Shown one piece after another: positions 1 to 48,833 of a stretch of DNA of 48,833 nucleotides. How positions within the stretch are numbered: position 1 is the first letter of the stretch; each line of letters begins with the position of its first letter. This DNA comes from a virus. Position numbers and translations under genes: made by a program. The DNA is taken from the IMG/VR virus record IMGVR_UViG_3300047471_000852, positions 1 to 48,833 of that record; one strand, written 5' to 3'. The notes below the pieces were generated by a model. That model was given only the letters and a program-made list of their open reading frames with translations. It searched no databases and was not told the DNA's origin.

Positions 1-2
1 GG

Positions 3-1112
3 ACGACCGGCGACCACCTGGCGCTGCTGCCGGGCAAGCGCGGCGCCTGCAGCGTCGAGGCCGGGTGCGGCACGCACCGCGCGGCGCAACGGTTTGTGGC
101 GGCAGAGGAGTTTCGCATGGCGACAGATGAAGAAATGGCGACACTGGCCCAAGCTTCCGGCATGATGGAGTGCCCCACCTGCGATGGTGAAGGAACATTC
201 AAGGGCAACCCGTGTCCCACCTGCGACGGCGAGGGCGAGATTCCGATGAGCGAGAATCCGCGCATGAACCGCGACATCAGCCAGAAGATGCGCGACGAGA
301 TGAGCGGCTCGGACTTCGCCGGCAAGGGCGACTCGTTCCCGATCAAGGTGCCTGGCGACGTGCAGGCTGCCGCGCGGTCCATCGGCAGGGCGGGCGCGGA
401 CAACTACTCGACGGATCAGCTGAAGGCCAACATCATCAAGATCGCCCGTCGCAAGGGCCCGTCGTTCGTCGCGCAGCTGCCGGAGGCGTGGCAGAAGGAC
501 CTGAAGGCGGCCGAGGAGTTGGTCGGACTCCTCGGCAAGCGGAACTCCGCCAAGGACGTCGAGATCATCCAGAACGTGCACGACCACGCTGTCAGCCTCG
601 GCGCTCGCTGCGACATGCAGAACATGAAGATGGCCGAGGCCAAGCCCGTCTACCTCTCGGCGAGCCTCATCGAGGACTCGCTCAACGAGCGGATGGACGA
701 CGTGCGTGAAGCCGTGCAGGCCGCGTATCCTGCGAACGTCGGGCAGATGGCCGCAAGCATGCCAGCGCCTTCCTATACCTACGTCGTGGCCGTCTACGAC
801 GACCACGTGATCATCAACACGGACGGCACGCTGTACTCCGTCGATTATACAGTCGGCAAGGACGGCGAGGTCGTACTCAGCGACAAGCAGACGGAGGTCA
901 AGCAAGCGTACGTGGCCGCGAGCGCCGTGGAAGACAAGCCGACGACCATCGTCCTCGAAGGCGGCAAGTGGACGATCAAGAGCAAGGACCAACTGCGGCG
1001 CCTCGGCAGCCACGACACGAAGCAAGAAGCGGAAGAACACGAGCAAGCCATCGCGCGAAGCCTCGCGCGACTACGGGCCGAGCCACCGACGTGCTCGTGC
1101 CAGAAACACTAA
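3..1112 (+). CDS. Head maturation/scaffold-region protein, 5' partial, with DnaJ-type zinc motif
   Basis: The reading frame is open to the left edge, so this is the C-terminal part of a longer protein; an internal GTG at 96 is unlikely to be the true start. Two Cys pairs of the CPTCDGEG type (about nt 171-236) form a DnaJ-like CxxCxGxG zinc motif. This is followed by a segment (FPIKVPGDVQAAARSIGRA, then an ARRKG/LPEAW stretch) resembling a domain often appended to phage prohead proteases or found beside them (DUF6582-like, from memory). The C-terminal 100 residues read YSVDYTVGKDGEVVLSD and end in CSCQKH. Its place ahead of the decoration and capsid genes fits a protease/scaffold role. The protease catalytic domain, if there is one, lies outside the window. 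The function is inferred from position and the partial domain match. Confidence 0.7.
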   Translation, partial: TTGDHLALLPGKRGACSVEAGCGTHRAAQRFVAAEEFRMATDEEMATLAQASGMMECPTCDGEGTFKGNPCPTCDGEGEIPMSENPRMNRDISQKMRDEMSGSDFAGKGDSFPIKVPGDVQAAARSIGRAGADNYSTDQLKANIIKIARRKGPSFVAQLPEAWQKDLKAAEELVGLLGKRNSAKDVEIIQNVHDHAVSLGARCDMQNMKMAEAKPVYLSASLIEDSLNERMDDVREAVQAAYPANVGQMAASMPAPSYTYVVAVYDDHVIINTDGTLYSVDYTVGKDGEVVLSDKQTEVKQAYVAASAVEDKPTTIVLEGGKWTIKSKDQLRRLGSHDTKQEAEEHEQAIARSLARLRAEPPTCSCQKH

Positions 1113-1136
1113 GTTCACAGTAAAGGAGACAGAGCT

Positions 1137-1715
1137 ATGGCCACCCCAGACAAGACGGCTCGTGCAGAACTCATCGCGGCGCTGGTGACGGATCGGTTCA
1201 GCGGCTTCAAGGACGGCGACGAGCCGTTGCTCGAGGCCTGCTCGGACTCGCGGCTCGAGGACTTCCGCACGGCGTCGGAAGCCCGCAAGGCGGAGGTCGG
1301 GTCGCACGCGCGGCTCGAGACCGAGCACCGCAACGTGTCGGCGCGGCTGAAGGTCGCCGAGGACCGCATCAAGGCCGGCGAGCAGACGCTGAGCGAGGAA
1401 GAGTTCATCGAGCGCGCGCCCGAGAACATCAAGCTCGTCCTTCAGGAGCACAAGGCGGCGGAAGACGCGTTCCGTGCGTCGATGATCTCGCAGCTGAAGG
1501 ACTGCGGCGCGAACACCGAAGAAGAACTCAAGGCGAAGTCCACGGCGGACCTCAAGACGCTGTCGGCCTACGCGAGGATCGAGGTCCCGAACTTCAGCGG
1601 CAAAGGCGTCGCCGTCGAGCGCAGCGCCGAGGGCAAGACGAGCTACGCGCCGCCGAATTCGTACGCGGCGGGACTCAAGGCGTTGAAAGAGAAGAACCAG
1701 AAGGCGGCTCACTAA
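1137..1715 (+). CDS. Probable scaffold-like or head-assembly protein
   Basis: This 192-residue acidic, Ala/Glu/Lys-rich protein is predicted to be mostly helical, with charged heptad-like stretches around residues 40-130 (for example ARLKVAEDRIKAGEQTLSEE) and a Lys-rich, disordered-looking C-terminus. The start has a strong SD (AAAGGAG) 8 bases upstream. Its place between the protease-region gene and the decoration/capsid pair is where tailed phages often keep a scaffold or protease-linked assembly protein. No catalytic motif is visible. Codon use and GC content match the neighbours. The scaffold role is an inference from position and composition only. Confidence 0.6.
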   Translation: MATPDKTARAELIAALVTDRFSGFKDGDEPLLEACSDSRLEDFRTASEARKAEVGSHARLETEHRNVSARLKVAEDRIKAGEQTLSEEEFIERAPENIKLVLQEHKAAEDAFRASMISQLKDCGANTEEELKAKSTADLKTLSAYARIEVPNFSGKGVAVERSAEGKTSYAPPNSYAAGLKALKEKNQKAAH

Positions 1716-1718
1716 ACC

Positions 1719-1732
1719 GACGGGTGACCGTC
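1719..1732 (+). promoter_or_regulatory. 5-bp hairpin with GUGA tetraloop ahead of decoration gene
   Basis: GACGG, GTGA, CCGTC forms a perfect 5-bp stem closed by a GNRA-class tetraloop. It lies directly between the stop codon at 1715 and the SD (AAGGAG at 1733). The same design recurs at 2196-2209 before the capsid gene. A role in translation or mRNA stability is inferred. Confidence 0.5.
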
Positions 1733-1745
1733 AAGGAGTAGCAGC

Positions 1746-2195
1746 ATGTCAATCACGAGACTCGATCCAAACGTCATCTTTCTTGGAGGGGACCGCACGC
1801 AGATCAACGACGTCGCGTGCTCCATCGCCATCACGCCTGGGATGCTCGTCGAGCGGTTCAACAACGCGGGCATCACGCGCTGGAGGCCCGCCACGACCAA
1901 CGGGCTGGCCGGCCCGGCCGCCGTTGCAACGGATCACGCGATGGCCAACAAGGGCGTCAACGACGTCTACAACATCAACGACCTGGTGGAGGTCTCGATC
2001 CTCCACAAGGGCGCGACGGCGTGGATGTTCCTGGCGTCCGGTTCCGGCAACGTCGTGTACGGGGACTTCCTCGGAGACAACGGCTCGTCCACGGCGGGGA
2101 CGTTGAAGCTGTCGCCGACCGTGCCGCGGTTCGTCGCGCTCGAAGCGAAGAGCAACATCAATACGTTGACGAGAATCCGCGTCGAGGCCATCTAA
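1746..2195 (+). CDS. Putative head decoration/capsid-stabilising protein
   Basis: The 149-residue product (MSITRLDPNVIFLGGD...) is Gly/Thr/Asn-rich and predicted all-beta. Its central ILHKGATAWMFLASGSGNVVYGDFL stretch is read here as two parts, ILHKGATAWMF and LASGSGNVVYGDFL. Small beta proteins immediately upstream of an HK97-fold major capsid gene are commonly decoration proteins that bind the capsid exterior, as with lambda gpD or the more distant DUF2190-like group. The start is the ATG after SD AAGGAGTAGC. A hairpin lies just upstream (1719-1732) and another separates it from the capsid gene (2196-2209), which suggests strong, tuned expression of both. The assignment rests on size, fold expectation and position. 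Confidence 0.65.
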   Translation: MSITRLDPNVIFLGGDRTQINDVACSIAITPGMLVERFNNAGITRWRPATTNGLAGPAAVATDHAMANKGVNDVYNINDLVEVSILHKGATAWMFLASGSGNVVYGDFLGDNGSSTAGTLKLSPTVPRFVALEAKSNINTLTRIRVEAI

Positions 2196-2209
2196 GAGGC
2201 GTGAGCCTC
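2196..2209 (+). promoter_or_regulatory. 5-bp hairpin with GUGA tetraloop ahead of capsid gene
   Basis: GAGGC, GTGA, GCCTC gives a 5-bp stem with the same tetraloop as the hairpin at 1719-1732. It sits right after the TAA at 2195 and before the capsid SD (AAGGAG, 2213-2218). The stem sequences differ while the design is kept, which argues for RNA structure rather than simple repeat copying. Confidence 0.5.
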
Positions 2210-2224
2210 GATAAGGAGAATGCG

Positions 2225-3355
2225 ATGTCAAAGGAAATGAGATACCTGACGGAGCTTGACGCGAGCGGCAATTTCGGGAGGAAGAACAACCCGCTCGCTG
2301 GCGTCATCATGAAGGCGCTGCAGGAGTCTGGCGGATGGGACATCGAAGCCATGCGCCGGCCAGGGTTTCGACTGATGGAACAGGCGGCGGGCGAGATGGG
2401 AGCATTCCGCACCCTGGCTCCGTTGCAGGACAAGGCGCAGGTCGCCATCGACAACGCGGTCGTAGAAGTCGGGCTGCAGCGCCTGACGTTCGCGGCCGAC
2501 ATCATGGCGGCGGGCCTGACCTACCCGTTGACGGACCCACTCAGCATCGCGCAGCTGGAGTGGAGCTCGATCAACAAGATCGGTGCAGCGCAGAGGACGA
2601 TGTCGCCTTCGGCACGCGGTGAGAACAAGATGCCGAACGTCATCCCCAACCGCTTGCCGATCTACCTCACGACGGACCAGTTCGAGATCGACATCCGCAC
2701 GCTGAAGACGTCTCAGCGCGTCGGCACGCCGCTCGATACCACCATCGTGAAGCAGTGCACGCGGGCCGTGAACGAAGCCATCGAGGACGCGGCCATCAAC
2801 GGCGCGACGACCCTGGACGGCCAGAACCTGGTCGACTCGGGGTACACGGCGCCGGGACTGCTCAACGCGCCGAACGCGGCCACGCAGACCCTGACGGCGG
2901 CGGCCTGGACGTCGGTCCCGGTCGGCTCGACGGTGTTCAGCGAGGTGATGTCGATGATCACCAAGCTGCAGGCGAACAAGAAGTTCGGACCGTACCGCCT
3001 CTACGTCGGCACGCAGATCGGCAACGCGATGGCCAACGACTACAACGCGACGAACAACGCGCAGGGCCTGACGATCGGTCAGCGCCTCCTGCAGATTGAC
3101 TCGTTGGAGGCCATCCGGGTGGCGGACCTGATGCCAGCGGGCAACGGCGCGGTGCCGTCCATCGGCAACAAGGTTGCGCTCGTGCAGATGACGCACGACG
3201 TGATCGACATGGTCGTCGGCCAGCCGCCGACGGTCATTCCGTGGACCTCGCTGGACGGCTTCACGATTCACAACCTCGTGATGGCCATCATGATCCCTCG
3301 GGTCCGTTCGGACCAGACGGGTCAGAGCGGGATCTGCATCGGGACGACGGCGTAA
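2225..3355 (+). CDS. Major capsid protein (HK97 fold, possibly encapsulin-like)
   Basis: The gene encodes 376 residues from the ATG after SD AAGGAGAATGCG; the frame is open further upstream but that stretch is the shadow of the decoration gene. The layout fits an HK97-fold shell protein: a helical N-arm, an E-loop-like region (TYPLTDPLSIAQLEW to NRLPIYLTTDQFEID), a long spine helix (TIVKQCTRAVNEAIEDAAING), a P-domain with QANKKFGPYRLYVGTQ, and a C-terminal beta segment ending GFTIHNLVMAIMIPRVRSD. The last part resembles the end of encapsulin/linocin-type shells, so it may belong to that capsid subgroup. No covalent cross-linking residues can be assigned by eye. Its size and place after a decoration gene support the call. 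Confidence 0.88.
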   Translation: MSKEMRYLTELDASGNFGRKNNPLAGVIMKALQESGGWDIEAMRRPGFRLMEQAAGEMGAFRTLAPLQDKAQVAIDNAVVEVGLQRLTFAADIMAAGLTYPLTDPLSIAQLEWSSINKIGAAQRTMSPSARGENKMPNVIPNRLPIYLTTDQFEIDIRTLKTSQRVGTPLDTTIVKQCTRAVNEAIEDAAINGATTLDGQNLVDSGYTAPGLLNAPNAATQTLTAAAWTSVPVGSTVFSEVMSMITKLQANKKFGPYRLYVGTQIGNAMANDYNATNNAQGLTIGQRLLQIDSLEAIRVADLMPAGNGAVPSIGNKVALVQMTHDVIDMVVGQPPTVIPWTSLDGFTIHNLVMAIMIPRVRSDQTGQSGICIGTTA

Positions 3356-3369
3356 TTGTTGACCTGAGT

Positions 3370-3395
3370 CGCGCCATGTGACATCCCGTGGCGCG
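3370..3395 (+). terminator. Hairpin after the capsid gene (possible attenuator)
   Basis: CGCGCCA (3370-3376) and TGGCGCG (3389-3395) form a perfect 7-bp stem with a 12-base loop, 15 bases after the capsid stop. There is no U-tract, so full termination is uncertain. Partial attenuation between the capsid gene and the following modification genes is plausible. The hairpin overlaps a possible GTG start at 3388, which favours the ATG at 3412 for the next gene. Confidence 0.45.
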
Positions 3396-3411
3396 GCCTT
3401 CCAAAGGACGT

Positions 3412-3993
3412 ATGAACACAGTCGAGCGGCGCGAGCAGGAACTCTATGGGGCTGTCTGGGAGTCTATCGACGCATACGACAACAACTCGCCGGGCGTGGC
3501 CTACAACAAGATATTTCGAGAGATCGTGCAGGGATCTGGTTCTGTACTGGACGCGGGCTGTGGCGCCGGGCGAGCCGGGCTGCTGTTGCAAGACTTTGGC
3601 TATCGCGTCCAGTGGTGCGACTTCGTGTCCGAAGGACTCAACGCGAGGGTGCCGCTGAAGTCATTCACGAAGGTCGCCCTGTGGAGCGACCTCCAGCGGC
3701 AGATTGGGTTCGTCGACTACGTCTACTGCTGCGACGTGCTGGAGCACATTCCCACCGAGCTGACGATGCTGGCCCTGTATCAGATGATGCGCATCGCGCG
3801 GCGCGGCCTGTTTCTGACCGTCTCGACGGTGCCGGACAACTTCGGGCAGTGGGTCGGCGAGCCACTGCACAAGACGGTGCAGCCGTTCACGTGGTGGCGA
3901 GACCGGCTGCGGATGCTGGGCACGACGGTCGAGGCGCGCGACATGCTCATTTCAGCCCTCTTCTACGTGGAGCCTTTGCATGCTGAACGCTAA
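3412..3993 (+). CDS. Class I SAM-dependent methyltransferase
   Basis: The 193-residue protein carries motif I, VLDAGCGAGRAG (about residues 44-55), which binds S-adenosylmethionine, and a post-motif CCDVLEHIP (about 106-114) typical of Methyltransf_11/23-type enzymes acting on small molecules or sugars. A GTG at 3388 would add 8 residues but lies in a hairpin; the ATG at 3412 has AAAGGA close upstream, although the spacing is short. It overlaps the next gene, an MptE-like protein, by 14 bases. Such pairs occur in surface-glycan loci, which suggests the substrate is a glycan or a modified virion protein. The substrate cannot be read from the sequence. Confidence 0.8.
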   Translation: MNTVERREQELYGAVWESIDAYDNNSPGVAYNKIFREIVQGSGSVLDAGCGAGRAGLLLQDFGYRVQWCDFVSEGLNARVPLKSFTKVALWSDLQRQIGFVDYVYCCDVLEHIPTELTMLALYQMMRIARRGLFLTVSTVPDNFGQWVGEPLHKTVQPFTWWRDRLRMLGTTVEARDMLISALFYVEPLHAER

Positions 3994-4876
3994 GGATACG
4001 GTCGACGTCGAGGCGCTTCAGGTGCTAGACTACGCGAATCCCGTCGTCGAGCACGCGATGAAGCACGGCACGGTGAACGTGACGGACGAGGTCATCCTCG
4101 CGAACGTTCGGTCATCGATCCGGCGGGGCTATCCGCAGTTGCGGCCCTTTCCACCACAACCGGACGTCGTCTGTATCGTCGGCTCCGGGCCGTCGCTGAA
4201 CGCGACGCTTCCAGAGTTGACGGAACTCTATTTTCAGGGGGCGAAGATCGTCACGCTCAACGGGGCGTACCACTGGTGCATCGAGCACAACCTTCGGCCG
4301 TCGACGCAGATCGTGCTCGACGCGCGGGCGTCGAACGCGCGGTTCCTCAATCCGCCGATCCCGCGTTGCCGGTATGCGATCGCGTCGCAGTGCGCGCCCG
4401 AGGTATGGGACGCCGTCGAGGGACGTGACGACGTATGGATCTTTCACGCGGCCAGCGCGGTCGAGAACCCAGCGACGTCGCTGCTGGACGAGTTCTACGC
4501 CGGACAGTGGTTTGGAGTTGGGGGAGGTGTGACCGTCGCGACGCGCGCACTCTACCTCTTGTCGATGTGCGGGTGGCGGCGGTTTCATCTGTTTGGCATC
4601 GACTCCTGTTGGACCGGCGGCGAGCACCACGCGTTCGCGCAGCCGGAAAACCAAAAGGACCAGCGGTTCACGATTGTCGTCGACGATCCCGCGGTGCCGG
4701 GGTCCGCGAAGAAGTTCACGCTGTCTCCGTGGCACCTCAAGCAGGTGGAGGACTTTCTCGCCATCATGCGCGTCAGCGGCGATCATTTTCTCTTGTCCAT
4801 TCACGGGGAGGGCATCCTCGCATACCTGATGACGATTGGCGCAGGTGCCAATTTGACGATTACCGAGCAGGCGTAA
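3980..4876 (+). CDS. MptE-like/DUF115 family protein (glycan-locus type)
   Basis: The 298-residue protein contains CIVGSGPSLNAT (about residues 64-75), the nucleotide-binding-like signature of the 6-hydroxymethylpterin diphosphokinase MptE-like (DUF115) superfamily. It then has TLNGAYHWCI and VLDARASNARF, and a later HLFGIDSCW segment, as in family members found next to sialic or pseudaminic acid transfer and flagellin-glycosylation genes. The start ATG lies inside the end of the methyltransferase gene (14-base overlap), so the two are co-translated. A role in virion glycan decoration is inferred from family context and from the glycosyltransferase cassette at 14533-20656. The reaction itself is unknown. 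Confidence 0.72.
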   Translation: MLNAKDTVDVEALQVLDYANPVVEHAMKHGTVNVTDEVILANVRSSIRRGYPQLRPFPPQPDVVCIVGSGPSLNATLPELTELYFQGAKIVTLNGAYHWCIEHNLRPSTQIVLDARASNARFLNPPIPRCRYAIASQCAPEVWDAVEGRDDVWIFHAASAVENPATSLLDEFYAGQWFGVGGGVTVATRALYLLSMCGWRRFHLFGIDSCWTGGEHHAFAQPENQKDQRFTIVVDDPAVPGSAKKFTLSPWHLKQVEDFLAIMRVSGDHFLLSIHGEGILAYLMTIGAGANLTITEQA

Positions 4877-4888
4877 AGGAGATTCATT

Positions 4889-5338
4889 ATGGCAGCACAG
4901 GCATGGCACCTCTACAACCTCGCCAAGAAGAAAATTGGCAACGCGACGCTCAACCTCTCGCTCACGGTGTTCCGCATTACGTTGCACCAGAGCGCGAGCA
5001 ACTTCGCGACGCTGACGCTGGGCACGTACGTGTCGCTGACGTCGGAAGTTGGCTCAGGCAACGGCTATAGCTCGTCGGGCAAGGCGCTGACGACCGAGGC
5101 CTGGACGGTGGGCGCGAACGCCAGCGCGTACAAGTTCGACGCCGACGACCCGCTGTGGACGGCGACGGGCGGCACGATCCCGAACATCAAGGGCGCGGTC
5201 ATCTGGTTGTCGGCCGCCGCGACGGCGAACCGCCACTTGGTCTGCCGCGCGTCGTTGACCTCCACGCAGTTCACGCTGGGCATCGGCAATACGCTGACGC
5301 TTCAGATGAACTCGGGTGGCATCTTCACGATGTCGTAG
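4889..5338 (+). CDS. Putative virion surface/tail structural protein
   Basis: The gene encodes 149 residues starting MAAQAWHLYNLAKKKIG after a clear SD (AAAGGAGATTC). The N-terminal WHLYNLAKKKIGNATLNL stretch followed by alternating beta strands rich in Thr, Ser and Ala recalls short phage structural proteins that act as adaptor domains of fibres. There are no enzymatic motifs. It is the first of a run of surface-protein genes that includes the beta-helix spike. The structural role is inferred from composition and location. Confidence 0.55.
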   Translation: MAAQAWHLYNLAKKKIGNATLNLSLTVFRITLHQSASNFATLTLGTYVSLTSEVGSGNGYSSSGKALTTEAWTVGANASAYKFDADDPLWTATGGTIPNIKGAVIWLSAAATANRHLVCRASLTSTQFTLGIGNTLTLQMNSGGIFTMS

Positions 5339-5342
5339 GGCT

Positions 5343-5471
5343 ATGACATACGCATGTCGCTATTGTTGGAGAGTATTCGGCGGCCCGAATACAAGGCGTG
5401 CATGCGAGATGGAGCATGATCGGTGGCGTCGGTTCATGCACATATGGTCCAAAGCCATCGGACGTTTATGA
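5343..5471 (+). CDS. 42-residue Cys/His small protein, zinc-knuckle-like
   Basis: A short ORF beginning MTYACRYCWRVFGGPN contains C-x2-C followed by CEMEH, a C2CH spacing that could bind zinc. It starts four bases after the preceding stop and its TGA overlaps the ATG of the next gene (ATGA at 5468-5471), the coupling seen throughout this genome. The SD (TAGGG) is close to the ATG and weak. The ORF fills what would otherwise be a 130-base gap. No function is recognised. Confidence 0.55.
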   Translation: MTYACRYCWRVFGGPNTRRACEMEHDRWRRFMHIWSKAIGRL

Positions 5472-5737
5472 GTAGCATCATCATTCCGGGACCCTCACTT
5501 CTGTACGTGAAGTGGGGGTGCCGGCGCTGCGGACATCGGGACGGCATCGCGCGGACGACCGTGCCGCTCGTCGACGGGATGACGGAGCAGTCGGCCATCG
5601 TGCAGCAACTGCTCGTCGCGCTGCGCAAGAGGCTCGTGCGGAAGCACATGCGCGTCAGTGGGTGCATCGCGACGATGGACGACTTCATCCTCGAATCGAC
5701 CGTGCCGAACGGCAAGCTGCTGGCGAAGAAGGTGTAG
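5468..5737 (+). CDS. Hypothetical protein with CxxC motif
   Basis: The 89-residue product (MSSIIIPGPSLLYVKWGC...) has one CRRCGH pair near residues 18-23 and a basic helix (LLVALRKRLVRKHMRV). I chose the ATG at 5468 because it overlaps the stop of the upstream 42-residue ORF. Its stop is directly followed by the next ATG. No family is recognised. Its position among virion surface genes suggests a small structural or assembly role, but nothing in the sequence proves this. Confidence 0.6.
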   Translation: MSSIIIPGPSLLYVKWGCRRCGHRDGIARTTVPLVDGMTEQSAIVQQLLVALRKRLVRKHMRVSGCIATMDDFILESTVPNGKLLAKKV

Positions 5738-6103
5738 ATGTCCTATACGTTGCACGTCAGGCTCATCGACAAACAGAATCAGCTGCTCGGCTGGACGCAG
5801 GTGTCCGCGCGGGCGCGTGGCGACGGGCAGCTGTGGACAGACGAGCCTGTGCTGGCGGCCGTCGAGGTCGCTGGCATGCTTGATGTCATCTCGGTGCACT
5901 GGGTCGACGTGAACGTCGAGATACGAGCGGGCGTGCCAGAACCGGTGCACTTGGCGCCGGGTAAGATTTTCCTCATCTTCGAAGCGGGGCCAATCTTTCG
6001 CGTCGGCCCACAGGCTGGCGGGCTGCCGCCGATCGTCTTGAATACACCGGTGCGCGTCTCGCTGCCGTTGGGCGGCGCGACGCTGAGCGGGGTGCCGCTA
6101 TGA
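5738..6103 (+). CDS. Hypothetical beta-rich protein
   Basis: The 121-residue protein starts on the base after the preceding TAG and its TGA overlaps the ATG of the spike gene (6100-6103). It is predicted all-beta (SYTLHVRLIDKQNQLLGW, DVISVHWVDVNVEIRAG), with Pro/Gly-rich turns near the C-terminus. Tight coupling to the 1145-residue spike suggests a partner such as a fibre base or assembly factor. No known family is recognised. Confidence 0.6.
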   Translation: MSYTLHVRLIDKQNQLLGWTQVSARARGDGQLWTDEPVLAAVEVAGMLDVISVHWVDVNVEIRAGVPEPVHLAPGKIFLIFEAGPIFRVGPQAGGLPPIVLNTPVRVSLPLGGATLSGVPL

Positions 6104-9100
6104 AGTGGTTTATGTTGGCCATCGTGCTGGTGGCTCAGGGCACGCTGATCAAGAACGAGAACGATACGCCTTCGCCGCCGTCCTTGCAGGATCTGTATCT
6201 CGCTTTGGCAGATGCCGGTGCTGCCAACGGGTCGAGCTGCGCGAATGCGCACGTCTACACGTGGTTCAATACCTCTGGAAACTGGGCTGGTTCATTTACA
6301 GTCGGGAAAGTCTCACCAGACACAGCCGTACATCTCTGCGGCACGTTCACGGGCGGCAACGCGACGACCTTTCTGACCGCTCAAGGAAGCGGAACGAGTG
6401 GGCATCCGATCACGGTGGTGTTTGAGTCTGGGGCCGTGATGCGCCCAAACTACTGTAACGCGAACGGCTGCATCGACCTGAATGGTAAGTCGTACCTCGT
6501 CATCAGTGGCGGCAGCACGCCGTGTGGTGCCGTGACGAAGTGGACGACAACCGCGTGTAATGGGCAGATCGAGAATTATGCTATCGGCTCGACCTCACTG
6601 ACGTGCCCGAACGGAAGCACGTGTTCGGCGCTGGCGGGGTCTATCAAGACGGTCGGCGTGGGGAGCAACACCGGGGACCCCTCGCACATCGAAGTCAAGA
6701 ACATCAAGCTCGGGCCGTTTTATACTCGCAATACGTCGGACCATACGGACGGCGGACAGTCGGCGTATGGGATTGGCCTGTTCGGTGGCACGCTCGCGCA
6801 GGACATCACGCTGGACTATTCAGTCTGCGTCAGCGTGGCGAAGTGCTTCCTCGTCAGCCTTGGCAGTGCGTCCAGCACAGTGTCTGGCTACGTGATGCAC
6901 CACGTCAACTCCAGTGACCAGTGCTGGGCGATGGGCGTCGGCGCAAACTCCACGACCCTGAACGTCGCTGGCCTCTTGTTTCACGACAATGAAGTGAGCA
7001 ATTGGGCGGCGTTCGCGGCTGGCAACGCGACGGGCGGAGAAGACTGCCATGCGAACGGTACGATGTGGTTCAACGGCGACGGCGGGACCATTCATACGAC
7101 AACGGGATTCATTGGCGACAGCGCGAGCGGCAGCTATAACAACTACCTGCACGGGGATCTGGATGGTGGGTATTCAGGAGCGAGTGCATCAGGGTTCTTG
7201 AGCTGTCAAGATAATTGCATCAGCGTCTACTTCGTGAACAACGTGATCGTGGATACGTGCACGCTCAGCGCGTGCGGTGGCCCGTTCTACTTCAATGGCG
7301 CTGGTGGAGGCGGGCAGCGAGTTATCAACAACACCGTGGTGGCGACAGGTATCCCCAACTGCGTTCTTGTCACAGGCACAACGGGACCGACGGTCATCAA
7401 GAACAACATCTGTTCGACGGTTGCGAACTTCATCGGCATCCTTCAGAGCACGCTGACTGGCTGGACGACGTCGGACTATAACGACGTCTATAACCTGACA
7501 AACCCGTCGAACTGGGTCTGCCAGAATACAGCGACGTGCAACAGCCTCGCCACGGAACAGGGCGCGGGCCGTGATGTGCACAGCTTTACGACGAACCCTA
7601 ACTTGACGGCAGACTATCACCTCAACGCGGGCTCGCCCGCGATTGGCACGGGCGTTAACCTGACGAGCCTCGGCATCACGGCGCTGAACAGCGACGTGGA
7701 TGGGGTCGCGCGACCGGCCAGCGCTCCGTGGGATATTGGCGCTTCGCAGTACTCGACCCTGTTCTGTTCGGGCACCTGCTTCTATGTACGTTCCCTGTCC
7801 GCGTGTGCGAACAATGGCAATGGGACGTCGGCGAGCTGTGCAGCATCCCCTGGTGGCGCGGGCGCGTGGCGTGGGTTTGCTAACGTCTCATGGGGATCGG
7901 TGACAGGAGACACGACACTGAACCTCGTCGGCGGCGACACATACACGACGGGCCTCGTCACGGGTTCGTCTGGGACATCAGGACATCCTGTCAACATATC
8001 CGTGGTGACGGGCACGAGCAATACGGCGACGATCGACCTAGGGAATACGGTTGGATCGATTGGGTTTCGGTTTAACGATAACTATGTGACGTTTGATGGC
8101 CGCATAGGGTGGGCAGCAACAGGAACGACCACTTACGGCATTCGGGTGATCAACATTGCCTCTGATAGTGGGACCAGTTCCTACTGCGGATATGCCGACA
8201 GTGTGCACCATGACATCATGCTCCACGTCGAGTGCAGCGGACATACTCAGGATTCGCACGATGACGTCGGCGGAGGCGTCTACTTCCACACGGTGGCGGT
8301 CGAAGCCAGCAACGGGTTCGAGCTGGGCTATGGGTGGGTCCATAGTGACATTCCGCCGGTCGTAATCACGAACATCACGGAGTCGGGCACGACGGCGACG
8401 GTGACGACGGCGACGGCGCATGGGTTCCCCGGAGCGGGCACGTATTATGTTGGCGTGAAGGATCCAAGCCTTGGTGGCCCCTGTTCGCCTGCTGGTAGCA
8501 TTAACACCTGCCCTGGCTATGAAGGCACGCGCTGGATTGCGACGACGACCAGCCCGACAACGTTCACGTATTCCATCGGGCGCACAATCGACGGCGCCCA
8601 CGACACCATTCCGAGTGGACTTGGTACGTCGACAGGTGGACTGGCAATCTATCACTGGGACGCCAATGGCGCCTACGTCACAACACACTCGACGAGCACG
8701 ACGTTCAACGTCGGCAAGGTGCATGATACGCTCGTGGAGAACATCTTCCATGACGGCCTGAAGGGCGGCGCGAACCTCTCGATCTACAACAACGTGATCA
8801 AGCACGTCGAGGGGTCGGGCCATTCCGATTCGCTGCTGATTCAGTCCGGTGGCTATTCGCAGATTTACAACAACTACGTCGAGAAGTCTGCGGACCAGAA
8901 CATCTACCTCGACAACCTCTACGATGCACCCTGTGCGCACCTTCGCGTCTACAACAACATCCTGAACAGCAACCTGGGGTTCGGGATCATCATCGACCCG
9001 GAAGGCGCAGCAGGCTCACCTCCGGCGTCGGCCAGCGGGTGCAGCGGCAGCAGTCCCTCGGCGTGGGACGACTTGGTGATCGCGAACAACACGTTCGTGT

Positions 9101-9537
9101 CGGCATCAAGCTCGCACATTCGCAAGGGGCGCAGCAACCCGATTACGAACCTTGTCATCCTGAACAACATCTTTGGTGGCGGTCAGGTAGGTGGAGATAC
9201 GCTGACTGAGTTGTTCAACGGCTCGGCGGCATCATTCTTGAACTCGACGGCATGGGATTATGATCTGAACAACGCTGCATCAGGCGACGCGATCAGCAAC
9301 TGGTCTGGGTCGAACCAGACGCTCGCGCAATTGCAGGCGTTGTCACCGTCACGCGAAGCGCACGGAACACTCGGTACGGCGACGTTCGTGAACGCGGGAG
9401 CTCACGATTATCATCTGTCGCCGAGCGATACGGCGGCGAAAGGGACAGGGGTGGACGTGACGGCCACGTATCCCTATCTGGCGGCGGACAAGGACGGCCT
9501 CACGCGGGCGTCACCGCCAAACCGAGGGGCATACTGA
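6100..9537 (+). CDS. Right-handed beta-helix tailspike-like protein, two tandem modules
   Basis: The 1145 residues begin with a hydrophobic, signal-peptide-like stretch (MKWFMLAIVLVAQGT), unusual for a virion protein. The body is two parallel beta-helix modules. Each has a SGTSGHP motif early on (about residues 97 and 625), many N-N-[IV]-turn rungs (NNVIVDTC, NNIFGGG, NNYVEKSA), and ends with a DYHL-x-x-[GS]-x-A-x-GTG closure (about 505 and 1104) followed by D-x-DG-x-x-R. This pattern is known from pectate-lyase-like and choice-of-anchor beta-helix proteins. A role as depolymerase or receptor-binding spike is likely; catalytic residues cannot be assigned by eye. The start overlaps the upstream stop. 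Confidence 0.8.
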   Translation: MKWFMLAIVLVAQGTLIKNENDTPSPPSLQDLYLALADAGAANGSSCANAHVYTWFNTSGNWAGSFTVGKVSPDTAVHLCGTFTGGNATTFLTAQGSGTSGHPITVVFESGAVMRPNYCNANGCIDLNGKSYLVISGGSTPCGAVTKWTTTACNGQIENYAIGSTSLTCPNGSTCSALAGSIKTVGVGSNTGDPSHIEVKNIKLGPFYTRNTSDHTDGGQSAYGIGLFGGTLAQDITLDYSVCVSVAKCFLVSLGSASSTVSGYVMHHVNSSDQCWAMGVGANSTTLNVAGLLFHDNEVSNWAAFAAGNATGGEDCHANGTMWFNGDGGTIHTTTGFIGDSASGSYNNYLHGDLDGGYSGASASGFLSCQDNCISVYFVNNVIVDTCTLSACGGPFYFNGAGGGGQRVINNTVVATGIPNCVLVTGTTGPTVIKNNICSTVANFIGILQSTLTGWTTSDYNDVYNLTNPSNWVCQNTATCNSLATEQGAGRDVHSFTTNPNLTADYHLNAGSPAIGTGVNLTSLGITALNSDVDGVARPASAPWDIGASQYSTLFCSGTCFYVRSLSACANNGNGTSASCAASPGGAGAWRGFANVSWGSVTGDTTLNLVGGDTYTTGLVTGSSGTSGHPVNISVVTGTSNTATIDLGNTVGSIGFRFNDNYVTFDGRIGWAATGTTTYGIRVINIASDSGTSSYCGYADSVHHDIMLHVECSGHTQDSHDDVGGGVYFHTVAVEASNGFELGYGWVHSDIPPVVITNITESGTTATVTTATAHGFPGAGTYYVGVKDPSLGGPCSPAGSINTCPGYEGTRWIATTTSPTTFTYSIGRTIDGAHDTIPSGLGTSTGGLAIYHWDANGAYVTTHSTSTTFNVGKVHDTLVENIFHDGLKGGANLSIYNNVIKHVEGSGHSDSLLIQSGGYSQIYNNYVEKSADQNIYLDNLYDAPCAHLRVYNNILNSNLGFGIIIDPEGAAGSPPASASGCSGSSPSAWDDLVIANNTFVSASSSHIRKGRSNPITNLVILNNIFGGGQVGGDTLTELFNGSAASFLNSTAWDYDLNNAASGDAISNWSGSNQTLAQLQALSPSREAHGTLGTATFVNAGAHDYHLSPSDTAAKGTGVDVTATYPYLAADKDGLTRASPPNRGAY

Positions 9538-9538
9538 C

Positions 9539-10243
9539 ATGGCATTCAGTCACGTTTCTGGTCAGGGAGCTGAAGCTGACCTGGCTGCAGGCACCGTGAT
9601 CCTGACCCTACCTAATGCCCCTGCAGTCGGAAACCTCGTGCTGGTGGGCATCGGCTGGTATGACGGCACAAACACTAGCTCAGTCCCGACCGTGCAAGAT
9701 GGAAATGGCAATACGTATACCGTCGTCCCAGCGCATGCGGAAACGTTTAGTACCGTAGCTGGCTCAGCCTACCTTGCCTATTGGGTAGCGACCGGCACGC
9801 CGCATAAAACTATCACGGTTTCTTTTCCAATCAACGCGGCCGTCGCCGCTGAAGCATTCATCGATGAATTCAGCGCGGGTGGCGCTGGAACGATCAGCTT
9901 GTCGAGCGGTTCAGATACTGCGGGCACTGGGACGGCAGGAACTTCAATCAACACGCCGACTGTTCCAGTGGGTGCGGCCGGGACGCTGGTGTACTTCGTG
10001 ACAGCATCTGGGTCACAGGTTACTGGTTATGGTGGCGCTTTTACAGCAGGAGGCGGAGCACCTACGTTGCCGACGGCGATGGGCATGGGCGTGTGTTATG
10101 CCCTCAGTCAATCGTCGAACACTACCAACGACATGACGCAAGCCGTGAACAGCGAGGAACACTGGGATAGCGTGGGAGCTGCATTCATCATTTCGGCAGG
10201 CGGTGGCGGCACTCCGGCACGCATCATCATTACGCCCACATAA
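9539..10243 (+). CDS. Beta-sandwich virion surface protein
   Basis: The 234 residues are Gly/Ala/Thr/Ser-rich and read as a jelly-roll-like beta-sandwich (VILTLPNAPAVGNLVLVGIG, then VQDGNGNTYTVVP and AYLAYWVATG). This domain type is common in phage and secreted proteins of environmental bacteria and often serves as a fibre or adhesin module. The next gene begins immediately after its TAA. Its N-terminal layout resembles the first 220 residues of that neighbour, so the two may be related paralogous surface proteins. A structural or receptor-binding role is inferred. Confidence 0.6.
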   Translation: MAFSHVSGQGAEADLAAGTVILTLPNAPAVGNLVLVGIGWYDGTNTSSVPTVQDGNGNTYTVVPAHAETFSTVAGSAYLAYWVATGTPHKTITVSFPINAAVAAEAFIDEFSAGGAGTISLSSGSDTAGTGTAGTSINTPTVPVGAAGTLVYFVTASGSQVTGYGGAFTAGGGAPTLPTAMGMGVCYALSQSSNTTNDMTQAVNSEEHWDSVGAAFIISAGGGGTPARIIITPT

Positions 10244-12913
10244 ATGGCTGTCGCCTACGATACATCGGTCGAGACCCCCACCGGGACGACGTTCACCGCG
10301 AGCGTCGCGACGATGGACATCTCCATCACGCCGTCGTCGAGCGTGAAGGGGCTGCTGGTCTTCGTCTTCACGAACGGCGTCACGACGGACGACGCGACGA
10401 GCGTCAAGATCAATCCCGCGGGCGCGAACATCGACGTCCCTGCGGTGGCGAGCGGTCGGGCGGTCGACACGGCGACGGAGCCGGGCAGTTGCAAGACGTA
10501 CTTCCTTGGTCAGGGGCTGCCTGCTGGTGGCTCGGCGTGGACGGTCCGCCTCAACCGCACGAACAACACGGACGGCATGTACATGGTGGCCGTCACGGTC
10601 ATCGCGAACAACAACACCGAGGTGACGGGCGTCTCGCTCGCGCAAGAGAATGGTGCGGTCGCCGAGGTCGCGACCGACGACGGGTCGAACGGCGTCGATT
10701 CGGTCCGCTTCGCCGGGACGTACTACGGCGGCACGAGCATCACGGCGGGTACCGCCTCGACTGTCATCCAGTCGCTGCTCGCGTCGGCGACGGCGTGCGG
10801 CGTGGTGCGCGAGACGACGGCGGGACAGGGCTCGCGGAACGTCGGCTTCAACATGTCGACGGACGACAGGGCGGCCGTGTATCTGGCCGTACGCGAGATG
10901 GTCAAGACCGTCGCGGTTCCGTTGGGCGGATACGTTGCGGCTGGTCTGACGACCGCCCTCGCCTATACCAAGGCGATGGTCCTCGGCGGCATCGTCCTCG
11001 CGGGCGCGAAGCCTGCGGTCGCGTTCATCGGCCCTGAGATCGGGGCCGTCACGTATACGGGGCTGGCACCAACGGTCAACGTTGGGACTGGCGGCGCGAC
11101 GACGATCGCCATGCCATTGGGGTCAGTAGCCTATGCTGGGCTGACTCCCAACCTGGCGTACGTGCGGTCGCTTCCGCTTGGGTCGGTCACCTACGCGGGG
11201 CTCCAATCCAATTTAGCGTACGTCCGGGCGTTGCCGCTTGGCGCGGCGACGTACGCAGGACTTACACCCAACTTGGCGTACGTCCGTGCGCTGCCGTTGG
11301 GTGCCGTGACCTATGCAGGCTTGGCGCCAACGGCGGGCGGCACGGTTACCATTTCGCTTCCGCTTGGTGCGGTCACGTATGCCGGGCTGGCGCCATCGAC
11401 GGGTGGTGCCGTAACAATTGCGCTCCCACTTGGGTCGGTTGCTTATACGGGCCTCAGCCCGTCGCTCGCCTACGTCAGTACGCTGCCACTGGGCGCAGTT
11501 ACCTATGCGGGGCTGACGCCGAACATTGCGCTTGTTCGTGCTCTACCCTTAGGTGCCGTGACCTATGCAGGGCTGACGCCGAGCCTCGCCTACGTGCGTA
11601 CGCTGCCGCTGGGCAGCTTGACGTTGACCGGACTGACACCAGCCCTCAGCGTGGCCTCTTCTGGCACGATCGTCATGCCGTTGGGAGCGCTGTCGGTCGC
11701 GGGCCTGAAGCCAGCCATCGCGTTCCTCGGGCCATCGACGGGCGCGGTCGCCTATACGGGACTGGCGCCGACGGTCAGTATCGGCGGTGCTGGCGGCACG
11801 ACGATTGCCATTCCACTTGGTTCCGTCACGTACACGGGCCTGACGCCGACGCGGGTGGTCAGTGGCACGGTGACGATTGCCATTCCAGCTGGCTCCATCG
11901 TCCTAACGGGCAACTACGTCGGCATCGCGTTCATCATTCCTCCGCCGGGACAGGTCACGTATACCGGCTTGGCGCCGACGGTCGTCATCGGGAATACGGG
12001 CACGACGATTGCCATTCCGATAGGCACCGTCACCTACACAGGGAAGACGCCGAACCTCGCGCGGACGATCTTCCCCGGCCTCGGCGCGGCGACCTACACA
12101 GGGCTGACGCCGAACCTCGCCTTCGTCCGTACACTGCCGCTCGGCGCGGTCACCTATACCGGCCTGACGCCCACCGTCTCAGCAGGGGTGATGGTCGCGC
12201 TGCCGCTTGGCACGGTCACGTACACGGGCCTGACGCCGATCCGCGGCGGCTCGACGAACGTCGCGCTGCCGCTCGGGTCGGTGACATACGCAGGCCTCAC
12301 GCCATCGCTGGCGCGCGTGATTACCCTGCCGCTTGGCGCGGTGACGTGGACTGGCCTGACGCCGATCGCTGGCGGCACGATGACCATCCCGGTGCCCCTC
12401 GGCGGCGTCGTGCTGCAGGGACAGACGCCCTCGACGGGTGGCCCGGTCATTTCGGTTCCGCCTCGAGCGGTAGCCCTCACTGGCCTGTTGCCGACCCTGG
12501 CCAGAGCGATCCTGATGCCGGTCGGCACGGTGGTGCTGACGGGCAAGCAGGTGGCGGTCGGCGGCCCGGTCCTGCTCGCGATGCCGCGTGGCTCGGTGAC
12601 GTACACCGGCTACGTGATCGACATCACGGCCCCGATTGGCCATCAGGTGTTCCCTGGCGGCTTGGACGTGTTCCCGATCGGCATTCCCGGCGGCACAGAT
12701 TATGATGCCGCTGGCTACCCGGCCGGAACGACGGCCCTCGCCACGCTAACAGGTGGCCTAAGCGACCTGACGCCGAGCATCGTCGCCGGGACGAGTGCCC
12801 TCGCCTCCGCATCGGCAGGGTTGGGCGTCATCATGCCGAACGCGGTTGGCAATGCCGCAGGCGGCGTCGATGTGTTTGCGACCGCTACCGCTGGACTCGA
12901 TGATGTGCGATAG
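10244..12913 (+). CDS. Repeat protein with about 27 PLGxVTYxGLxP units
   Basis: The 889 residues have three parts. Residues 1-220 form a beta-sandwich domain (MAVAYDTSVETPTGTTFTAS...). Residues 225-800 hold about 27 imperfect repeats of 19-24 residues with consensus PLGxVTYxGLxPxLAYVRxL, in two flavours, one ending LAYVRAL and one with a GG-TVTI insertion. A short Gly/Ala-rich tail follows. Such regular beta-turn repeats suggest an extended solenoid or fibrous shaft. Similar LxLTGxxPTV-type repeats are known from phage and prophage fibre proteins (recollection, not a search). The start codon directly follows the previous TAA. The repeats differ at many synonymous sites, so they are old or under protein-level selection. 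Confidence 0.7.
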   Translation: MAVAYDTSVETPTGTTFTASVATMDISITPSSSVKGLLVFVFTNGVTTDDATSVKINPAGANIDVPAVASGRAVDTATEPGSCKTYFLGQGLPAGGSAWTVRLNRTNNTDGMYMVAVTVIANNNTEVTGVSLAQENGAVAEVATDDGSNGVDSVRFAGTYYGGTSITAGTASTVIQSLLASATACGVVRETTAGQGSRNVGFNMSTDDRAAVYLAVREMVKTVAVPLGGYVAAGLTTALAYTKAMVLGGIVLAGAKPAVAFIGPEIGAVTYTGLAPTVNVGTGGATTIAMPLGSVAYAGLTPNLAYVRSLPLGSVTYAGLQSNLAYVRALPLGAATYAGLTPNLAYVRALPLGAVTYAGLAPTAGGTVTISLPLGAVTYAGLAPSTGGAVTIALPLGSVAYTGLSPSLAYVSTLPLGAVTYAGLTPNIALVRALPLGAVTYAGLTPSLAYVRTLPLGSLTLTGLTPALSVASSGTIVMPLGALSVAGLKPAIAFLGPSTGAVAYTGLAPTVSIGGAGGTTIAIPLGSVTYTGLTPTRVVSGTVTIAIPAGSIVLTGNYVGIAFIIPPPGQVTYTGLAPTVVIGNTGTTIAIPIGTVTYTGKTPNLARTIFPGLGAATYTGLTPNLAFVRTLPLGAVTYTGLTPTVSAGVMVALPLGTVTYTGLTPIRGGSTNVALPLGSVTYAGLTPSLARVITLPLGAVTWTGLTPIAGGTMTIPVPLGGVVLQGQTPSTGGPVISVPPRAVALTGLLPTLARAILMPVGTVVLTGKQVAVGGPVLLAMPRGSVTYTGYVIDITAPIGHQVFPGGLDVFPIGIPGGTDYDAAGYPAGTTALATLTGGLSDLTPSIVAGTSALASASAGLGVIMPNAVGNAAGGVDVFATATAGLDDVR
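10919..12636 (+). repeat. In-frame tandem repeats of 57-72 bp
   Basis: About 27 units encode PLGxVTYxGLxP-type segments. Unit length varies by codon multiples, and neighbouring units such as those near 11220 and 11280 are most alike. There are no spacers of constant length and no conserved DNA repeat, which rules out a CRISPR array. Confidence 0.85.
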
Positions 12914-12922
12914 GAGACTGAC

Positions 12923-13261
12923 ATGGCCGTAGGCACGACACCGCTGACGTTCTATCAGGGTGAGAACATCGCACCCCGTTTCACCATCAACGATTCGCGC
13001 GTGACCGATGTCACGGGGTGGACGGTGACCTTCGTCATCAAGGACACGCCAGCGGAGGTTGACCCGCCGCTCGTCTCGGCGAGCGCGGCCGTGATCGGCG
13101 GCTCGCCGTCGTTGGTCCTTGAGGTCGCCACGCTCCTGCCGCTGACGCTGCATCCCGGCACGTACGTCTACAGCTTGCGGCGGACGAACGTCGGCTTCGA
13201 CTGGCAGTTGGCGCAAGGGACGTTGACCATCCTTGACTCTGCGTCCAAGGACAACATCTAA
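12923..13261 (+). CDS. Small beta-domain structural protein (BppU-N-like)
   Basis: The 112 residues include PLTFYQGENIAPRFTINDS and VTGWTVTFVIKD, a pattern close to the N-terminal domain of phage baseplate upper proteins and similar Ig-like modules that begin with a 'polynomial' substitution element (DVTGWTV). The SD is AGGAGACTGAC. The A of its TAA is the first base of the next ATG. It likely sits with the surface/fibre group or anchors it. The domain resemblance is by eye. Confidence 0.55.
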   Translation: MAVGTTPLTFYQGENIAPRFTINDSRVTDVTGWTVTFVIKDTPAEVDPPLVSASAAVIGGSPSLVLEVATLLPLTLHPGTYVYSLRRTNVGFDWQLAQGTLTILDSASKDNI

Positions 13262-13569
13262 TGGTCGCCGTCAAGCCGGGTGACAGCGTCACGCAGAACC
13301 GCGGCGACACCGTGGTCTACCAGCTGAAGTTCGCCGACTGGAGCGCGGACCTCGAGCGCCCGGACAACAAGAACGCCAGGATCGCGCTGAAGGTCCTGAC
13401 GGGCGAGCCGCTGAACCTCAAGGTCCTCCCCTACGCGCCTGGCAGTCAGCTGCAGGAGGTCCGCATCTCTGGCGGCGGCAAGAAGCGCGGCGACTACCAG
13501 GTGACGCGGACGGTGAAGTCGAACGAAGAAGTACGCGTACGGAGCTTCTCATTGAAGGTGATGCCCTAA
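13261..13569 (+). CDS. Hypothetical structural-region protein
   Basis: The 102-residue product is rich in charged and beta-forming residues (VKPGDSVTQNRGDTVVYQLKF). It overlaps both neighbours by one base (TAATG). No family is recognised. It lies between a BppU-N-like protein and the head-tail adaptor, so a structural or assembly role is possible. Confidence 0.55.
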   Translation: MVAVKPGDSVTQNRGDTVVYQLKFADWSADLERPDNKNARIALKVLTGEPLNLKVLPYAPGSQLQEVRISGGGKKRGDYQVTRTVKSNEEVRVRSFSLKVMP

Positions 13570-14147
13570 TGGTGACGATCATCGCCACGCCAGGAGCAAG
13601 TAACGCTAACAGCTACATCACTGAGGTCGAAGCGGATGCCTACTTCGACGCGCGCCTGCCGCTCGTCCCGCCGTGGTCGGACGCCGCCGACCCGACGGCC
13701 GCGCTGGCGATGGCCACGCGGACGCTCGACGCGATGGCGCTGCCCTACAAGTACCTCGTCAAGGGGACGGGCGGCAGCATGTCCTACTACATCACGCGCC
13801 CGGCGTGGACCGGCACGCCCGCCACGGCGACGCAGCGGTTGGCCTGGCCGAGGATCGGGATGTTCGACGGCAATGGGAACCCAATCCCCTCGAACGTTAT
13901 TCCCGAGGAGTTGAAGGAAGCGACCGCCGAGTTCGCCGGGCAGCTGGTACAGTCGGATACGACGCTCGACAACGCGGTCATCGTGCAGGGTCTGAAGTCG
14001 GTGAAGGCGGGCAGCGTGGCGCTGTCCTTCAAAGACATGATCGAGCAGCACGTCATCCCCGACATGGTGTGGAACCTGATGCCATCGAGTTGGTTCACCG
14101 ACGAGATCATCGAACCGGCGTGGCCGGCGATGTTTGACGTGCTGTAA
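13569..14147 (+). CDS. Head-tail connector adaptor (DnaT-like/gp6-like family)
   Basis: The 192 residues open with NSYITEVEADAYFDARL, the signature start of the phage 'DnaT-like ssDNA-binding' family, now regarded as a head-tail adaptor that docks on the portal. The pattern continues with WSDAADPTAALAMATRTLDA and TQRLAWPRIG, then PIPSNVIPEELKEATAEFAG, all typical of that family. The one-base overlaps on both sides put it in a connector operon with the next gene. Location between head and tail genes agrees. Despite the family name, no DNA-replication role is expected here. Confidence 0.82.
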   Translation: MVTIIATPGASNANSYITEVEADAYFDARLPLVPPWSDAADPTAALAMATRTLDAMALPYKYLVKGTGGSMSYYITRPAWTGTPATATQRLAWPRIGMFDGNGNPIPSNVIPEELKEATAEFAGQLVQSDTTLDNAVIVQGLKSVKAGSVALSFKDMIEQHVIPDMVWNLMPSSWFTDEIIEPAWPAMFDVL

Positions 14148-14536
14148 TGGGCAGCATCCTCGACGCGCTCCGCGCTGGCATCAAGGTCGCCGATCAGGTG
14201 ACGAAGCCCTTGCAGCCTATCGTCTTGTACGAGCAGGTGACGGGGAAGAACGAGTACGGCGTCTTCCAGTACGCGTCGCCCTACTCGATGCACGCGATCG
14301 TCGAGGAGCATCCGCAGCGCGTGCCGACGCGGGAAGGAATCTTGACGGAAGCGAAGGCCACGTTGACGCTGCTGAGCATCCTGGAACTGGTCGTGGCAAC
14401 GAGCGGTGAGGGCATCGGCGTGAACGATCGGTTTACTGACACGCGGAACCGAAAGTGGTTAGTCGTCGCCCTCGGTCCCGACGTGATCGACGCCGGCACC
14501 GGCATCCCCCTCGTGACGACGGTGTACCTCGGATGA
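14147..14536 (+). CDS. Head closure/stopper-like connector protein
   Basis: The 129 residues follow the adaptor with a one-base overlap. A helical start (LDALRAGIKVADQVT) leads into beta strands (PIVLYEQVTGKNEYGVFQY, ATLTLLSILELV), and then an RNRKWLVVALGPDVID segment like that of small head-closure proteins, which record the connector surface and often end in a hydrophobic strand (TTVYLG here). Order after the adaptor is the standard place for the stopper. The TGA overlaps the ATG of a glycosyltransferase, where the conserved connector order is interrupted. Confidence 0.62.
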   Translation: MGSILDALRAGIKVADQVTKPLQPIVLYEQVTGKNEYGVFQYASPYSMHAIVEEHPQRVPTREGILTEAKATLTLLSILELVVATSGEGIGVNDRFTDTRNRKWLVVALGPDVIDAGTGIPLVTTVYLG

Positions 14537-15288
14537 TCACCATCTGCTTCACGTATTTCAAGAGTTTGACGCTTGAGAATCTCCGCGCCGCGCTCTATTC
14601 TGTCCGAACTCAAGATTTAGCTCTGGCTTCTGAGCTCGTCATCGTAGATAATGCCACTGCAGATTCGGAACAGGACATCCAGGCCGAAATTGACTCTCAG
14701 CACTTTCCAATTCCGACGCGGCTCTGCTCGGTCAAGCACGGGGACCCGACACGGGAGCAGGCCTGGTCGACGAACCTTACGGTCCGACAGGGCCGCGGGT
14801 GGGTCTTCTATACACGCGCGGACTATCTACTCGACCCCTCGATCCTCAACAAGTTCTCTGCCGTCGTCGCCTGCAAGCCGACAGACTGGGATGGCTTCAT
14901 CGTGAGCCACGGCTGCCACCTCGGGAACTCCATCGGCGAGGTGGAGCAGACGACGTGGCGGACGAATGGCACGCGCGTGCTGAATGGCATCGTCTACGAC
15001 TACACCGAGGTTGACTCCGGCGTGTGGATGGCGCGACGCGAGACGTTCGACCGCGTCGGCGGATTCGACGAGCGCCTGTCGTCGTGGGGTCACGCGCAGA
15101 CGGAGTTCCAGTACCGGATGTTCGGCGCGGGCGTGGAGTTCGTGCGCATTCCAGAAACGCTCTTCTATCACCCGGCGCACGGCGGCGCGAAGGACATGGA
15201 CCGCGCGAACCAGCAGCTGGCGACGGTCGGGACGAACCTGAAGATGATGTGGGCACGGTATCACGGCGAGTCACCCTATGGCCGGTAG
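14533..15288 (+). CDS. Glycosyltransferase, GT2-like (GT-A fold)
   Basis: The 251-residue enzyme starts MITICFTYFKS and shows the nucleotide-sugar-binding strand ELVIVDN (about residues 34-40), a metal-site-like YTRADYLLDP (RAD at 95-97 in place of a clean DxD), and a C-terminal acceptor-domain motif FDRVGGFDERLSSWG typical of GT2 enzymes. The start overlaps the preceding stop (ATGA). It is the first gene of a 6-kb cassette of sugar transferases and methyltransferases within the connector module. It probably transfers a sugar to a virion protein or to a growing glycan; donor and acceptor are unknown. Confidence 0.8.
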   Translation: MITICFTYFKSLTLENLRAALYSVRTQDLALASELVIVDNATADSEQDIQAEIDSQHFPIPTRLCSVKHGDPTREQAWSTNLTVRQGRGWVFYTRADYLLDPSILNKFSAVVACKPTDWDGFIVSHGCHLGNSIGEVEQTTWRTNGTRVLNGIVYDYTEVDSGVWMARRETFDRVGGFDERLSSWGHAQTEFQYRMFGAGVEFVRIPETLFYHPAHGGAKDMDRANQQLATVGTNLKMMWARYHGESPYGR

Positions 15289-15967
15289 GCCCTACACGCG
15301 TTCGCTCGATCCTGGCGACTATCAGTACTTGTCGCATGCGCACTTCCTGCGGCTGTTCGTCGCGGAGATGACGCGGACCGGCGTGCCGCACCGCGAGTGG
15401 CACGAGCACCGGCTGTGGGAATACGCTAGCATCATGCAGCAGCTGGAGGACTTGAAGGTACCGGAGGACGCGGAGATCGTCGACGTCGGCGCGGGCGCGA
15501 GCTTCTTCGATCCTTACTGCGCACGTCAGTATCCCAACCTCCTCTGCGTCGACAACATGCTGTATGGCGACATAACGCTGATGGTCGACGCGCAGCGCAA
15601 GGCGTACGGCGTCGCGTTGCCACTGCACGACGGCACGGCGACGCTGGCATCAGAGCACTTCGACGTGACGCTGTGCATCAGCACCATCGAGCACGCCGAG
15701 GACCACGACGCGGCCTTCGACGAGCTGGTCCGCATCACGAAGCCAGGCGGATTGATCATGCTCACGTCGGACTACTTCCGTGACCTGACCCAGTGGCAGA
15801 ACTCGCCGAGCCGGCACCTCCAGGCGACGCCGTACACGCAGAAGTTCGTCGAGAGCCTGCCGGGCTGCTGGCCCGTGAGCTTCGTCGGCGAGACGGACCT
15901 CGAGTACCGCGGCGACTTCGTGCACAACTATTCGTTCTGTAACGTCTGCCTGAGGAAGTCATGCTGA
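15278..15967 (+). CDS. SAM-dependent methyltransferase
   Basis: The 229 residues contain motif I EIVDVGAGASFF (about residues 66-78), an acidic end of strand 2 (LLCVDNM), and the post-motif FDVTLCISTIEHAEDHD (about 127-143), as in Methyltransf_11/FkbM-like enzymes acting on glycans or small molecules. The gene overlaps the upstream glycosyltransferase by 11 bases and the next methyltransferase by 7. Context suggests methylation of a sugar added by the cassette. The exact acceptor is unknown. Confidence 0.8.
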   Translation: MAGRPYTRSLDPGDYQYLSHAHFLRLFVAEMTRTGVPHREWHEHRLWEYASIMQQLEDLKVPEDAEIVDVGAGASFFDPYCARQYPNLLCVDNMLYGDITLMVDAQRKAYGVALPLHDGTATLASEHFDVTLCISTIEHAEDHDAAFDELVRITKPGGLIMLTSDYFRDLTQWQNSPSRHLQATPYTQKFVESLPGCWPVSFVGETDLEYRGDFVHNYSFCNVCLRKSC

Positions 15968-17202
15968 TCACGGAACGACATTGCCGCGTCTGCCAACGGT
16001 CGCTGGTGACGGCCGTCGACCTCGGCACGCTGGCGCTGTCCGGATTCCCGCGGCAGCTTGACGAGCCCGTCGTGGCGGCGCCGCTCGACCTGTGTCGCTG
16101 CCCGGCGTGCGGCCTTGTCCAGTTGCGGCACTCGGTGACGCCCGACGCGCTCTTCAAGCAGTACTGGTACAAGAGCGGCATCAACGAGACGATGCAGGCC
16201 GAGCTGGTCAACGTGGTCGCGGACGGCGTGGCGCACCTTGGGCAGCTGGAAGACGGGGACATCGTCGTCGACGTCGGGGCGAACGATGGCACGCTGCTGG
16301 AAGCCTATGACAGTTACGGGCGCATTACGCGCCTCGCCTACGAGCCGGCGGAGAACCTGCAAGAACCGCTCAGTGCGCACAGCGACGCGCAGTACATGGA
16401 ATACTTCCCCGGCGAGCATCTGCCCGAACGTGGAAGCGTTAGCCTATTGACCTCGATCGCGTGCTTCTATGCCGTCGACGACCCGATGGCGTTCGTGAGT
16501 GCCGTCAATGACGCCCTTACCTCGCATGGCATCTGGATTGTACAGTTTCAAGACCTTCATCAGATGCTGGTGGCAACTGCATTCGATGACATTTGCCATG
16601 AGCATCTATTCTATCCGAGCTTGGCTGCGATTGCTCGGATGGTAGCTCCGTTCGACCTGGCGATCATCGACGCTGAGCTGAGGTCAATCAACGGTGGCAG
16701 CCTGCGGCTGACGATTGGCCGTCGGTGGCGCCCGGTGTCGTCACGTGTCTGGGCCTTGTCGGTGGCCGAATACGGCTGTGAGCAGCCGGCGACACTGCGC
16801 GTCTTTGCCGATAAAGTCGACCTGACACGACTGACGATTCAGGAGATGGTCAAGCAGTCGGGTGTCATCGACCTCTACGGCGCGTCGACGAAAGGCAATA
16901 CGCTGCTGCAGGTCTGCGGCCTTGGCCCAGGCCAGATCCGGCAGGCGTGGGAGCGCTCTCCGGAGAAGTGGGGCCGACACACGATCACCGGCATCCCCAT
17001 CGTCAGCGAGGCCGACGGACGAGCGGATCCTCCGGCGATGCTGTTCGTCGGCATCTGGCAGTTCCGCGAGGCGATCATTCAGCGTGAAGCCGAGTACCTG
17101 GCGCGCGGCGGCCGACTGTTGTTTCCACTCCCGCAGGTCGAGGTGATTGATGGCGTTCGAGAGCATCTCGGTGCTCGTTCCGACACGGCAGCGATTGGAT
17201 AG
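15961..17202 (+). CDS. Sugar C-methyltransferase-like, three-domain
   Basis: The 413 residues match the three-part build of TylC3/NovU-type sugar C-methyltransferases. There is an N-terminal zinc-binding domain with C8, C11, C45, C47 and C50 (HCRVC, CRCPACGLVQL), a central SAM domain (VVDVGANDGTLLEAYD, about residues 101-116, and ICHEHLFYPS), and a C-terminal domain with LYGASTKGNTLL (about 307-318). The family methylates keto-deoxysugar nucleotides at carbon 3. This predicts a branched, methylated sugar in the virion glycan, though no deoxysugar synthesis genes are seen here, so the donor may come from the host. Its end overlaps the next gene by 53 bases. Confidence 0.85.
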   Translation: MLITERHCRVCQRSLVTAVDLGTLALSGFPRQLDEPVVAAPLDLCRCPACGLVQLRHSVTPDALFKQYWYKSGINETMQAELVNVVADGVAHLGQLEDGDIVVDVGANDGTLLEAYDSYGRITRLAYEPAENLQEPLSAHSDAQYMEYFPGEHLPERGSVSLLTSIACFYAVDDPMAFVSAVNDALTSHGIWIVQFQDLHQMLVATAFDDICHEHLFYPSLAAIARMVAPFDLAIIDAELRSINGGSLRLTIGRRWRPVSSRVWALSVAEYGCEQPATLRVFADKVDLTRLTIQEMVKQSGVIDLYGASTKGNTLLQVCGLGPGQIRQAWERSPEKWGRHTITGIPIVSEADGRADPPAMLFVGIWQFREAIIQREAEYLARGGRLLFPLPQVEVIDGVREHLGARSDTAAIG

Positions 17203-17794
17203 GCTCCAGGTGATGCTTGAATCGTTTGAGCGCACGACGAGCGGGCAGGCTCACCTCGTGTTTCGCACGGACATCGACGACGTGCCGACGAACGACCTGT
17301 TGGCAGGCCACCCGAAGTTCGTCGCGCAGCGGCTTGGCTATGCCAACTTGCCGACGATGTACAACGAGCTATACGCCAGGTCATCAGGTGACTTGTTGAT
17401 GTGCGGCAACGACGACATGGTGTTTCATACGTTCGGGTGGGATCACCACATCCTGGAGGCGGCGAACCAGTACCCGGACGGCGTGTTCGACTTCGGCGTC
17501 CACACGCACAACGAGGCGAACTTCCCGTTTGCAACGGTCTCTCGGATGGCATGCGACCGGCTGGGGTTCTTCTTCGACCCGCGCACCTTCTGGGGCGACA
17601 TCTTCTGGCGCGACGTTACGTCGCACTTCGGACGCGCCATCATGCTGCCGCACGTGCACATCGATCACGACTGGGTAGGATTCAACCCGGATCAGATCTT
17701 TCTCGACGGGGAAGGCGCGCGACGTTCGAATCACATGCAATACCACGGACAGGCCGTGGCGGAAGCCGTCAACAAGTTGAGGAGCGCAGCATGA
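17150..17794 (+). CDS. Glycosyltransferase-like protein (GT-A)
   Basis: The 214 residues open MAFESISVLVPTRQR, a typical GT2 first strand, and contain MCGNDDMVF with NDD at about 87-89 as the likely metal/nucleotide site, then GWDHHILEAAN. A TTG three bases earlier is possible, but the ATG is preferred. It overlaps the C-methyltransferase by 53 bases, the longest overlap in the cassette, and shares ATGA with the next transferase. It resembles the two following GT2 genes in length and motif order, so these may be paralogues. Confidence 0.72.
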   Translation: MAFESISVLVPTRQRLDRLQVMLESFERTTSGQAHLVFRTDIDDVPTNDLLAGHPKFVAQRLGYANLPTMYNELYARSSGDLLMCGNDDMVFHTFGWDHHILEAANQYPDGVFDFGVHTHNEANFPFATVSRMACDRLGFFFDPRTFWGDIFWRDVTSHFGRAIMLPHVHIDHDWVGFNPDQIFLDGEGARRSNHMQYHGQAVAEAVNKLRSAA

Positions 17795-18453
17795 AGCCCA
17801 TGCACGTGTGCATTCCGGTCCTGAAGCGGTACGACCTCCTTCACAACCTCTTGGAGTCGTTGCGTGCCAGTACCGTCGAACCGGCAGGCGCCTACGTCAT
17901 CGACAACGGGCGCAACGCGGTCCGCGTCAACGCAGCGGTCAGCGACTGTCAGTTCCCGGTCATCGTGTGGACGCCCGAAGAGCCGATGGGCATCGCCGAG
18001 AGCTGGAACTGGTTCCTCGACCACGTGCCCGAGGAGCGCATCATCACGAACGACGACGTGGTCTTCGGGCCACAGACGCTGGCGAAGTTTGCCGCGACGG
18101 AGAAGGACATTGTGTGGGCGGCCGAGGCGGGCTTCTCGTGCTTCATCATTCGCGACAGCTGCGTAAAGAAGATTGGGCTATTCGATGAGTCGATCTCACC
18201 GGGGTATGGCTATTGGGAAGATGAAGATTACGCCATGCGCCTTAACCGCAAAGGCAAGGGACCAGAGTTTGCGTCGTGTGGTGACGTCGTTTGTGGGGTG
18301 GAACATTTGCATAGTAAGACGCTTGAAGTGGCAACGCCGGTGGAGATGGAGGAGCATCACCGTCGGTTCTGGATCGCGCAGCACAACTACATCGAGAAGT
18401 GGGGGCTGCAAAGGGAGTACGCGAAAGGACTCGTAGAAGGGATGGTCAAGTGA
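17791..18453 (+). CDS. Glycosyltransferase GT2-like
   Basis: The 220-residue protein begins MKPMHVCIPVLKRYDLLHNL, a GT2 N-terminus, and has AYVIDNG (34-40), ITNDDVVFG (NDD at 87-89), and the later YWEDEDYAMRLNRKG (about 141-155), where GT2 enzymes carry the ED motif that holds the catalytic base. The ATG overlaps the stop of the upstream transferase. The GTG of the next small gene overlaps its TGA. The GC content falls towards its end. Confidence 0.8.
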   Translation: MKPMHVCIPVLKRYDLLHNLLESLRASTVEPAGAYVIDNGRNAVRVNAAVSDCQFPVIVWTPEEPMGIAESWNWFLDHVPEERIITNDDVVFGPQTLAKFAATEKDIVWAAEAGFSCFIIRDSCVKKIGLFDESISPGYGYWEDEDYAMRLNRKGKGPEFASCGDVVCGVEHLHSKTLEVATPVEMEEHHRRFWIAQHNYIEKWGLQREYAKGLVEGMVK

Positions 18454-18677
18454 CTTTACAAGTAGCTCGCATGCTCGCCGAATCACTTGCCATGCAACTA
18501 GCGACATGCCCTCAGCAGTTGTGCGATGATGCCTTTCGAGAAGGCATGCATCCCCGACTGGTGGCGGGCCTGCGTGCGGCGCGAAATGCATTCACGGAAT
18601 ACGTTGGGGAAAATGATGCAGAGGAGCTCATGAAATCAATTCACGAAGAAGTGGCAGCGGGGTTGAAGGAGTTATGA
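18450..18677 (+). CDS. Small hypothetical protein in the glycosyltransferase cassette
   Basis: The 75-residue product (MTLQVARMLAESLAMQL...) starts at a GTG sharing GTGA with the preceding stop and ends in an ATGA overlap with the next gene. It is all-helical with two Cys (CPQQLC). Its GC content is clearly below that of its neighbours, so it may be a late acquisition. No family is recognised. Confidence 0.6.
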   Translation: MTLQVARMLAESLAMQLATCPQQLCDDAFREGMHPRLVAGLRAARNAFTEYVGENDAEELMKSIHEEVAAGLKEL

Positions 18678-19204
18678 TCACGTTCCTCGTTCCGACGATC
18701 GGCCGCAAGTCGTTGATCGATACGCTGCGCTCCATCGAGACGCTGCCAGGCGACGAGATCCTCGTCGTCGGCGGCAGCAACCCGGTCTGCTCCGACCCGC
18801 GCGTGCGCTGCATCCCCTGCAAGCCAGGAGGCGACTGGGGACACACCGAACGCAACTACGCGACGCCGATGGCGAAGGGCCAGTACATCGCGCACATCGA
18901 CGATGACGACATCTATGCGCCGGGGCACCGCGCGCTGATGCAAGACGCTATCCAACGGGCGCCAGGTCAGCCGGTGCTGTTCCGGATGCAGTATCCAAGT
19001 GGGGCAACATTGTGGCAAGAAAAAGTCCTTCGGTGTGGGAATGTTGGGACGCCGATGTTCTTGATCCCGAACCAACCCGAGAAGCTTGGAACGTGGAGAT
19101 CGTTCGTCGGAGGTGACTTCGTCTTCCTTGAAGAGTCGAAGTGGGCGCCGGAGGAGTTCGTGTGGCGCGAAGAAGTCGTCGCGCTGCTGGGGCATAACGT
19201 ATGA
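18674..19204 (+). CDS. Glycosyltransferase GT2-like, short
   Basis: The 176 residues begin MITFLVPTIGRKSLIDTLRSI and carry YIAHIDDDDIYAPGH, with four Asp at 76-79 as the DxD metal site. GDWGHTERNYA is the typical acceptor-side helix before it. At this length it holds the nucleotide-binding half and a minimal acceptor part. Overlaps at both ends (ATGA) place it in the same transcript as the other transferases. Confidence 0.8.
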   Translation: MITFLVPTIGRKSLIDTLRSIETLPGDEILVVGGSNPVCSDPRVRCIPCKPGGDWGHTERNYATPMAKGQYIAHIDDDDIYAPGHRALMQDAIQRAPGQPVLFRMQYPSGATLWQEKVLRCGNVGTPMFLIPNQPEKLGTWRSFVGGDFVFLEESKWAPEEFVWREEVVALLGHNV

Positions 19205-19434
19205 TCATCGGCTTCAATGAACCAGCGCCGATCGGTACCATCACGCGCATCGACATCATCAAGGGTGAGGAGTACTACACAGATGTGCCTGTCATGGTCA
19301 TGCGAGCAGCGACTGCTGAAGAGTGGCTCGCCGATGCAGTGGACCGCTATGGCGAGAAGGAGGGGAGAGCTATCCTAGCAGAACGACTGGCTCAGTTTCC
19401 GAATGCCGTGTTTTACGACGTGAGCATTGATTAG
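19201..19434 (+). CDS. Small hypothetical protein
   Basis: The 77 residues start MIIGFNEPAPIGTITRIDII and contain a helical DAVDRYGEKEGRAILAERLA segment. The gene overlaps the upstream transferase by four bases and has lower GC than the flanking genes. It may be a cassette-specific accessory protein. No family is recognised. Confidence 0.58.
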   Translation: MIIGFNEPAPIGTITRIDIIKGEEYYTDVPVMVMRAATAEEWLADAVDRYGEKEGRAILAERLAQFPNAVFYDVSID

Positions 19435-19450
19435 CGTGGGGCTAATGACT

Positions 19451-20656
19451 ATGAAAAATCTCCTCTGGATCGGCGACGCAGGCGTTCCCAGCGGGTTCGC
19501 GCTCGCGACGCACAAGACCCTCGACGTACTGAGGGAGCACTACAACGTGACGGTGCTGGGCATCAACTACCGTGGCGACCCGCACACGTATCCCTATCCC
19601 ATCTACGCGGCGGCGACCGAGGGCGATTCGGTCGGCTACGGGCGGATCATTTGGATGTGTGACGTCGTGAAGCCAGACGTCATCGTGCTGCAGAACGACC
19701 CCTGGCTGATTCCGGGGTATCTGCAGCGACTGCGTCAGTTCCCCGAGTTCCGCAACATCCCGGTCGTCGCGTCGATTCCGGTCGACGGCAAGAACCAGAA
19801 CGGCACGCAGCACCTCAACGGCCTCGCGATGGCCATCTTCTGGACCGACTTCGGGCTGAAGGAGGCGCGGCGAGGCGGCTACACGGGACCGGCGGTGGTC
19901 ATCCCGCTCGGCGTGGACCTCGACACCTACTACCCGGTCGACAAGCGCGAGGCGCGGCTGGCGCGCAAGCTCGACTTCGTGGTCGACAAGTTCATCGTCG
20001 GCAACGTCAACCGCAACCAGCCGCGCAAGCGGTGGGACCTGACGATCAAGTACTTCGCCGAGTGGACGAAGGCCGAGAAGATCTTCGACGCGCACCTCTA
20101 CCTCCACACGGCGCCGACGGGCGACGTTGGCTGTGACGTCAAGCAGCTGATGAAATACTATGGCGTCTACGACCGCCTGATCCACCGGGAACCGGCCATC
20201 TGGTATGGCGACGAAGACACCATGATGGCCGTAACCTACAACTGCTTTGACGTTCAGGTCTCGACGACGCAGGGCGAGGGCTTCGGCCTGACAACGTTCG
20301 AGGGGATGGCCTGCGCCGTGCCGCAGATCGTGCCTGACTGGGCGGCACTCGGCGAGCTGACGCCCGGCGCGGCGGCCCTTGTCCCGTGCCTGTCGACGGC
20401 CATCGGCTGGCCGTATCTGAACGTCATCGGCGGTATCCCGGACCAGGAACTGTTCACGCGGCAGCTCAGCCAGATGTACCACGACAAGGAGTACCGTGCC
20501 GAGGTCGGCCGTCGCGGCTTCCACCGGGCCAACGAGGACCGGTTCCGGTGGTCCAATATCGGCCGTCGGTGGCTGGACGTGCTGGCGGGTGTCGAGCAGA
20601 AGCACAACGAGATCACGTGGCAGGACCTCGGGCGACCCGAGGAGGTGACAACGTGA
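19451..20656 (+). CDS. Glycosyltransferase family 4-like (GT-B)
   Basis: The 401-residue protein starts MKNLLWIGDAGVPSGFA, a GT-B N-terminus with a Gly-rich loop. It shows the retaining GT4 signature EGFGLTTFEGMACAVPQIV (about residues 274-292), where the two Glu contact the nucleotide sugar. IVGNVNRNQPRKRWDL and AHLYLHT are the first strands of the second Rossmann domain. ATGs at 19445 and 19451 both follow a GGGG; the spacing favours 19451. The TGA overlaps the GTG of the tail-completion gene, so the cassette is stitched directly into the structural operon. Confidence 0.85.
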   Translation: MKNLLWIGDAGVPSGFALATHKTLDVLREHYNVTVLGINYRGDPHTYPYPIYAAATEGDSVGYGRIIWMCDVVKPDVIVLQNDPWLIPGYLQRLRQFPEFRNIPVVASIPVDGKNQNGTQHLNGLAMAIFWTDFGLKEARRGGYTGPAVVIPLGVDLDTYYPVDKREARLARKLDFVVDKFIVGNVNRNQPRKRWDLTIKYFAEWTKAEKIFDAHLYLHTAPTGDVGCDVKQLMKYYGVYDRLIHREPAIWYGDEDTMMAVTYNCFDVQVSTTQGEGFGLTTFEGMACAVPQIVPDWAALGELTPGAAALVPCLSTAIGWPYLNVIGGIPDQELFTRQLSQMYHDKEYRAEVGRRGFHRANEDRFRWSNIGRRWLDVLAGVEQKHNEITWQDLGRPEEVTT

Positions 20657-21075
20657 AGGGCACCGCCGAGATGCTGGCCAAACTCAAGAAGGTCACGGCG
20701 ATCTTCCCCGAGCGCGTCGGCGCGTCCCTGTACAAGCGCGGGCAGATCATCATGACGGCGAGCAAGCGGCTGTGCCCCGTGGCGCCGGACGGTGGCACGC
20801 TGCGTGCGTCGGGGATGGTCCATCCGCCAGAACGGGTGCGGAATACCATCTCGGTGACGCTCTCCTACGGGGGCGCGGCCGAAGCGTATGCCATTGCCGT
20901 GCACGAGCACCTTTCGGAGCACTCGCCGCCGTCGTGGCGGAACCATCCGAACGACATTCACTGGAACGTGCCTGGCACCGGGCCGAAGTTCCTGGAACGT
21001 CCGATCAACGAGGCGCAGTCGACGCTGGCGCACGACGTCGCGTCCGACATCCACTTGGAAGGGTTGAGGCTCTGA
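20653..21075 (+). CDS. Tail-completion/neck protein, HK97 gp10-like
   Basis: The 140 residues start at a GTG with a strong SD (GGAGGTGACAAC) and a GTGA overlap. The pattern of an N-terminal helix (EMLAKLKKVTAIFPERVGAS), CPVAPDGGTLRASG, AYAIAVHEH, and PKFLERPINEAQ near the end matches the HK97 gp10-like family, which joins head and tail. The VA/CPVAP-DTGxLR-type motif and the H-E-H/FLERP ending are characteristic. It belongs next to the adaptor and stopper at 13569-14536, from which it is split by the glycosyltransferase cassette. Confidence 0.78.
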   Translation: MKGTAEMLAKLKKVTAIFPERVGASLYKRGQIIMTASKRLCPVAPDGGTLRASGMVHPPERVRNTISVTLSYGGAAEAYAIAVHEHLSEHSPPSWRNHPNDIHWNVPGTGPKFLERPINEAQSTLAHDVASDIHLEGLRL

Positions 21076-21272
21076 TGGCACAAATCATGGGTACGCTGAA
21101 CCTCTACAATGCGCTCAAGGCCGAAGGCTTCGAGTTGCCCAAGAACTGCGGCGACGTCCAATTGGAAATGCCTGTCGATGGCGTATTTGTGATGGTCTAT
21201 CGCGTGATGCTAGATCAGGAAGACTTGATGAAACTTGGGCGGGCGTTGGCGCGCATGGGTGAAAAGGTCTGA
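21075..21272 (+). CDS. Small hypothetical protein in tail module
   Basis: The 65-residue product (MAQIMGTLNLYNALKAEGFE...) sits between the tail-completion and tail-terminator genes with one-base TGATG overlaps on both sides. It reads as a small alpha/beta protein ending LMKLGRALARMGEKV. No family is recognised. Confidence 0.6.
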   Translation: MAQIMGTLNLYNALKAEGFELPKNCGDVQLEMPVDGVFVMVYRVMLDQEDLMKLGRALARMGEKV

Positions 21273-21676
21273 TGCCATTCCTTGACGACATCGCGGCGCG
21301 GCTCGTCGCCGCTGGCGTCGGTACGAAGGGTTCGAACATCTTCCTCGGGTCCAATGCCGTCATCCCAGACGGTGCCGGTCCGTTCCTGACGGTCACCGAG
21401 ACCGGTGGCATGGCGCCGACGCGCATCCAGAACAAGGCGAGCGCCGCGACGCAGCGGCCGACGGCGCAGGTCGCCGTGCGCGCGGCGACGTATCCGCCCG
21501 CCCGCACGATGGCGACGGCGGCGTACGCGGCACTCGACGGCATCTACAATACGACACTAGGCAGTACATTCTATCAGGTCGTGCGAGCACGGCAAGAACC
21601 GACAGACATCGGGTTAGACGGCGTGGGGCGCCCTGTTATCGTGTTCAATATCGAAGCGGAAAAGGAGCCATCGTGA
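21272..21676 (+). CDS. Tail terminator-like protein (minor capsid type)
   Basis: The 134 residues open MPFLDDIAARLVAAGVG and include NIFLGSNAVIPDGAGPFLTV and RVRAATYPPARTMA-like (here AVRAATYPPARTMA) segments, as in the phage minor capsid/tail-terminator family that caps the tail tube. The alpha-beta alternation and the QVRVRG-type strand are expected of gpU-like folds. Position directly before the tail tube gene agrees. Confidence 0.72.
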   Translation: MPFLDDIAARLVAAGVGTKGSNIFLGSNAVIPDGAGPFLTVTETGGMAPTRIQNKASAATQRPTAQVAVRAATYPPARTMATAAYAALDGIYNTTLGSTFYQVVRARQEPTDIGLDGVGRPVIVFNIEAEKEPS

Positions 21677-21690
21677 CTGCCTAGCAGATC

Positions 21691-21708
21691 AAGCACAATG
21701 TCGTGCTT
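21691..21708 (+). promoter_or_regulatory. 6-bp hairpin ahead of tail tube gene
   Basis: AAGCAC and GTGCTT pair around a 6-base loop (AATGTC) in the 61-base gap before the tail tube gene. It parallels the hairpins placed before the decoration and capsid genes, which suggests a common feature of the most highly made structural proteins. Confidence 0.45.
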
Positions 21709-21737
21709 CGGCTCCCTCTTATACAGGAGTGTGACCC

Positions 21738-22241
21738 ATGAGAAGCGTCAGTAAGTTCTTGTTCCCCGTTCAGCATCTCCTCGAATCAACGCCAGAAGGC
21801 GTCTTCGAGGCCATCAGTGGACACGGAACAAAAGTCGCCCGCGCGCCCGCCGCGACTCCCACGGTCTTCACCGACATCGCCGAGATGAAGGACGTCGCAC
21901 CGCCAGAACTCAGCCGCAACGAGTTCGACGCGACGACCCAGAACCTCAACATCGACACCTACGTGGTCGGCGTGCTGCGCCGCACGGGGTTCACGATGGA
22001 ACTGAACTTCCTCGACACCGACGCGTCGCACGACCACATCACGGGTCTGCTCAAGGCTACGATCACTGAGCCGCCGCCGGTAGACGGCTATCGGTTGACG
22101 TTTCCGAGCGGCGTCGTCTGGGTGATGTCGGGTCAGGTCTCGAAGTTTGCGCCGAAGTATCCCGTCGATGGATTGCAGGCTGCTTCGGTCACGATTCGAC
22201 CGACGGGCCGCATGACCATCAACGGCATCATCATCGGCTAG
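21738..22241 (+). CDS. Major tail tube protein
   Basis: The 167 residues have the layout of a siphovirus tube protein: an early conserved segment (TVFTDIAEMKDVAPPELSR), an ILD-like DATTQNLNIDTYVVG, a central NFLDTDASHDHITGLLKA helix, and C-terminal strands (VVWVMSGQVSKFAPKYPV, then AASVTIRPTGRM) as in lambda gpV N-domain and related tubes. The SD is AGGAGTGTGACCC. It is isolated from neighbours by gaps on both sides, each with a hairpin, consistent with separate translational control of an abundant protein. Confidence 0.82.
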   Translation: MRSVSKFLFPVQHLLESTPEGVFEAISGHGTKVARAPAATPTVFTDIAEMKDVAPPELSRNEFDATTQNLNIDTYVVGVLRRTGFTMELNFLDTDASHDHITGLLKATITEPPPVDGYRLTFPSGVVWVMSGQVSKFAPKYPVDGLQAASVTIRPTGRMTINGIIIG

Positions 22242-22246
22242 GTCTG

Positions 22247-22327
22247 CCCCACGCAGCGTCACTCCCTCTCTGCCGGTCTTAGAGAGGTGGCGTAATTGGA
22301 GACCGGCACCAACTCGTATGCGTGGGG
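22247..22327 (+). promoter_or_regulatory. Nested RNA structure that would cover the SD of the chaperone gene
   Basis: CCCCACGCA (22247-22255) pairs perfectly with TGCGTGGGG (22319-22327), a 9-bp outer stem. Inside it TGCCGGTCT (22271-22279) pairs with AGACCGGCA (22300-22308), a 9-bp inner stem. An alternative stem, CCTCTCT (22265-22271) with AGAGAGG (22281-22287), would exclude the inner one. The GGGG of the outer stem is part of the likely SD (GGGGAG, 22324-22329) of the gene starting at 22338, so the fold would block initiation. Confidence 0.6.
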
Positions 22328-22337
22328 AGAGTGAGTT

Positions 22338-22712
22338 ATGAGCAACGAACGAATCTTGACGATCGACGAAATGCTGGCGGCGGATGACGTTGAGTACACG
22401 AACATCAAGACGTGGAAGGTCAAGGACCCGAAGACGGGCGAGATGGTCCAAGGCTACGTCCGCATCGTCTCGCTGACCGCCGAGGACGTCATCAAGTGGC
22501 GTGAGTCGAGCGAAGGCGAGGCGAAGCGTACGATGGGCATCCGGCTGCTCGTCGACAGCCTCGTCGATGAGCACGGGACGCACATCGGCTCGCCGAAGTA
22601 TTACGAGATGTTCAAGAAGAAGAGCAACGCCGTCATGGAGCGAATCCTGGCCGAGGTGATCCAGCTGAACGGCATGACGGTGAAGGCGGAGGAGAAAACA
22701 AAAAACGCCTGA
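22338..22712 (+). CDS. Tail assembly chaperone, short form (gpG-like)
   Basis: The 124-residue zero-frame product (MSNERILTIDEMLAADDVEY...) sits between the tail tube and tape-measure genes, the fixed position of lambda G. It contains a VKVRIVSLTAEDVIKW-like core (here YVRIVSLTAEDVIKW) and AKRTMGIRLLVDSLVDEHG, a pattern common to siphovirus tail chaperones that coat the tape measure during assembly. It ends KTKNA just after an A-AAA-AAC slippery heptamer (22700-22706). Its SD lies in the 3' arm of an RNA stem (22247-22327). Confidence 0.82.
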   Translation: MSNERILTIDEMLAADDVEYTNIKTWKVKDPKTGEMVQGYVRIVSLTAEDVIKWRESSEGEAKRTMGIRLLVDSLVDEHGTHIGSPKYYEMFKKKSNAVMERILAEVIQLNGMTVKAEEKTKNA

Positions 22713-23053
22713 CGCGAAGCCCGAGCAGGCGCTTCGCCTATCAGATGGCCGTGAAGCTCGGGAGGGTCAACGTCGACGCGATGCTTCGGAGCATCACGGC
22801 CAAGCAGTTTCAGGAGTGGGAAGCCTATGCGAAGCTGGAACCGTTCAACGAGCTGCGCGACGACTACCGGTTCGCGAGCATCGTGGCGATGATCTTCAAC
22901 ATGGCGGTGGCGGTGAAGGACAGGAAGACGCTGGCGGAGTTCGTGTTGCCGTTCGGCGAGCAGCCGGAGCCGCCGCCGAAGAAGCCGGAAGAGCTGGAGT
23001 TCTGGGCCAAGATGATCGCGCTGGCATACTCGGTCGATGCAAAGGACGCCTAG
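22338..23053 (+). CDS. Tail assembly chaperone, -1 frameshift fusion (gpGT-like)
   Basis: Slipping by -1 at 22700-22706 joins the short chaperone to the overlapping frame that ends at 23053, giving about 238 residues. The junction reads KTKN followed by RLTRSPSRRFAYQMAVKLG, and the second part (MLRSITAKQFQEWEAYAKLEP) is the typical gpT half, with its xEFxEWxAYxxLEPF pattern. The ATG at 22745 has no SD, so independent translation is unlikely. In lambda, only a few percent of ribosomes make the long form, and the G to GT ratio matters for tail assembly. The tape-measure ATG follows the stop directly. Confidence 0.85.
22688..22737 (+). promoter_or_regulatory. Programmed -1 ribosomal frameshift signal
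   Basis: All three parts of a bacterial-type signal are visible. An SD-like GGAGGAG (22688-22694) lies 5 bases upstream. The heptamer A-AAA-AAC (22700-22706) is in the correct phase. After a 7-base spacer a 7-bp stem forms, GCGAAGC (22714-22720) with GCTTCGC (22731-22737). A competing 6-bp pairing, CGCCTG (22706-22711) with CAGGCG (22726-22731), could form a pseudoknot-like alternative. Confidence 0.85.
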
Positions 23054-26000
23054 ATGGAAATAGGGTCGCTGACAGGCGAGATTACCCTCGAAGACAAGGC
23101 GACAGAGGTCATCCTTCAGTTCTCGGACAAGGTCAAGAAGTTCGCCGAGGAGATGGAAGGTGTGTCCGGTGCCATCGCCATCGGCTTCGGCGTCGTCACG
23201 GCCGCCGTCCTCGCGACGTCGGCGAGCATCGTGGCGCTCGGCGAGAAGGGGTCGACGCTGCTCGGCGTTGAGACGGCGTTCGACCACCTAGCCGAAGCGG
23301 CCGGGACGACGGGTGACAACCTGCGCGGCGCGCTGTCCGAAGGGCTGAAGGGCACCGTCGACGACATGGACGCCATGCAGTCCGTGCAACGTCTGCTCGT
23401 ATCAGGGTTCAAGCTCACCGACGAACAGGCCACGACCCTCGCGCAGACGGCGCGCGAGCTTGGGAAGGCGTTCGGCAAGGATGCGGCCGAAGAGTTAGAC
23501 ATCCTGAGCACGTCGCTGGCCACCGGGAGGACGCGGGCGCTGACGATGCAGGGCGTCGTCATCGACGTGAAGAAGGGTGAAGAGGAGTTCGCCAAGTCCA
23601 TCGGAACGACTGTCGATCAGCTGAACGCCGAGGGCCTGCTCGAGGGCAAGCGCATCGCCATCATGGAAGGCGTCAAGGGCAAGCGTGACGCCCTTGGCAT
23701 CTCCGAACTCAGCTTCAAGGAGATGGTGCAGAATACGAACGTCGCCCTCGAAGAGTGGGGCGAGAAGCTGGCCAAGTCCGTCGCGTCATCACCTGACGTG
23801 CTGAGGGCGTACGAGACGATGAGGGACGCGGTCATCAAGACGTTCGGCGGCGACTCTCAGGACCTGATGGCGACGATGACCGGGTGGATCAACGCCTTCG
23901 CCAAGAGCGTCACGGAGCACGGGCCGGCCATCGTCAGTACGCTGGGCAACGTGGTCGACGGTATCAAGGGCATTTACGATTTCCTGTTGGAGCACGAGGA
24001 CGACATCAAGACCCTCGCCGTCGGCGTTGCCGCGTATACCGCTGCATGGGCGGCGCTTGAAATCGGTGGGACGATCGTCACCGGCGTCATTGCCGGCATC
24101 AAGGCGATCACGCTCGCGGCGGAGATACTGGAGGCTGGGTCGTTGGTCGGCCTCATCACGCCAATCGGCCTCGTCGCGGCTGCTGTGGCCGGCCTCGCCA
24201 TCGCCGTCTACAAGTTCAACCAGGAGATGAAGAACATCCAGAAGCCCAGCACCACGGGCGACCTGCTCGCCAGCCTCAAGACGGAGGCGGGCGCGAAGGC
24301 GATGACCATCGACGAGTTCAACGCGAAGCTGGCCGCGAAGCCGCAGCTGGAAGCTGGAAAGACACTCACGATTCCTGGCATCATGGCGCCTGGCGCTGGA
24401 CTTCCAGATAACGCGCAGTATGTCAAGGACCAGGCCGAGAAGATCGAGAAGGCCACGACCGACAGCATCGCAAAGACGGAAGGCCTCTGGGACCAGTACT
24501 TCATCACCATCGACAAGATGAGCGGCGACACGGTGGGCGCGCAGATCGGGGCGATCGACCGCAAGCGAGAGGCTGAGATCGCCTCGCTCGACAAGACGAA
24601 GAAGTACAACCAGGACTATCAGAATCAGCTGCAGGCGATCGAGGCCGTGGCGGCGGTCAACCGTGCTGCCATCTTTGAGGACTTGTATAGGAAGGACGTG
24701 GCAGCTGCGGATCAAGCGGTGAAGGACCGCTTGCAGCTGGCCTATGACGAGGGAATAAAAGAAGCCGACCTACGGAAGTCTGGAAGCGATAAAGTCATCG
24801 ATGCATGGAAGAAGACCCAAGACGATTTGGTAGCGATCAATGCCACGGGGCTGGACAAACAGCTGCTCAACATCAACAAATCGGCCGACGACCAGATCGC
24901 CGTCATCAAGGAGATGACGGACAAGGAACCAGGATATACGCAGGCGGCGGTCGACAACGTGAACGCCATTCGGCAGCAGCAGATTGATGCCCTGTACGTC
25001 GACAACGCCGCGCTCCAGGACAACTCGGCCGAGACGCTCCAGGCCATCGCCGACAAGGCGTACACCACGTACCTGGCGATGGCGGCAGCTGGCGGCGAGT
25101 ACTCCGAGGTGACGATCAAGCACTTCAAGGAGGTCGCCGACGCGGCGCAGCGCACGGCCAGCGGCATCGGGAAGAGCCTCGGGTCGGACCTGTTCGACGC
25201 CCTGAAGGGCGTCCCGCAGACCCTCGCCGATGCCTTCAAGGGCGGCGGCAGCCTGCTCGGCGCCGCTGAGTCACTCGGCTCGCAGTTTGGCGCCATCTTC
25301 GGCAAGCACATCGGCACCGCCATCGGCGGCGCGCTCTCGATCGCTGGTCCCATCGGCGCGGCCATCGGCTCGCTCGTCGGCCCGCTCATCGACATGTTCG
25401 CAAAGCTCGGCGGCCCGTCGAAGGACGAGCTGGCCGCTCGCTCCACCTTCGCCGACTTCCAGAAGCAGTTCGGCACGCTGCCGCAAACGATCGACAAGGT
25501 TGGCGCCGCGTACGCCCGCATGGGCCTCACGGGGACCGACGCGCAGCGCGACCTGCAGCGCGCGCTCGACGCCACGCACGTGAGCGCGGCGGCCGAGGCG
25601 TCGGCCCTCGACACCATCAACCTCGTACTCGAGGCCGACAAGCAGCGGACGGCGGACCTGGCCTCGGCCACGCAGGACGTCATCACGGCCGGGCAGGGGT
25701 TCTCCGGGCCGCTGCCCGACGCCATCAAGGTGACCATCGACCAGATCATGAACGCCTCCGGCGCCACCGACGCGATGAAGGCGGCGCTCCAAGGCGTGCT
25801 CGACAAGGCGAAGCCCGACTACGAGCAGCTCACGAAGCTGGCCGAGACCTACGGCCTCTCGCTCCAGGACCTCGGGCCGAAGTTCGAGCAGGCGAACGTC
25901 GAGGGGCGCGCGAAGAAGATCTTCGACGACTTCACGGCCCTCACGCAGGCGGGCGGCGACGTCGGCGGCGTGCTGAGCCACATGAAGGACCAGATCAGCG

Positions 26001-26575
26001 GCCTGGTCGACGACTCGATGAAGTTCGGCACCGCCATCCCGAAGAACATGAAGCCGCTGATCGACGAGCTGGTCCGGTCCGGGCAGCTGACCGACGAGCA
26101 GGGCAACAAGATCGAGGACACGTCGAAGATCACGTTCGAGGATACGCCGCTCGACAAGAGCTTGACCGGGCTGAACGCCGCCATCGATCACCTGTCGCAG
26201 GTCTTGGGCCTCGTGCCGGGACAGCTCGACAAGATCGGCAGCGCCGCCGACCGACTCCCCGACAATCCATACAAGGACTGGGTCGCACCGCCTCCGCCGG
26301 CGAGCCAGGACGGGCAAGCGTACGCGCAAGGTGGCGTCGTGTACGCGGCCGCTGGCATGACGGTCGGCGGACCGCGCGGCACCGACACGGTCCCTGCGTG
26401 GCTGACGCCAGGTGAACGCGTGACGTCGTTGAACCAACAGCGGCAGGACTCCGAAGCGATGGCGGAGCTGCAGATGGAGGTCGCGGGCCTCCGTCGTGAC
26501 ATGAACTCCAAGTTCCCGCGCGCGATCGGCGCGGCGGTCGGCACGGCGCTGGTCGGCGTGAGGATCGGCTCGTAA
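23054..26575 (+). CDS. Tape measure protein
   Basis: The 1173-residue protein follows the chaperone pair. It has a helical, coiled-coil-prone body, hydrophobic membrane-like segments around residues 315-400 (AAYTAAWAALEIGGTIVTG, VGLITPIGLVAAAVAGLAI) and 735-780, and the C-terminal GTDTVPAWLTPGE motif seen in many tape measures. At about 0.15 nm per residue it predicts a tail of roughly 175 nm. The SD is AAAGGAC and the ATG directly follows the upstream TAG. Its last codon overlaps the tail-tip gene by one base. No lytic transglycosylase or peptidase motif was seen within it. Confidence 0.92.
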   Translation: MEIGSLTGEITLEDKATEVILQFSDKVKKFAEEMEGVSGAIAIGFGVVTAAVLATSASIVALGEKGSTLLGVETAFDHLAEAAGTTGDNLRGALSEGLKGTVDDMDAMQSVQRLLVSGFKLTDEQATTLAQTARELGKAFGKDAAEELDILSTSLATGRTRALTMQGVVIDVKKGEEEFAKSIGTTVDQLNAEGLLEGKRIAIMEGVKGKRDALGISELSFKEMVQNTNVALEEWGEKLAKSVASSPDVLRAYETMRDAVIKTFGGDSQDLMATMTGWINAFAKSVTEHGPAIVSTLGNVVDGIKGIYDFLLEHEDDIKTLAVGVAAYTAAWAALEIGGTIVTGVIAGIKAITLAAEILEAGSLVGLITPIGLVAAAVAGLAIAVYKFNQEMKNIQKPSTTGDLLASLKTEAGAKAMTIDEFNAKLAAKPQLEAGKTLTIPGIMAPGAGLPDNAQYVKDQAEKIEKATTDSIAKTEGLWDQYFITIDKMSGDTVGAQIGAIDRKREAEIASLDKTKKYNQDYQNQLQAIEAVAAVNRAAIFEDLYRKDVAAADQAVKDRLQLAYDEGIKEADLRKSGSDKVIDAWKKTQDDLVAINATGLDKQLLNINKSADDQIAVIKEMTDKEPGYTQAAVDNVNAIRQQQIDALYVDNAALQDNSAETLQAIADKAYTTYLAMAAAGGEYSEVTIKHFKEVADAAQRTASGIGKSLGSDLFDALKGVPQTLADAFKGGGSLLGAAESLGSQFGAIFGKHIGTAIGGALSIAGPIGAAIGSLVGPLIDMFAKLGGPSKDELAARSTFADFQKQFGTLPQTIDKVGAAYARMGLTGTDAQRDLQRALDATHVSAAAEASALDTINLVLEADKQRTADLASATQDVITAGQGFSGPLPDAIKVTIDQIMNASGATDAMKAALQGVLDKAKPDYEQLTKLAETYGLSLQDLGPKFEQANVEGRAKKIFDDFTALTQAGGDVGGVLSHMKDQISGLVDDSMKFGTAIPKNMKPLIDELVRSGQLTDEQGNKIEDTSKITFEDTPLDKSLTGLNAAIDHLSQVLGLVPGQLDKIGSAADRLPDNPYKDWVAPPPPASQDGQAYAQGGVVYAAAGMTVGGPRGTDTVPAWLTPGERVTSLNQQRQDSEAMAELQMEVAGLRRDMNSKFPRAIGAAVGTALVGVRIGS

Positions 26576-29500
26576 TGTTTGCACACGTCTACTTCCCCGG
26601 CGCCTACTTCCCGGGAGTCTACTTCCCGCTGGAAGCCACCTCGTCGACCGCGACGCTGATCCCGAGCACCGCCGAGGCGCTCGTCGGCAACACGATTCAG
26701 GTGACCGCGAGCGGCGGACCTGGACACGTGCTCGACAGGGTGGCGCTCTACCGGGTCGGCACGCCGGACTACATCGACTACGCGGCCATCGTCCTCGGCG
26801 ACACGCCCGTCGCCTACTGGCGGCTCGGGGAGCCGCTCGGATCTGCGACCATCGTGGACGCGAGCGGCCACGGCTACGTCGGCACGGTGAACGGCACGGT
26901 GATCTTCGGGCAGCCGGGCCTGCAGCAGGACAACGACACGGCGGCGGCCTTCAGCGGCATCGACGGCAACGGCGTGACGCTCGATACGCCGACGCCCGTC
27001 TCGGCGCACTTCACCGTCGAGGCCTGGGTAAAGCGCATCGGCGACAGCACGAGCAGCAGCGCGTACGAGTACATCTGGAGTTCCGGCCTCATCGTCAACA
27101 ACGCGGTCGAGGTGGCACTGTTCGACGCCGGGGCCACGACGACCCTGCAGTTCTTCATCAACTTCACGACCCTGACGCCGGGGTGGATCGACACGGGCTA
27201 CGTCGTCACCGACGGCGAGTGGTTCCACGTCGCAGTCACGTGGGACGGCGTCCGGGTCATCGTCTACGTCAACGGGAACGCCGTCTACTCGTCGGCGGCC
27301 TTCACCGGACTGACGCTCTACAGCGTCGGCTCGACCTCCGGTACGCGCGGCATCGGCTCGACGGAGGGCCTCGCCGGGCCGATCTGGGGCATCCTCGACG
27401 AGGTGGCGCTGTACGACTACGCGCTGTCGAGCGGACAGATCAACGAGCACCTCGGCGCCGTCGTGCCGCAGATGGTGTCGTGGCAGTACATGAACGGGAC
27501 GCAAACGCCACCCGCCATCGGCCTCACCGACGCGACGCTGTCGTTCGTCATGGCGTACGGCGGCTTCTTCGAGTTCCGGTGGCTGTTCGCGGGCGGCTGG
27601 TCCCGCATCGCGACCAGCATCACGGTCTCGGTCCACTGGACGAGCGGCGTCGTGGAGATGGAGTTCAACGGGCGCGGCGGTGGCTGGACGCCAGTGACCG
27701 ACTGGATGCGGAACCCTGGCATCACGTGGCACCGGGGGCTGCCAGGCACCAACATCACCGACCTCGTGGCCGACATCGGGACGCTCCACCTGACGCTCGA
27801 CAACAGCGACCGGAACAGCGCTGGGCTGATGGGCTACTACAGCCCGGACAACGTCAACTGTCGCAAGGGCTTTGACCTCTACATTGGCCTGCGGTACACC
27901 GTTGCCGGCAGTCGGCGATTCACGGGCACCATCTCGGCGATCGACGTCGTGCCGGGGACGAAGGGCTCGCGCAGGGTTGCGGTCGAGGCCGAGAGCTGGA
28001 TGGGCACGGCCTCGCGTACGCGCCTCTCGGGCCTCATCGGCGTCCTCGTGAACAACCGCGGCGACCAGGTGTTTCAGGCGATCATCGACTCGCTGACGCC
28101 CTCGACGAAGCCGCTGGCGGTCGAGAAGGACGTCAGCTCGGACATCTTCCCCTACACGCTCGACCGCGTACGCGACGAACAGACGCTGCTGCGGGACGAG
28201 ATCTACAGACTGTGCCTGAGCGGCCTGGACAAGTGCTGGGAGCGCGGCGACGGGACCGTCGTCTATGAGAGTCGATCGCGTCGGGTGACGACGTCGAGCA
28301 GCGCGGACAACTTTCCCGACAACCATGGCTTCACGCCGACGCGCGACCGCAACGGGATCGTCAATCAGGTGCAGTCCACCGTCCACCCGAGGCTCCCCTC
28401 GGCGGTCAGCGTCGTGATGTACTCTCTGAACCAGCCGTTGTCGCTGGTGCCGGGGACGCCGATCACGGTGCTCGGCGGCTGGAACGACCCAGCCAACCCG
28501 AACGTGCGCCTCGGCGCCGTCAATCTTGACGCGCTGGTGGCGACGACCGACTACACGGCGAACTCGCTGGCCGACGGGTCGGGTACCGATCTCACGAGCC
28601 TCCTCGTCGTCACGACTGGGCTGTCCGGCAACGCGACCACGTTCACGATTACGTTGGGCGGCGCGACGCCAGGGTTCCTGACCAAGCTGCAGCAGCGCGG
28701 CAAGCCGCTCTATGACTACGGGCCGGTCGTCATGACCTACGACAACCCGGCGAGCATCGACAAGAGTGGCATGGCGTTCATGTCCCTGGACATGGCCTAC
28801 CAAGCGGACCCGCGGTTCGGGCTGGAGGCAGCGCAGTACGTTATCTTCACCCTGTCAGGGCTGCAGACGAAGGTCTCGGGCTTTCGCCGCACCTATGGAT
28901 TCTTGAACGTCGCCGAGATGGCCCGCACGGTGGCACGCGAGGTAAGCGACCGCATCACGATCACCGACGAGCTGACTGGCCTCAGCAAGATCTTCTTCAT
29001 CAACGCCATCGACGAGATGGAGGTCGAAGGGCTGCTGACGACGGAGTGGCTGCTGACGCCCGCCGACAACACAGCGTTCTGGCTGCTGGAGGTCGTCGGT
29101 CGCAGCGAGCTGGACGCGACCACGCGGCTCGGCTTCGGGTTGATCGTCGGGCACACGGACGTCTTGCACGGCGACATCCATACGGACGTGGCGCACGCGG
29201 ACTCTGTCCATCAAGACTCGCATACCGATGCGCACGCGGACGTCTCGCACGGTGACGACACGGGCCATACAGACATTCCGCATACCGACACGCCGCACAC
29301 GGACACGCACAGCGACGTGGCGCACGGGGACAGCCACTCGGACGTGGCGCACGTGGACTCGACGCAGACGGCGGGGTACGGCGACTATCACGAGGACGAG
29401 GCGGCGACGGGGTTCCACTCCGACTACTGGACCGCGTCTCCAGTGACCCACGGCGATGGCGATGGCTCGAGCCACCAGGACATCCATCAGGACGTGACGG

Positions 29501-29733
29501 TGCCGTTCTCGCACAACGACGTGGCCCACTCGGACGTGGCCCACTCGGACTCGCCGCACACCGATTCGCGGGTCATCGTCAACCACGTTGATTCGGCGCA
29601 CGGCGACGCCACGGGGCACACCGATACAGGTCACATCGACACGCACGGCGACGTTAACCACGCGGACGTCCTGCATCAGGACGCACCGCACGACGATACG
29701 CACACGGACGCGGCGCACGGAGACATCAATTGA
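26575..29733 (+). CDS. Tail-tip/hub protein with LamG domain and C-terminal His-x-Asp repeats
   Basis: The 1052-residue protein follows the tape measure, where distal tail/hub proteins lie. Residues 1-20 hold three YFPG-type repeats (VYFPGAYFPGVYFP). Residues 78-292 form a LamG/concanavalin-type domain (YWRLGEPLG, FTVEAWVKR, EWFHVAVTWDGVRVIVYVNG, WGILDEVALYDYALS), probably a carbohydrate-binding module. Residues 380-850 form the hub-like part (HLTLDNSDRNS, RFTGTISAIDV, FRRTYGFLNVAEMARTVA). Residues 860-1052 carry 34 His-x-Asp motifs with mostly 5-residue spacing (GHTDV, LHGDI, THSDV). The stop overlaps the TTG of a radical SAM gene. The repeat tail could bind metal, be enzymatically modified, or both. 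Confidence 0.8.
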   Translation: MFAHVYFPGAYFPGVYFPLEATSSTATLIPSTAEALVGNTIQVTASGGPGHVLDRVALYRVGTPDYIDYAAIVLGDTPVAYWRLGEPLGSATIVDASGHGYVGTVNGTVIFGQPGLQQDNDTAAAFSGIDGNGVTLDTPTPVSAHFTVEAWVKRIGDSTSSSAYEYIWSSGLIVNNAVEVALFDAGATTTLQFFINFTTLTPGWIDTGYVVTDGEWFHVAVTWDGVRVIVYVNGNAVYSSAAFTGLTLYSVGSTSGTRGIGSTEGLAGPIWGILDEVALYDYALSSGQINEHLGAVVPQMVSWQYMNGTQTPPAIGLTDATLSFVMAYGGFFEFRWLFAGGWSRIATSITVSVHWTSGVVEMEFNGRGGGWTPVTDWMRNPGITWHRGLPGTNITDLVADIGTLHLTLDNSDRNSAGLMGYYSPDNVNCRKGFDLYIGLRYTVAGSRRFTGTISAIDVVPGTKGSRRVAVEAESWMGTASRTRLSGLIGVLVNNRGDQVFQAIIDSLTPSTKPLAVEKDVSSDIFPYTLDRVRDEQTLLRDEIYRLCLSGLDKCWERGDGTVVYESRSRRVTTSSSADNFPDNHGFTPTRDRNGIVNQVQSTVHPRLPSAVSVVMYSLNQPLSLVPGTPITVLGGWNDPANPNVRLGAVNLDALVATTDYTANSLADGSGTDLTSLLVVTTGLSGNATTFTITLGGATPGFLTKLQQRGKPLYDYGPVVMTYDNPASIDKSGMAFMSLDMAYQADPRFGLEAAQYVIFTLSGLQTKVSGFRRTYGFLNVAEMARTVAREVSDRITITDELTGLSKIFFINAIDEMEVEGLLTTEWLLTPADNTAFWLLEVVGRSELDATTRLGFGLIVGHTDVLHGDIHTDVAHADSVHQDSHTDAHADVSHGDDTGHTDIPHTDTPHTDTHSDVAHGDSHSDVAHVDSTQTAGYGDYHEDEAATGFHSDYWTASPVTHGDGDGSSHQDIHQDVTVPFSHNDVAHSDVAHSDSPHTDSRVIVNHVDSAHGDATGHTDTGHIDTHGDVNHADVLHQDAPHDDTHTDAAHGDIN
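29152..29730 (+). repeat. Coding His-x-Asp repeat array (34 motifs)
   Basis: The last 193 codons of the tail-tip gene encode H-x-D about every five residues, with x mostly T, G, S, A or Q and an interruption near 29370-29510 (TQTAGYGDYHEDEAATG, DYWTASPVTHGDGDG). Codons for the same residues vary, so selection appears to act on the peptide. Confidence 0.9.
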
Positions 29734-31040
29734 CGATCGAGCTGACGCCTGTCGGCGTCGCGTGCAACTTGTCATGCACATACTGCTACCAGAACCCCAT
29801 GCGCGACGCGGGGAACGTCACCGTGCCGCACGACTTCGAGAAGATGAAGGCGGGGCTGGAGCGCGAGGGCGGGTCGTTCTCGGTGTTCGGCGGCGAGGCG
29901 CTGCTTACGCCGCTGCCGCTGCTGGAAGAGATCTTCGCCTACGGCCTCCAGCGCTTCGGGTCCAACGGCATCCAGACGAACGGCGCCCTCATCACCGACG
30001 TGCACGTCGAGTTGTTCAAGCGGTACAAGGTGAACGTCGGCCTGTCGCTCGACGGGCCGGGCGAGCTGAACGACAGCCGGTGGGCGGGCTCGCTGAAGAA
30101 GACGCGCGAGGCGACGGCGCAGAGCTTCAGCGGCCTCTTTCGCCTGCTGGACGCGGGCATCGTGCCCAGCGTCATCGTGACGCTGTACCGAGGGAACGCG
30201 GTCGGCGACAAGCTGACGCAGCTGCTCGAGTGGTTCCGACTGCTCGAGGTGTACGGCGTCTACGCCGTGAGGCTGCACCTGCTGGAGGTCGAGACCGACG
30301 AGGTCCAGCAGGCGATGGCGCTGACCATCGAGGAGAACACCGCCGCGCTGCTGCGGCTCTACGAGTTCCAGGCCACGACGAAGGTCCGCTTCGACCTCTT
30401 CGGCGAGATGGCCAAGCTGCTCCTCGGCAACGACGTCGGCGCGACGTGCGTGTGGGGCGCGTGCGACCCGTACACGACGGCCGCCGTGCGCGGCGTGGAC
30501 GCGGAAGGCGAGTCGTCCAACTGCGGGCGGACGAACAAAGAGGGCATCAGTTGGCAGAAGGCCCAGACGCCGGGCTACGAGCGTCAGGTGGCGCTCTACC
30601 ATACGCCGCAGGCGGACTTCGGGTGTGAGGACTGTCGGTTCTTCTTCGCCTGCAAGGGCCAGTGCCCGGGCACGGCCGAAGGCGGCGACTGGCGGAACCG
30701 CAGCGAGCACTGCGGCGCGTGGATGACGCTGTTCGACCGCATCGAGGCGGACTTGATCAGCATCGGGCACGTGCCGCTGTCGCGGAACGACGCGCTGCGG
30801 ACGCAGGTCGACGCCCTGATGCTGAAGTACTGGGCGCGCGGCGAGAACCTCTCCATCACGCAGGCCGTCGCCGCCGTGCAGGCGGGCGTCGAGCCGACGA
30901 TCGTCCCTCCGGCGCGCGGCCACGGCGACCACTGGGACGCGCCCGACGGCTACCGGCACGCGGACGGAGACTTTACCATTCACGGCGACCGCGGAACCAC
31001 CGACATGCACGGGGACTCAGATGCCAAAAACCCTCGCTGA
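29730..31040 (+). CDS. Radical SAM/SPASM enzyme, peptide-maturase-like
   Basis: The 436-residue enzyme starts at TTG (TTGA overlap with the tail-tip stop, SD GGAG 7 bases upstream). ACNLSCTYC supplies the CxxxCxxC radical SAM cluster (C12, C16, C19). SVFGGEALLT holds the GGE motif (54-56) that helps bind SAM. Residues 240-330 have a SPASM-type Cys pattern (CVWGAC, SNCGRT, FGCEDCRFFFACKGQCPG, EHCGAW) for auxiliary Fe-S clusters, as in peptide-modifying enzymes such as anaerobic sulfatase maturases and RiPP maturases. The last 45 residues contain five His-x-Asp motifs (HGDHWD, RHADGD, IHGD, MHGD), echoing the tail protein. The likely substrate is the upstream His-x-Asp tail; the reaction is unknown. 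Confidence 0.88.
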   Translation: MTIELTPVGVACNLSCTYCYQNPMRDAGNVTVPHDFEKMKAGLEREGGSFSVFGGEALLTPLPLLEEIFAYGLQRFGSNGIQTNGALITDVHVELFKRYKVNVGLSLDGPGELNDSRWAGSLKKTREATAQSFSGLFRLLDAGIVPSVIVTLYRGNAVGDKLTQLLEWFRLLEVYGVYAVRLHLLEVETDEVQQAMALTIEENTAALLRLYEFQATTKVRFDLFGEMAKLLLGNDVGATCVWGACDPYTTAAVRGVDAEGESSNCGRTNKEGISWQKAQTPGYERQVALYHTPQADFGCEDCRFFFACKGQCPGTAEGGDWRNRSEHCGAWMTLFDRIEADLISIGHVPLSRNDALRTQVDALMLKYWARGENLSITQAVAAVQAGVEPTIVPPARGHGDHWDAPDGYRHADGDFTIHGDRGTTDMHGDSDAKNPR

Positions 31041-31386
31041 CCGCCTCGTCGTCGTTCAGCAGCAGTACGCCGACCAGATCGAGATCCAAGGCTACAGCGT
31101 CGACGCGCAGACGCGGCAGATCACGCTGACGATCGTCCCGAGCCGGTTGAACGACGACGGCGTGACGCGAACCGTGCTGCCGTCGCACGCGGTGACGTTC
31201 GACGACCCGCTCGTCACGCAGACGATGGGCCTGATCGTCTCGCAGATCGTGCTGACGGTGCTGAATCAGATCGGCGCGCCCCAGCAGGTGATCGACCGGG
31301 CGACGACGGCGATGAACAACAACCTGACGGCGACGGCGGACGTTTACTACCAAGCGACGAGGGACCAACTGTATGCCAGACTCTAG
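31021..31386 (+). CDS. Hypothetical protein in the radical SAM operon
   Basis: The 121 residues start at an ATG with SD GGGGA inside the end of the radical SAM gene (20-base overlap), so they are produced from the same transcript. A beta-rich N-half (YADQIEIQGYSVDAQTRQIT, LTIVPSRLND) is followed by helices (LIVSQIVLTVLNQIGAPQQV). It could be a structural protein, or a recognition/leader-binding partner for the modifying enzyme, but it shows no clear winged-helix RRE signature. No family is recognised. Confidence 0.6.
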   Translation: MPKTLADRLVVVQQQYADQIEIQGYSVDAQTRQITLTIVPSRLNDDGVTRTVLPSHAVTFDDPLVTQTMGLIVSQIVLTVLNQIGAPQQVIDRATTAMNNNLTATADVYYQATRDQLYARL

Positions 31387-32542
31387 GCCGGACTGGACGC
31401 GCATCATCTGGGCGAGCCGCGTGGCGCGCGAGGCGTGGGAGCCGCGCGTTCAGGCGATTCAACGGGCGTGGGTGCGCGTCGAAGTGGCATCGGTTGAGCG
31501 GCTGGTCCGAGCGGCGGCCCTCGTGTACGGGAAGCCGGAGACGAACCTGTCGATGCGCGAGGTCGCGCCAACCCGATGGGCCGTTGCCCGCAGCCTGGAC
31601 CTTGACGTCTTCTGTCATGCCTATGAGACAGGTGACGACAATACGGTTGGGCGTCTACTTGGCTATCCTGAGTGCTGCCGCGCGTTCTTCTCGCGCACGT
31701 GGGGCGGCGCGAACGTCGACACGACGTGGGAGATGCTCGCACCGGGCCTGCGCGCGGACGGACCCGTGGAGTCGAACATCCTCGGGCGGTGGCTGGGCGT
31801 CCGCCTCGTGCCGCACCTGCCGTGCAGCTTCAACTGCACGGCGACGGTCGCGTTCGCCGAACGGCTGGCGCCGTCGTGGCCTGCCCAAGAGCTCGCCTGG
31901 GCGAAAGAGATCCTCAACTGGCCCTGCGAGTGGAACGCTCGGCACGGCATCGCCGAGGTCCGGTTCCCGGTGCTCAAGCTCTCAACCCGGACGACCGTCT
32001 ACCCAGAGAAGAGGACCATCCAGCGCCACGGGCCTGGCTGGCCGGCTGAGGCAGCCCGAGGGCTTCAGTTCCCTTACCAGAAGCCAGTAAGCCCTTTGCC
32101 TCTGGTCCGGCCCGTCCTCCAGGCTGCCATCAGGCCAGAGGACAACGGCTTCTTGACGCGGAGCGGCATGGACAGCGCGCACGAGATGATCCTGGCCGCG
32201 CTCCACGACGCGCCGCCCCGCGGCACCGTCCTGGACCTTGGCGCTGGCGACGGCCGCCTCATGCGCCGCATCGCCGCCACGTTCGCGGTCCCGGTGCAAG
32301 GCGTGGAGTCGGTGCCGCTCAAGGCGTCGAAGGACCCGCTCGTCATCTGCGACGACCTGCGCCACATGATGACCGTCGAGGGCCGGCAGCACGTCGACAC
32401 GATCGTCGTCTCGGTACGGCGCTACGAAGAGGTCCCAGGACTGGAGGCGTGGTGCCGCGCGCACGCGCGACAGGTGCTGACCTACTCCTACGATTACCCG
32501 ATGTTTACGAGCATGGAGGCGGCGTGCCTTACGTCAAGATAG
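31373..32542 (+). CDS. Fusion: Cys-motif domain (DUF483-like) plus SAM methyltransferase
   Basis: The 389 residues have two parts. The N-terminal part carries RLLGYPECCRAFF (about residues 92-104), VESNILGRWLGVRLVPHLP and PCSFNC, a double-Cys signature that recalls the DUF483 family (recollection, unverified). The C-terminal part (about residues 285-380) has GTVLDLGAGDGRLMRRIAA, a class I SAM-binding motif I, followed by VQGVESVPLKASKD and VDTIVVSVRRYEEVPG. The gene overlaps its neighbours by 14 and 19 bases. It may add a second modification, such as methylation, to the same tail protein as the radical SAM enzyme. That is inference from position. Confidence 0.65.
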   Translation: MPDSRPDWTRIIWASRVAREAWEPRVQAIQRAWVRVEVASVERLVRAAALVYGKPETNLSMREVAPTRWAVARSLDLDVFCHAYETGDDNTVGRLLGYPECCRAFFSRTWGGANVDTTWEMLAPGLRADGPVESNILGRWLGVRLVPHLPCSFNCTATVAFAERLAPSWPAQELAWAKEILNWPCEWNARHGIAEVRFPVLKLSTRTTVYPEKRTIQRHGPGWPAEAARGLQFPYQKPVSPLPLVRPVLQAAIRPEDNGFLTRSGMDSAHEMILAALHDAPPRGTVLDLGAGDGRLMRRIAATFAVPVQGVESVPLKASKDPLVICDDLRHMMTVEGRQHVDTIVVSVRRYEEVPGLEAWCRAHARQVLTYSYDYPMFTSMEAACLTSR

Positions 32543-32925
32543 AAACGGCGTCGACGCTGCGGTTCCCCGATGGTTCCCGGGTGACGTCGCCGCAGGCGTA
32601 CCTCGGGTGGCACACGTGGCACCTCGCGGACCGCGAGGTGGCGCAGGCGTGGGCAAACGAGCAGCCCGTCCAGGCGCGCATCGAGCACGGCCGCTGGGTG
32701 ACCAACTGCGCGTCGTGCGGCACGGGGATGTTCACGCACCCCGTCTGGCAGCTGGCCTGCTGCGGCGAGTGCGGCGCGGTGCACGCGACCATCGTCGTTC
32801 CGCCGAACTGGCAGGCGATCGAGGCGGAGCTGCTCAAGCGCCCGGTCCGCGTGAACCAGAACTGGCTGCCGAACGAAACCCTCGAGACGTTGACGCGCGA
32901 GTCGCGCGCGCATGGAGTCCGCTGA
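32524..32925 (+). CDS. Zinc-ribbon hypothetical protein
   Basis: The 133 residues start at a GTG after SD GGAGG and overlap the upstream gene by 19 bases. A central four-Cys site (NCASCGTGMFTH and LACCGECGAVH) would form a zinc ribbon. It ends with a Trp/Pro-rich stretch (VVPPNWQAIEAELLKRP) and a basic tail. TGATG links it to the next gene. It may support tail assembly or the modification pair upstream; the sequence alone does not tell. Confidence 0.62.
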   Translation: MPYVKIETASTLRFPDGSRVTSPQAYLGWHTWHLADREVAQAWANEQPVQARIEHGRWVTNCASCGTGMFTHPVWQLACCGECGAVHATIVVPPNWQAIEAELLKRPVRVNQNWLPNETLETLTRESRAHGVR

Positions 32926-33413
32926 TGGCATGGACGACGCCCAGAACATGGGTCCCCGGCGAGCTGGTCACGGCCAGCATGATGAACATCCACGTCCGCG
33001 ACAACCTGAACTTCTTGCTCACGACGTTCGGCGTGTGGACGCCGGTCTCGTTCAACGCCGGGGACTACACGGCGACGGGCGGCGGCTGGACGGTGACGGG
33101 CGGCATGGTGCTCCAGAACCGCTATTCCGTCATGAATAAGACCCTCTTCTGGAACGTGATGGTGCAAAATTCGACCGTCACGTCGACGCCGACGCAGCTG
33201 CTGATCGCCGTTCCAGGTGGAGTACTCTTTTATACGACGATCAACTATAACCGCGTCGCGCGGTTAGTTGACAATGCTGTCGTCTCTGAAGGGACCGTCA
33301 CGCCGGCCAGCGCTGGACAGGTCGCCATCGCGCGGAGTTCTGGCAGCGCCACGTTCGCGGCGTCGACGACGGCGACCACCGTCCAATTCTCTGCGTGGTT
33401 CGAACTTACATAA
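32925..33413 (+). CDS. Minor tail/fibre protein
   Basis: The 162 residues begin MAWTTPRTWVPGELVTASMM followed by NIHVRDNLNFL, the widely shared start of phage tail-fibre proteins (W-x-TGELVTAxxLNxHxRDN). The rest is a beta-rich domain with GDYTATGGGWTV and ASTTATTVQFSAWFEL, as in short fibre or collar proteins. It likely forms part of the tail tip with the LamG protein upstream and the glycoside hydrolase downstream. Confidence 0.75.
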   Translation: MAWTTPRTWVPGELVTASMMNIHVRDNLNFLLTTFGVWTPVSFNAGDYTATGGGWTVTGGMVLQNRYSVMNKTLFWNVMVQNSTVTSTPTQLLIAVPGGVLFYTTINYNRVARLVDNAVVSEGTVTPASAGQVAIARSSGSATFAASTTATTVQFSAWFELT

Positions 33414-33420
33414 GGGCCTT

Positions 33421-35544
33421 ATGAAACGCCTCCTGTATCTGCTGCTCCTCACGTCGGCCTGCGCCACCATCCCGCCCAAGCCCGTGCCACCTGGGCCTCC
33501 GGTGCCGCTGCACCTCGGGGTCGTCGGCGCGTATCACGGTCCGCTCGATGACGCCACCCTGAAGACGATGGCGGGGTCCTCGGACCTGACGCTGCGCGCG
33601 GCGGTGACGAGTGTCGAGCAGGCGCGGGCGATTGCGGCGTCCGTCCAGGCGTACCCGACGCTCCATATCCTCTGGCTGGTCGAGACGGCGAACGGGCCGC
33701 TGCTGGAGGCGTTGCTGCCGGTCCTGACGGCTCCGGCGCCGAATCCGACGGCGGGCATCGAGCTGGGGAACGAACTGGATCTGGCGGGGTTGACGTCGGC
33801 GCAATTCGGGGCGTGGATTCGGGCGGCGCATTCCTCCCTCCGGGCGAACGGGTACACCGGCCGGATCATCTCGGGCGGCATCTTTACCACCCAGCCGGAA
33901 CAACTGCGGTGGCTGACGCAGGCGGGGGTCCCGACGTGGCCGACGGACATCGTCGTCGGGCTGCACCGGTACGGCGGACCGGACGATCCGGTGTCCGGCT
34001 ATCGGACGCGTGACGACGAGACGAACGCGATCCTGGCGGCGGCGGCGGGGCATGCGATCGCGTTTACGGAGTTCGGGTACCCGACGTTCACCCCGGCGGA
34101 TGAGGCGTGGGCGGCGAACGCAGTGCTCACCGATCTGAACTGGTTCCGGAAGGCGCGGGCGGAACTGGCGACGGAGTACCAGTATACGGACGGCCCCGGC
34201 ACCGGGAACCTGGATCACTTCGGCGTGCGCGCGTTCGACGGGCGGTGGAAGCCGGTGTCCGTGTCCATTGGGATTCCGATGGCGACGGGGCCTCCGGCGT
34301 CCGCCACGGTCGCGGCCGACCTCGTCGCCTGCAAGACACCCTTCCTGGATAACTATTGCGACGGTCCGGCGGGCGCGGTGTTCGCGGTCGAGACGGCGCC
34401 CAACGTCTGGCGGACGTATCACGGGGACGGCAACGGCTACGCGTGGGCGGCGGACCTGCCCAACGTCCCTGACAGCCGCATCACCATCTCGGCGCCCGGC
34501 TACTTCACGCTCGGGCCGCTCCACCTCGACATCAACCATCAGCCGCCCATCCCGACGGACCTCGTCGCGGTCAACGCGGCGGGCGTGCACAACGCGTGGC
34601 CACTGCAAGCCACGCCGCCGCCGTTCCCGGCACCACCCACGCGACAGTCCGTCCTCAACGTCCACATCACCGGGCAGGGCCTGACCGTCGACACGCAGCA
34701 GTACGGGACGCTGCCGTGGTGGGAAGCGGCGCTGACCTACCTGACGCCCACCGACCGCAACGCGGTCTATGCGGCGAAGCACGCGTCGACGGCGTGGCCG
34801 GGCGGCGACACGCACGCCATCATCGCGGTCCCGAGCGGGCGGGCGCTCTACGACGAGCCGAACCAGCCGTACAGTGCTGATCGCTTCCCGCCGCTGGACT
34901 GGACGCACGGCGGCACGGCGATGGTGCCCGAGTTCGATCAGTTGGTCATCGAGGTGATCCAGCACGGCTTCACGCCGATGATCTTCCTCGACGAGACGAT
35001 GGACACGTCCTACAAGACGCTGCCCGTCGTCTTGGACGCGCTGCAGCACTCGACGCTCGGCGACCTGACGCCCTACGTACTGGTCCTGCCAGGGTGGGAC
35101 GGCGTGTTCTATGGCTGGGAGCCGTCGCACGAGGTGATTCCCAAGTGGGCGGCGAACGCCCGCGCCCTCTGTCCGCGGTGCTACCTCGGCATCGAGCACA
35201 ACGTCGGCCACATCCCGCTCGGCGAAGGCCCGTCGGACTGGACATCGACTGGGCTGATGAAGGACTTCGACGTCCTCTTCAGCGAGTTCTGGGACGGCAT
35301 CTTCGACGACACCGTCTACCAGGTCGCCGGCCGCACCATCCGGCCCTACAACCGTCCGGCGGATCAGGTGGGCGACCCCAACCCGCCGATGTACATGCAG
35401 GGCAACGTGCGCGACCCGAACGCGCAGCCCGCGTGCTTCTTCGAGTTCGGCATGTACGGCTGGGTGCGGTCGACGTCATCGGCGGCGTCGATTATCGCGT
35501 GGCGGCAGCGCTTCAAGGACATCGGCTATACGTGTGGAGGATGA
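33421..35544 (+). CDS. Lipoprotein-like glycoside hydrolase (clan GH-A-like), tail- or cell-surface depolymerase
   Basis: The 707 residues start MKRLLYLLLLTSACATIPPK, a lipoprotein-like signal (Cys at 14; the -3 position is Thr, so the lipobox is imperfect) with a Pro-rich linker. Residues 30-330 read as a TIM barrel with GIELGNELDLAG (acid/base candidate E118) and AIAFTEFGYPTF (nucleophile candidate E217), the clan GH-A arrangement. Residues 340-440 look like a beta domain. Residues 480-700 contain a second barrel-like half (MIFLDETMDTSYKTLPVV, VLVLPGWDGVFYG, YLGIEHNVGHIP). It could degrade a capsule or cell-wall glycan. The signal peptide would send it to the host envelope rather than the virion, which is odd. 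Confidence 0.7.
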   Translation: MKRLLYLLLLTSACATIPPKPVPPGPPVPLHLGVVGAYHGPLDDATLKTMAGSSDLTLRAAVTSVEQARAIAASVQAYPTLHILWLVETANGPLLEALLPVLTAPAPNPTAGIELGNELDLAGLTSAQFGAWIRAAHSSLRANGYTGRIISGGIFTTQPEQLRWLTQAGVPTWPTDIVVGLHRYGGPDDPVSGYRTRDDETNAILAAAAGHAIAFTEFGYPTFTPADEAWAANAVLTDLNWFRKARAELATEYQYTDGPGTGNLDHFGVRAFDGRWKPVSVSIGIPMATGPPASATVAADLVACKTPFLDNYCDGPAGAVFAVETAPNVWRTYHGDGNGYAWAADLPNVPDSRITISAPGYFTLGPLHLDINHQPPIPTDLVAVNAAGVHNAWPLQATPPPFPAPPTRQSVLNVHITGQGLTVDTQQYGTLPWWEAALTYLTPTDRNAVYAAKHASTAWPGGDTHAIIAVPSGRALYDEPNQPYSADRFPPLDWTHGGTAMVPEFDQLVIEVIQHGFTPMIFLDETMDTSYKTLPVVLDALQHSTLGDLTPYVLVLPGWDGVFYGWEPSHEVIPKWAANARALCPRCYLGIEHNVGHIPLGEGPSDWTSTGLMKDFDVLFSEFWDGIFDDTVYQVAGRTIRPYNRPADQVGDPNPPMYMQGNVRDPNAQPACFFEFGMYGWVRSTSSAASIIAWRQRFKDIGYTCGG

Positions 35545-35548
35545 GACG

Positions 35549-35758
35549 ATGATCGAGAAGCTGGTCAAGGTCTGGCCGTTGGTCGTTGCCGTCGTCAGCC
35601 TACTGGCGTGGGCGGGACATGCGCTGCTGACGTGGCAGGAACACCTCATCACCGAGCAACGGCGGTGCGAGCGGATCGCACTGCTGGAACGGATCTTCGT
35701 CAGCGAGCATCCGCAGTACAGTCAAACGTTCTTCTATCCAGGAGCGACACAATGCTGA
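35549..35758 (+). CDS. Small membrane protein, holin candidate
   Basis: The 69 residues carry one membrane segment (VWPLVVAVVSLLAWAGHALL, about 8-27) followed by a charged helix (HLITEQRRCERIALLERI). I chose the ATG at 35549, 8 bases after GGAGG, over the GTG at 35534. It is the first of three small one-span proteins ahead of a lipoprotein, a typical place for lysis genes. A holin or i-spanin-like role is a guess. Confidence 0.6.
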   Translation: MIEKLVKVWPLVVAVVSLLAWAGHALLTWQEHLITEQRRCERIALLERIFVSEHPQYSQTFFYPGATQC

Positions 35759-36054
35759 CGCACGACAGGCGCGGGATGGGCTGGTGGCGACTGTGGCTCG
35801 ACTCGCTGGACAGCAACGGCGGCCACCTCTTCCTGCTCGCGACGATCATCATCGTCGGAATGGTGCTGCTGAAGTTCCAGTGGTCGGCCCAGAAGGCGGG
35901 CGAGCTGGTGACGGGCGCGTTCGGCGCGATGCTGGCGATGCTGAAGACGGTCAGCAGCAACAGGGAGCAGCAGGGGACGTCGTCGACGCTGACCGCCGAG
36001 GTCAAGACGCTCGGCGCGGTCGAGGACAAAGGAGGAGAAGGTGACACCAAATGA
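35752..36054 (+). CDS. Small membrane protein, holin or lysis-region candidate
   Basis: The 100 residues contain one strong membrane segment (HLFLLATIIIVGMVLLKF, about 25-42) and a polar C-terminus with an amphipathic stretch (GELVTGAFGAMLAMLKTV) that may be a second, weaker helix. SD AGGAG precedes the ATG. It overlaps the upstream gene by 7 bases and the next by 14. This pattern fits a holin with one or two spans. Confidence 0.58.
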   Translation: MLTHDRRGMGWWRLWLDSLDSNGGHLFLLATIIIVGMVLLKFQWSAQKAGELVTGAFGAMLAMLKTVSSNREQQGTSSTLTAEVKTLGAVEDKGGEGDTK

Positions 36055-36229
36055 TTGGATCGTGTTCGCGTGGCTGGTTAGTGTCTTTGTACTGTTATTT
36101 GGAGCACTGCACTGGCGCCGGTCTGAACAGGCACCGTGCCAGCGGTGCGGCTACCGCTCGCCAGCCGCGTCGAAGGAAGCGTTGATCAACGCGGAACATC
36201 GGAGACAATCAGAAGAGAGGCACACATGA
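36041..36229 (+). CDS. Small membrane protein with CxxC
   Basis: The 62 residues start at GTG with SD GGAGGAG. An N-terminal membrane helix (WIVFAWLVSVFVLLFGALHW, about 6-25) is followed by CQRCGYRSPA, a possible metal or redox pair on the cytoplasmic side, and a charged tail. It overlaps both neighbours. Lysis-region membership is inferred. Confidence 0.58.
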   Translation: MTPNDWIVFAWLVSVFVLLFGALHWRRSEQAPCQRCGYRSPAASKEALINAEHRRQSEERHT

Positions 36230-36594
36230 GGAGTCTAGTCGCACTACTGATCGTGGGGCTGAGCATCACGAGCTGCGCCACCGGGGCGCCAAACCTGACG
36301 CCGGTCGGACAGCACGCCTACACGGCGGACCAGGTGGCGATGCGGGTGGCGGAGCTGCAGAACGCGGCGATTCAAGCGGAGGCGACCGGAGGCCTGCCCA
36401 CAGCGACGACGCGCGTCATCGTCCAGTTCGCCGTGACGGCGGCGCCCACGCTGCGGGCCGTGCCCAACGGGTGGCCGCAGACGGTGAGCGCCGCGTGGGC
36501 GGCGACGAAGATGCAACTCGGACCGATGACCAACCCGCTCGTCGTCGCGGCGATGAGCGCGCTTGACGTCGTCATAGCGGGGATACAGCCATGA
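36226..36594 (+). CDS. Lipoprotein, o-spanin-like candidate
   Basis: The 122 residues begin MRSLVALLIVGLSITSCATG, with a good lipobox (ITSC, lipidated Cys at 17), so it should be anchored in an outer or cytoplasmic membrane. The rest is Ala-rich and helical. Location after small membrane proteins at the end of the late region suggests an outer-membrane spanin partner. At 122 residues it is longer than most o-spanins. If correct, the host has an outer membrane. Confidence 0.58.
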   Translation: MRSLVALLIVGLSITSCATGAPNLTPVGQHAYTADQVAMRVAELQNAAIQAEATGGLPTATTRVIVQFAVTAAPTLRAVPNGWPQTVSAAWAATKMQLGPMTNPLVVAAMSALDVVIAGIQP

Positions 36595-36785
36595 ACGCCG
36601 CACTCTTGCTCGCGCTCCTCACGCAGGTCGGCCTTCCCGAGCTGGAAGCATGGCTGCGGTCGCTCCGCAGCAACGGGCAGACGACGCTGACCGACGCCGA
36701 CGTACTGGCCAAGCTGGCCACCGACACGAAGTTCATCGAGGACATCGGGAACGCGTGGCTGGCAGCGCACCCGGCCAAGCCGTAA
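36591..36785 (+). CDS. Small hypothetical protein at the end of the late operon
   Basis: The 64-residue product (MNAALLLALLTQVGLPEL...) starts with a hydrophobic helix and continues as a soluble-looking helical protein (TLTDADVLAKLATDTKFIED). It overlaps the lipoprotein gene by four bases and is the last rightward gene. It may be part of the lysis region. No family is recognised. Confidence 0.6.
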   Translation: MNAALLLALLTQVGLPELEAWLRSLRSNGQTTLTDADVLAKLATDTKFIEDIGNAWLAAHPAKP

Positions 36786-36815
36786 TCGTCTGCTGGTGGG
36801 CGCGGTGCCCTGGCT

Positions 36816-36995
36816 TCACTGGCATCGCGCCTGCTCCTCCGCCCCTTGGCTGCGACTGCGGGCGAGCGCCAACCTCCACGCCGCCACCCGCTCCTCAAAG
36901 AACGCCGTAGACGGGACGTGAAAATCGTCGGGCTCAGCGAGCACGCGCTCGTCGCGGATGATCTGCTCGATGATAAGCTCTCTAGAATGAGTCAC
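36816..36995 (-). CDS. 59-residue hypothetical protein, first gene met on the minus strand
   Basis: A short GTG-started frame encodes MTHSRELIIEQIIRDERVL followed by AEPDDFHVPSTAFFEERVAA, a natural-looking helical acidic protein. The base before the GTG closes an in-frame TAA, so no longer start is possible; a weak GAGG lies 12 bases upstream. It converges on the last late gene with a 30-base gap, which holds a small GC-rich hairpin-like GGGC...GCCC without a T-tract. No function is recognised. Confidence 0.55.
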   Translation of the reverse strand: MTHSRELIIEQIIRDERVLAEPDDFHVPSTAFFEERVAAWRLALARSRSQGAEEQARCQ

Positions 36996-37025
36996 TTAGG
37001 AGTAATCCTCGTGTAACTGACCTAG

Positions 37026-37092
37026 GAACGGCCGGAAGTCTGGCTATAGGGAAGCTAGGCAGCGAAGCCGTACGGCCTGCCTCGGGCCGTTC
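37026..37092. other. Structured intergenic element of unknown role
   Basis: The 123-base gap between the two last leftward genes holds an outer 8-bp pairing, GAACGGCC (37026-37033) with GGCCGTTC (37085-37092), an inner 6-bp pairing, AGGCAG (37057-37062) with CTGCCT (37077-37082), and a 10-base palindrome GCCGTACGGC (37067-37076). It could be a terminator, a small RNA or a protein-binding site. T-loop consensus is absent, so it is not a tRNA. Confidence 0.45.
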
Positions 37093-37118
37093 ACCTATAT
37101 CCTTAGAGAACCAAGGCG

Positions 37119-37454
37119 TCATTCAGTTGGCTCACTGGGCGGGACTGGGAGCAGGGCCGCGAGATCGGCCCACGCGACATACTCGATCTTCCACGTCAGG
37201 CCATCGTTTCGTGTAATCGTGTGGGCATTGCGCGGCAGGGCGCGGATCTGCGCGGGGAGATCAGGGGCGGGCGGGTGCGCGTGCAGGAGCGCGGCCACCT
37301 CGTCAGCGCATTCTTCTAAGCCCCACCCGCGTCCAATGCGATACGAATCCCCGTGGTCGCGGTCTTTCGCAGACTGTTCACGCCACTGAGCTACCAACTG
37401 TTCCAGTCCTACCCGGAGTCCGTCCGCGTCGTTAGTAGGCACTGAAGCACTCAT
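37119..37454 (-). CDS. Hypothetical early protein
   Basis: The 111-residue product (MSASVPTNDADGLRVGLEQL...) has a helical N-half with a HGDSYRIGRGWGLEECADEV segment seen in many small phage proteins that precede modular C-termini. Its second half (PRNAHTITRNDGLTWKIEYV) is beta-rich. The ATG at 37454 lies 23 bases inside the upstream gene. No function is recognised. Confidence 0.6.
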   Translation of the reverse strand: MSASVPTNDADGLRVGLEQLVAQWREQSAKDRDHGDSYRIGRGWGLEECADEVAALLHAHPPAPDLPAQIRALPRNAHTITRNDGLTWKIEYVAWADLAALLPVPPSEPTE

Positions 37455-37644
37455 GGGCGTCGTAGCCTTTCCGTGTGAAGTAGGCTTGCTCGCAGATGGG
37501 GCACAGCAACATCCGCCTGATTCGTAACCGATGCGAGTGGTCGTGCCACGCGCAGACGGGATCGTCGGCATCCTGATGCGTCTCCGCCTCCGGGCACCAT
37601 CGGCGCAATTGCGACATGGCTGGCCGGAGTCCGTCCGCGCTCAT
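37432..37644 (-). CDS. Zinc-finger-like small protein (C2HC)
   Basis: The 70 residues end with LLCPICEQAYFTRKGYDAHE followed by a Cys, a C-x2-C-x12-H-x-C arrangement close to a C2H2/C2HC zinc finger. The N-half is polar and His/Asp-rich (HQDADDPVCAWHDHSH). ATGA overlap with the upstream gene. It may bind DNA or RNA. Confidence 0.62.
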   Translation of the reverse strand: MSADGLRPAMSQLRRWCPEAETHQDADDPVCAWHDHSHRLRIRRMLLCPICEQAYFTRKGYDAHECFSAY

Positions 37645-37856
37645 GGCTTCACCGGAGGATCGAAATCGAATCCCTTTTCATTAGCCGCGAGACGAAGTTC
37701 TTCTTCGGTCTTGCCTTCGGAGCACGGCTTGCAGTGCGCGTATATCCAGAAGCAATCGTCGCAGCCTTCCTTATCGCAGCCGGGGCAGTTCCAGACGTTC
37801 TCGCGGAACCGTTGCCCTCGCTTACACGATTCGCAAATCCATGCTCGATAGGTCAC
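37641..37856 (-). CDS. Cys-rich zinc-binding small protein
   Basis: The 71 residues start at GTG (GTGA overlap) and contain nine Cys in CESCKRG, NCPGCDKEGCDDC and HCKPCSEG pairs, enough for two zinc sites, followed by an acidic C-terminus. It is one of several such proteins in the early region. No function is recognised. Confidence 0.65.
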   Translation of the reverse strand: MTYRAWICESCKRGQRFRENVWNCPGCDKEGCDDCFWIYAHCKPCSEGKTEEELRLAANEKGFDFDPPVKP

Positions 37857-38752
37857 GATTGCACCGGAGGATCAGGGAGAGGCATCCAGTGCGAGCGCCA
37901 GTGACAGGGGTTGCCGCCGTTTAAGGTATAGAACCCGAACTTGTCCCGTTTCGCATCACTGACGCGCATGATCTTGCCACCATCGATCAGCGCGACAAGC
38001 ACCGGCACGTTGTATGCTGGCCGATCTGAATCAATCGGCTGCCAGCGGGGCGTCAGCTGGTCCTCTTCGGTGTCCGCGATGGGCCGTGGTTGAGCACGCT
38101 GCGGAGTCACAGTTGGATGCACTGCGAGGATCTGTCTCGGCTGCATCTGCACGCGCCTGTCATCGTCCGGTCGGTCCCCCTCGGTGTCCGCCCGTGCCGC
38201 CGTAGCTTTCGCCAGCAGGCTCATTACTGCATTTATATCCGCTCGATTTCTGGCGATACACTCAGCGGGCGTCTCACCGTCCTTTAGGAATGGTTCACAG
38301 TCCGCGACCAGTTGCGCGGCGCATGCCTGTCGGTCCCACTCGGTGTCCGCCCGTTCGTTGATGAATCGGATCAACCCTTCACGGTCAAACATGATCAGTT
38401 TGTCATCGTGGAAGTAGCGCCCGAGCGCCTGAATTAACCGATGCGCCCAATCCGCGATCCGCTCAAAATCGGCTCGCCCGTCTTGAATGAGACGCCCAAT
38501 GGCGAGAAAGTCGTTCTGTAGCGTCAGCGCCAAGCCGTCCTGCGGTTCCTGGTGTCGGTCCCCCTCGGTGTCCGCCCGTGACGTTGCGGCCAATTCTCGA
38601 ATCAGTGCCCGAACCTCTGGGTTTTCGAACTCCCAACGAGCGAGGCACGTGCGGCACTTCCGCCACACATGATCGCCGTCCGTCATCACCGTGCATTCCT
38701 CGCTGACGGCTTCGAGGAGTTTCAATGCTTTCAATCGACGCTCCATGTTCAT
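37853..38752 (-). CDS. Modular protein with RADTEGDR linkers and DUF551-like C-terminus
   Basis: The 299 residues start at an ATG with SD GAGG; the next gene upstream ends one base into it. Five short blocks are separated by copies or variants of RADTEGDR. These are a CxxC block (VWRKCRTCLARWEF), a helical block (LALTLQNDFLAIGRLIQDG), a CEPFLKDGETPAECIARN block, a Pro/Gln linker, and a C-terminal WQPIDSDRP to SHWMPLPDPP block typical of DUF551. Each linker copy is encoded by a near-identical 25-bp DNA repeat. This suggests assembly by recombination of modules at the repeat. No function is recognised. Confidence 0.65.
   Translation of the reverse strand: MNMERRLKALKLLEAVSEECTVMTDGDHVWRKCRTCLARWEFENPEVRALIRELAATSRADTEGDRHQEPQDGLALTLQNDFLAIGRLIQDGRADFERIADWAHRLIQALGRYFHDDKLIMFDREGLIRFINERADTEWDRQACAAQLVADCEPFLKDGETPAECIARNRADINAVMSLLAKATAARADTEGDRPDDDRRVQMQPRQILAVHPTVTPQRAQPRPIADTEEDQLTPRWQPIDSDRPAYNVPVLVALIDGGKIMRVSDAKRDKFGFYTLNGGNPCHWRSHWMPLPDPPVQS
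38171..38579. repeat. Dispersed 25-bp repeat encoding RADTEGDR
   Basis: Near-identical copies of TCGGTCCCCCTCGGTGTCCG plus CCCGT lie at 38171-38195, 38330-38354 (one mismatch) and 38555-38579. Diverged copies lie near 38060-38077 and at 39145-39168 in a second gene. Spacing is irregular (about 159 and 225 bases) and coding, so it is not a CRISPR array. Confidence 0.8.
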
Positions 38753-39114
38753 CACGCCCTCGTCGGCCAACTGAATGTGCGCGGGCCTTCTCCTACGCAG
38801 GCCGATGTCACCCAGAACACATCATTGCCATCGAGATACGCCTGCCCGTTGACGGCGCTCGACTCGTGATCGCCCCAACATTTCGTGATAAGCATCGGGA
38901 AGGTATCGCCCTCAGCGACGACGTTGCCGATGTGGGCCTGCGCGCCTTCCGGCCAACCGTAGACGACCGCAGGATCGGCTGTAGCCTCTGCACTCTTGGC
39001 GAACGTCTTCATGCGCGTGGCAATACTGACTCCGCTCGTGCGGCGGCGGTTGATCTGCGAAGCGTCTTCTGCGCTCAGTCGGTAGTGAACGATGCGTCCA
39101 ATGGTCGGAATCAT
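38752..39114 (-). CDS. Hypothetical protein
   Basis: The 120 residues begin MIPTIGRIVHYRLSAEDASQ with SD AAGGAG. They contain an alpha/beta layout with GNVVAEGDTFPMLITKCW and ends FSWPTRA. The start 'xGRIVHY' followed by a GDxFPxxI element is common in small phage proteins of unknown function. The frame is open upstream through the repeat at 39145, and one base fewer in the C6 run there would fuse it to the upstream gene. Confidence 0.65.
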   Translation of the reverse strand: MIPTIGRIVHYRLSAEDASQINRRRTSGVSIATRMKTFAKSAEATADPAVVYGWPEGAQAHIGNVVAEGDTFPMLITKCWGDHESSAVNGQAYLDGNDVFWVTSACVGEGPRTFSWPTRA

Positions 39115-39352
39115 GGTCTCTCCTTGTTGACGATTTACGGTTAGTCGGTCCCCCCTCGGTGTCCAGCACGGCCGCACACGACGCCGAAACAAACGCCAGC
39201 ATCACAACGACTAACTGATCGCAGCGTTGCCGCTCGTCATCGCGCATCGGCCGGTAATGGCCTGTCAGATATTCCTCAGCAAACATCCGTGCCAGTTTTT
39301 CTACCTCGGCTGGCTCTCGGAGTCGTCGTGTGCGGCGGTCCTCGGTGGTCAT
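38912..39352 (-). pseudogene. Hypothetical gene with probable frame disruption at a G6 run
   Basis: From the ATG at 39352 (SD GGGAGGC) the first 66 residues look genuine (TRRLREPAEVEKLARMFAEE, then MRDDERQRCDQLVVVMLAF). After DTEGG the frame runs for 70 Arg/His-rich residues over the next gene, which looks like shadow translation. The diverged RADTEGDR repeat there has six C on the plus strand (39150-39155) instead of five. With five, the frame would read DTEGDRLTVNRQQGETMIP and join the next gene. It could be a real frameshift, a sequencing indel or a variable homopolymer. Confidence 0.5.
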
Positions 39353-39597
39353 GGTGCCTCCCGATGAACGGGACAATCAGCTGGTCCAGAGTTATCGCCC
39401 TCGCAGGTGCAGCGCGCCTCAGGCGCGAGCACGACCGGCGTGATCTCCTTCCAGCAGTCCTCGCAGAACGGCCCGACGTTCGGCGTGAGCCAGCGCCAGG
39501 CGCTGACCACGAAGCCAGGCAGCTCGCTGTAGCAGTTGCTGCAACGACGCGTCATCAGCTGCGCGATCTGGGTGCGTGGGTCAAGGGGTTCGGTCAT
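39349..39597 (-). CDS. Small zinc-ribbon-like protein
   Basis: The 82 residues have RRCSNCYSELPG, FCEDCWKEI and CTCEGDNSGPADCPVH, making two Cys-pair sites plus a Cys/His tail. SD GGGGAG precedes the ATG. It overlaps the downstream gene by four bases. No function is recognised. Confidence 0.65.
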   Translation of the reverse strand: MTEPLDPRTQIAQLMTRRCSNCYSELPGFVVSAWRWLTPNVGPFCEDCWKEITPVVLAPEARCTCEGDNSGPADCPVHREAP

Positions 39598-39607
39598 GTC
39601 GTCTCCC

Positions 39608-39895
39608 CTAGCAGTCGTTCACTTGCAGCTGGTCGGCCTGCGTCTGGTCGACCCAGTACTGAAAGTCTTTGTGCCAGTGCTCGGCGATGGGCCCTTGCCC
39701 GAAGCCGCTGAGGATCTCCACTCCGCAGCCCTCGCACTTCCACTTGTCGCCGACCCAGACCTTGTAGGGCGTCCACCGCTCGGGTTCGGCGGTGCCCGGC
39801 AGTGCCTTGTTCTCCTTCGGCATGGCTTCGATGAAGTAGAAGCCAGTCTTCACGCAGCGGAAGAAGCGTTGACAGGGTATGCAGACAGGCTTCAT
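39608..39895 (-). CDS. Small Cys-rich protein
   Basis: The 95 residues begin MKPVCIPCQRFFRCVKTGFY and later contain WKCEGCGVEILSGFGQGP followed by EHWHKDF, so two zinc pairs and a His cluster are present. The start has GGAG 8 bases upstream. An overlapping Arg-rich frame is a shadow. A gap of 165 bases lies upstream, in which I see no convincing promoter or gene. Confidence 0.68.
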   Translation of the reverse strand: MKPVCIPCQRFFRCVKTGFYFIEAMPKENKALPGTAEPERWTPYKVWVGDKWKCEGCGVEILSGFGQGPIAEHWHKDFQYWVDQTQADQLQVNDC

Positions 39896-40060
39896 TTCCT
39901 ACACTCCACTCTAAAAACCCCGGAGGCCATTGCAATCTTCGTCTAAGTGTCTGCGTCTCCCTGTCGTAGCGAACAAGGCGGCTCCTAGAGAAGTTACCAA
40001 CGACATTCAGCAGAGAGATTGGTTCGGCCTATGGGACCGTCTCTACTCTCCGGGGGTTGA

Positions 40061-40876
40061 TTACATCTCCGCCTTGGCCTCCAGCGTCGCCGGGTCGAAG
40101 CTCACGTCGCCGGCCTCCTCCTCCGGGTGCAGCGTGTCGGCGTCGATCGCCACGGCCTTGTCCTTCCACGACTCCCACATCTCGGCGGCGAGCTGCTCGA
40201 CGCGGCTGTCGGCGACGAGCCAACCGGCGTTCTTCACCTTGTAGATCGCCCAGCTCTTGTTGCCGTCGACGTCCGATCCCGTGGCGACCGAGTAGACGCC
40301 CTTGTAGAGCGCCTTCTTGCCCCGCTGCTGAATGTAGAGGTTCAGCTGCTTGGCGACCTTCAGCGCCGACGACTTCATCGACAGCCCCATGACGTTCTGC
40401 AGCGGGTCGGTGAAGTCGAGGCCGTTCAGCAGTAGCACGATGAAGTCGTAGAACTTCGTCGCCACCGGCTTCGCCGCGCGGCCGTTCTCGTCCGGCTCGC
40501 CGAACTGCGTCCGCGGGTCGTTGGCGGGCACGTTCGGGTCCTTGACGCCGCCGCCCTGGTCAAGCGGGATGAACTCGACGTAGCGCGGCTTGTCGGCGCG
40601 CAGGATCGTGAAGAGCAGCGGCCCCTTGCCGTAGACCTTGCGCGTCAGGCTGTGGAAGAGGTCGGTGAACTGCAGCCCCTCGATGTAGCGCGGGCTGGTC
40701 GGGTCGATCTCGGGCGACGTCTTCTGCGCCAGCGCGAGGCGCGGGATGAGGATGTCCTCTCGGCCGATGTGCTCTGAGCCGAGCAGGCCGGCGTCGGCGC
40801 CTTCGGGGCGCGTCGCGGTGATGAGCGCCGAGAGGTCGGTCGGGAGGGTCGCGAGGGCGTCGTCTTTCTTCGTCAT
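40061..40876 (-). CDS. Early-region protein, possibly DNA metabolism
   Basis: The 271 residues start MTKKDDALATLPTDLSALI with SD GAAGGAG. A conserved-looking core (HIGREDILIPRLALAQKTSP, then YIEGLQFTDLFHSLTRKVYG) is shared by a widespread family of phage early proteins that often lie near recombination and ssDNA-binding genes. The C-terminal part (ALKVAKQLNLYIQQRG, WAIYKVKNAGWL) is mixed alpha/beta and ends in an acidic tail (HPEEEAGDVSFDPA), as in ssDNA-binding proteins. That comparison is weak; treat the function as unknown. Confidence 0.7.
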   Translation of the reverse strand: MTKKDDALATLPTDLSALITATRPEGADAGLLGSEHIGREDILIPRLALAQKTSPEIDPTSPRYIEGLQFTDLFHSLTRKVYGKGPLLFTILRADKPRYVEFIPLDQGGGVKDPNVPANDPRTQFGEPDENGRAAKPVATKFYDFIVLLLNGLDFTDPLQNVMGLSMKSSALKVAKQLNLYIQQRGKKALYKGVYSVATGSDVDGNKSWAIYKVKNAGWLVADSRVEQLAAEMWESWKDKAVAIDADTLHPEEEAGDVSFDPATLEAKAEM

Positions 40877-41073
40877 GCCAGCTCCTTCTTTACCTTGTGC
40901 GATGGTGGTGAGAGTGATTCGTCGATCGCGTCGATCGCGCCTTGGTGATACCACTTCAAGACGAACAGCGTCAGGACCTTGACGACGTACTCCTGCTCGG
41001 AGACTTGCCGACCGAGGATATCTGACAGGACCCCGGCGACTTCTTTGGTGACGGCGTCGATAGGACTGATCAT
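40873..41073 (-). CDS. Small hypothetical protein
   Basis: The 66 residues (MISPIDAVTKEVAGVLSDIL...) are helical with a hydrophobic VVKVLTLFVLKWYHQGAIDA segment. Four-base ATGA overlaps occur on both sides, placing it in the nuclease-region operon. No family is recognised. Confidence 0.62.
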   Translation of the reverse strand: MISPIDAVTKEVAGVLSDILGRQVSEQEYVVKVLTLFVLKWYHQGAIDAIDESLSPPSHKVKKELA

Positions 41074-41570
41074 GCCTGCGCCCCCAATCGGATGCGCGTG
41101 ACGGCCGACGTCTCGACGCCCGGCGGGACGTCCTCACCGGCCAGCAGCCGCTGCTTGACGAGGTCGACCATCGTCGACGGCCAGAGCTGGAGCTTCGGCG
41201 CGAGATCGGGGTCGGCCAGGCACCACTCCCTGAACGCCGCCCTGTCGACGACCTTCGCGCTCGGCTCGAGGTAGACGGACACAGGGCGCCCGTCGACGCG
41301 GATGTTGTCGACGCCCTCGTCCTCGAACTGCTTCGTCATCAGCTGGCTGACGGCCGTCAGCTCGACCTGCAGGTCGTAGAGCGTCGCCGCGATGGCGTCC
41401 TTCTGCTTGCGGATGCGCATGTACTCGCGCGCCAAGGCGCTCGCCGTCCGCTCGACGGCGACCTTCGCCTTCGCCGCGTTGACCTTCTCTTGGTAGTCGG
41501 GCTCCTCGCCCAAGTCGCGCGGCAGGGTCAGGCCGGCGTACTTGCCCTTGACGATCGTCTGCGTCTCCAT
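41070..41570 (-). CDS. Coiled-coil hypothetical protein (phage early family)
   Basis: The 166 residues begin METQTIVKGKYAGLTLPRDL; the ATG at 41570 has GGAG six bases upstream and lies one base after the preceding stop, so it is preferred over 41582. A long helical part (KVAVERTASALAREYMRIRK) precedes IRVDGRPVSVYLEPSAKVV, the core of a common early phage family whose members often flank annealing or nuclease genes. No enzymatic motif is visible. Confidence 0.65.
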   Translation of the reverse strand: METQTIVKGKYAGLTLPRDLGEEPDYQEKVNAAKAKVAVERTASALAREYMRIRKQKDAIAATLYDLQVELTAVSQLMTKQFEDEGVDNIRVDGRPVSVYLEPSAKVVDRAAFREWCLADPDLAPKLQLWPSTMVDLVKQRLLAGEDVPPGVETSAVTRIRLGAQA

Positions 41571-41571
41571 C

Positions 41572-41964
41572 TCACACTCCATGTGCCTTGCGCACTTCGT
41601 TGACCAACCATTGCATGTCGAAGCCCGAGCAGAACGCCTCGGGTTCGATGTTCCGGCCGCTGCCGTTCTGCCCGATGACGCTCTGCGGCTGGACGATGAG
41701 CGTCCGCTTGACGTCCTTCCACTGGTGCCAGATGACGTAGCGGCAGTGGCTGACGGCGCCCAGCCGCGCGCACATCAATTCCTGGATGCCGGGGCTCTCG
41801 AACCGCGGCGTGGCGTGCTTGAACTCCCACCGCGTGCTGATGCCGTTGTAGACGACCTCGCGGTCCGGCGCGCCGTTCGTCGCGTACTGCAGGACCACGG
41901 CGCCCGGCAGCTGGCGCTTCAGCTCCTTCGTGAACTGCTGCTTCAGCTGGGCTTCGATCTTCAT
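41572..41964 (-). CDS. PD-(D/E)xK nuclease, VRR-NUC/resolvase-like
   Basis: The 130 residues carry QYATNGAPDREVVYNGISTR followed by WEFKHA, giving the D and E-x-K catalytic set of a restriction-endonuclease-like fold (PDrE...wEFK). This spacing is as in VRR-NUC and phage Holliday-junction-resolvase-type enzymes. The N-terminal helix (MKIEAQLKQQFTKELKRQLP) and the C-terminal QELMCARLGAVSHCRYVIWH strand agree. It overlaps the next upstream gene by four bases. Role: DNA processing in replication or packaging. Confidence 0.8.
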   Translation of the reverse strand: MKIEAQLKQQFTKELKRQLPGAVVLQYATNGAPDREVVYNGISTRWEFKHATPRFESPGIQELMCARLGAVSHCRYVIWHQWKDVKRTLIVQPQSVIGQNGSGRNIEPEAFCSGFDMQWLVNEVRKAHGV

Positions 41965-42110
41965 ACGCCCAGCATCCGACAGACGAACCGCGCCAGCCGC
42001 GACGTGTGCCTGTAGACCACGCGCCTGACGATGCGCTGCGGCACGCGACCGCGCTCGACGGCGTGGAGGTCGCCGAGCAGGCGGGCGGCGCGGTAGAGGG
42101 TGGACCTCAT
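41961..42110 (-). CDS. 49-residue basic protein
   Basis: MRSTLYRAARLLGDLHAVER is followed by a very basic half (RIVRRVVYRHTSRLARFVCR). The RAARLLGDxxAVxRG start followed by RRxxRR repeats is a small phage/prophage family seen often, function unknown. The ATG at 42110 overlaps the upstream TGA and has GGGGA 6 bases before it. Confidence 0.68.
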   Translation of the reverse strand: MRSTLYRAARLLGDLHAVERGRVPQRIVRRVVYRHTSRLARFVCRMLGV

Positions 42111-42535
42111 GGCCATTCCCCATCCGCGATCATCCGCGTGCGGTGCTCGTTGACGATCTTGACGGCGTGCTCTTTGTCGGTCGCCCAGACGGTGGCCGTG
42201 AGCAGGTCTGGGCCCTTCCCGGCACGCGCGGTCGAACGTGGCCAGATGCGCGGTTCTTCCAACGCGCACTCCAACTCATACCAATCGATATTGACGGCGA
42301 CAGCCTTCTCGGTCGTGCCGTCGCGCAGCATCCAGACGTCGAAGAGGGAACGGCCAGCGTTGAGGTCTGCGATGGCCGGGTCGAGCGGCCACTCGGCCAC
42401 TGTCGCTTGATAGATGTTGCTGTCTTCATCTTTGTTGATCAACGCGGCGATGCGCTCGGCGTGCTCCTTGGTGGAGAAGACGCCGACGACGCGGTAGTCG
42501 GAGTATTCGCCGCGCTCAATGATCCAGATGCTCAT
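42107..42535 (-). CDS. Hypothetical early protein
   Basis: The 142 residues start MSIWIIERGEYSDYRVVGVF with STKEHAERIAALIN, the typical start of a small phage family (expecting YSDYxVxGVF...), repeated as a second, weaker copy at the C-terminus (LLTATVWATDKEHAVKIVNE). Two related alpha/beta halves may have arisen by duplication. The ATG overlaps the upstream stop. No function is recognised. Confidence 0.68.
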   Translation of the reverse strand: MSIWIIERGEYSDYRVVGVFSTKEHAERIAALINKDEDSNIYQATVAEWPLDPAIADLNAGRSLFDVWMLRDGTTEKAVAVNIDWYELECALEEPRIWPRSTARAGKGPDLLTATVWATDKEHAVKIVNEHRTRMIADGEWP

Positions 42536-42816
42536 CGCCACACCCGGTGCTTCTCGTGCACGGACTCAAGGCCATCGTACTCGTCGATGTCCCACTCGAC
42601 GTCGTCCGGGACCTCGATGACCGCAAGCTCGGCGTACCTACCGTTTGCCTTGTCACCCAGCTCTTCGACGGCCTGCACGACGGCCGGGTGGCTCCGATAT
42701 CCATTCTCGCGGGCCTCGCTCCAGTCATACGCAGGGCCGCCCAACTCCGCGATCCTGTTCAGCGCCTGCTCGCTGAGGCCAAATCCGCCGAAGCAGCCGT
42801 TGATGACGACTTTCAT
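42532..42816 (-). CDS. Conserved phage hypothetical protein (GCFGGFGLS family)
   Basis: The 94 residues begin MKVVINGCFGGFGLSEQALN, a start I recognise from a widespread phage protein family of unknown function, and continue with RSHPAVVQAVEELGDKANGR and LAVIEVPDDVEWDIDEYDGL, both conserved in it. SD GGAGGGG. The function remains unknown. Confidence 0.75.
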   Translation of the reverse strand: MKVVINGCFGGFGLSEQALNRIAELGGPAYDWSEARENGYRSHPAVVQAVEELGDKANGRYAELAVIEVPDDVEWDIDEYDGLESVHEKHRVWR

Positions 42817-43040
42817 AACCCCTCCAGTGCCTTGTAGTATTCGTCGCAGCAGTGGTCCGAGCAGAACGCATACTTCCCGTTGCCGGCCCAGATGGGCTGC
42901 GGCGCCGGTTCGCCGCAAGTGGCGCAGTCGACGCTGACGGCGTTGTGCCGGCGCCAGGCTTCGGCGATGACGCTGCGGGCGTACGACTGGTCGCGTCGGT
43001 CGCGGTTCGCCTTGCTGCCGGAGAACAGTTTGCGGTTCAT
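42813..43040 (-). CDS. Small zinc-binding protein
   Basis: The 75 residues begin with a basic stretch (MNRKLFSGSKANRDRRDQSY) and end with DCATCGEPAPQP plus YAFCSDHCCDEYY, a TRASH/zinc-knuckle-like metal site. SD GAGGG and ATGA overlaps at both ends. No function is recognised. Confidence 0.66.
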   Translation of the reverse strand: MNRKLFSGSKANRDRRDQSYARSVIAEAWRRHNAVSVDCATCGEPAPQPIWAGNGKYAFCSDHCCDEYYKALEGL

Positions 43041-43324
43041 GACACCCTCACTGCACGCTTCTGAACCTCGTGGTACTGGATGACGTTCATCCCGGAGTAG
43101 CACCCGGCCCCGATGCCGGCCAATTCCCACTTCTCGCCGGTCCAGGTCATCCACTGCTTGCCGAAAGACTCGGCGAGCGTACCGTCTTCACGGGTCCAGC
43201 GGACCCAATCGATGTGGTGTGTTTGGTTGGCGATGTAGTAGGTGGGAGCGTCGGCGAGGGGAACCCAAACTTCAACGCGAGGGAAGCCGCCAGAGAACCG
43301 AACCGCCGTAACGTTGATGGCCAT
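43037..43324 (-). CDS. Hypothetical protein, first gene behind the early promoter
   Basis: The 95 residues (MAINVTAVRFSGGFPRVEVW...) are a compact beta/alpha protein with a Trp-rich strand (QWMTWTGEKWELAGIG). An upstream ATG at 43390 would lie at or before the transcription start predicted from the promoter at 43389-43417, so 43324 is preferred; it has AGAGG nine bases upstream. Confidence 0.65.
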   Translation of the reverse strand: MAINVTAVRFSGGFPRVEVWVPLADAPTYYIANQTHHIDWVRWTREDGTLAESFGKQWMTWTGEKWELAGIGAGCYSGMNVIQYHEVQKRAVRVS

Positions 43325-43388
43325 TTGCTTAGCCTCTTTCCGCCTCGCCGGTCGGGCCTGATTGCCTCGACTGGGAAAGCGTGAGTAC

Positions 43389-43417
43389 ATACTAGCGCGG
43401 GTTTTTAAGAAAGTAAA
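43389..43417 (-). promoter_or_regulatory. Sigma70-like promoter, leftward
   Basis: On the minus strand TTTACT (43412-43417), a 17-base AT-rich spacer and TAGTAT (43389-43394) give four matches out of six to each consensus box. It lies in the only AT-rich gap of the early region, just after the helicase gene. It would drive the run from 43324 to about 37119. Confidence 0.55.
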
Positions 43418-43430
43418 GCTTTATTTCGTC

Positions 43431-43464
43431 CCGCTAACCTTATGAAAAACAAAGCACTTAGCGG
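43431..43464. promoter_or_regulatory. Inverted repeat behind the helicase gene (terminator or operator)
   Basis: CCGCTAA (43431-43437) and TTAGCGG (43458-43464) are perfect 7-bp arms around a 20-base AT-rich loop, starting 7 bases after the helicase stop in the direction of transcription. A further related half-site, TAGCGCGGG, overlaps the promoter -10 (43393-43401). The set could be a terminator or a repressor site. Confidence 0.45.
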
Positions 43465-43470
43465 CCGTCG

Positions 43471-45231
43471 TCACTCCTCCGTCAGGACCTTCACCCACCC
43501 CGCCGTCGTCAGGTCGTTCAGCTGCATTTTTCCTAATCTCGCCAACATTATGTATCTGTCAATCGTAGCCTGCCCTTTTGGGCCGACCGCCGTGAGGTAG
43601 AAGAAGCTCACGGGCCCCGTCTGCCCGGTGCGGTTCACCCTGGCGTCGCCCTGCTTCTTTTTCCACGGAGAGAAGTCGTAGCTGACGTCGAGCACCGTGC
43701 GGCAGGCGGTGAAGTTCAAGCCCATCGCCCCCGTGCCCTGCGTCGCGGCGACGGTGGCCGGACCGACTGGCGCCGTCTTCGGGTGGAGCAGCCGGAGCGC
43801 CACCTCGCGCTCCTGCTTCTTCGTCTGCTCGTCGTCGAACGCCTTCGCGCCGCACGCCGCGCCGACAGGATGCCGGAACGTCCGGCTGACCTCGTTCACG
43901 TAGCGGCGCAGCTCCGGTACGAAGCGGCACCACGTGAGCAGCTTCAGGTTGGGGTTCCGCTTCAGCCACTCGGCCTGCAGCGCGAGCGCGAAGTCGAGCT
44001 TCTCGCGGCCGATCTCGACGACATTACTCGTGCCATCCGTCCATGAGTTTCTTGCAGTAACGACAACGTTCCCACCAGAAACCGAGGCCCCCATAGGTAC
44101 CACGCAATTCTGATTGATAATGGTGCCACCCGAGTTGGCAGAAAATAGCGTGGAGTCTTCGCATGCCTCGTCTCCAATGTTCGCGTCCTCGATCCCGCCG
44201 AGGAAGCCGCTCGTGATCTGCGCCAGCCGGATGACCTTCACGCCGGTTTGGCTCGCCGTGGCGACGCCAGACTTCAGCCAGACGACCATCTCGTCGCGCA
44301 TCTCCTTGTAGACCTTCCACGTCGCCGGCGTCAGCGGCACGTCGAAGCCCACCGGCGGCAGGGCGAAGTCGACGCCGAAGTCTTTCGCCTCGCGGCGCAG
44401 CACGTACGGCGCGAAGCGCTGCTGCAGGTCCGCGATGCCGTCCGGCCGCCAGCCGACGATCGTCGTGGCGAAGCGCTGCTTCGGCGTCGGGTTGTAGAGG
44501 CTCACCGGCTGCTGCAGGGCGTAGCGCCCCTTGAAGTGCGTCTGCGTCTTGCACGCGAGGATGGACGGGTGGAGCAGGTTGCCTTGCGCGAACAGGTCCA
44601 TCGGACTCTCGGCCACCGGCGTCCCGTTCATCTCCAGCACGCGCCCGCAGCGCGGGACGCCTGGCACCGGGCGGCCGTTCTTGTTCTGCTGCCACCGCAG
44701 CAGCATGCAGGCCTCGGTCTGGGCCGAGCCCGCGGTCCGCACGGCCGACGACTCGTCGAGCACGAGCATCGTCCTCGGGCCGCAGTATGGCAGCAGCGTC
44801 GCGAGGTTCTTCTTGCTGCGGATGAATTCGTAGTTCGAGATGACCCAGCGCAGCTCCTTGGCCTCCTTCCGGCCATGACGCCAGTGCTGGAGCTTCGCGT
44901 GGTACTCGGTGACGAGGTTCTGCTTGTCCTCGAACACCTGCTCGTGCAGCTGCCCGAGGTCGGTGTCGTACCAGACCTTCGTGCGGATCGAGGCCGGCGT
45001 GATGACGATGACGCGGTCGATGACGTCGGCGTCGTGGAGGAACTGGGCCGCGATGATGGCCTGGGCGGTCTTCATCCCGCCCATGTCGTCACAGAGGAAG
45101 AAGTACGGATTGGCGACGATGGCGCGCACGCCGACCTTCACGTGCTCCGGCGGCGGACTCCAGAAGCCACCAGCCTCCGACTCGTCGGGTACCCAGACCT
45201 TGCGGCAACGAGAGAAGTCAAGGTCGGTCAT
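43471..45231 (-). CDS. SF2/SNF2-like DNA helicase with an AT-rich insertion
   Basis: The 586 residues contain motif I CDDMGGMKTAQA (47-58), where the usual GxGKT reads G-G-M-K-T; motif II MLVLDESSA (155-163, a DExx box); motif III region EMNGTPVAESPMDL; and motif VI QGDARVNRTGQTG near residues 535-547, as in SNF2-type helicases. RecA-like lobe two begins near residue 410 (GREKLDFALALQAEWL). Residues 356-403 between the lobes are Ser/Asn/Gly-rich, AT-rich at DNA level and overlap a second coding frame (44024-44164). A role in DNA replication or recombination is likely. The Met in motif I may affect ATP use. Confidence 0.85.
   Translation of the reverse strand: MTDLDFSRCRKVWVPDESEAGGFWSPPPEHVKVGVRAIVANPYFFLCDDMGGMKTAQAIIAAQFLHDADVIDRVIVITPASIRTKVWYDTDLGQLHEQVFEDKQNLVTEYHAKLQHWRHGRKEAKELRWVISNYEFIRSKKNLATLLPYCGPRTMLVLDESSAVRTAGSAQTEACMLLRWQQNKNGRPVPGVPRCGRVLEMNGTPVAESPMDLFAQGNLLHPSILACKTQTHFKGRYALQQPVSLYNPTPKQRFATTIVGWRPDGIADLQQRFAPYVLRREAKDFGVDFALPPVGFDVPLTPATWKVYKEMRDEMVVWLKSGVATASQTGVKVIRLAQITSGFLGGIEDANIGDEACEDSTLFSANSGGTIINQNCVVPMGASVSGGNVVVTARNSWTDGTSNVVEIGREKLDFALALQAEWLKRNPNLKLLTWCRFVPELRRYVNEVSRTFRHPVGAACGAKAFDDEQTKKQEREVALRLLHPKTAPVGPATVAATQGTGAMGLNFTACRTVLDVSYDFSPWKKKQGDARVNRTGQTGPVSFFYLTAVGPKGQATIDRYIMLARLGKMQLNDLTTAGWVKVLTEE
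44024..44164 (-). CDS. 46-residue zinc-finger-like ORF nested in the helicase gene
   Basis: In another frame of the same strand, an ATG with SD GGAG at 7 bases begins MRRLHAIFCQLGWHHYQS, continues through GTYGGLGFWWERCRYCKK, and ends LMDGWHE-stop. The C-x3-W-H-H and C-x2-C set and dense Trp/Tyr content look like a real small zinc-binding protein. The helicase frame over the same bases gives a low-complexity linker. GC content is lower than on either side, which suggests an inserted gene kept open in the host frame. Confidence 0.6.
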   Translation of the reverse strand: MRRLHAIFCQLGWHHYQSELRGTYGGLGFWWERCRYCKKLMDGWHE

Positions 45232-45503
45232 TCTTCAATCTCGTTCACCAAGCTGCCTTTGGCCCTGTCGTCCGTCACCTCGTAGATCGCCACGTGCGTG
45301 CCGACCTCCCAGACTCGCTTGCAATCAGGGCAACGGAAGAAGTAGAAGAAATCACCGTCGAAGTGGCCTCCTCCGCCGCAGGCGCAGTGCACCTCGCAGC
45401 AAACGTCCGTGCCCTTCCACTGGATCCAGATGTGCGGCTTGCCCTTGAACATCGGCGACTCGACGTCGAGGTGAGACGGCGGGTGCTTGAACGAGTCGGT
45501 CAT
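45228..45503 (-). CDS. Small zinc-ribbon protein
   Basis: The 91 residues begin MTDSFKHPPSHLDVESPMFK and include IWIQWKGTDVCCEVHCACGG and FFRCPDCKRVWEVG, a zinc-ribbon site typical of a common phage protein ('WxQWKGTDxCxDxxC'-like pattern). SD AAAGGA. The stop overlaps the helicase ATG, so it is the gene directly ahead of the helicase. Confidence 0.68.
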   Translation of the reverse strand: MTDSFKHPPSHLDVESPMFKGKPHIWIQWKGTDVCCEVHCACGGGGHFDGDFFYFFRCPDCKRVWEVGTHVAIYEVTDDRAKGSLVNEIEE

Positions 45504-45646
45504 ACGTAACGTCCTTTGCCCTTCACCTTCAACTCTGCCCTCCGCCTCGCGCACCGCGCGCACCGCGACCGCGTCGCCGCCCTAGAGCAGCAGCTGCACA
45601 GGCCCAGCGCCCGGTGCCGGTCGCGGTAGGTTTGGCTTTTAGACAT
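45500..45646 (-). CDS. 48-residue Cys/Arg-rich protein
   Basis: MSKSQTYRDRHRALGLCSCC followed by SRAATRSRCARCARRRAELK is the short form of a ubiquitous small motif family (xYRxRxALGLCxxCxRPAxxGxxRCxxC). It begins inside the upstream gene and ends with ATGA at 45500-45503. Two CxxC-type pairs could hold zinc. It fills the otherwise empty space between its neighbours. Confidence 0.68.
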   Translation of the reverse strand: MSKSQTYRDRHRALGLCSCCSRAATRSRCARCARRRAELKVKGKGRYV

Positions 45647-45896
45647 TCATCGCCTTTTCCTCATGATACCCTTCCATCAGCGCCTCCAGGACCTCGGTCG
45701 GTGTCAGCTTTTCGTAGGCAAAGATGACGGCCCGGGTGACCGGGTGCAGCGGGTACAGGTTGTAGCGGTGCTTGACGTATGGCAGTCGTTCTGGGTTTAG
45801 TCGTTTATCCATTTCAGCAAGATCGTAGTGCCGCTGACCATCTTGCAGCACGACGCGTCGTCCGTCCACCGGCCCGCCGACGCAGAGGACGTTCAT
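45639..45896 (-). CDS. Conserved small phage protein (CVGGPVDGRRV type)
   Basis: The 85 residues begin MNVLCVGGPVDGRRVVLQDG, a start I recognise from a widespread family of small actinobacterial and proteobacterial phage proteins of unknown function, and end with a helical LTPTEVLEALMEGYHEEK. SD GGAGGG. Confidence 0.7.
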   Translation of the reverse strand: MNVLCVGGPVDGRRVVLQDGQRHYDLAEMDKRLNPERLPYVKHRYNLYPLHPVTRAVIFAYEKLTPTEVLEALMEGYHEEKAMNV

Positions 45897-46318
45897 ATAG
45901 AGCCCTCCGTCGCCGCCTTCAGACGGCGCTCGAACTCTTCTTTCGACACCGATACGCCGTTGATGGTGCATCGGCGGATCCCCTGAATGTATTGCGGCGT
46001 GTCATCTGCCGTATAACCAGGCTTGACCCTCTCACCGCATAACTTGCATTCGAGGTGTGTCAGCTCGATGCGTTCCCCGTCCTCGAAGTATTCCCAGCCG
46101 TCGTGCATGGTCCTAAGCGTAATGACCGAGTAGCTGCCGCCCGCCTTATACGACGTCGCGTTGGCATAGGAATTACTACCGGTCACGATCCACCAGCGGT
46201 GCTCGTGTCCCTGAGCGTCTACGTAGTGCCATCCAACATCGGGACGGTGGAGGCTCGTCACCTCGATAAGCTCCGACTGCACCTCATAGATGTCGTCACC
46301 GAGCTTATACGTAGACAT
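45893..46318 (-). CDS. Hypothetical protein with CxxC
   Basis: The 141 residues (MSTYKLGDDIYEVQSELIEV...) form a beta-rich N-half with WHYVDAQGHEHRWWIV, a LECKLCGERVKPG zinc-like pair, and a C-terminal helix (SVSKEEFERRLKAATE). The GNxYxV-type middle and the VxGxxVSKEEF ending recur in phage early proteins. The gene overlaps the cold-shock gene by 14 bases. Confidence 0.65.
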   Translation of the reverse strand: MSTYKLGDDIYEVQSELIEVTSLHRPDVGWHYVDAQGHEHRWWIVTGSNSYANATSYKAGGSYSVITLRTMHDGWEYFEDGERIELTHLECKLCGERVKPGYTADDTPQYIQGIRRCTINGVSVSKEEFERRLKAATEGSI

Positions 46319-46499
46319 CCTCGGCCCTCGGCCCTTTCTGCCCTTCGGCGTCCTCGAAGGTCACTTCTTGGCCTTCGCCTAAGTCTTCAAACTCAGCATT
46401 CTTGACGGCGCTCTTGTGGAAGAAATAGTCGACGTTGTCGTCGCCGCGAATGAACCCGCACTTCTTGTCCTTGATGAGCTTCTTGATCGTTCCGGTCAT
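46305..46499 (-). CDS. Cold-shock domain protein
   Basis: The 64 residues (MTGTIKKLIKDKKCGFIRGD...) match a single CspA-type OB domain: RNP1-like KKCGFIRGD and RNP2-like VDYFFHKSAV, then FEDLGEGQEVTFEDAEGQKG, and a final RAEDVYV. Phages sometimes carry such genes, which bind RNA or ssDNA. SD AAAGGG. The frame stays open upstream to 46733 but that extension is Arg-rich and overlaps another ORF. Confidence 0.85.
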   Translation of the reverse strand: MTGTIKKLIKDKKCGFIRGDDNVDYFFHKSAVKNAEFEDLGEGQEVTFEDAEGQKGPRAEDVYV

Positions 46500-46672
46500 G
46501 GTTTTGCCCTTTCGCGCAGCACGCGCCGTTGTCCCGCCGAGTACTTCTCTTCCGAGGGTTTGTGGTCCCTGTACTTGTTCTGACGTGGCCTGGCGCCGTT
46601 CGTCTTGCCGCCCTTCGACGGGATGACGCACGGGATTTGTGAGATGCCGCCGGACCCTTGCTGGGTGCTCAT
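46496..46672 (-). CDS. 58-residue hypothetical protein
   Basis: The ORF MSTQQGSGGISQIPCVIPSK... has an excellent SD (GGAGG, 5 bases) and an ATGA overlap with the cold-shock start. It is basic and polar (GARPRQNKYRDHKPSEEKYS). It competes with an N-terminal extension of the cold-shock frame (start 46733, itself in ATGA overlap with the upstream gene); only one is likely translated over most of this stretch. I favour this ORF. Confidence 0.5.
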   Translation of the reverse strand: MSTQQGSGGISQIPCVIPSKGGKTNGARPRQNKYRDHKPSEEKYSAGQRRVLRERAKP

Positions 46673-46729
46673 CGTGTTCCTCCTTCAGCCAATACTTGCG
46701 ATAGTCTGCCGCCGAGACGAGGCACTTGG

Positions 46730-47032
46730 TCATTTCGCCTTCCATGCCACGCAGCCAAAATCAGTGGACACCCAAAGCTGAAGATGATCGCAGGCTCCGC
46801 GATCGTCATGTGCTTCCGCCCTCCTGAGATACTGGCACGTCTCGCAGCGCGGCACCTCCATGTAGGCGGTGTCGGGCTTCATCGGGCAGTGCTTGGCGAT
46901 GATTTCGATATATGCCTTTGGCACAACTGGGACACTTGGATACCGGAGCTGATTGCCGCCTTGGATGACACTATCCTGCACGAGCTTGTTGATCTCTAAT
47001 GCCGCGTCTTGAATCCAGTCGCTGACGAGCAT
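46730..47032 (-). CDS. Small Cys-motif phage protein
   Basis: The 100 residues contain PRCETCQYLRRAE and a final CDHLQLWVSTDFGCVAW, the typical C-x2-C...C-x10-DFGCxxW set of a widespread phage protein family with a probable zinc site. SD GGAGG. The helical N-half (WIQDAALEINKLVQDSV) is shared by many members. No function is known. Confidence 0.72.
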   Translation of the reverse strand: MLVSDWIQDAALEINKLVQDSVIQGGNQLRYPSVPVVPKAYIEIIAKHCPMKPDTAYMEVPRCETCQYLRRAEAHDDRGACDHLQLWVSTDFGCVAWKAK

Positions 47033-47033
47033 C

Positions 47034-47153
47034 TTATCCTCCCGCCAACAACCGCAGCGAGGCGGCGATCACCTGAATGTAATACCCGACCACCGTCAGC
47101 TGGACGAGAATGCCGAGGAGCAGAAGATTGAGTAGAAAGCTGCTGAGTTTCAT
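47034..47153 (-). CDS. 39-residue membrane peptide
   Basis: MKLSSFLLNLLLLGILVQLT continues with VVGYYIQVIAASLRLL, one long membrane helix. SD GAGG, and the ATG overlaps the upstream stop. It lies in the early operon, where small membrane peptides often modulate host functions or superinfection. Function unknown. Confidence 0.62.
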   Translation of the reverse strand: MKLSSFLLNLLLLGILVQLTVVGYYIQVIAASLRLLAGG

Positions 47154-47365
47154 GGCTGTGCCTCTTTCACGAGCACCCGCGCCGCCGCCACGACGGCCTG
47201 GATCAGCTCGACCTGCCAGATCCAGCTGTCGCGCTCGACGTCCAGCTCCGCGACGGCACGGCGGAGCGTCTCGAACGCCTCGCCGTTGACCCTCACCGCG
47301 TTGAGGTCGTCCTTGATTTCCTTCCAGTGCGGATCGAGGTCCGCTTTGACGTCGTTCCAGTTCAT
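47150..47365 (-). CDS. Small helical protein
   Basis: The 71 residues (MNWNDVKADLDPHWKEIKDD...) are almost wholly helical and acidic at the start, with coiled-coil-like AFETLRRAVAELDVERDSWI. ATGA overlaps on both sides. No family is recognised. Confidence 0.64.
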   Translation of the reverse strand: MNWNDVKADLDPHWKEIKDDLNAVRVNGEAFETLRRAVAELDVERDSWIWQVELIQAVVAAARVLVKEAQP

Positions 47366-47514
47366 CGCATCCTCTCCGTGTACTCGTTGACGCCGACCTG
47401 AAGCATGCACGCGAGCACCGTGAACGCGATGGCCCAGTACCCGTGCGCCTCGACGATCCAGACGGCGACGCACAGCACGGCCAGGGCGAAGAGGGAACCG
47501 AGGACCTTGATCAT
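47362..47514 (-). CDS. 50-residue two-span membrane protein
   Basis: MIKVLGSLFALAVLCVAVWI and YWAIAFTVLACMLQVGV give two membrane helices linked by VEAHG. ATGA overlaps at both ends. With the peptide at 47034-47153 it makes a pair of very small early membrane proteins. Function unknown. Confidence 0.64.
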   Translation of the reverse strand: MIKVLGSLFALAVLCVAVWIVEAHGYWAIAFTVLACMLQVGVNEYTERMR

Positions 47515-47774
47515 TCGCGGAAATCACCCTGTCCTAGTATGGTGTCTTGCAGTAGCTGGGGGATATGCTGAAAGACACTCTCAGGACGCTCCCAGTGCTG
47601 CTCGGCCCACAACACGATCTCGATGAACCACGCACGGAACCATGCCATGTGTTCAAGTTCCGCTAGAGCGAAGTAGTCCATGAGATGAAACAACTCTCCA
47701 TGAGAGTTACTGTTGAAGATCCGCTCACCGTAGTCCTCGATGTTCAGCTTCTTGAGCGCCTCTCCAAATGTCAT
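47511..47774 (-). CDS. Hypothetical helical protein
   Basis: The 87 residues (MTFGEALKKLNIEDYGERIF...) include a SNSHGELFHLMDYFALAELE and FRAWFIEIVLWAEQHWERPE, an amphipathic, aromatic-rich helical protein of a type seen in other phages. No function is recognised. Confidence 0.66.
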   Translation of the reverse strand: MTFGEALKKLNIEDYGERIFNSNSHGELFHLMDYFALAELEHMAWFRAWFIEIVLWAEQHWERPESVFQHIPQLLQDTILGQGDFRE

Positions 47775-47796
47775 GACCCACTTCCGTTGAAGCTCT

Positions 47797-48633
47797 TCAT
47801 CGTCCCTCCGGAAACACGCCGAGCTTGGCCTCTGCCGCCAGCTTCTTGGTGCCGTCAGAAAACCCCTCGCGCAGGATGAAGTCCCAGTACCCGGCGTCGA
47901 CGTCCTTCATCGCCTTGCCCTTCCACTTGCCGAAGTTGACCGTCGGGACGCCGTCGACCATCCTGAACTTCCCCTCGGCGTCGATGAGGCCGGGCCACTG
48001 CAGCTTGTGCAGGGCGTCGAGGTCGCGCGGCAGCTGCTCGTGGGCCTCCAGCTGCTTCATGATGACGGTCGCCGCCGCGCGCACGTCGGAGAGGGCGCCG
48101 TGAGCGCCCTCGTGCTTCGCGCCGGCGTACTTCTCGTGCAGGTGGCTCAGCGAGCGCGGCACGGCCAGGCGCTCCAGCGCGCCGCTGTCGAGGATGCGGG
48201 CGGTGGCGTAGGACCAGGGCTGCTTGGCTCGGGCCATCTCGGCGGCCAGGATCTGCAGGTCGAAGCGAACGTTCTGCCCGGCGAAGTCGCAGCCGGCGAA
48301 GCCCTTCGCGAGGTTGGCGGCGAGCTGAGGGAAGGTCGGGACACGACGCGGCGCCTCACATGTACATCGGTCCGCTAAGTCCTCATACTCGACTACTAAT
48401 TTACATGATTGACAACGGCGCATATCAAAGTCCGTAATCCCGTGGACCTGCGTCGAGCTCGCCGGAATCGGCACGCCGGGGTTGACGAGCGAGCGCCACT
48501 CCTTCACCATTCCTTCCGACGTCCATTCCTCAAAGGCTATCTCCACGATGCGGTCCTGCTGCGGATCGGTGCCGGTCGTCTCGGTGTCGAGGACGAAGAG
48601 GGGACGCGTGAGGTGGAGCAGCTGGTGGATCAC
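47797..48633 (-). CDS. DEDDh 3'-5' exonuclease (DnaQ-like) with Cys-rich insertion
   Basis: The 278 residues start at GTG 48633 (GTGA overlap, GGGGA six bases before). FVLDTETTGTDP holds Exo I (D16, E18), VHGITDFD the following loop, FAGQNVRFDLQIL Exo II, and HGALSDVRAA Exo III with its His (DEDDh). Between Exo I and II lies an AT-rich insertion coding MRRCQSCKLVVEYEDLADRC then TC, a likely zinc loop not usual in DnaQ enzymes. The C-terminal 70 residues (FGKWKGKAMKDVDAGYWDFI) form an extra domain like that attached to other bacterial exonucleases. It probably proofreads or processes phage DNA. Confidence 0.85.
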   Translation of the reverse strand: MIHQLLHLTRPLFVLDTETTGTDPQQDRIVEIAFEEWTSEGMVKEWRSLVNPGVPIPASSTQVHGITDFDMRRCQSCKLVVEYEDLADRCTCEAPRRVPTFPQLAANLAKGFAGCDFAGQNVRFDLQILAAEMARAKQPWSYATARILDSGALERLAVPRSLSHLHEKYAGAKHEGAHGALSDVRAAATVIMKQLEAHEQLPRDLDALHKLQWPGLIDAEGKFRMVDGVPTVNFGKWKGKAMKDVDAGYWDFILREGFSDGTKKLAAEAKLGVFPEGR

Positions 48634-48833
48634 CACACTTCCCCTTCCTCGCGCAGCATGAGGCGGTGCTGGTACCACCGGATCAGCAGCGGGATGCCGA
48701 CCGTCGATCGGCGGTTCGGCCGTCCACTGTAAAGGAGACGCGACCCCCGCCGCACGTCGGGCGCCACGACGCCGCGCAGGTCGGGCGGGTCGGGCTGGTG
48801 CATCAGCTTCGTGAAGCGGCCCAGCAGCTGCTG
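48630..48833 (-). CDS. Unknown protein, partial, C-terminal 67 residues
   Basis: The frame is open to the right edge, so only the end is visible. It reads QQLLGRFTKLMHQPD, later VGIPLLIRWYQHRLML, and stops as EGEVW. The TGA overlaps the GTG of the exonuclease. The position suggests a replication or recombination gene, but the visible part has no recognised motif. Confidence 0.55.
   Translation of the reverse strand, partial: QQLLGRFTKLMHQPDPPDLRGVVAPDVRRGSRLLYSGRPNRRSTVGIPLLIRWYQHRLMLREEGEVW

Follow-up and report, generated by a model that had tools for sequence, protein, structure and literature searches.

Crosslinking by radical SAM enzymes has been described for small peptide natural products. 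The enzymes forming three-residue cyclophanes ("triceptides") link Trp, Phe, Tyr or His at position i to Asn, Asp, Arg, Ser or Ala at i+2, and experiments have demonstrated bonds of both the His-to-beta-carbon and the aromatic-to-Asp/Asn kind, the C2(His)-Cbeta bond being formed by HaaB and YhhB and the C3(Tyr)-Cbeta(Asp) bond by YxdB (PMC11002830). ChlB, titled a multiple cyclophane synthase in work cited in PMC12636437, is described as installing several cyclophanes, and in the Chl system Asp and His are beta-hydroxylated by a separate domain after cyclophane formation (PMC12636437). A three-gene radical SAM (rSAM) module was described in the Thermus phages Cumys and phiMa and in prophages by Kolesnik et al. 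2024, who suggested a role in DNA modification, reported that in some cyanobacteria homologues occur close to genes for deazapurine DNA modification, and called the third protein unknown (PMC11437467); His-x-Asp repeats are not mentioned there, and the word "histidine" does not occur in the text.

The stretch of DNA analysed here (the window) is a 48,833-base virus record and, judged by homology, its module is a member of this published Thermus-phage rSAM set. The window enzyme is homologous to Cumys_12 and the Thermus-phage enzymes (50-52% identity over 95-99% of length), the DUF483-like protein encoded at 31373-32539 is 34-38% identical to the Thermus copies, its gene adjoining that of the enzyme in both, and the gene 5' of the enzyme encodes a His-x-Asp array protein in Cumys, phiMa and the window alike; from this gene order we read the array gene as the third gene of the Kolesnik module. 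The earlier note on this DNA had known of no described system with His-x-Asp repeats in a virion protein. No mention of the repeats turned up in the literature searched, but the module itself had already been published (PMC11437467). The features of the window are listed below.

23054-26575: tape measure gene (phrog_9570), directly 5' of the 1052-aa open reading frame
26575..29733, plus strand: open reading frame of the tail-tip protein (1052 aa), the presumed substrate, with the array at its C-terminus
29152..29724, plus strand: His-x-Asp array of 34 triplets, residues 860-1050, with Asp at +2 of 34/34 His
29719..29722, plus strand: GGAG resembling a Shine-Dalgarno sequence, ahead of the enzyme's TTG start codon
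29730..31040, plus strand: radical SAM/SPASM peptide maturase, 436 aa, TTG start (Radical_SAM, 1.5e-11)
29763..29786, plus strand: CX3CX2C motif binding the SAM [4Fe-4S] cluster, residues 12-19, invariant in a 36-sequence alignment
30447..30713, plus strand: SPASM cysteines C240-C328, invariant in the same alignment
30921..31037, plus strand: enzyme C-terminus, a tail bearing five H-x-D (residues 398-436); 53/64 phage relatives have such a tail
31021..31386, plus strand: 121-aa open reading frame separating the enzyme gene from the DUF483-like gene, without a confident match to any family
31373..32542, plus strand: DUF483-like domain (about residues 1-240, GYPECC) followed by a class I SAM methyltransferase domain (about residues 255-389), by profile and fold

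The earlier note had counted 34 H-x-D motifs at the C-terminus of the tail protein and had placed its stop codon over the TTG start of the radical SAM gene. Both statements proved exact, the motifs numbering exactly 34 and the TGA (29731-29733) overlapping the TTG (29730-29732). Within the array, His occurred at -2 of 34 of the 38 Asp residues, the spacing was mostly 5 (17 cases) or 4 (8 cases), and 20,000 shuffles returned 6.5 H-x-D motifs on average and never more than 15. Since the His (CAC/CAT) and Asp (GAC/GAT) codons are mixed and the "x" residue is variable, the array is not a DNA tandem repeat. Chance and DNA slippage were ruled out as its origin by the shuffle test and by the absence of the enzyme beside low-diversity repeats (0/80, see below). 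The protein had also been called a hub protein. It does adjoin the tape measure gene, but this position is the sole basis for the hub or tail-tip label, Laminin_G_3 (26968-27441, 1.3e-18) being the only domain found in the 1052 residues, and its presence in the virion is likewise inferred from gene position only. Elsewhere in the window, two glycosyltransferase-like genes (17401-18450, phrog_29879; 19427-20653, phrog_2170) lie within the head/tail morphogenesis region, and a large protein encoded after the tail genes (33268-35544), with a lipoprotein-like N-terminus and glycosidase-like sequence, gave no confident family match.

The enzyme meets the criteria of the radical SAM/SPASM family, carrying the CX3CX2C motif and a seven-cysteine SPASM pattern (C-X14-G-X4-C ... 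CX2CX5CX3C ... C); the CNLSCTYC, GGE and SPASM motifs read earlier are all present, and the cysteines are invariant across the 36 sequences aligned. In a tree of these 36 enzymes the window copy groups with those of L006, L002 and L007, and phage and bacterial copies are not cleanly split. The C-terminal tail with its five H-x-D motifs (HGDHWDAPDGYRHADGDFTIHGD..MHGD), absent from the earlier note, is disordered in the predicted model (mean pLDDT 85), which was computed without alignment rows from GenBank phages. At one locus a second enzyme paralogue (L050:11493-13448) carries 25 His-x-Asp motifs fused behind its catalytic part, with IPHGDHTD as the repeated element. Beside this paralogue lie the first copy of the enzyme and two array genes that stand on their own.

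None of the curated NCBIfam models reached its cut-off for the window enzyme. The best matches below cut-off included the crosslinking maturases DynA (69 bits, cut-off 450), AmcB (64, cut-off 425), GrrM/OscB (48, cut-off 310) and YhhB (46, cut-off 445), together with a sulfatase maturase. Among solved structures, the anaerobic sulfatase maturase (anSME) was closest by E-value and ChlB by TM-score (0.63, rmsd 4.1, 18% identity). We count the crosslinking-maturase matches, the superposition on ChlB, the L050 fusion and the His-x-Asp tail borne by most phage enzymes in favour of crosslinking of the array. Against it we count that the enzyme is about equally close to the anaerobic sulfatase maturase, a non-crosslinking enzyme that scores as high as the crosslinking maturases. 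This leaves room for another radical reaction on the array, be it beta-hydroxylation or oxidation, epimerisation, or crosslinks between triplets or chains, and the beta-hydroxylation of Asp and His in the related Chl system (PMC12636437) points the same way. We regard such a reaction as possible but unlikely, on the strength of the motif grammar described below.

The enzyme scan returned one close viral relative and, with a profile, 60 viral loci; further relatives were found in the Thermus phages phiMa, phiLo and Cumys and in 29 bacterial or archaeal loci. The forward test took the 38 viral relatives whose upstream sequence reached 4.5 kb or more, and 57 more distant radical SAM loci served as controls. 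A His-x-Asp array was present in 37 of the 38 relatives and in none of the 57 controls (Fisher 1e-25). The earlier note had held that enzyme homologues regularly lacking His-x-Asp neighbours would refute its proposal, and the phage loci passed this test. The array gene usually lies immediately upstream of the enzyme, and in 29 of 54 cases the two genes overlap by 1 or 4 bases at the enzyme start. The arrays range from about 12 to 100 triplets; Cumys_13, the array protein of Cumys, has 54 His-x-Asp, and in the stretch analysed phiLo encodes one enzyme together with three large array proteins of 55 to 101 triplets. As the record G+C of the relatives runs from 0.31 to 0.69 and the bacterial ones belong to many phyla, the system is not simply an adaptation to heat. 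The 38th viral relative, L028, encodes a 349-aa protein with 37 Phe-x-Asn motifs in the same geometry as the His-x-Asp arrays.

L028:2911-3942: Phe-x-Asn array, Pfam pentapeptide-repeat match at 2e-15

This match counts against the crosslinking reading and, with the period near five, is what could be said for arrays as mere structural repeats, for example a pentapeptide-like beta-helix, paired with the enzyme by hitch-hiking in a tail cassette. L028 was the only array to match pentapeptide-repeat profiles among the array proteins tested, and the window protein gave no Pfam pentapeptide-repeat match. Moreover, the spacing between triplets varies widely, from 3 to 15 and more, and the pairing recurs in unrelated genomes with differing gene orders and outside phages, but never at the distant radical SAM loci, so that we give hitch-hiking scarcely any weight. 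A common N-terminal module of about three GSxWxEGxxLxYxDxxG repeats was observed in array proteins of unrelated phages or genomes (L003:10964-11250, L028, L214, L219); it had no Pfam or PHROG match in the array proteins tested and is possibly a tail-attachment domain.

The pairing was also approached from the arrays, by a scan for a DNA pattern of four His-x-Asp at period five that made no reference to the enzyme. It returned at least 119 stretches, and the matches listed, which are no census and include some stretches from related phages, comprised 39 diverse arrays and 80 low-diversity repeats. The latter, tandem repeats of 15 bases in which the His-x-Asp coding is accidental, were set apart; neither the enzyme nor a DUF483-like gene accompanied any of the 80 listed. 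L114, an apparent counter-example to the pairing, proved to be a nearly perfect tandem repeat built from 7 distinct units. Among the matches listed, 32 of the 39 diverse arrays had the enzyme in the stretch, three more (L065, L158, L140) had it elsewhere in the record, two (L083, L112) had only a DUF483-like gene in the record and the remaining two were fragments; the L144 stretch stops at the 3' end of its array. Diverse arrays without enzyme or DUF483-like partner were thus essentially not found among the matches listed. The co-occurrence beyond chance that the earlier note had proposed to check therefore holds from the enzyme and, among the matches listed, from the arrays, and the enzyme/array pairing in phages is not due to chance. 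In L083, L112 and L140 the array follows a collagen-like GPPGPAGAAG stretch, which by its sequence suggests a trimeric fibre; the enzyme of the L140 record lies far from the array.

The motif grammar was derived from 85 non-redundant arrays (15,289 residues), substitutions playing no part in their selection. Asp was found at +2 of His in 2431 of 2676 cases, Ser in only 4, and among the non-Asp residues at this position Asn was enriched 11.8-fold and Glu weakly. Conversely, His stood at -2 of Asp in 2431 of 2928 cases, and the residues replacing it were enriched in Tyr (7.2-fold), Phe (6.4-fold) and Trp (4.7-fold), all others reaching at most 1.2-fold. These three aromatic residues made up 44% of the non-His residues at -2 (bootstrap 38-51%) as compared with 5-9% at other offsets. 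The grammar is the i/i+2 aromatic-x-Asp/Asn rule of the triceptide enzymes. At two bacterial loci (L210, L202) the arrays are of the His-x-Lys type.

Single-residue epimerisation or oxidation would leave unexplained why the aromatic-to-Asp/Asn rule falls at exactly +2, and the variable triplet spacing makes the inter-triplet register loose, which weighs against links between triplets. The same substitutions bear on a metal-binding fibre. His and Asp are good metal ligands, and HxH iron-binding tail fibres have been discussed for phages (PMC11705849), so the array might resemble such tips while the enzyme acts elsewhere or tunes metal affinity. However, His gives way to Tyr, Phe and Trp, and among the 497 non-His residues at -2 only 2 were Cys and 6 Glu, the 72 Asp falling below their background share; in addition, the L028 array is almost all Phe-x-Asn, and diverse arrays lacking both enzyme and partner were essentially absent among the matches listed. 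We therefore attach little credence to a metal-binding role. The earlier note had offered crosslinks, epimerisation or altered side chains, with metal binding as one rationale; crosslinks are favoured by the sequence evidence, epimerisation and metal binding less so.

That note had treated the enzyme and tail protein as the module. Their pairing was confirmed, but a conserved third protein had been missed, a DUF483-like homologue being present in 38/38 viral and 29/29 bacterial or archaeal relatives. The window copy matched DUF483 (PF04467) at 0.00061 and 20.2 bits and that of its closest relative reached 24.5 bits; both lie below the Pfam gathering cut-off of 25, and we therefore name the protein DUF483-like. 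Its invariant core comprises a Gly-x-x-Pro-x-Cys-Cys type motif (GYPxCC) with C155, D116 and R144, and C101 and C102 are likewise among the invariant residues. The fused methyltransferase domain was recognised by profile and by fold, and since it takes all the structure matches listed, no fold match for the DUF483-like part appeared among them. As to its role, one can only guess that the protein presents the substrate or carries out a second tailoring step. The 121-aa open reading frame lying before it is apparently an insertion and not part of the core, since the enzyme and DUF483-like genes abut in L002.

Phages were found to carry the system, as the earlier note supposed, but it is not specific to them: bacteria and one archaeon have the module beside small peptides and secreted-looking proteins. 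Paired small His-x-Asp peptides adjoin the enzyme in L195 and L198, and a short peptide ending in HIDL in L207, all resembling RiPP precursors, a likeness that we count in favour of the crosslinking reading; Tat-signal-like proteins with His-x-Asp tails occur in L192 and L197, and large proteins ending in a few His-x-Asp triplets in L204 and L196. In many bacterial relatives the enzyme and DUF483-like domain form a single open frame. The array threshold was reached in only 13 of the 29 bacterial or archaeal loci; about half lack a clear array next door, which counts against our reading and indicates that the enzyme family is broader than the array system. We also count against it that in L208, L209 and L212 (Bradyrhizobium, Tahibacter) the enzyme and DUF483-like genes adjoin another radical SAM-like gene (motif CWWGQKHHCTFCGLN) instead, no array being seen beside them.

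L192:9113-9874, opposite strand to the enzyme: cyanobacterial His-x-Asp protein with N-terminal KilA-N and a twin-arginine-like segment

This locus bears on the suggestion of Kolesnik et al. 2024 that the rSAM/DUF483 pair modifies phage DNA, the neighbouring tail gene being incidental. The cyanobacterial homologues near deazapurine genes (PMC11437467) speak for it, but L192, the sole cyanobacterial locus examined, has a His-x-Asp neighbour, and its ten scanned neighbours include no deazapurine gene. The two-way co-occurrence with arrays, the arrays on the enzyme itself and the top relatives being peptide maturases also stand against DNA modification, which we judge very improbable.

The array, the enzyme family, the two-way co-occurrence, the motif grammar, the third component and the fusions were observed directly. 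That the array is the substrate of the enzyme is inferred without biochemical proof, yet strongly supported, and we hold it with high confidence. The earlier claim that the phage modifies its own tail tip likewise draws support from the two-way pairing, in the absence of a mass spectrum or a structure of the modified array. The three genes would form a self-contained protein-modification cassette, whose enzyme would bind the array of the tail protein translated along with it, the DUF483-like partner perhaps assisting, and abstract a hydrogen from the beta-carbon of i+2 in each aromatic-x-Asp/Asn triplet (here His-x-Asp). A bond between this carbon and the aromatic ring at i, expected at C2 where the ring is that of His, would close a strained three-residue cyclophane (-2.016 Da per triplet), after which the array may be methylated by the methyltransferase domain. 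At least 30 such rivets in a row would give the tail tip a rod or bristle that is stiff and resists proteases, a property inferred from position and from the expected behaviour of cyclophanes.

Crosslinking within the triplet is the best of the chemistries considered and, as a reaction inferred from sequence, has good odds in our estimate; that the cassette converts each array triplet in this way into a poly-cyclophane tail fibre is, with the same inferred chemistry, probable. It is somewhat likely that poly-cyclophane tail-tip fibres of 10 to 100 crosslinked triplets, with DUF483-like/methyltransferase tailoring and an enzyme bearing its own substrate tail, are widespread among tailed phages. 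If so, RiPP chemistry would serve as virion material, applied dozens of times per structural-protein chain, and the arrays would supply stiff, multiply stapled protein fibres from nature and open another approach to the resistance of phage tails to heat or proteases. A testable function is also offered for the published three-gene phage module, present in cultured Thermus phages, of which Cumys and phiMa have the laboratory strain T. thermophilus HB8 as host, and for DUF483.

Our literature search returned no paper on His-x-Asp repeats with radical SAM enzymes, nor on radical SAM modification of phage tails; papers on N4 RNA polymerase and on Campylobacter phages contained the words and were unrelated. 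As far as the literature was searched, four things are new: the reading of the module as crosslinking a virion protein, the array grammar, the spread over phages and bacteria, and the substrate tail of the enzyme.

In fold and profile score the anaerobic sulfatase maturase is similar to the window enzyme. It acts, however, on one Cys/Ser of a sulfatase and oxidises side chains without forming a crosslink, while no sulfatase was present among the neighbouring proteins scanned and the sulfatase maturase model scored far below cut-off. In the Hxs systems, too, a His-x-polar motif is repeated close to radical SAM genes, but they employ the pair HxsB/HxsC on His-x-Ser, whereas the phage module has one enzyme and His-x-Asp/Asn; with Ser so rare at +2 and a single enzyme match in the window the Hxs criteria are not met, and the HxsB model gave 33 bits (cut-off 370) in L207. 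ChlB is fused to an HExxH hydroxylase domain, in place of which the window enzyme has a DUF483-like partner. The triceptide systems (XncB, OscB, MscB, YxdB, HaaB, YhhB) likewise couple a SPASM enzyme with a neighbouring aromatic-x-Asp/Asn substrate, and their criterion of an aromatic-x-X3 motif encoded beside the enzyme is fulfilled, although the window enzyme does not meet the NCBIfam models of their maturases and hence, though it seems to act like one of them, is not filed in those families. Their substrates are short precursor peptides, whereas those of the phage module are large virion-type proteins with about 12 to 100 triplets, and the module adds the DUF483-like partner with its methyltransferase domain.

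Follow-up and report, generated by a model that had tools for sequence, protein, structure and literature searches.

Results

The window, by which we mean the whole stretch of viral DNA analyzed here (48,833 nucleotides; IMG/VR record IMGVR_UViG_3300047471_000852), harbors on its plus strand a likely tail tape measure gene (23054-26575), assigned by context and by a weak match to PHROG tape measure proteins (E 7.9e-5). Directly downstream, a gene at 26575-29733 (plus strand) encodes a 1052-residue phage tail or virion protein with a laminin-G-like domain (Pfam Laminin_G_3, E 1.3e-18; PHROG virion structural protein, E 1.8e-8). The C-terminus of this protein, a putative substrate, comprises an array of 34 H-x-D motifs within about 191-200 residues, together with aromatic variants such as YGD (29152-29724, plus strand). 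The adjoining gene (29730-31040, plus strand) encodes a 436-residue radical SAM/SPASM enzyme (Pfam Radical_SAM, E 1.5e-11); its TTG start codon shares bases with the stop of the H-x-D protein gene (TTGA). The next gene but one (31373-32542, plus strand) specifies the putative partner, a DUF483 domain with conserved cysteines (Cys 101, 102, 151 and 155) fused to a class I methyltransferase domain; a fold search with the model of this protein returned, for the C-terminal part, only class I methyltransferases among the matches listed. Between these two genes lies a small ORF of 121 residues (31021-31386, plus strand), starting within the codons of the enzyme tail, for which family searches gave no convincing match. 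The terminal HGD codons of the tail (CAC GGG GAC; 31001-31024) resemble a Shine-Dalgarno site for the ATG at 31021, as do those of the array (CAC GGA GAC; 29716-29735) for the TTG at 29730; such a role would at most constrain the terminal motif.

The enzyme displays both hallmarks of a SPASM maturase, comprising a CxxxCxxC motif (C12, C16 and C19; 29763-29786, plus strand) for the radical SAM [4Fe-4S] cluster and a SPASM region (30447-30713, plus strand) with the pattern C299-x2-C302-x5-C308-x3-C312 and C328, along with C240, C245 and C265. In the alignment of 66-69 members, the CxxxCxxC motif and all eight SPASM cysteines are invariant, the latter being compatible with two auxiliary Fe-S clusters. 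A fold search with the predicted model matched anSMEcpe (Z 30) and the peptide enzyme ChlB (Z 29). Among NCBIfam families, the better named matches included the peptide maturases DynA, AmcB, GrrM and YhhB. The top match, DynA (E 3e-19), scored 69.2 bits vs. an equivalog cut-off of 450, and the known cyclophane families likewise stayed far below their cut-offs (AmcB 64 vs. 425 bits, GrrM/OscB 48 vs. 310, YhhB 47 vs. 445). HxsB and HxsC were not among the best 25 of the 49 NCBIfam matches, and the motif here is H-x-D, not H-x-S.

The C-terminal sequence of the enzyme, as translated from 29730-31040, is VPPARGHGDHWDAPDGYRHADGDFTIHGDRGTTDMHGDSDAKNPR. As the original prediction had it, the last 45 residues contain five H-x-D motifs. 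The other 391 contain none. These motifs (HGD, HWD, HAD, HGD and HGD) start at residues 398, 401, 410, 418 and 427 (30921-30929, 30930-30938, 30957-30965, 30981-30989 and 31008-31016) within a tail that spans residues 396-436 (30915-31037, plus strand). Chance composition was ruled out as their source by shuffling: shuffled tail residues yielded a mean of 0.99 motifs, with at least five in 5 of 20,000 shuffles (0.025%), and whole-protein shuffles gave five motifs within a single 45-residue segment in 0 of 5,000 trials. In the AlphaFold2 prediction (66 homologues), residues 1-394 are well folded, the final ordered helix spans 376-385 and pLDDT is ~30 for residues 395-436; the motif segment is thus predicted to be a disordered extension past the enzyme fold. 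Across the nine members of the window's clade, none of the five tail motifs has lost its H or D, with x free to vary. The tail and residues 1-340 both give a pN/pS of 0.37, and the intervening helical segment gives 0.67, ratios that are only rough because silent sites are near saturation. By this rough measure, the tail in the window's clade appears to be under purifying selection equal to that on the catalytic core.

Besides the Thermus phages phiMa, phiLo and Cumys, some 54 viral contigs and about 53 bacterial genomes from many phyla encode homologues of the enzyme. The enzymes of all three Thermus phages have an H-x-D tail; phiMa and Cumys encode, directly upstream of the enzyme, a protein of 343-344 residues that contains 53-54 H-x-D motifs, and phiLo encodes two nearby proteins with 101 and 72. 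The same three-gene set, with an enzyme of 32% identity, occurs in a haloarchaeal provirus on a Halomicrococcus plasmid (L377, 3338-5554). This provirus, which also has a baseplate gene, carries an H-x-D/Y-x-D array protein, the enzyme and a DUF483-like gene, and the C-terminus of that enzyme has a Cys-rich CGCGSGCGCG stretch in place of a dense H-x-D tail.

In a tree of 124 enzyme cores (72 viral and 52 cellular members), at least one H-x-D follows the SPASM domain in 57 of the 72 viral members, 55 of which have at least two among their final 70 residues. Viral members without a tail comprise L040 and a single 14-row clade (L014-L030, with the gene order array-DUF483-enzyme). Six of the 52 cellular members have a tail and 46 have none; in one of the six (L108), the single motif lies within the helical part and may be due to chance. 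The tail is present in deep branches of the enzyme family and in 21 of 21 enzymes found solely via H-x-D repeat proteins, typically as HGDxHGDHTD. A general SPASM feature can be ruled out, as no H-x-D tail was found in 18 distant SPASM controls. The original prediction also proposed checking whether the tail tracks with H-x-D proteins. Such tracking was borne out for the closest homologues with an H-x-D neighbor (L006, L007, L008, L009, L010, L011, L019 and L058), where absence of the tail from all would have spoken against a link and where every one keeps it. It did not extend to the family at large, since the 14-member phage clade, L040 and 46 of the 52 cellular relatives lack the tail, and most of these tail-less phage and cellular enzymes nevertheless adjoin H-x-D arrays. 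Accordingly, catalysis seems not to need the tail, which has been dispensable over evolution. Dense arrays occur at 52 of 62 tailed vs. 6 of 44 tail-less loci, an association that is suggestive only, as the 2 to 6 independent changes behind it are too few for a statistical test.

The tail has a consensus of its own. The x residue is Gly in 61% of tail motifs vs. 18% of array motifs, the tail being higher in 49 of 53 phages; HGDH[T/W/Y]D recurs in 40 of 57 tails, and motifs are often three residues apart (HGDHTD). With this consensus and the protein sequence held while silent sites have become saturated, the tail qualifies as a distinct, selected element.

Linkage between enzyme and array was evident from both directions. 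When the search started from the enzyme, 84 of 103 family loci proved to encode array proteins; among the 36 tailed viral loci, 26 have an array ORF whose end lies 0 or 3 nt from the start of the enzyme. For the reverse test, viral contigs were scanned, blind to the enzyme, with two DNA patterns that capture spaced H-x-D repeats. This yielded 234 loci, among which reading frame and motif diversity served to discount off-frame simple repeats. In 53 of the 234, an ORF with a diverse H-x-D array was present, with the enzyme core in 42 of these 53 vs. 1 of the 181 others (Fisher p ~7e-35, with several loci on one contig and with off-frame repeats among the 181, which thus represent background rather than matched controls). 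As for the 11 array loci without the enzyme, three appear to be off-frame simple repeats, one sits on a contig with an already known enzyme (L341/L046), two are on contigs that hold the enzyme elsewhere, and the others are either arrays located where a stretch ends or contig fragments.

Substitutions within the motif, counted over 103 array segments, define its rule. Where His is missing (n=308), its place is taken by Tyr (123), Phe (53) or Trp (10) vs. Arg in only 3, and where Asp is missing (n=198), Asn appears in 104 vs. Gly in 4. Mutational nearness as the cause of the Tyr and Asn variants is ruled out, given that Arg and Gly are equally near by mutation and rare. Aromatic residues account for 42% at offset -2 in arrays vs. 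5-7% at other offsets. With Tyr, Phe or Trp for His and Asn for Asp, the array rule is aromatic-x-Asp/Asn. One locus (L051, 8759-9961 and 14834-16129) has HSD/HTD alternating with FSN and FGS (AFSNSHSDAHTD), a mixed aromatic-x-Asn/Ser/Asp array.

The scaffolds bearing arrays are unrelated, ranging over phage tail proteins, Tat-type secreted proteins and tectonin-type and other large proteins, so that the motif itself is the common element. In four loci (L269, L296, L318 and L324), a collagen-like (GPPGPPG) fibre bears an H-x-D block, and on the contig of the last the enzyme is ~50 kb distant (G001:90164-91429). Array proteins of Acidimicrobiia, Chloroflexi and a planctomycete (L066, L069, L072 and L113) carry SRRALLRAGAAIPV or a similar Tat-like signal, which suggests that the protein may be exported folded and modified. 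Large bacterial proteins of 900-2700 residues (L074, L090, L091, L097, L100 and L075) end in H-x-D arrays and adjoin the enzyme; the last has tectonin/tachylectin domains, and the other five gave no Pfam match.

DUF483 adjoins the enzyme or is fused to it in almost all loci whose flanks are long enough. C-terminal DUF483 fusions were seen in cellular enzymes (L073, L076, L078-L081, L083, L091, L092, L097, L102-L104, L106, L110 and L117), many of them with H-x-D proteins upstream. The DUF483 proteins themselves have no H-x-D cluster, be it in tailed or tail-less loci.

Discussion

Reasoning from known maturases, we surmise with moderate confidence that the locus is a protein-modification cassette in which the enzyme cross-links the motifs of the array, with its own tail being a docking segment or a self-modified copy. 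The SPASM radical SAM enzyme would act on tens of aromatic-x-Asp/Asn motifs (mostly His-x-Asp) at the C-terminus of the upstream tail protein, and the DUF483 or DUF483-methyltransferase protein would be a second, near-constant component. Most likely, residue i (the imidazole of His, sometimes Tyr, Phe or Trp) would be cross-linked to the beta-carbon of residue i+2 (Asp or Asn); from what is known of the enzyme family, we infer that an H atom would be abstracted at the Asp C-beta and a bond formed to the imidazole, repeatedly along the array. The tail (HGD, HGDH[T/W]D), in which the motif recurs in conserved and flexible form, would most likely act in cis by entering the active site or the surface that binds the substrate, and in docking or becoming self-modified it would hold the enzyme on dense arrays. 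That every tail H and D is kept is most simply explained if the tail is a copy of the substrate that docks or becomes self-modified, and the flexible tether, together with its occurrence with dense arrays, fits a role in staying on the array. Docking, self-modification and pseudo-substrate control by the tail would all be compatible with the present sequences. A more specific proposal, which we advance tentatively, is that the dozens of His-x-Asp motifs of a virion tail fibre become a rigid cyclophane chain, the enzyme modifying its own tail and thereby being tethered to, or primed by, its product. If this is true, it would represent a post-translational stapling system for large proteins that is common to phages, bacteria and archaeal viruses.

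Among the alternatives, an unlikely one is that arrays and tail are metal-binding (HxH-like) segments, with the enzyme acting elsewhere and the tail gathering ions, e.g. iron for the clusters. Flexible H/D-rich sequence would suit this role, and His-rich phage fibre tips bind iron; however, Phe and Trp for His and Asn for Asp, residues unsuited to metal ligation, far exceed equally near mutations, and the tight linkage to an enzyme of the SPASM peptide-modifying type would be left unexplained. The aromatic-x-Asp/Asn rule therefore speaks against a purely metal-binding role. We put slightly less weight still on the tail as a docking tag for the DUF483 partner instead of the array, even though DUF483 lies beside or is fused to nearly every enzyme and the fused forms, devoid of a tail, end in DUF483 at the place of the tail. 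In some 30 cellular relatives and the phage clade, DUF483 is encoded by a gene of its own and the enzyme has no tail, which also opposes the tail as a stand-in for DUF483, and a tag of this kind gives no account of why the tail copies the array motif.

It appears very improbable that the tail is a functionless relic of recombination or of repeat drift from the neighboring array. Array and tail do lie in adjacent, overlapping genes, and some tails are repetitive themselves (L167 and L070), but selection at the level of the core, a separate consensus, presence in deep branches and a longest common DNA word of 11 bases between the tail and the window's own array all argue against it. With its predicted disorder and a usage of x unlike that of arrays, the tail is not a recently captured piece of array, and the capture by recombination entertained in the original prediction can be set aside on the strength of the Gly preference, the saturated silent sites and the short common word. 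Least probable of all is modification of DNA by the radical SAM-DUF483 module, as suggested for Cumys and phiMa in a 2024 paper on the grounds that related genes lie close to genes for deazapurine DNA modification in some cyanobacteria (PMC11437467), given that the neighboring gene in both phages encodes 53-54 H-x-D motifs, that array linkage spans phages, bacteria and an archaeal provirus, and that an array protein is likewise encoded at the Scytonematopsis locus, the only one inspected from cyanobacteria.

Cross-linking of arrays by the enzyme would extend radical SAM cyclophane chemistry, known from small peptide natural products, to long arrays as the likely substrates, with phage tail proteins and large cellular proteins across many phyla as candidates. 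If true, this would constitute a new class of structural-protein maturation, assign a function to DUF483-linked modules, revise the DNA-modification role proposed for the Thermus phage module and offer a repeat-based, genetically simple tool for protein stapling; the tail would also provide a handle on how an enzyme of this kind keeps to a repetitive substrate that lacks a leader peptide.

A search of the literature outside subscription journals found no description of an H-x-D radical SAM/SPASM system, an HxD maturase or a phage-fibre version thereof. Several described systems share some features of the locus. With the sulfatase-maturating enzyme anSMEcpe and ChlB, the enzyme has in common the radical SAM and SPASM fold, but identity is 19-20%, the substrates are other ones and the H-x-D tail lies outside the common fold. 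TvgB/TvgA (poly-cyclopropylglycine) and HxsA-HxsB resemble it in having a radical SAM enzyme beside a repeat-motif precursor, but differ in their motifs (TVGG and His-Xaa-Ser) and in their enzymes, and the accessible part of their description reports no comparable enzyme tail (PMC9062424). Enzymes of three-residue cyclophanes join residue i to i+2 in Trp-Asn/Asp, Tyr-Asp, Phe-Asn and His pairs, and in dynobactin (DynA/DynE) an imidazole N is linked to a C-beta, with His and Tyr two residues apart (PMC11002830). The dynobactin maturase, unlike the enzyme proposed here, acts on one short peptide. With the triceptide enzymes (XncB, OscB/GrrM, YxdB, HaaB and YhhB), the enzyme shares SPASM radical SAM architecture and, in its candidate substrate, aromatic-x-Asn/Asp motifs with an i to i+2 spacing (PMC11002830), the array motif agreeing with their substrate rule of aromatic-x-(Asp/Asn and similar). 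In contrast to their short leader-core peptide, the candidate substrate here is a 1052-residue structural protein with 34 motifs at its end, and the window system adds a substrate-like enzyme tail and a DUF483 partner, with scores far under the cut-offs. We therefore regard the enzyme as triceptide-maturase-like in its presumed working, yet do not file it as a member, as the family cut-offs and the short precursor set it apart.

The Thermus phage module (Cumys and phiMa) has a homologous enzyme (50-51% identity) with a DUF483 neighbor in the phage tail region, as in the window, along with an upstream H-x-D protein and an enzyme tail (HGDYTDHGDAPHGDHWDG); H-x-D arrays and the enzyme tail go without mention in the accessible part of its description (PMC11437467). 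Unlike that module, the window has its DUF483 fused to a methyltransferase and bears the array on a much larger tail protein.

Follow-up and report, generated by a model that had tools for sequence, protein, structure and literature searches.

A probable small accessory gene nested out of frame in the inter-lobe linker of a phage SNF2-type helicase

The DNA analysed here, referred to as the window, is the 48,833-base uncultivated virus record IMGVR_UViG_3300047471_000852. Its SNF2-type helicase gene carries, in another frame of the linker between the two helicase lobes, a 46-codon ORF that we judge with fairly high confidence to be a real, translated small accessory phage gene. As far as sequence comparison can tell, this gene would not be derived from the helicase, and the linker that it occupies would be one that has been filled repeatedly. 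The features concerned are as follows.

43471-45231 (-): host gene, encoding a 586-aa SNF2-type superfamily 2 helicase (PF00176, phrog_62, Foldseek, AlphaFold2)
44203-45144 (-): helicase lobe 1, residues about 30-343, conserved (Pfam, AlphaFold2 model)
44002-44202 (-): hypervariable inter-lobe linker, residues 344-410, 67 aa (63-sequence alignment, pLDDT)
43474-44001 (-): helicase lobe 2, residues 411-586, conserved (AlphaFold2 model)
44024-44164 (-): 46-aa nested ORF in frame +2 of the helicase gene, putative ligands C9, H14, C34 and C37 (ORF listing, motif)
44172-44175 (-): GGAG, Shine-Dalgarno (SD)-like, with a spacer of 7 nt to the nested ATG (duplex energy)

With two RecA-like lobes and an SNF2 domain, the host protein is an SNF2-type superfamily 2 helicase. 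It matches PF00176 in Pfam (E 2e-9) and the DNA helicase family phrog_62 in PHROGs (E 1.2e-54), and its AlphaFold2 model matches SNF2 folds of the PDB down to E 2e-20, the best being the Ino80 ATPase 8atf_G (Foldseek). The host gene belongs by sequence and by fold to phrog_62 / SNF2 (PF00176), a family whose description, to our knowledge, does not include a gene nested in the inter-lobe linker. The model, built on a 40-row alignment, has a mean pLDDT of 84.7, and residues 345-402 are its only segment below pLDDT 50, which places the stretch between the lobes, as the sequence-only reading had put it; this segment is predicted to form a disordered inter-lobe loop. The close relatives compared with the window come from viral-contig scans (L010-L022, L090-L152), and a further one, L153, from a contig of a Sulfuricaulis metagenome-assembled genome; L149 and L151, which are partial or distant, were excluded from the helicase set. 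Defined as the stretch between QITSGF and (G/S)REKLD, the linker ranges from 14 to 79 aa among 63 aligned helicases, and its sequences are unlike one another. The segment is already absent from the distant helicases of named phages (about 21-25% identical). In exact-word and DNA searches of the phage collection, neither the helicase nor window positions 1-25000 had a match at the DNA level; a single-protein scan of viral contigs confirmed 0 of 5 stretches, and tblastn of plasmids returned just two distant helicases. Eight relatives (L091, L116, L122, L129, L130, L199, L206, L218) have an in-frame zinc-knuckle-like stretch (CxxCxGxG or similar) in the linker; the site can thus hold zinc motifs in the helicase frame as well.

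The nested ORF starts with ATG at 44164, ends with TAA at 44024, overlaps helicase codons 356-403 and encodes MRRLHAIFCQLGWHHYQSELRGTYGGLGFWWERCRYCKKLMDGWHE, exactly as the sequence-only reading had located it. The SD site which that reading assigned to it is present, its GGAG pairing with the anti-SD at -6.4 kcal/mol across a 7-nt spacer. So is the Cys/His pattern, C-x-L-G-W-H-x-Y...C-x2-C, and the 46-aa protein, with its four candidate ligands, would probably bind zinc. A motif written after the sequences had been seen, C.LG[FW]H.Y.{5,30}C..C, is found in 2 of 38,852 ORFs (window and L153), both nested in the linker, and does not occur in 20 whole-set shuffles. The window ORF has no match in Pfam, PHROGs or NCBIfam. 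Its model combines a helix with a hairpin at modest confidence (pLDDT 68) and matches no PDB fold at E <= 0.001. The GC content of the nested frame by codon position (0.53, 0.45, 0.55) is not diagnostic, and no unusual lack of structure is seen around the start (z 0.43).

The helicase reading of the same stretch is polar and of low complexity, and its frame of 586 codons stays open without a stop across the nested ORF; its low complexity and the unbroken frame had been claimed, and both hold. The description of the stretch as an AT-rich insertion has to be qualified. GC is moderately lower, about 51-55% over the nested stretch and 54% over the whole linker, compared with about 60-76% for the bulk of the gene, so that "AT-rich" holds only in a relative sense and overstates the difference. 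Likewise, the linker is unusually long at 67 aa, but it is not a clean addition, a variable linker (14-79 aa) having been replaced or enlarged. No flanking repeats that would indicate a transposition scar were found around the nested insert. An intein was rejected, as the model predicts disorder for the roughly 58 in-frame residues and the helicase holds no second Pfam domain, and a group I/II intron was rejected, as the host frame is uninterrupted and positions 43300-45400 contain no Rfam match at E <= 1.

An open alternative frame is by itself unremarkable. ATG ORFs of at least 46 codons arose in 138 of 5000 synonymous recodings with the codon usage of the gene and in 1243 of 5000 with that of the linker. 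At least 30 codons, an SD of -6 or lower and a protein-like score about that observed came together in 0 of 5000 and 18 of 5000 recodings, respectively. Among 54 non-redundant helicases (the 63 less nine near-duplicates: L101, L113, L119, L121, L125-L128, L145) there are five SD-led, protein-like nested ORFs, and all five lie in the linker, which takes up 8.0% of the gene length (binomial p 3.4e-6). The thresholds for this count, SD <= -5.5 and a score above 0, were fixed after the first candidates were known. With SD <= -4 and a score above 0, 5 of 7 ORFs lie in the linker (p 6e-5); with SD <= 0 and any score, 9 of 94 do (p 0.34). The five ORFs are of three kinds, zinc-finger-like (window and L153), coiled-coil-like (L102 and L108) and transmembrane-like (L092). 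Those of the relatives are listed below.

L092, in the linker: nested ORF of 31 aa, hydrophobic, MEALPILIWLILMGLVGLALTVYGVIHRRDL
L102 (51 aa), L108 (41 aa) and L153 (36 aa), in the linker: nested ORFs, SD-led and protein-like

Several other candidates were set aside. The nested ORFs of L090, L093, L097 and L112 are Arg/Ser-rich or have a weak SD and were taken as noise, and those of L104 and L150 do not combine the required SD and position. Top scorers outside the linker (L103, L140, L150, WIN and L116 genes) are, from their positions, apparently real genes overlapped by over-long gene calls. From 21 further loci, one of them without the motif, 20 relatives were scanned; in none did a candidate reach SD <= -4 or score > 0, although the linker end was misplaced in seven (L219, L222-L225, L228, L230). 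The L112 helicase gene also has, outside the linker, two hydrophobic ATG ORFs in alternative frames with weaker SDs (MQPKSYLRLMLWIGFLLLLLPLF..., MQHLGYWILEFVLLVPLWWLALR...).

Comparison of the two frames indicates which of them is conserved. The nested proteins of L102 and L108 match each other with phmmer E 0.002 in both directions among 26,249 ORFs and align over KKGF..LD. Shuffles score as high as this pair in 0 of 10,000 cases in the nested frame vs 641 of 10,000 in the helicase frame. Against a free-standing protein from the phage of L106, described below, L102 and L108 are equalled by 0 and 0 of 10,000 shuffles in the nested frame, while the helicase frame gives 543 and 1495. For the window and L153, whose nested ORFs share frame +2 and begin 38 and 41 nt past the start of the linker, the corresponding counts are 41 of 10,000 (nested) and 7862 of 10,000 (helicase). 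The outcome that would have told against a nested gene, conserved helicase-frame residues together with a disrupted small ORF, is thus the reverse of what this pair displays. Mismatches between L102 and L108 at the three nested codon positions number 24, 17 and 26 of 41; position 2 changes least, which means that the helicase wobble position is the most conserved. In addition, helicase-frame GC3 falls from gene to linker, from 0.89 to 0.37 in L102, from 0.87 to 0.48 in L092 and from 0.56 to 0.31 in L108, and the nested frames of these three have an ordinary coding GC pattern. For the window and L153 the pattern of GC by position is not diagnostic.

All five helicases with a nested ORF fall within one 13-row group (support 97/97) of the tree, from which the nine near-duplicates were likewise left out. 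L102 and L108, the coiled-coil-like pair, are sisters (99/77); their next relative, L106, is without a nested ORF, and L153 adjoins them. The window and L153 are not sisters. The sister of the window is L090, with a helicase identity of 65% in the best tblastn segment and 69% over the tree columns, followed by L091 at 58%. The alignment of homologues that had been proposed as a check finds the segment varying in length and sequence among the 63 helicases, and the linkers of L090 and L091, which differ from that of the window, hold no plausible nested gene. Because these two nearest relatives are without the ORF, the conservation of the window ORF rests on one partner, L153.

The coiled-coil type has a free-standing counterpart. 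A profile of the L102 and L108 proteins, run over 49 whole records, finds one further copy, in the phage of L106 (E 9e-12), and the free-standing L106 protein as a single query retrieves the nested copies among 38,852 ORFs with E 4.9e-6 and 3.2e-5. This gene encodes 46 aa, has its own SD and lies between a glycosyltransferase-like gene and another small gene; the helicase linker of the same phage is 32 aa long, without a nested ORF. Two further records have a free-standing copy with the same surroundings. In the record of L102, a profile search found no second coiled-coil copy, and the glycosyltransferase site is occupied by a different gene. The free-standing gene contains one stop in the would-be helicase frame, and the nested copies contain none. 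Most simply, the gene would have entered the linker with the helicase frame kept stop-free, the alternative being the reverse movement, from the linker to a free-standing position; we infer movement into the linker. The coiled-coil protein has no useful match in phages and none in PHROGs, Pfam or NCBIfam. The glycosyltransferase-like gene, at 18671-19198 (+) in the window, is common to the clade (7 of the 13 records searched match, the window included), and the gene downstream of it varies by phage, being the free-standing coiled-coil gene in L106.

For the zinc type the ties to free-standing proteins are of unequal strength. The proteins of phrog_15735 and Curtobacterium phage Ellison17 gp22, free-standing and 40-41 aa long, have C-x-L-G-[FW]-H-x-Y near the N-terminus as in the nested ORFs; in gp22 a C-x2-C follows, as in the window ORF. 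The L153 nested protein has the Cys/His pattern of the window and matches phrog_15735 with E 0.0015 over 11 residues. Free-standing carriers of the pattern are Ellison17 gp22 (40 aa), L267 (43 aa), L268 (51 aa) and L270 (48 aa), the last three each with start and stop. Scored with a profile of these four, L153 stands above all 20,000 composition shuffles, and the window ORF is equalled or exceeded by 226 of 20,000, or by 107 of 20,000 when L153 is added to the profile. A search of 38,852 ORFs with the four-member profile did not report the window ORF. By tblastn in phages, its best match is the C-terminus of SadLad gp9 at E 0.1, and a scan of viral contigs (query A7) gave 48 stretches with the pattern, 0 of them confirmed. 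Among the fetched records, profile searches of the zinc ORF covering 49 and 50 of them found the window itself only (1/49) and the window with the L153 genome only (2/50). The phrog_15735 profile gives weak matches in 4 of the 50 records and also responds in 11 of 14 controls, and thus lacks specificity. The window ORF probably belongs to this family of free-standing zinc-finger-like proteins. The proposed search for free-standing homologues succeeds for the coiled-coil type, in the phage of L106, and for the zinc type clearly in the case of L153 and weakly in that of the window.

From the clustering in the linker, the likeness in the nested frame and the free-standing coiled-coil sister copy, it follows that small phage genes have repeatedly come to lie out of frame in the linker while the helicase stays intact, and the sequence data support the earlier view of a gene inserted into a permissive helicase linker. 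The GGAG and ATG suggest that the nested ORF is translated and that both products are made. Ribosomes would initiate at these signals inside the helicase message and produce the 46-aa protein, which would probably bind zinc (C-H-C-C) and would most likely act as a small regulator directed at the host or the phage. Other ribosomes would read the same stretch in the helicase frame as a polar disordered loop which the helicase tolerates. The nested gene would not have been born within the helicase but would come from a pool of small accessory genes that phages also carry in free-standing form, and the linker in this helicase clade would have been repeatedly occupied by such genes. The linker may suit them because acidic helicase codons spell the SD in several relatives, GAGGAGG within I-E-E in L102 and GAAGGAGAAGGG within V-E-G-E-G in L153. 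For a further step we see the case as evenly balanced, namely that the linker is an exchangeable dual-coding cargo site, into which unrelated ready-made small genes are repeatedly swapped out of frame and from which they are expressed on a helicase message that is hard to lose. Such swapping might be easy because an incoming gene need only read as polar and stop-free in the helicase frame, acidic codons there spelling SD-like purine tracts.

The nested ORF could instead be a chance ORF, left open by accident in the frames of a GC-rich gene across an unconstrained linker, with a coincidental Cys/His pattern and SD. Its length alone, equalled in 2.8-25% of recodings, is compatible with this, and the weakest nested candidates (those of L090, L093, L097 and L112) do resemble frame noise. 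We nevertheless regard chance as unlikely, in view of the SD-led, protein-like ORFs clustering in the linker in five cases out of five, of two pairs (L102-L108 and window-L153) that are alike in the nested frame only, and of the free-standing homologue of one cargo. Alternatively, the small ORF could have evolved within the helicase linker by de novo overprinting instead of arriving as a gene. Overlapping genes of viruses classically arise in this way (a review is PMC8227390), the linker is acidic and its Glu codons GAGGAG supply SD-like tracts, as in the L102 sequence, and the window ORF is tied weakly to free-standing proteins. Overprinting is hard to reconcile with a coiled-coil protein that stands in an ordinary gene string in three viral records, and with the L153 zinc protein, whose match to free-standing proteins no shuffle in 20,000 equals; we consider it improbable.

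The nearest precedent for a gene nested in the helicase is the ShiLan insertion. The ShiLan domain of mycobacteriophage methylases and the different Pacc40 gp60 insertion are out-of-frame HNH endonucleases in phage DNA methylases (PMC11855218); Applejack gp54/gp55 is a further related case (PMC12613952). The shared features are an another-frame gene in a phage DNA-metabolism gene, a stop-free host frame read as a disordered loop, patchy distribution and no signs of an intron or intein. The disjunct distribution recurs here, the ORF being in the window, absent from L090 and L091 and similar to one in L153. The nested ORFs might be tied to a ShiLan-like insertion, whose published form combines an uninterrupted phage host frame with a hidden gene and whose HNH carries zinc fingers (PMC11855218). 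Against this, every nested ORF here is whole, with an SD, a start and a stop of its own, the free-standing relatives are 40-51 aa long, the other cargoes are coiled-coil-like and transmembrane-like, there is no HNH domain, and the site is a variable linker and not a conserved motif, so that we find this connection very improbable. The cargo in ShiLan and Pacc40 is an HNH nuclease of 195 aa (or 160 aa), which can explain its own mobility, whereas the cargo here is 31-51 aa, of three kinds and non-nuclease. ShiLan inserts at conserved residues, starts with GTG and has no SD detected by its authors, who propose homing (PMC11855218), whereas the ORFs here start with ATG behind an SD and lie in a hypervariable linker of 14-79 aa. 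A free-standing sister copy also sets the helicase-linker case apart from ShiLan as described there. We retain the reading of a small accessory phage gene nested in the linker.

Classical nested phage genes, such as lambda Rz1 within Rz, phiX174 E within D and the embedded lysis genes of leviviruses, are likewise small genes whose translation begins inside a larger gene and in a different frame. They are fixed pairs, mostly for lysis, whereas here a helicase is the host and its relatives carry different nested genes. The usual explanation of a nested gene is that an old frame was overprinted de novo. With at least one cargo here the order looks reversed, in that a free-standing relative of the small gene exists and it is the helicase frame that has adapted, as a disordered, stop-free linker. 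If true, variable linkers of large phage proteins would be hidden storage sites for accessory genes, which gene callers would miss because they allow one frame per locus. The same linker can also be compared empty and filled within one clade. A literature search by title and opening of the abstract, with little coverage of subscription journals and preprint servers, turned up no description of a gene nested in the linker of a phage SNF2 helicase.

Other parts of the window gave some separate observations. A radical SAM domain protein is encoded at 29730-31040 (+) (phrog_1802, E 2e-28). At 40061-41137 (-), a 66-aa SD-led ORF in another frame (MISPIDAVTKEV...) overlaps the 5' end, and the match to phrog_2402 does not start before residue 107; the mechanical start of the longer ORF is probably too early. 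Near the start of a 338-aa ORF (96-1112), positions 171-240 (+) encode two DnaJ-like CPTCDGEG repeats.
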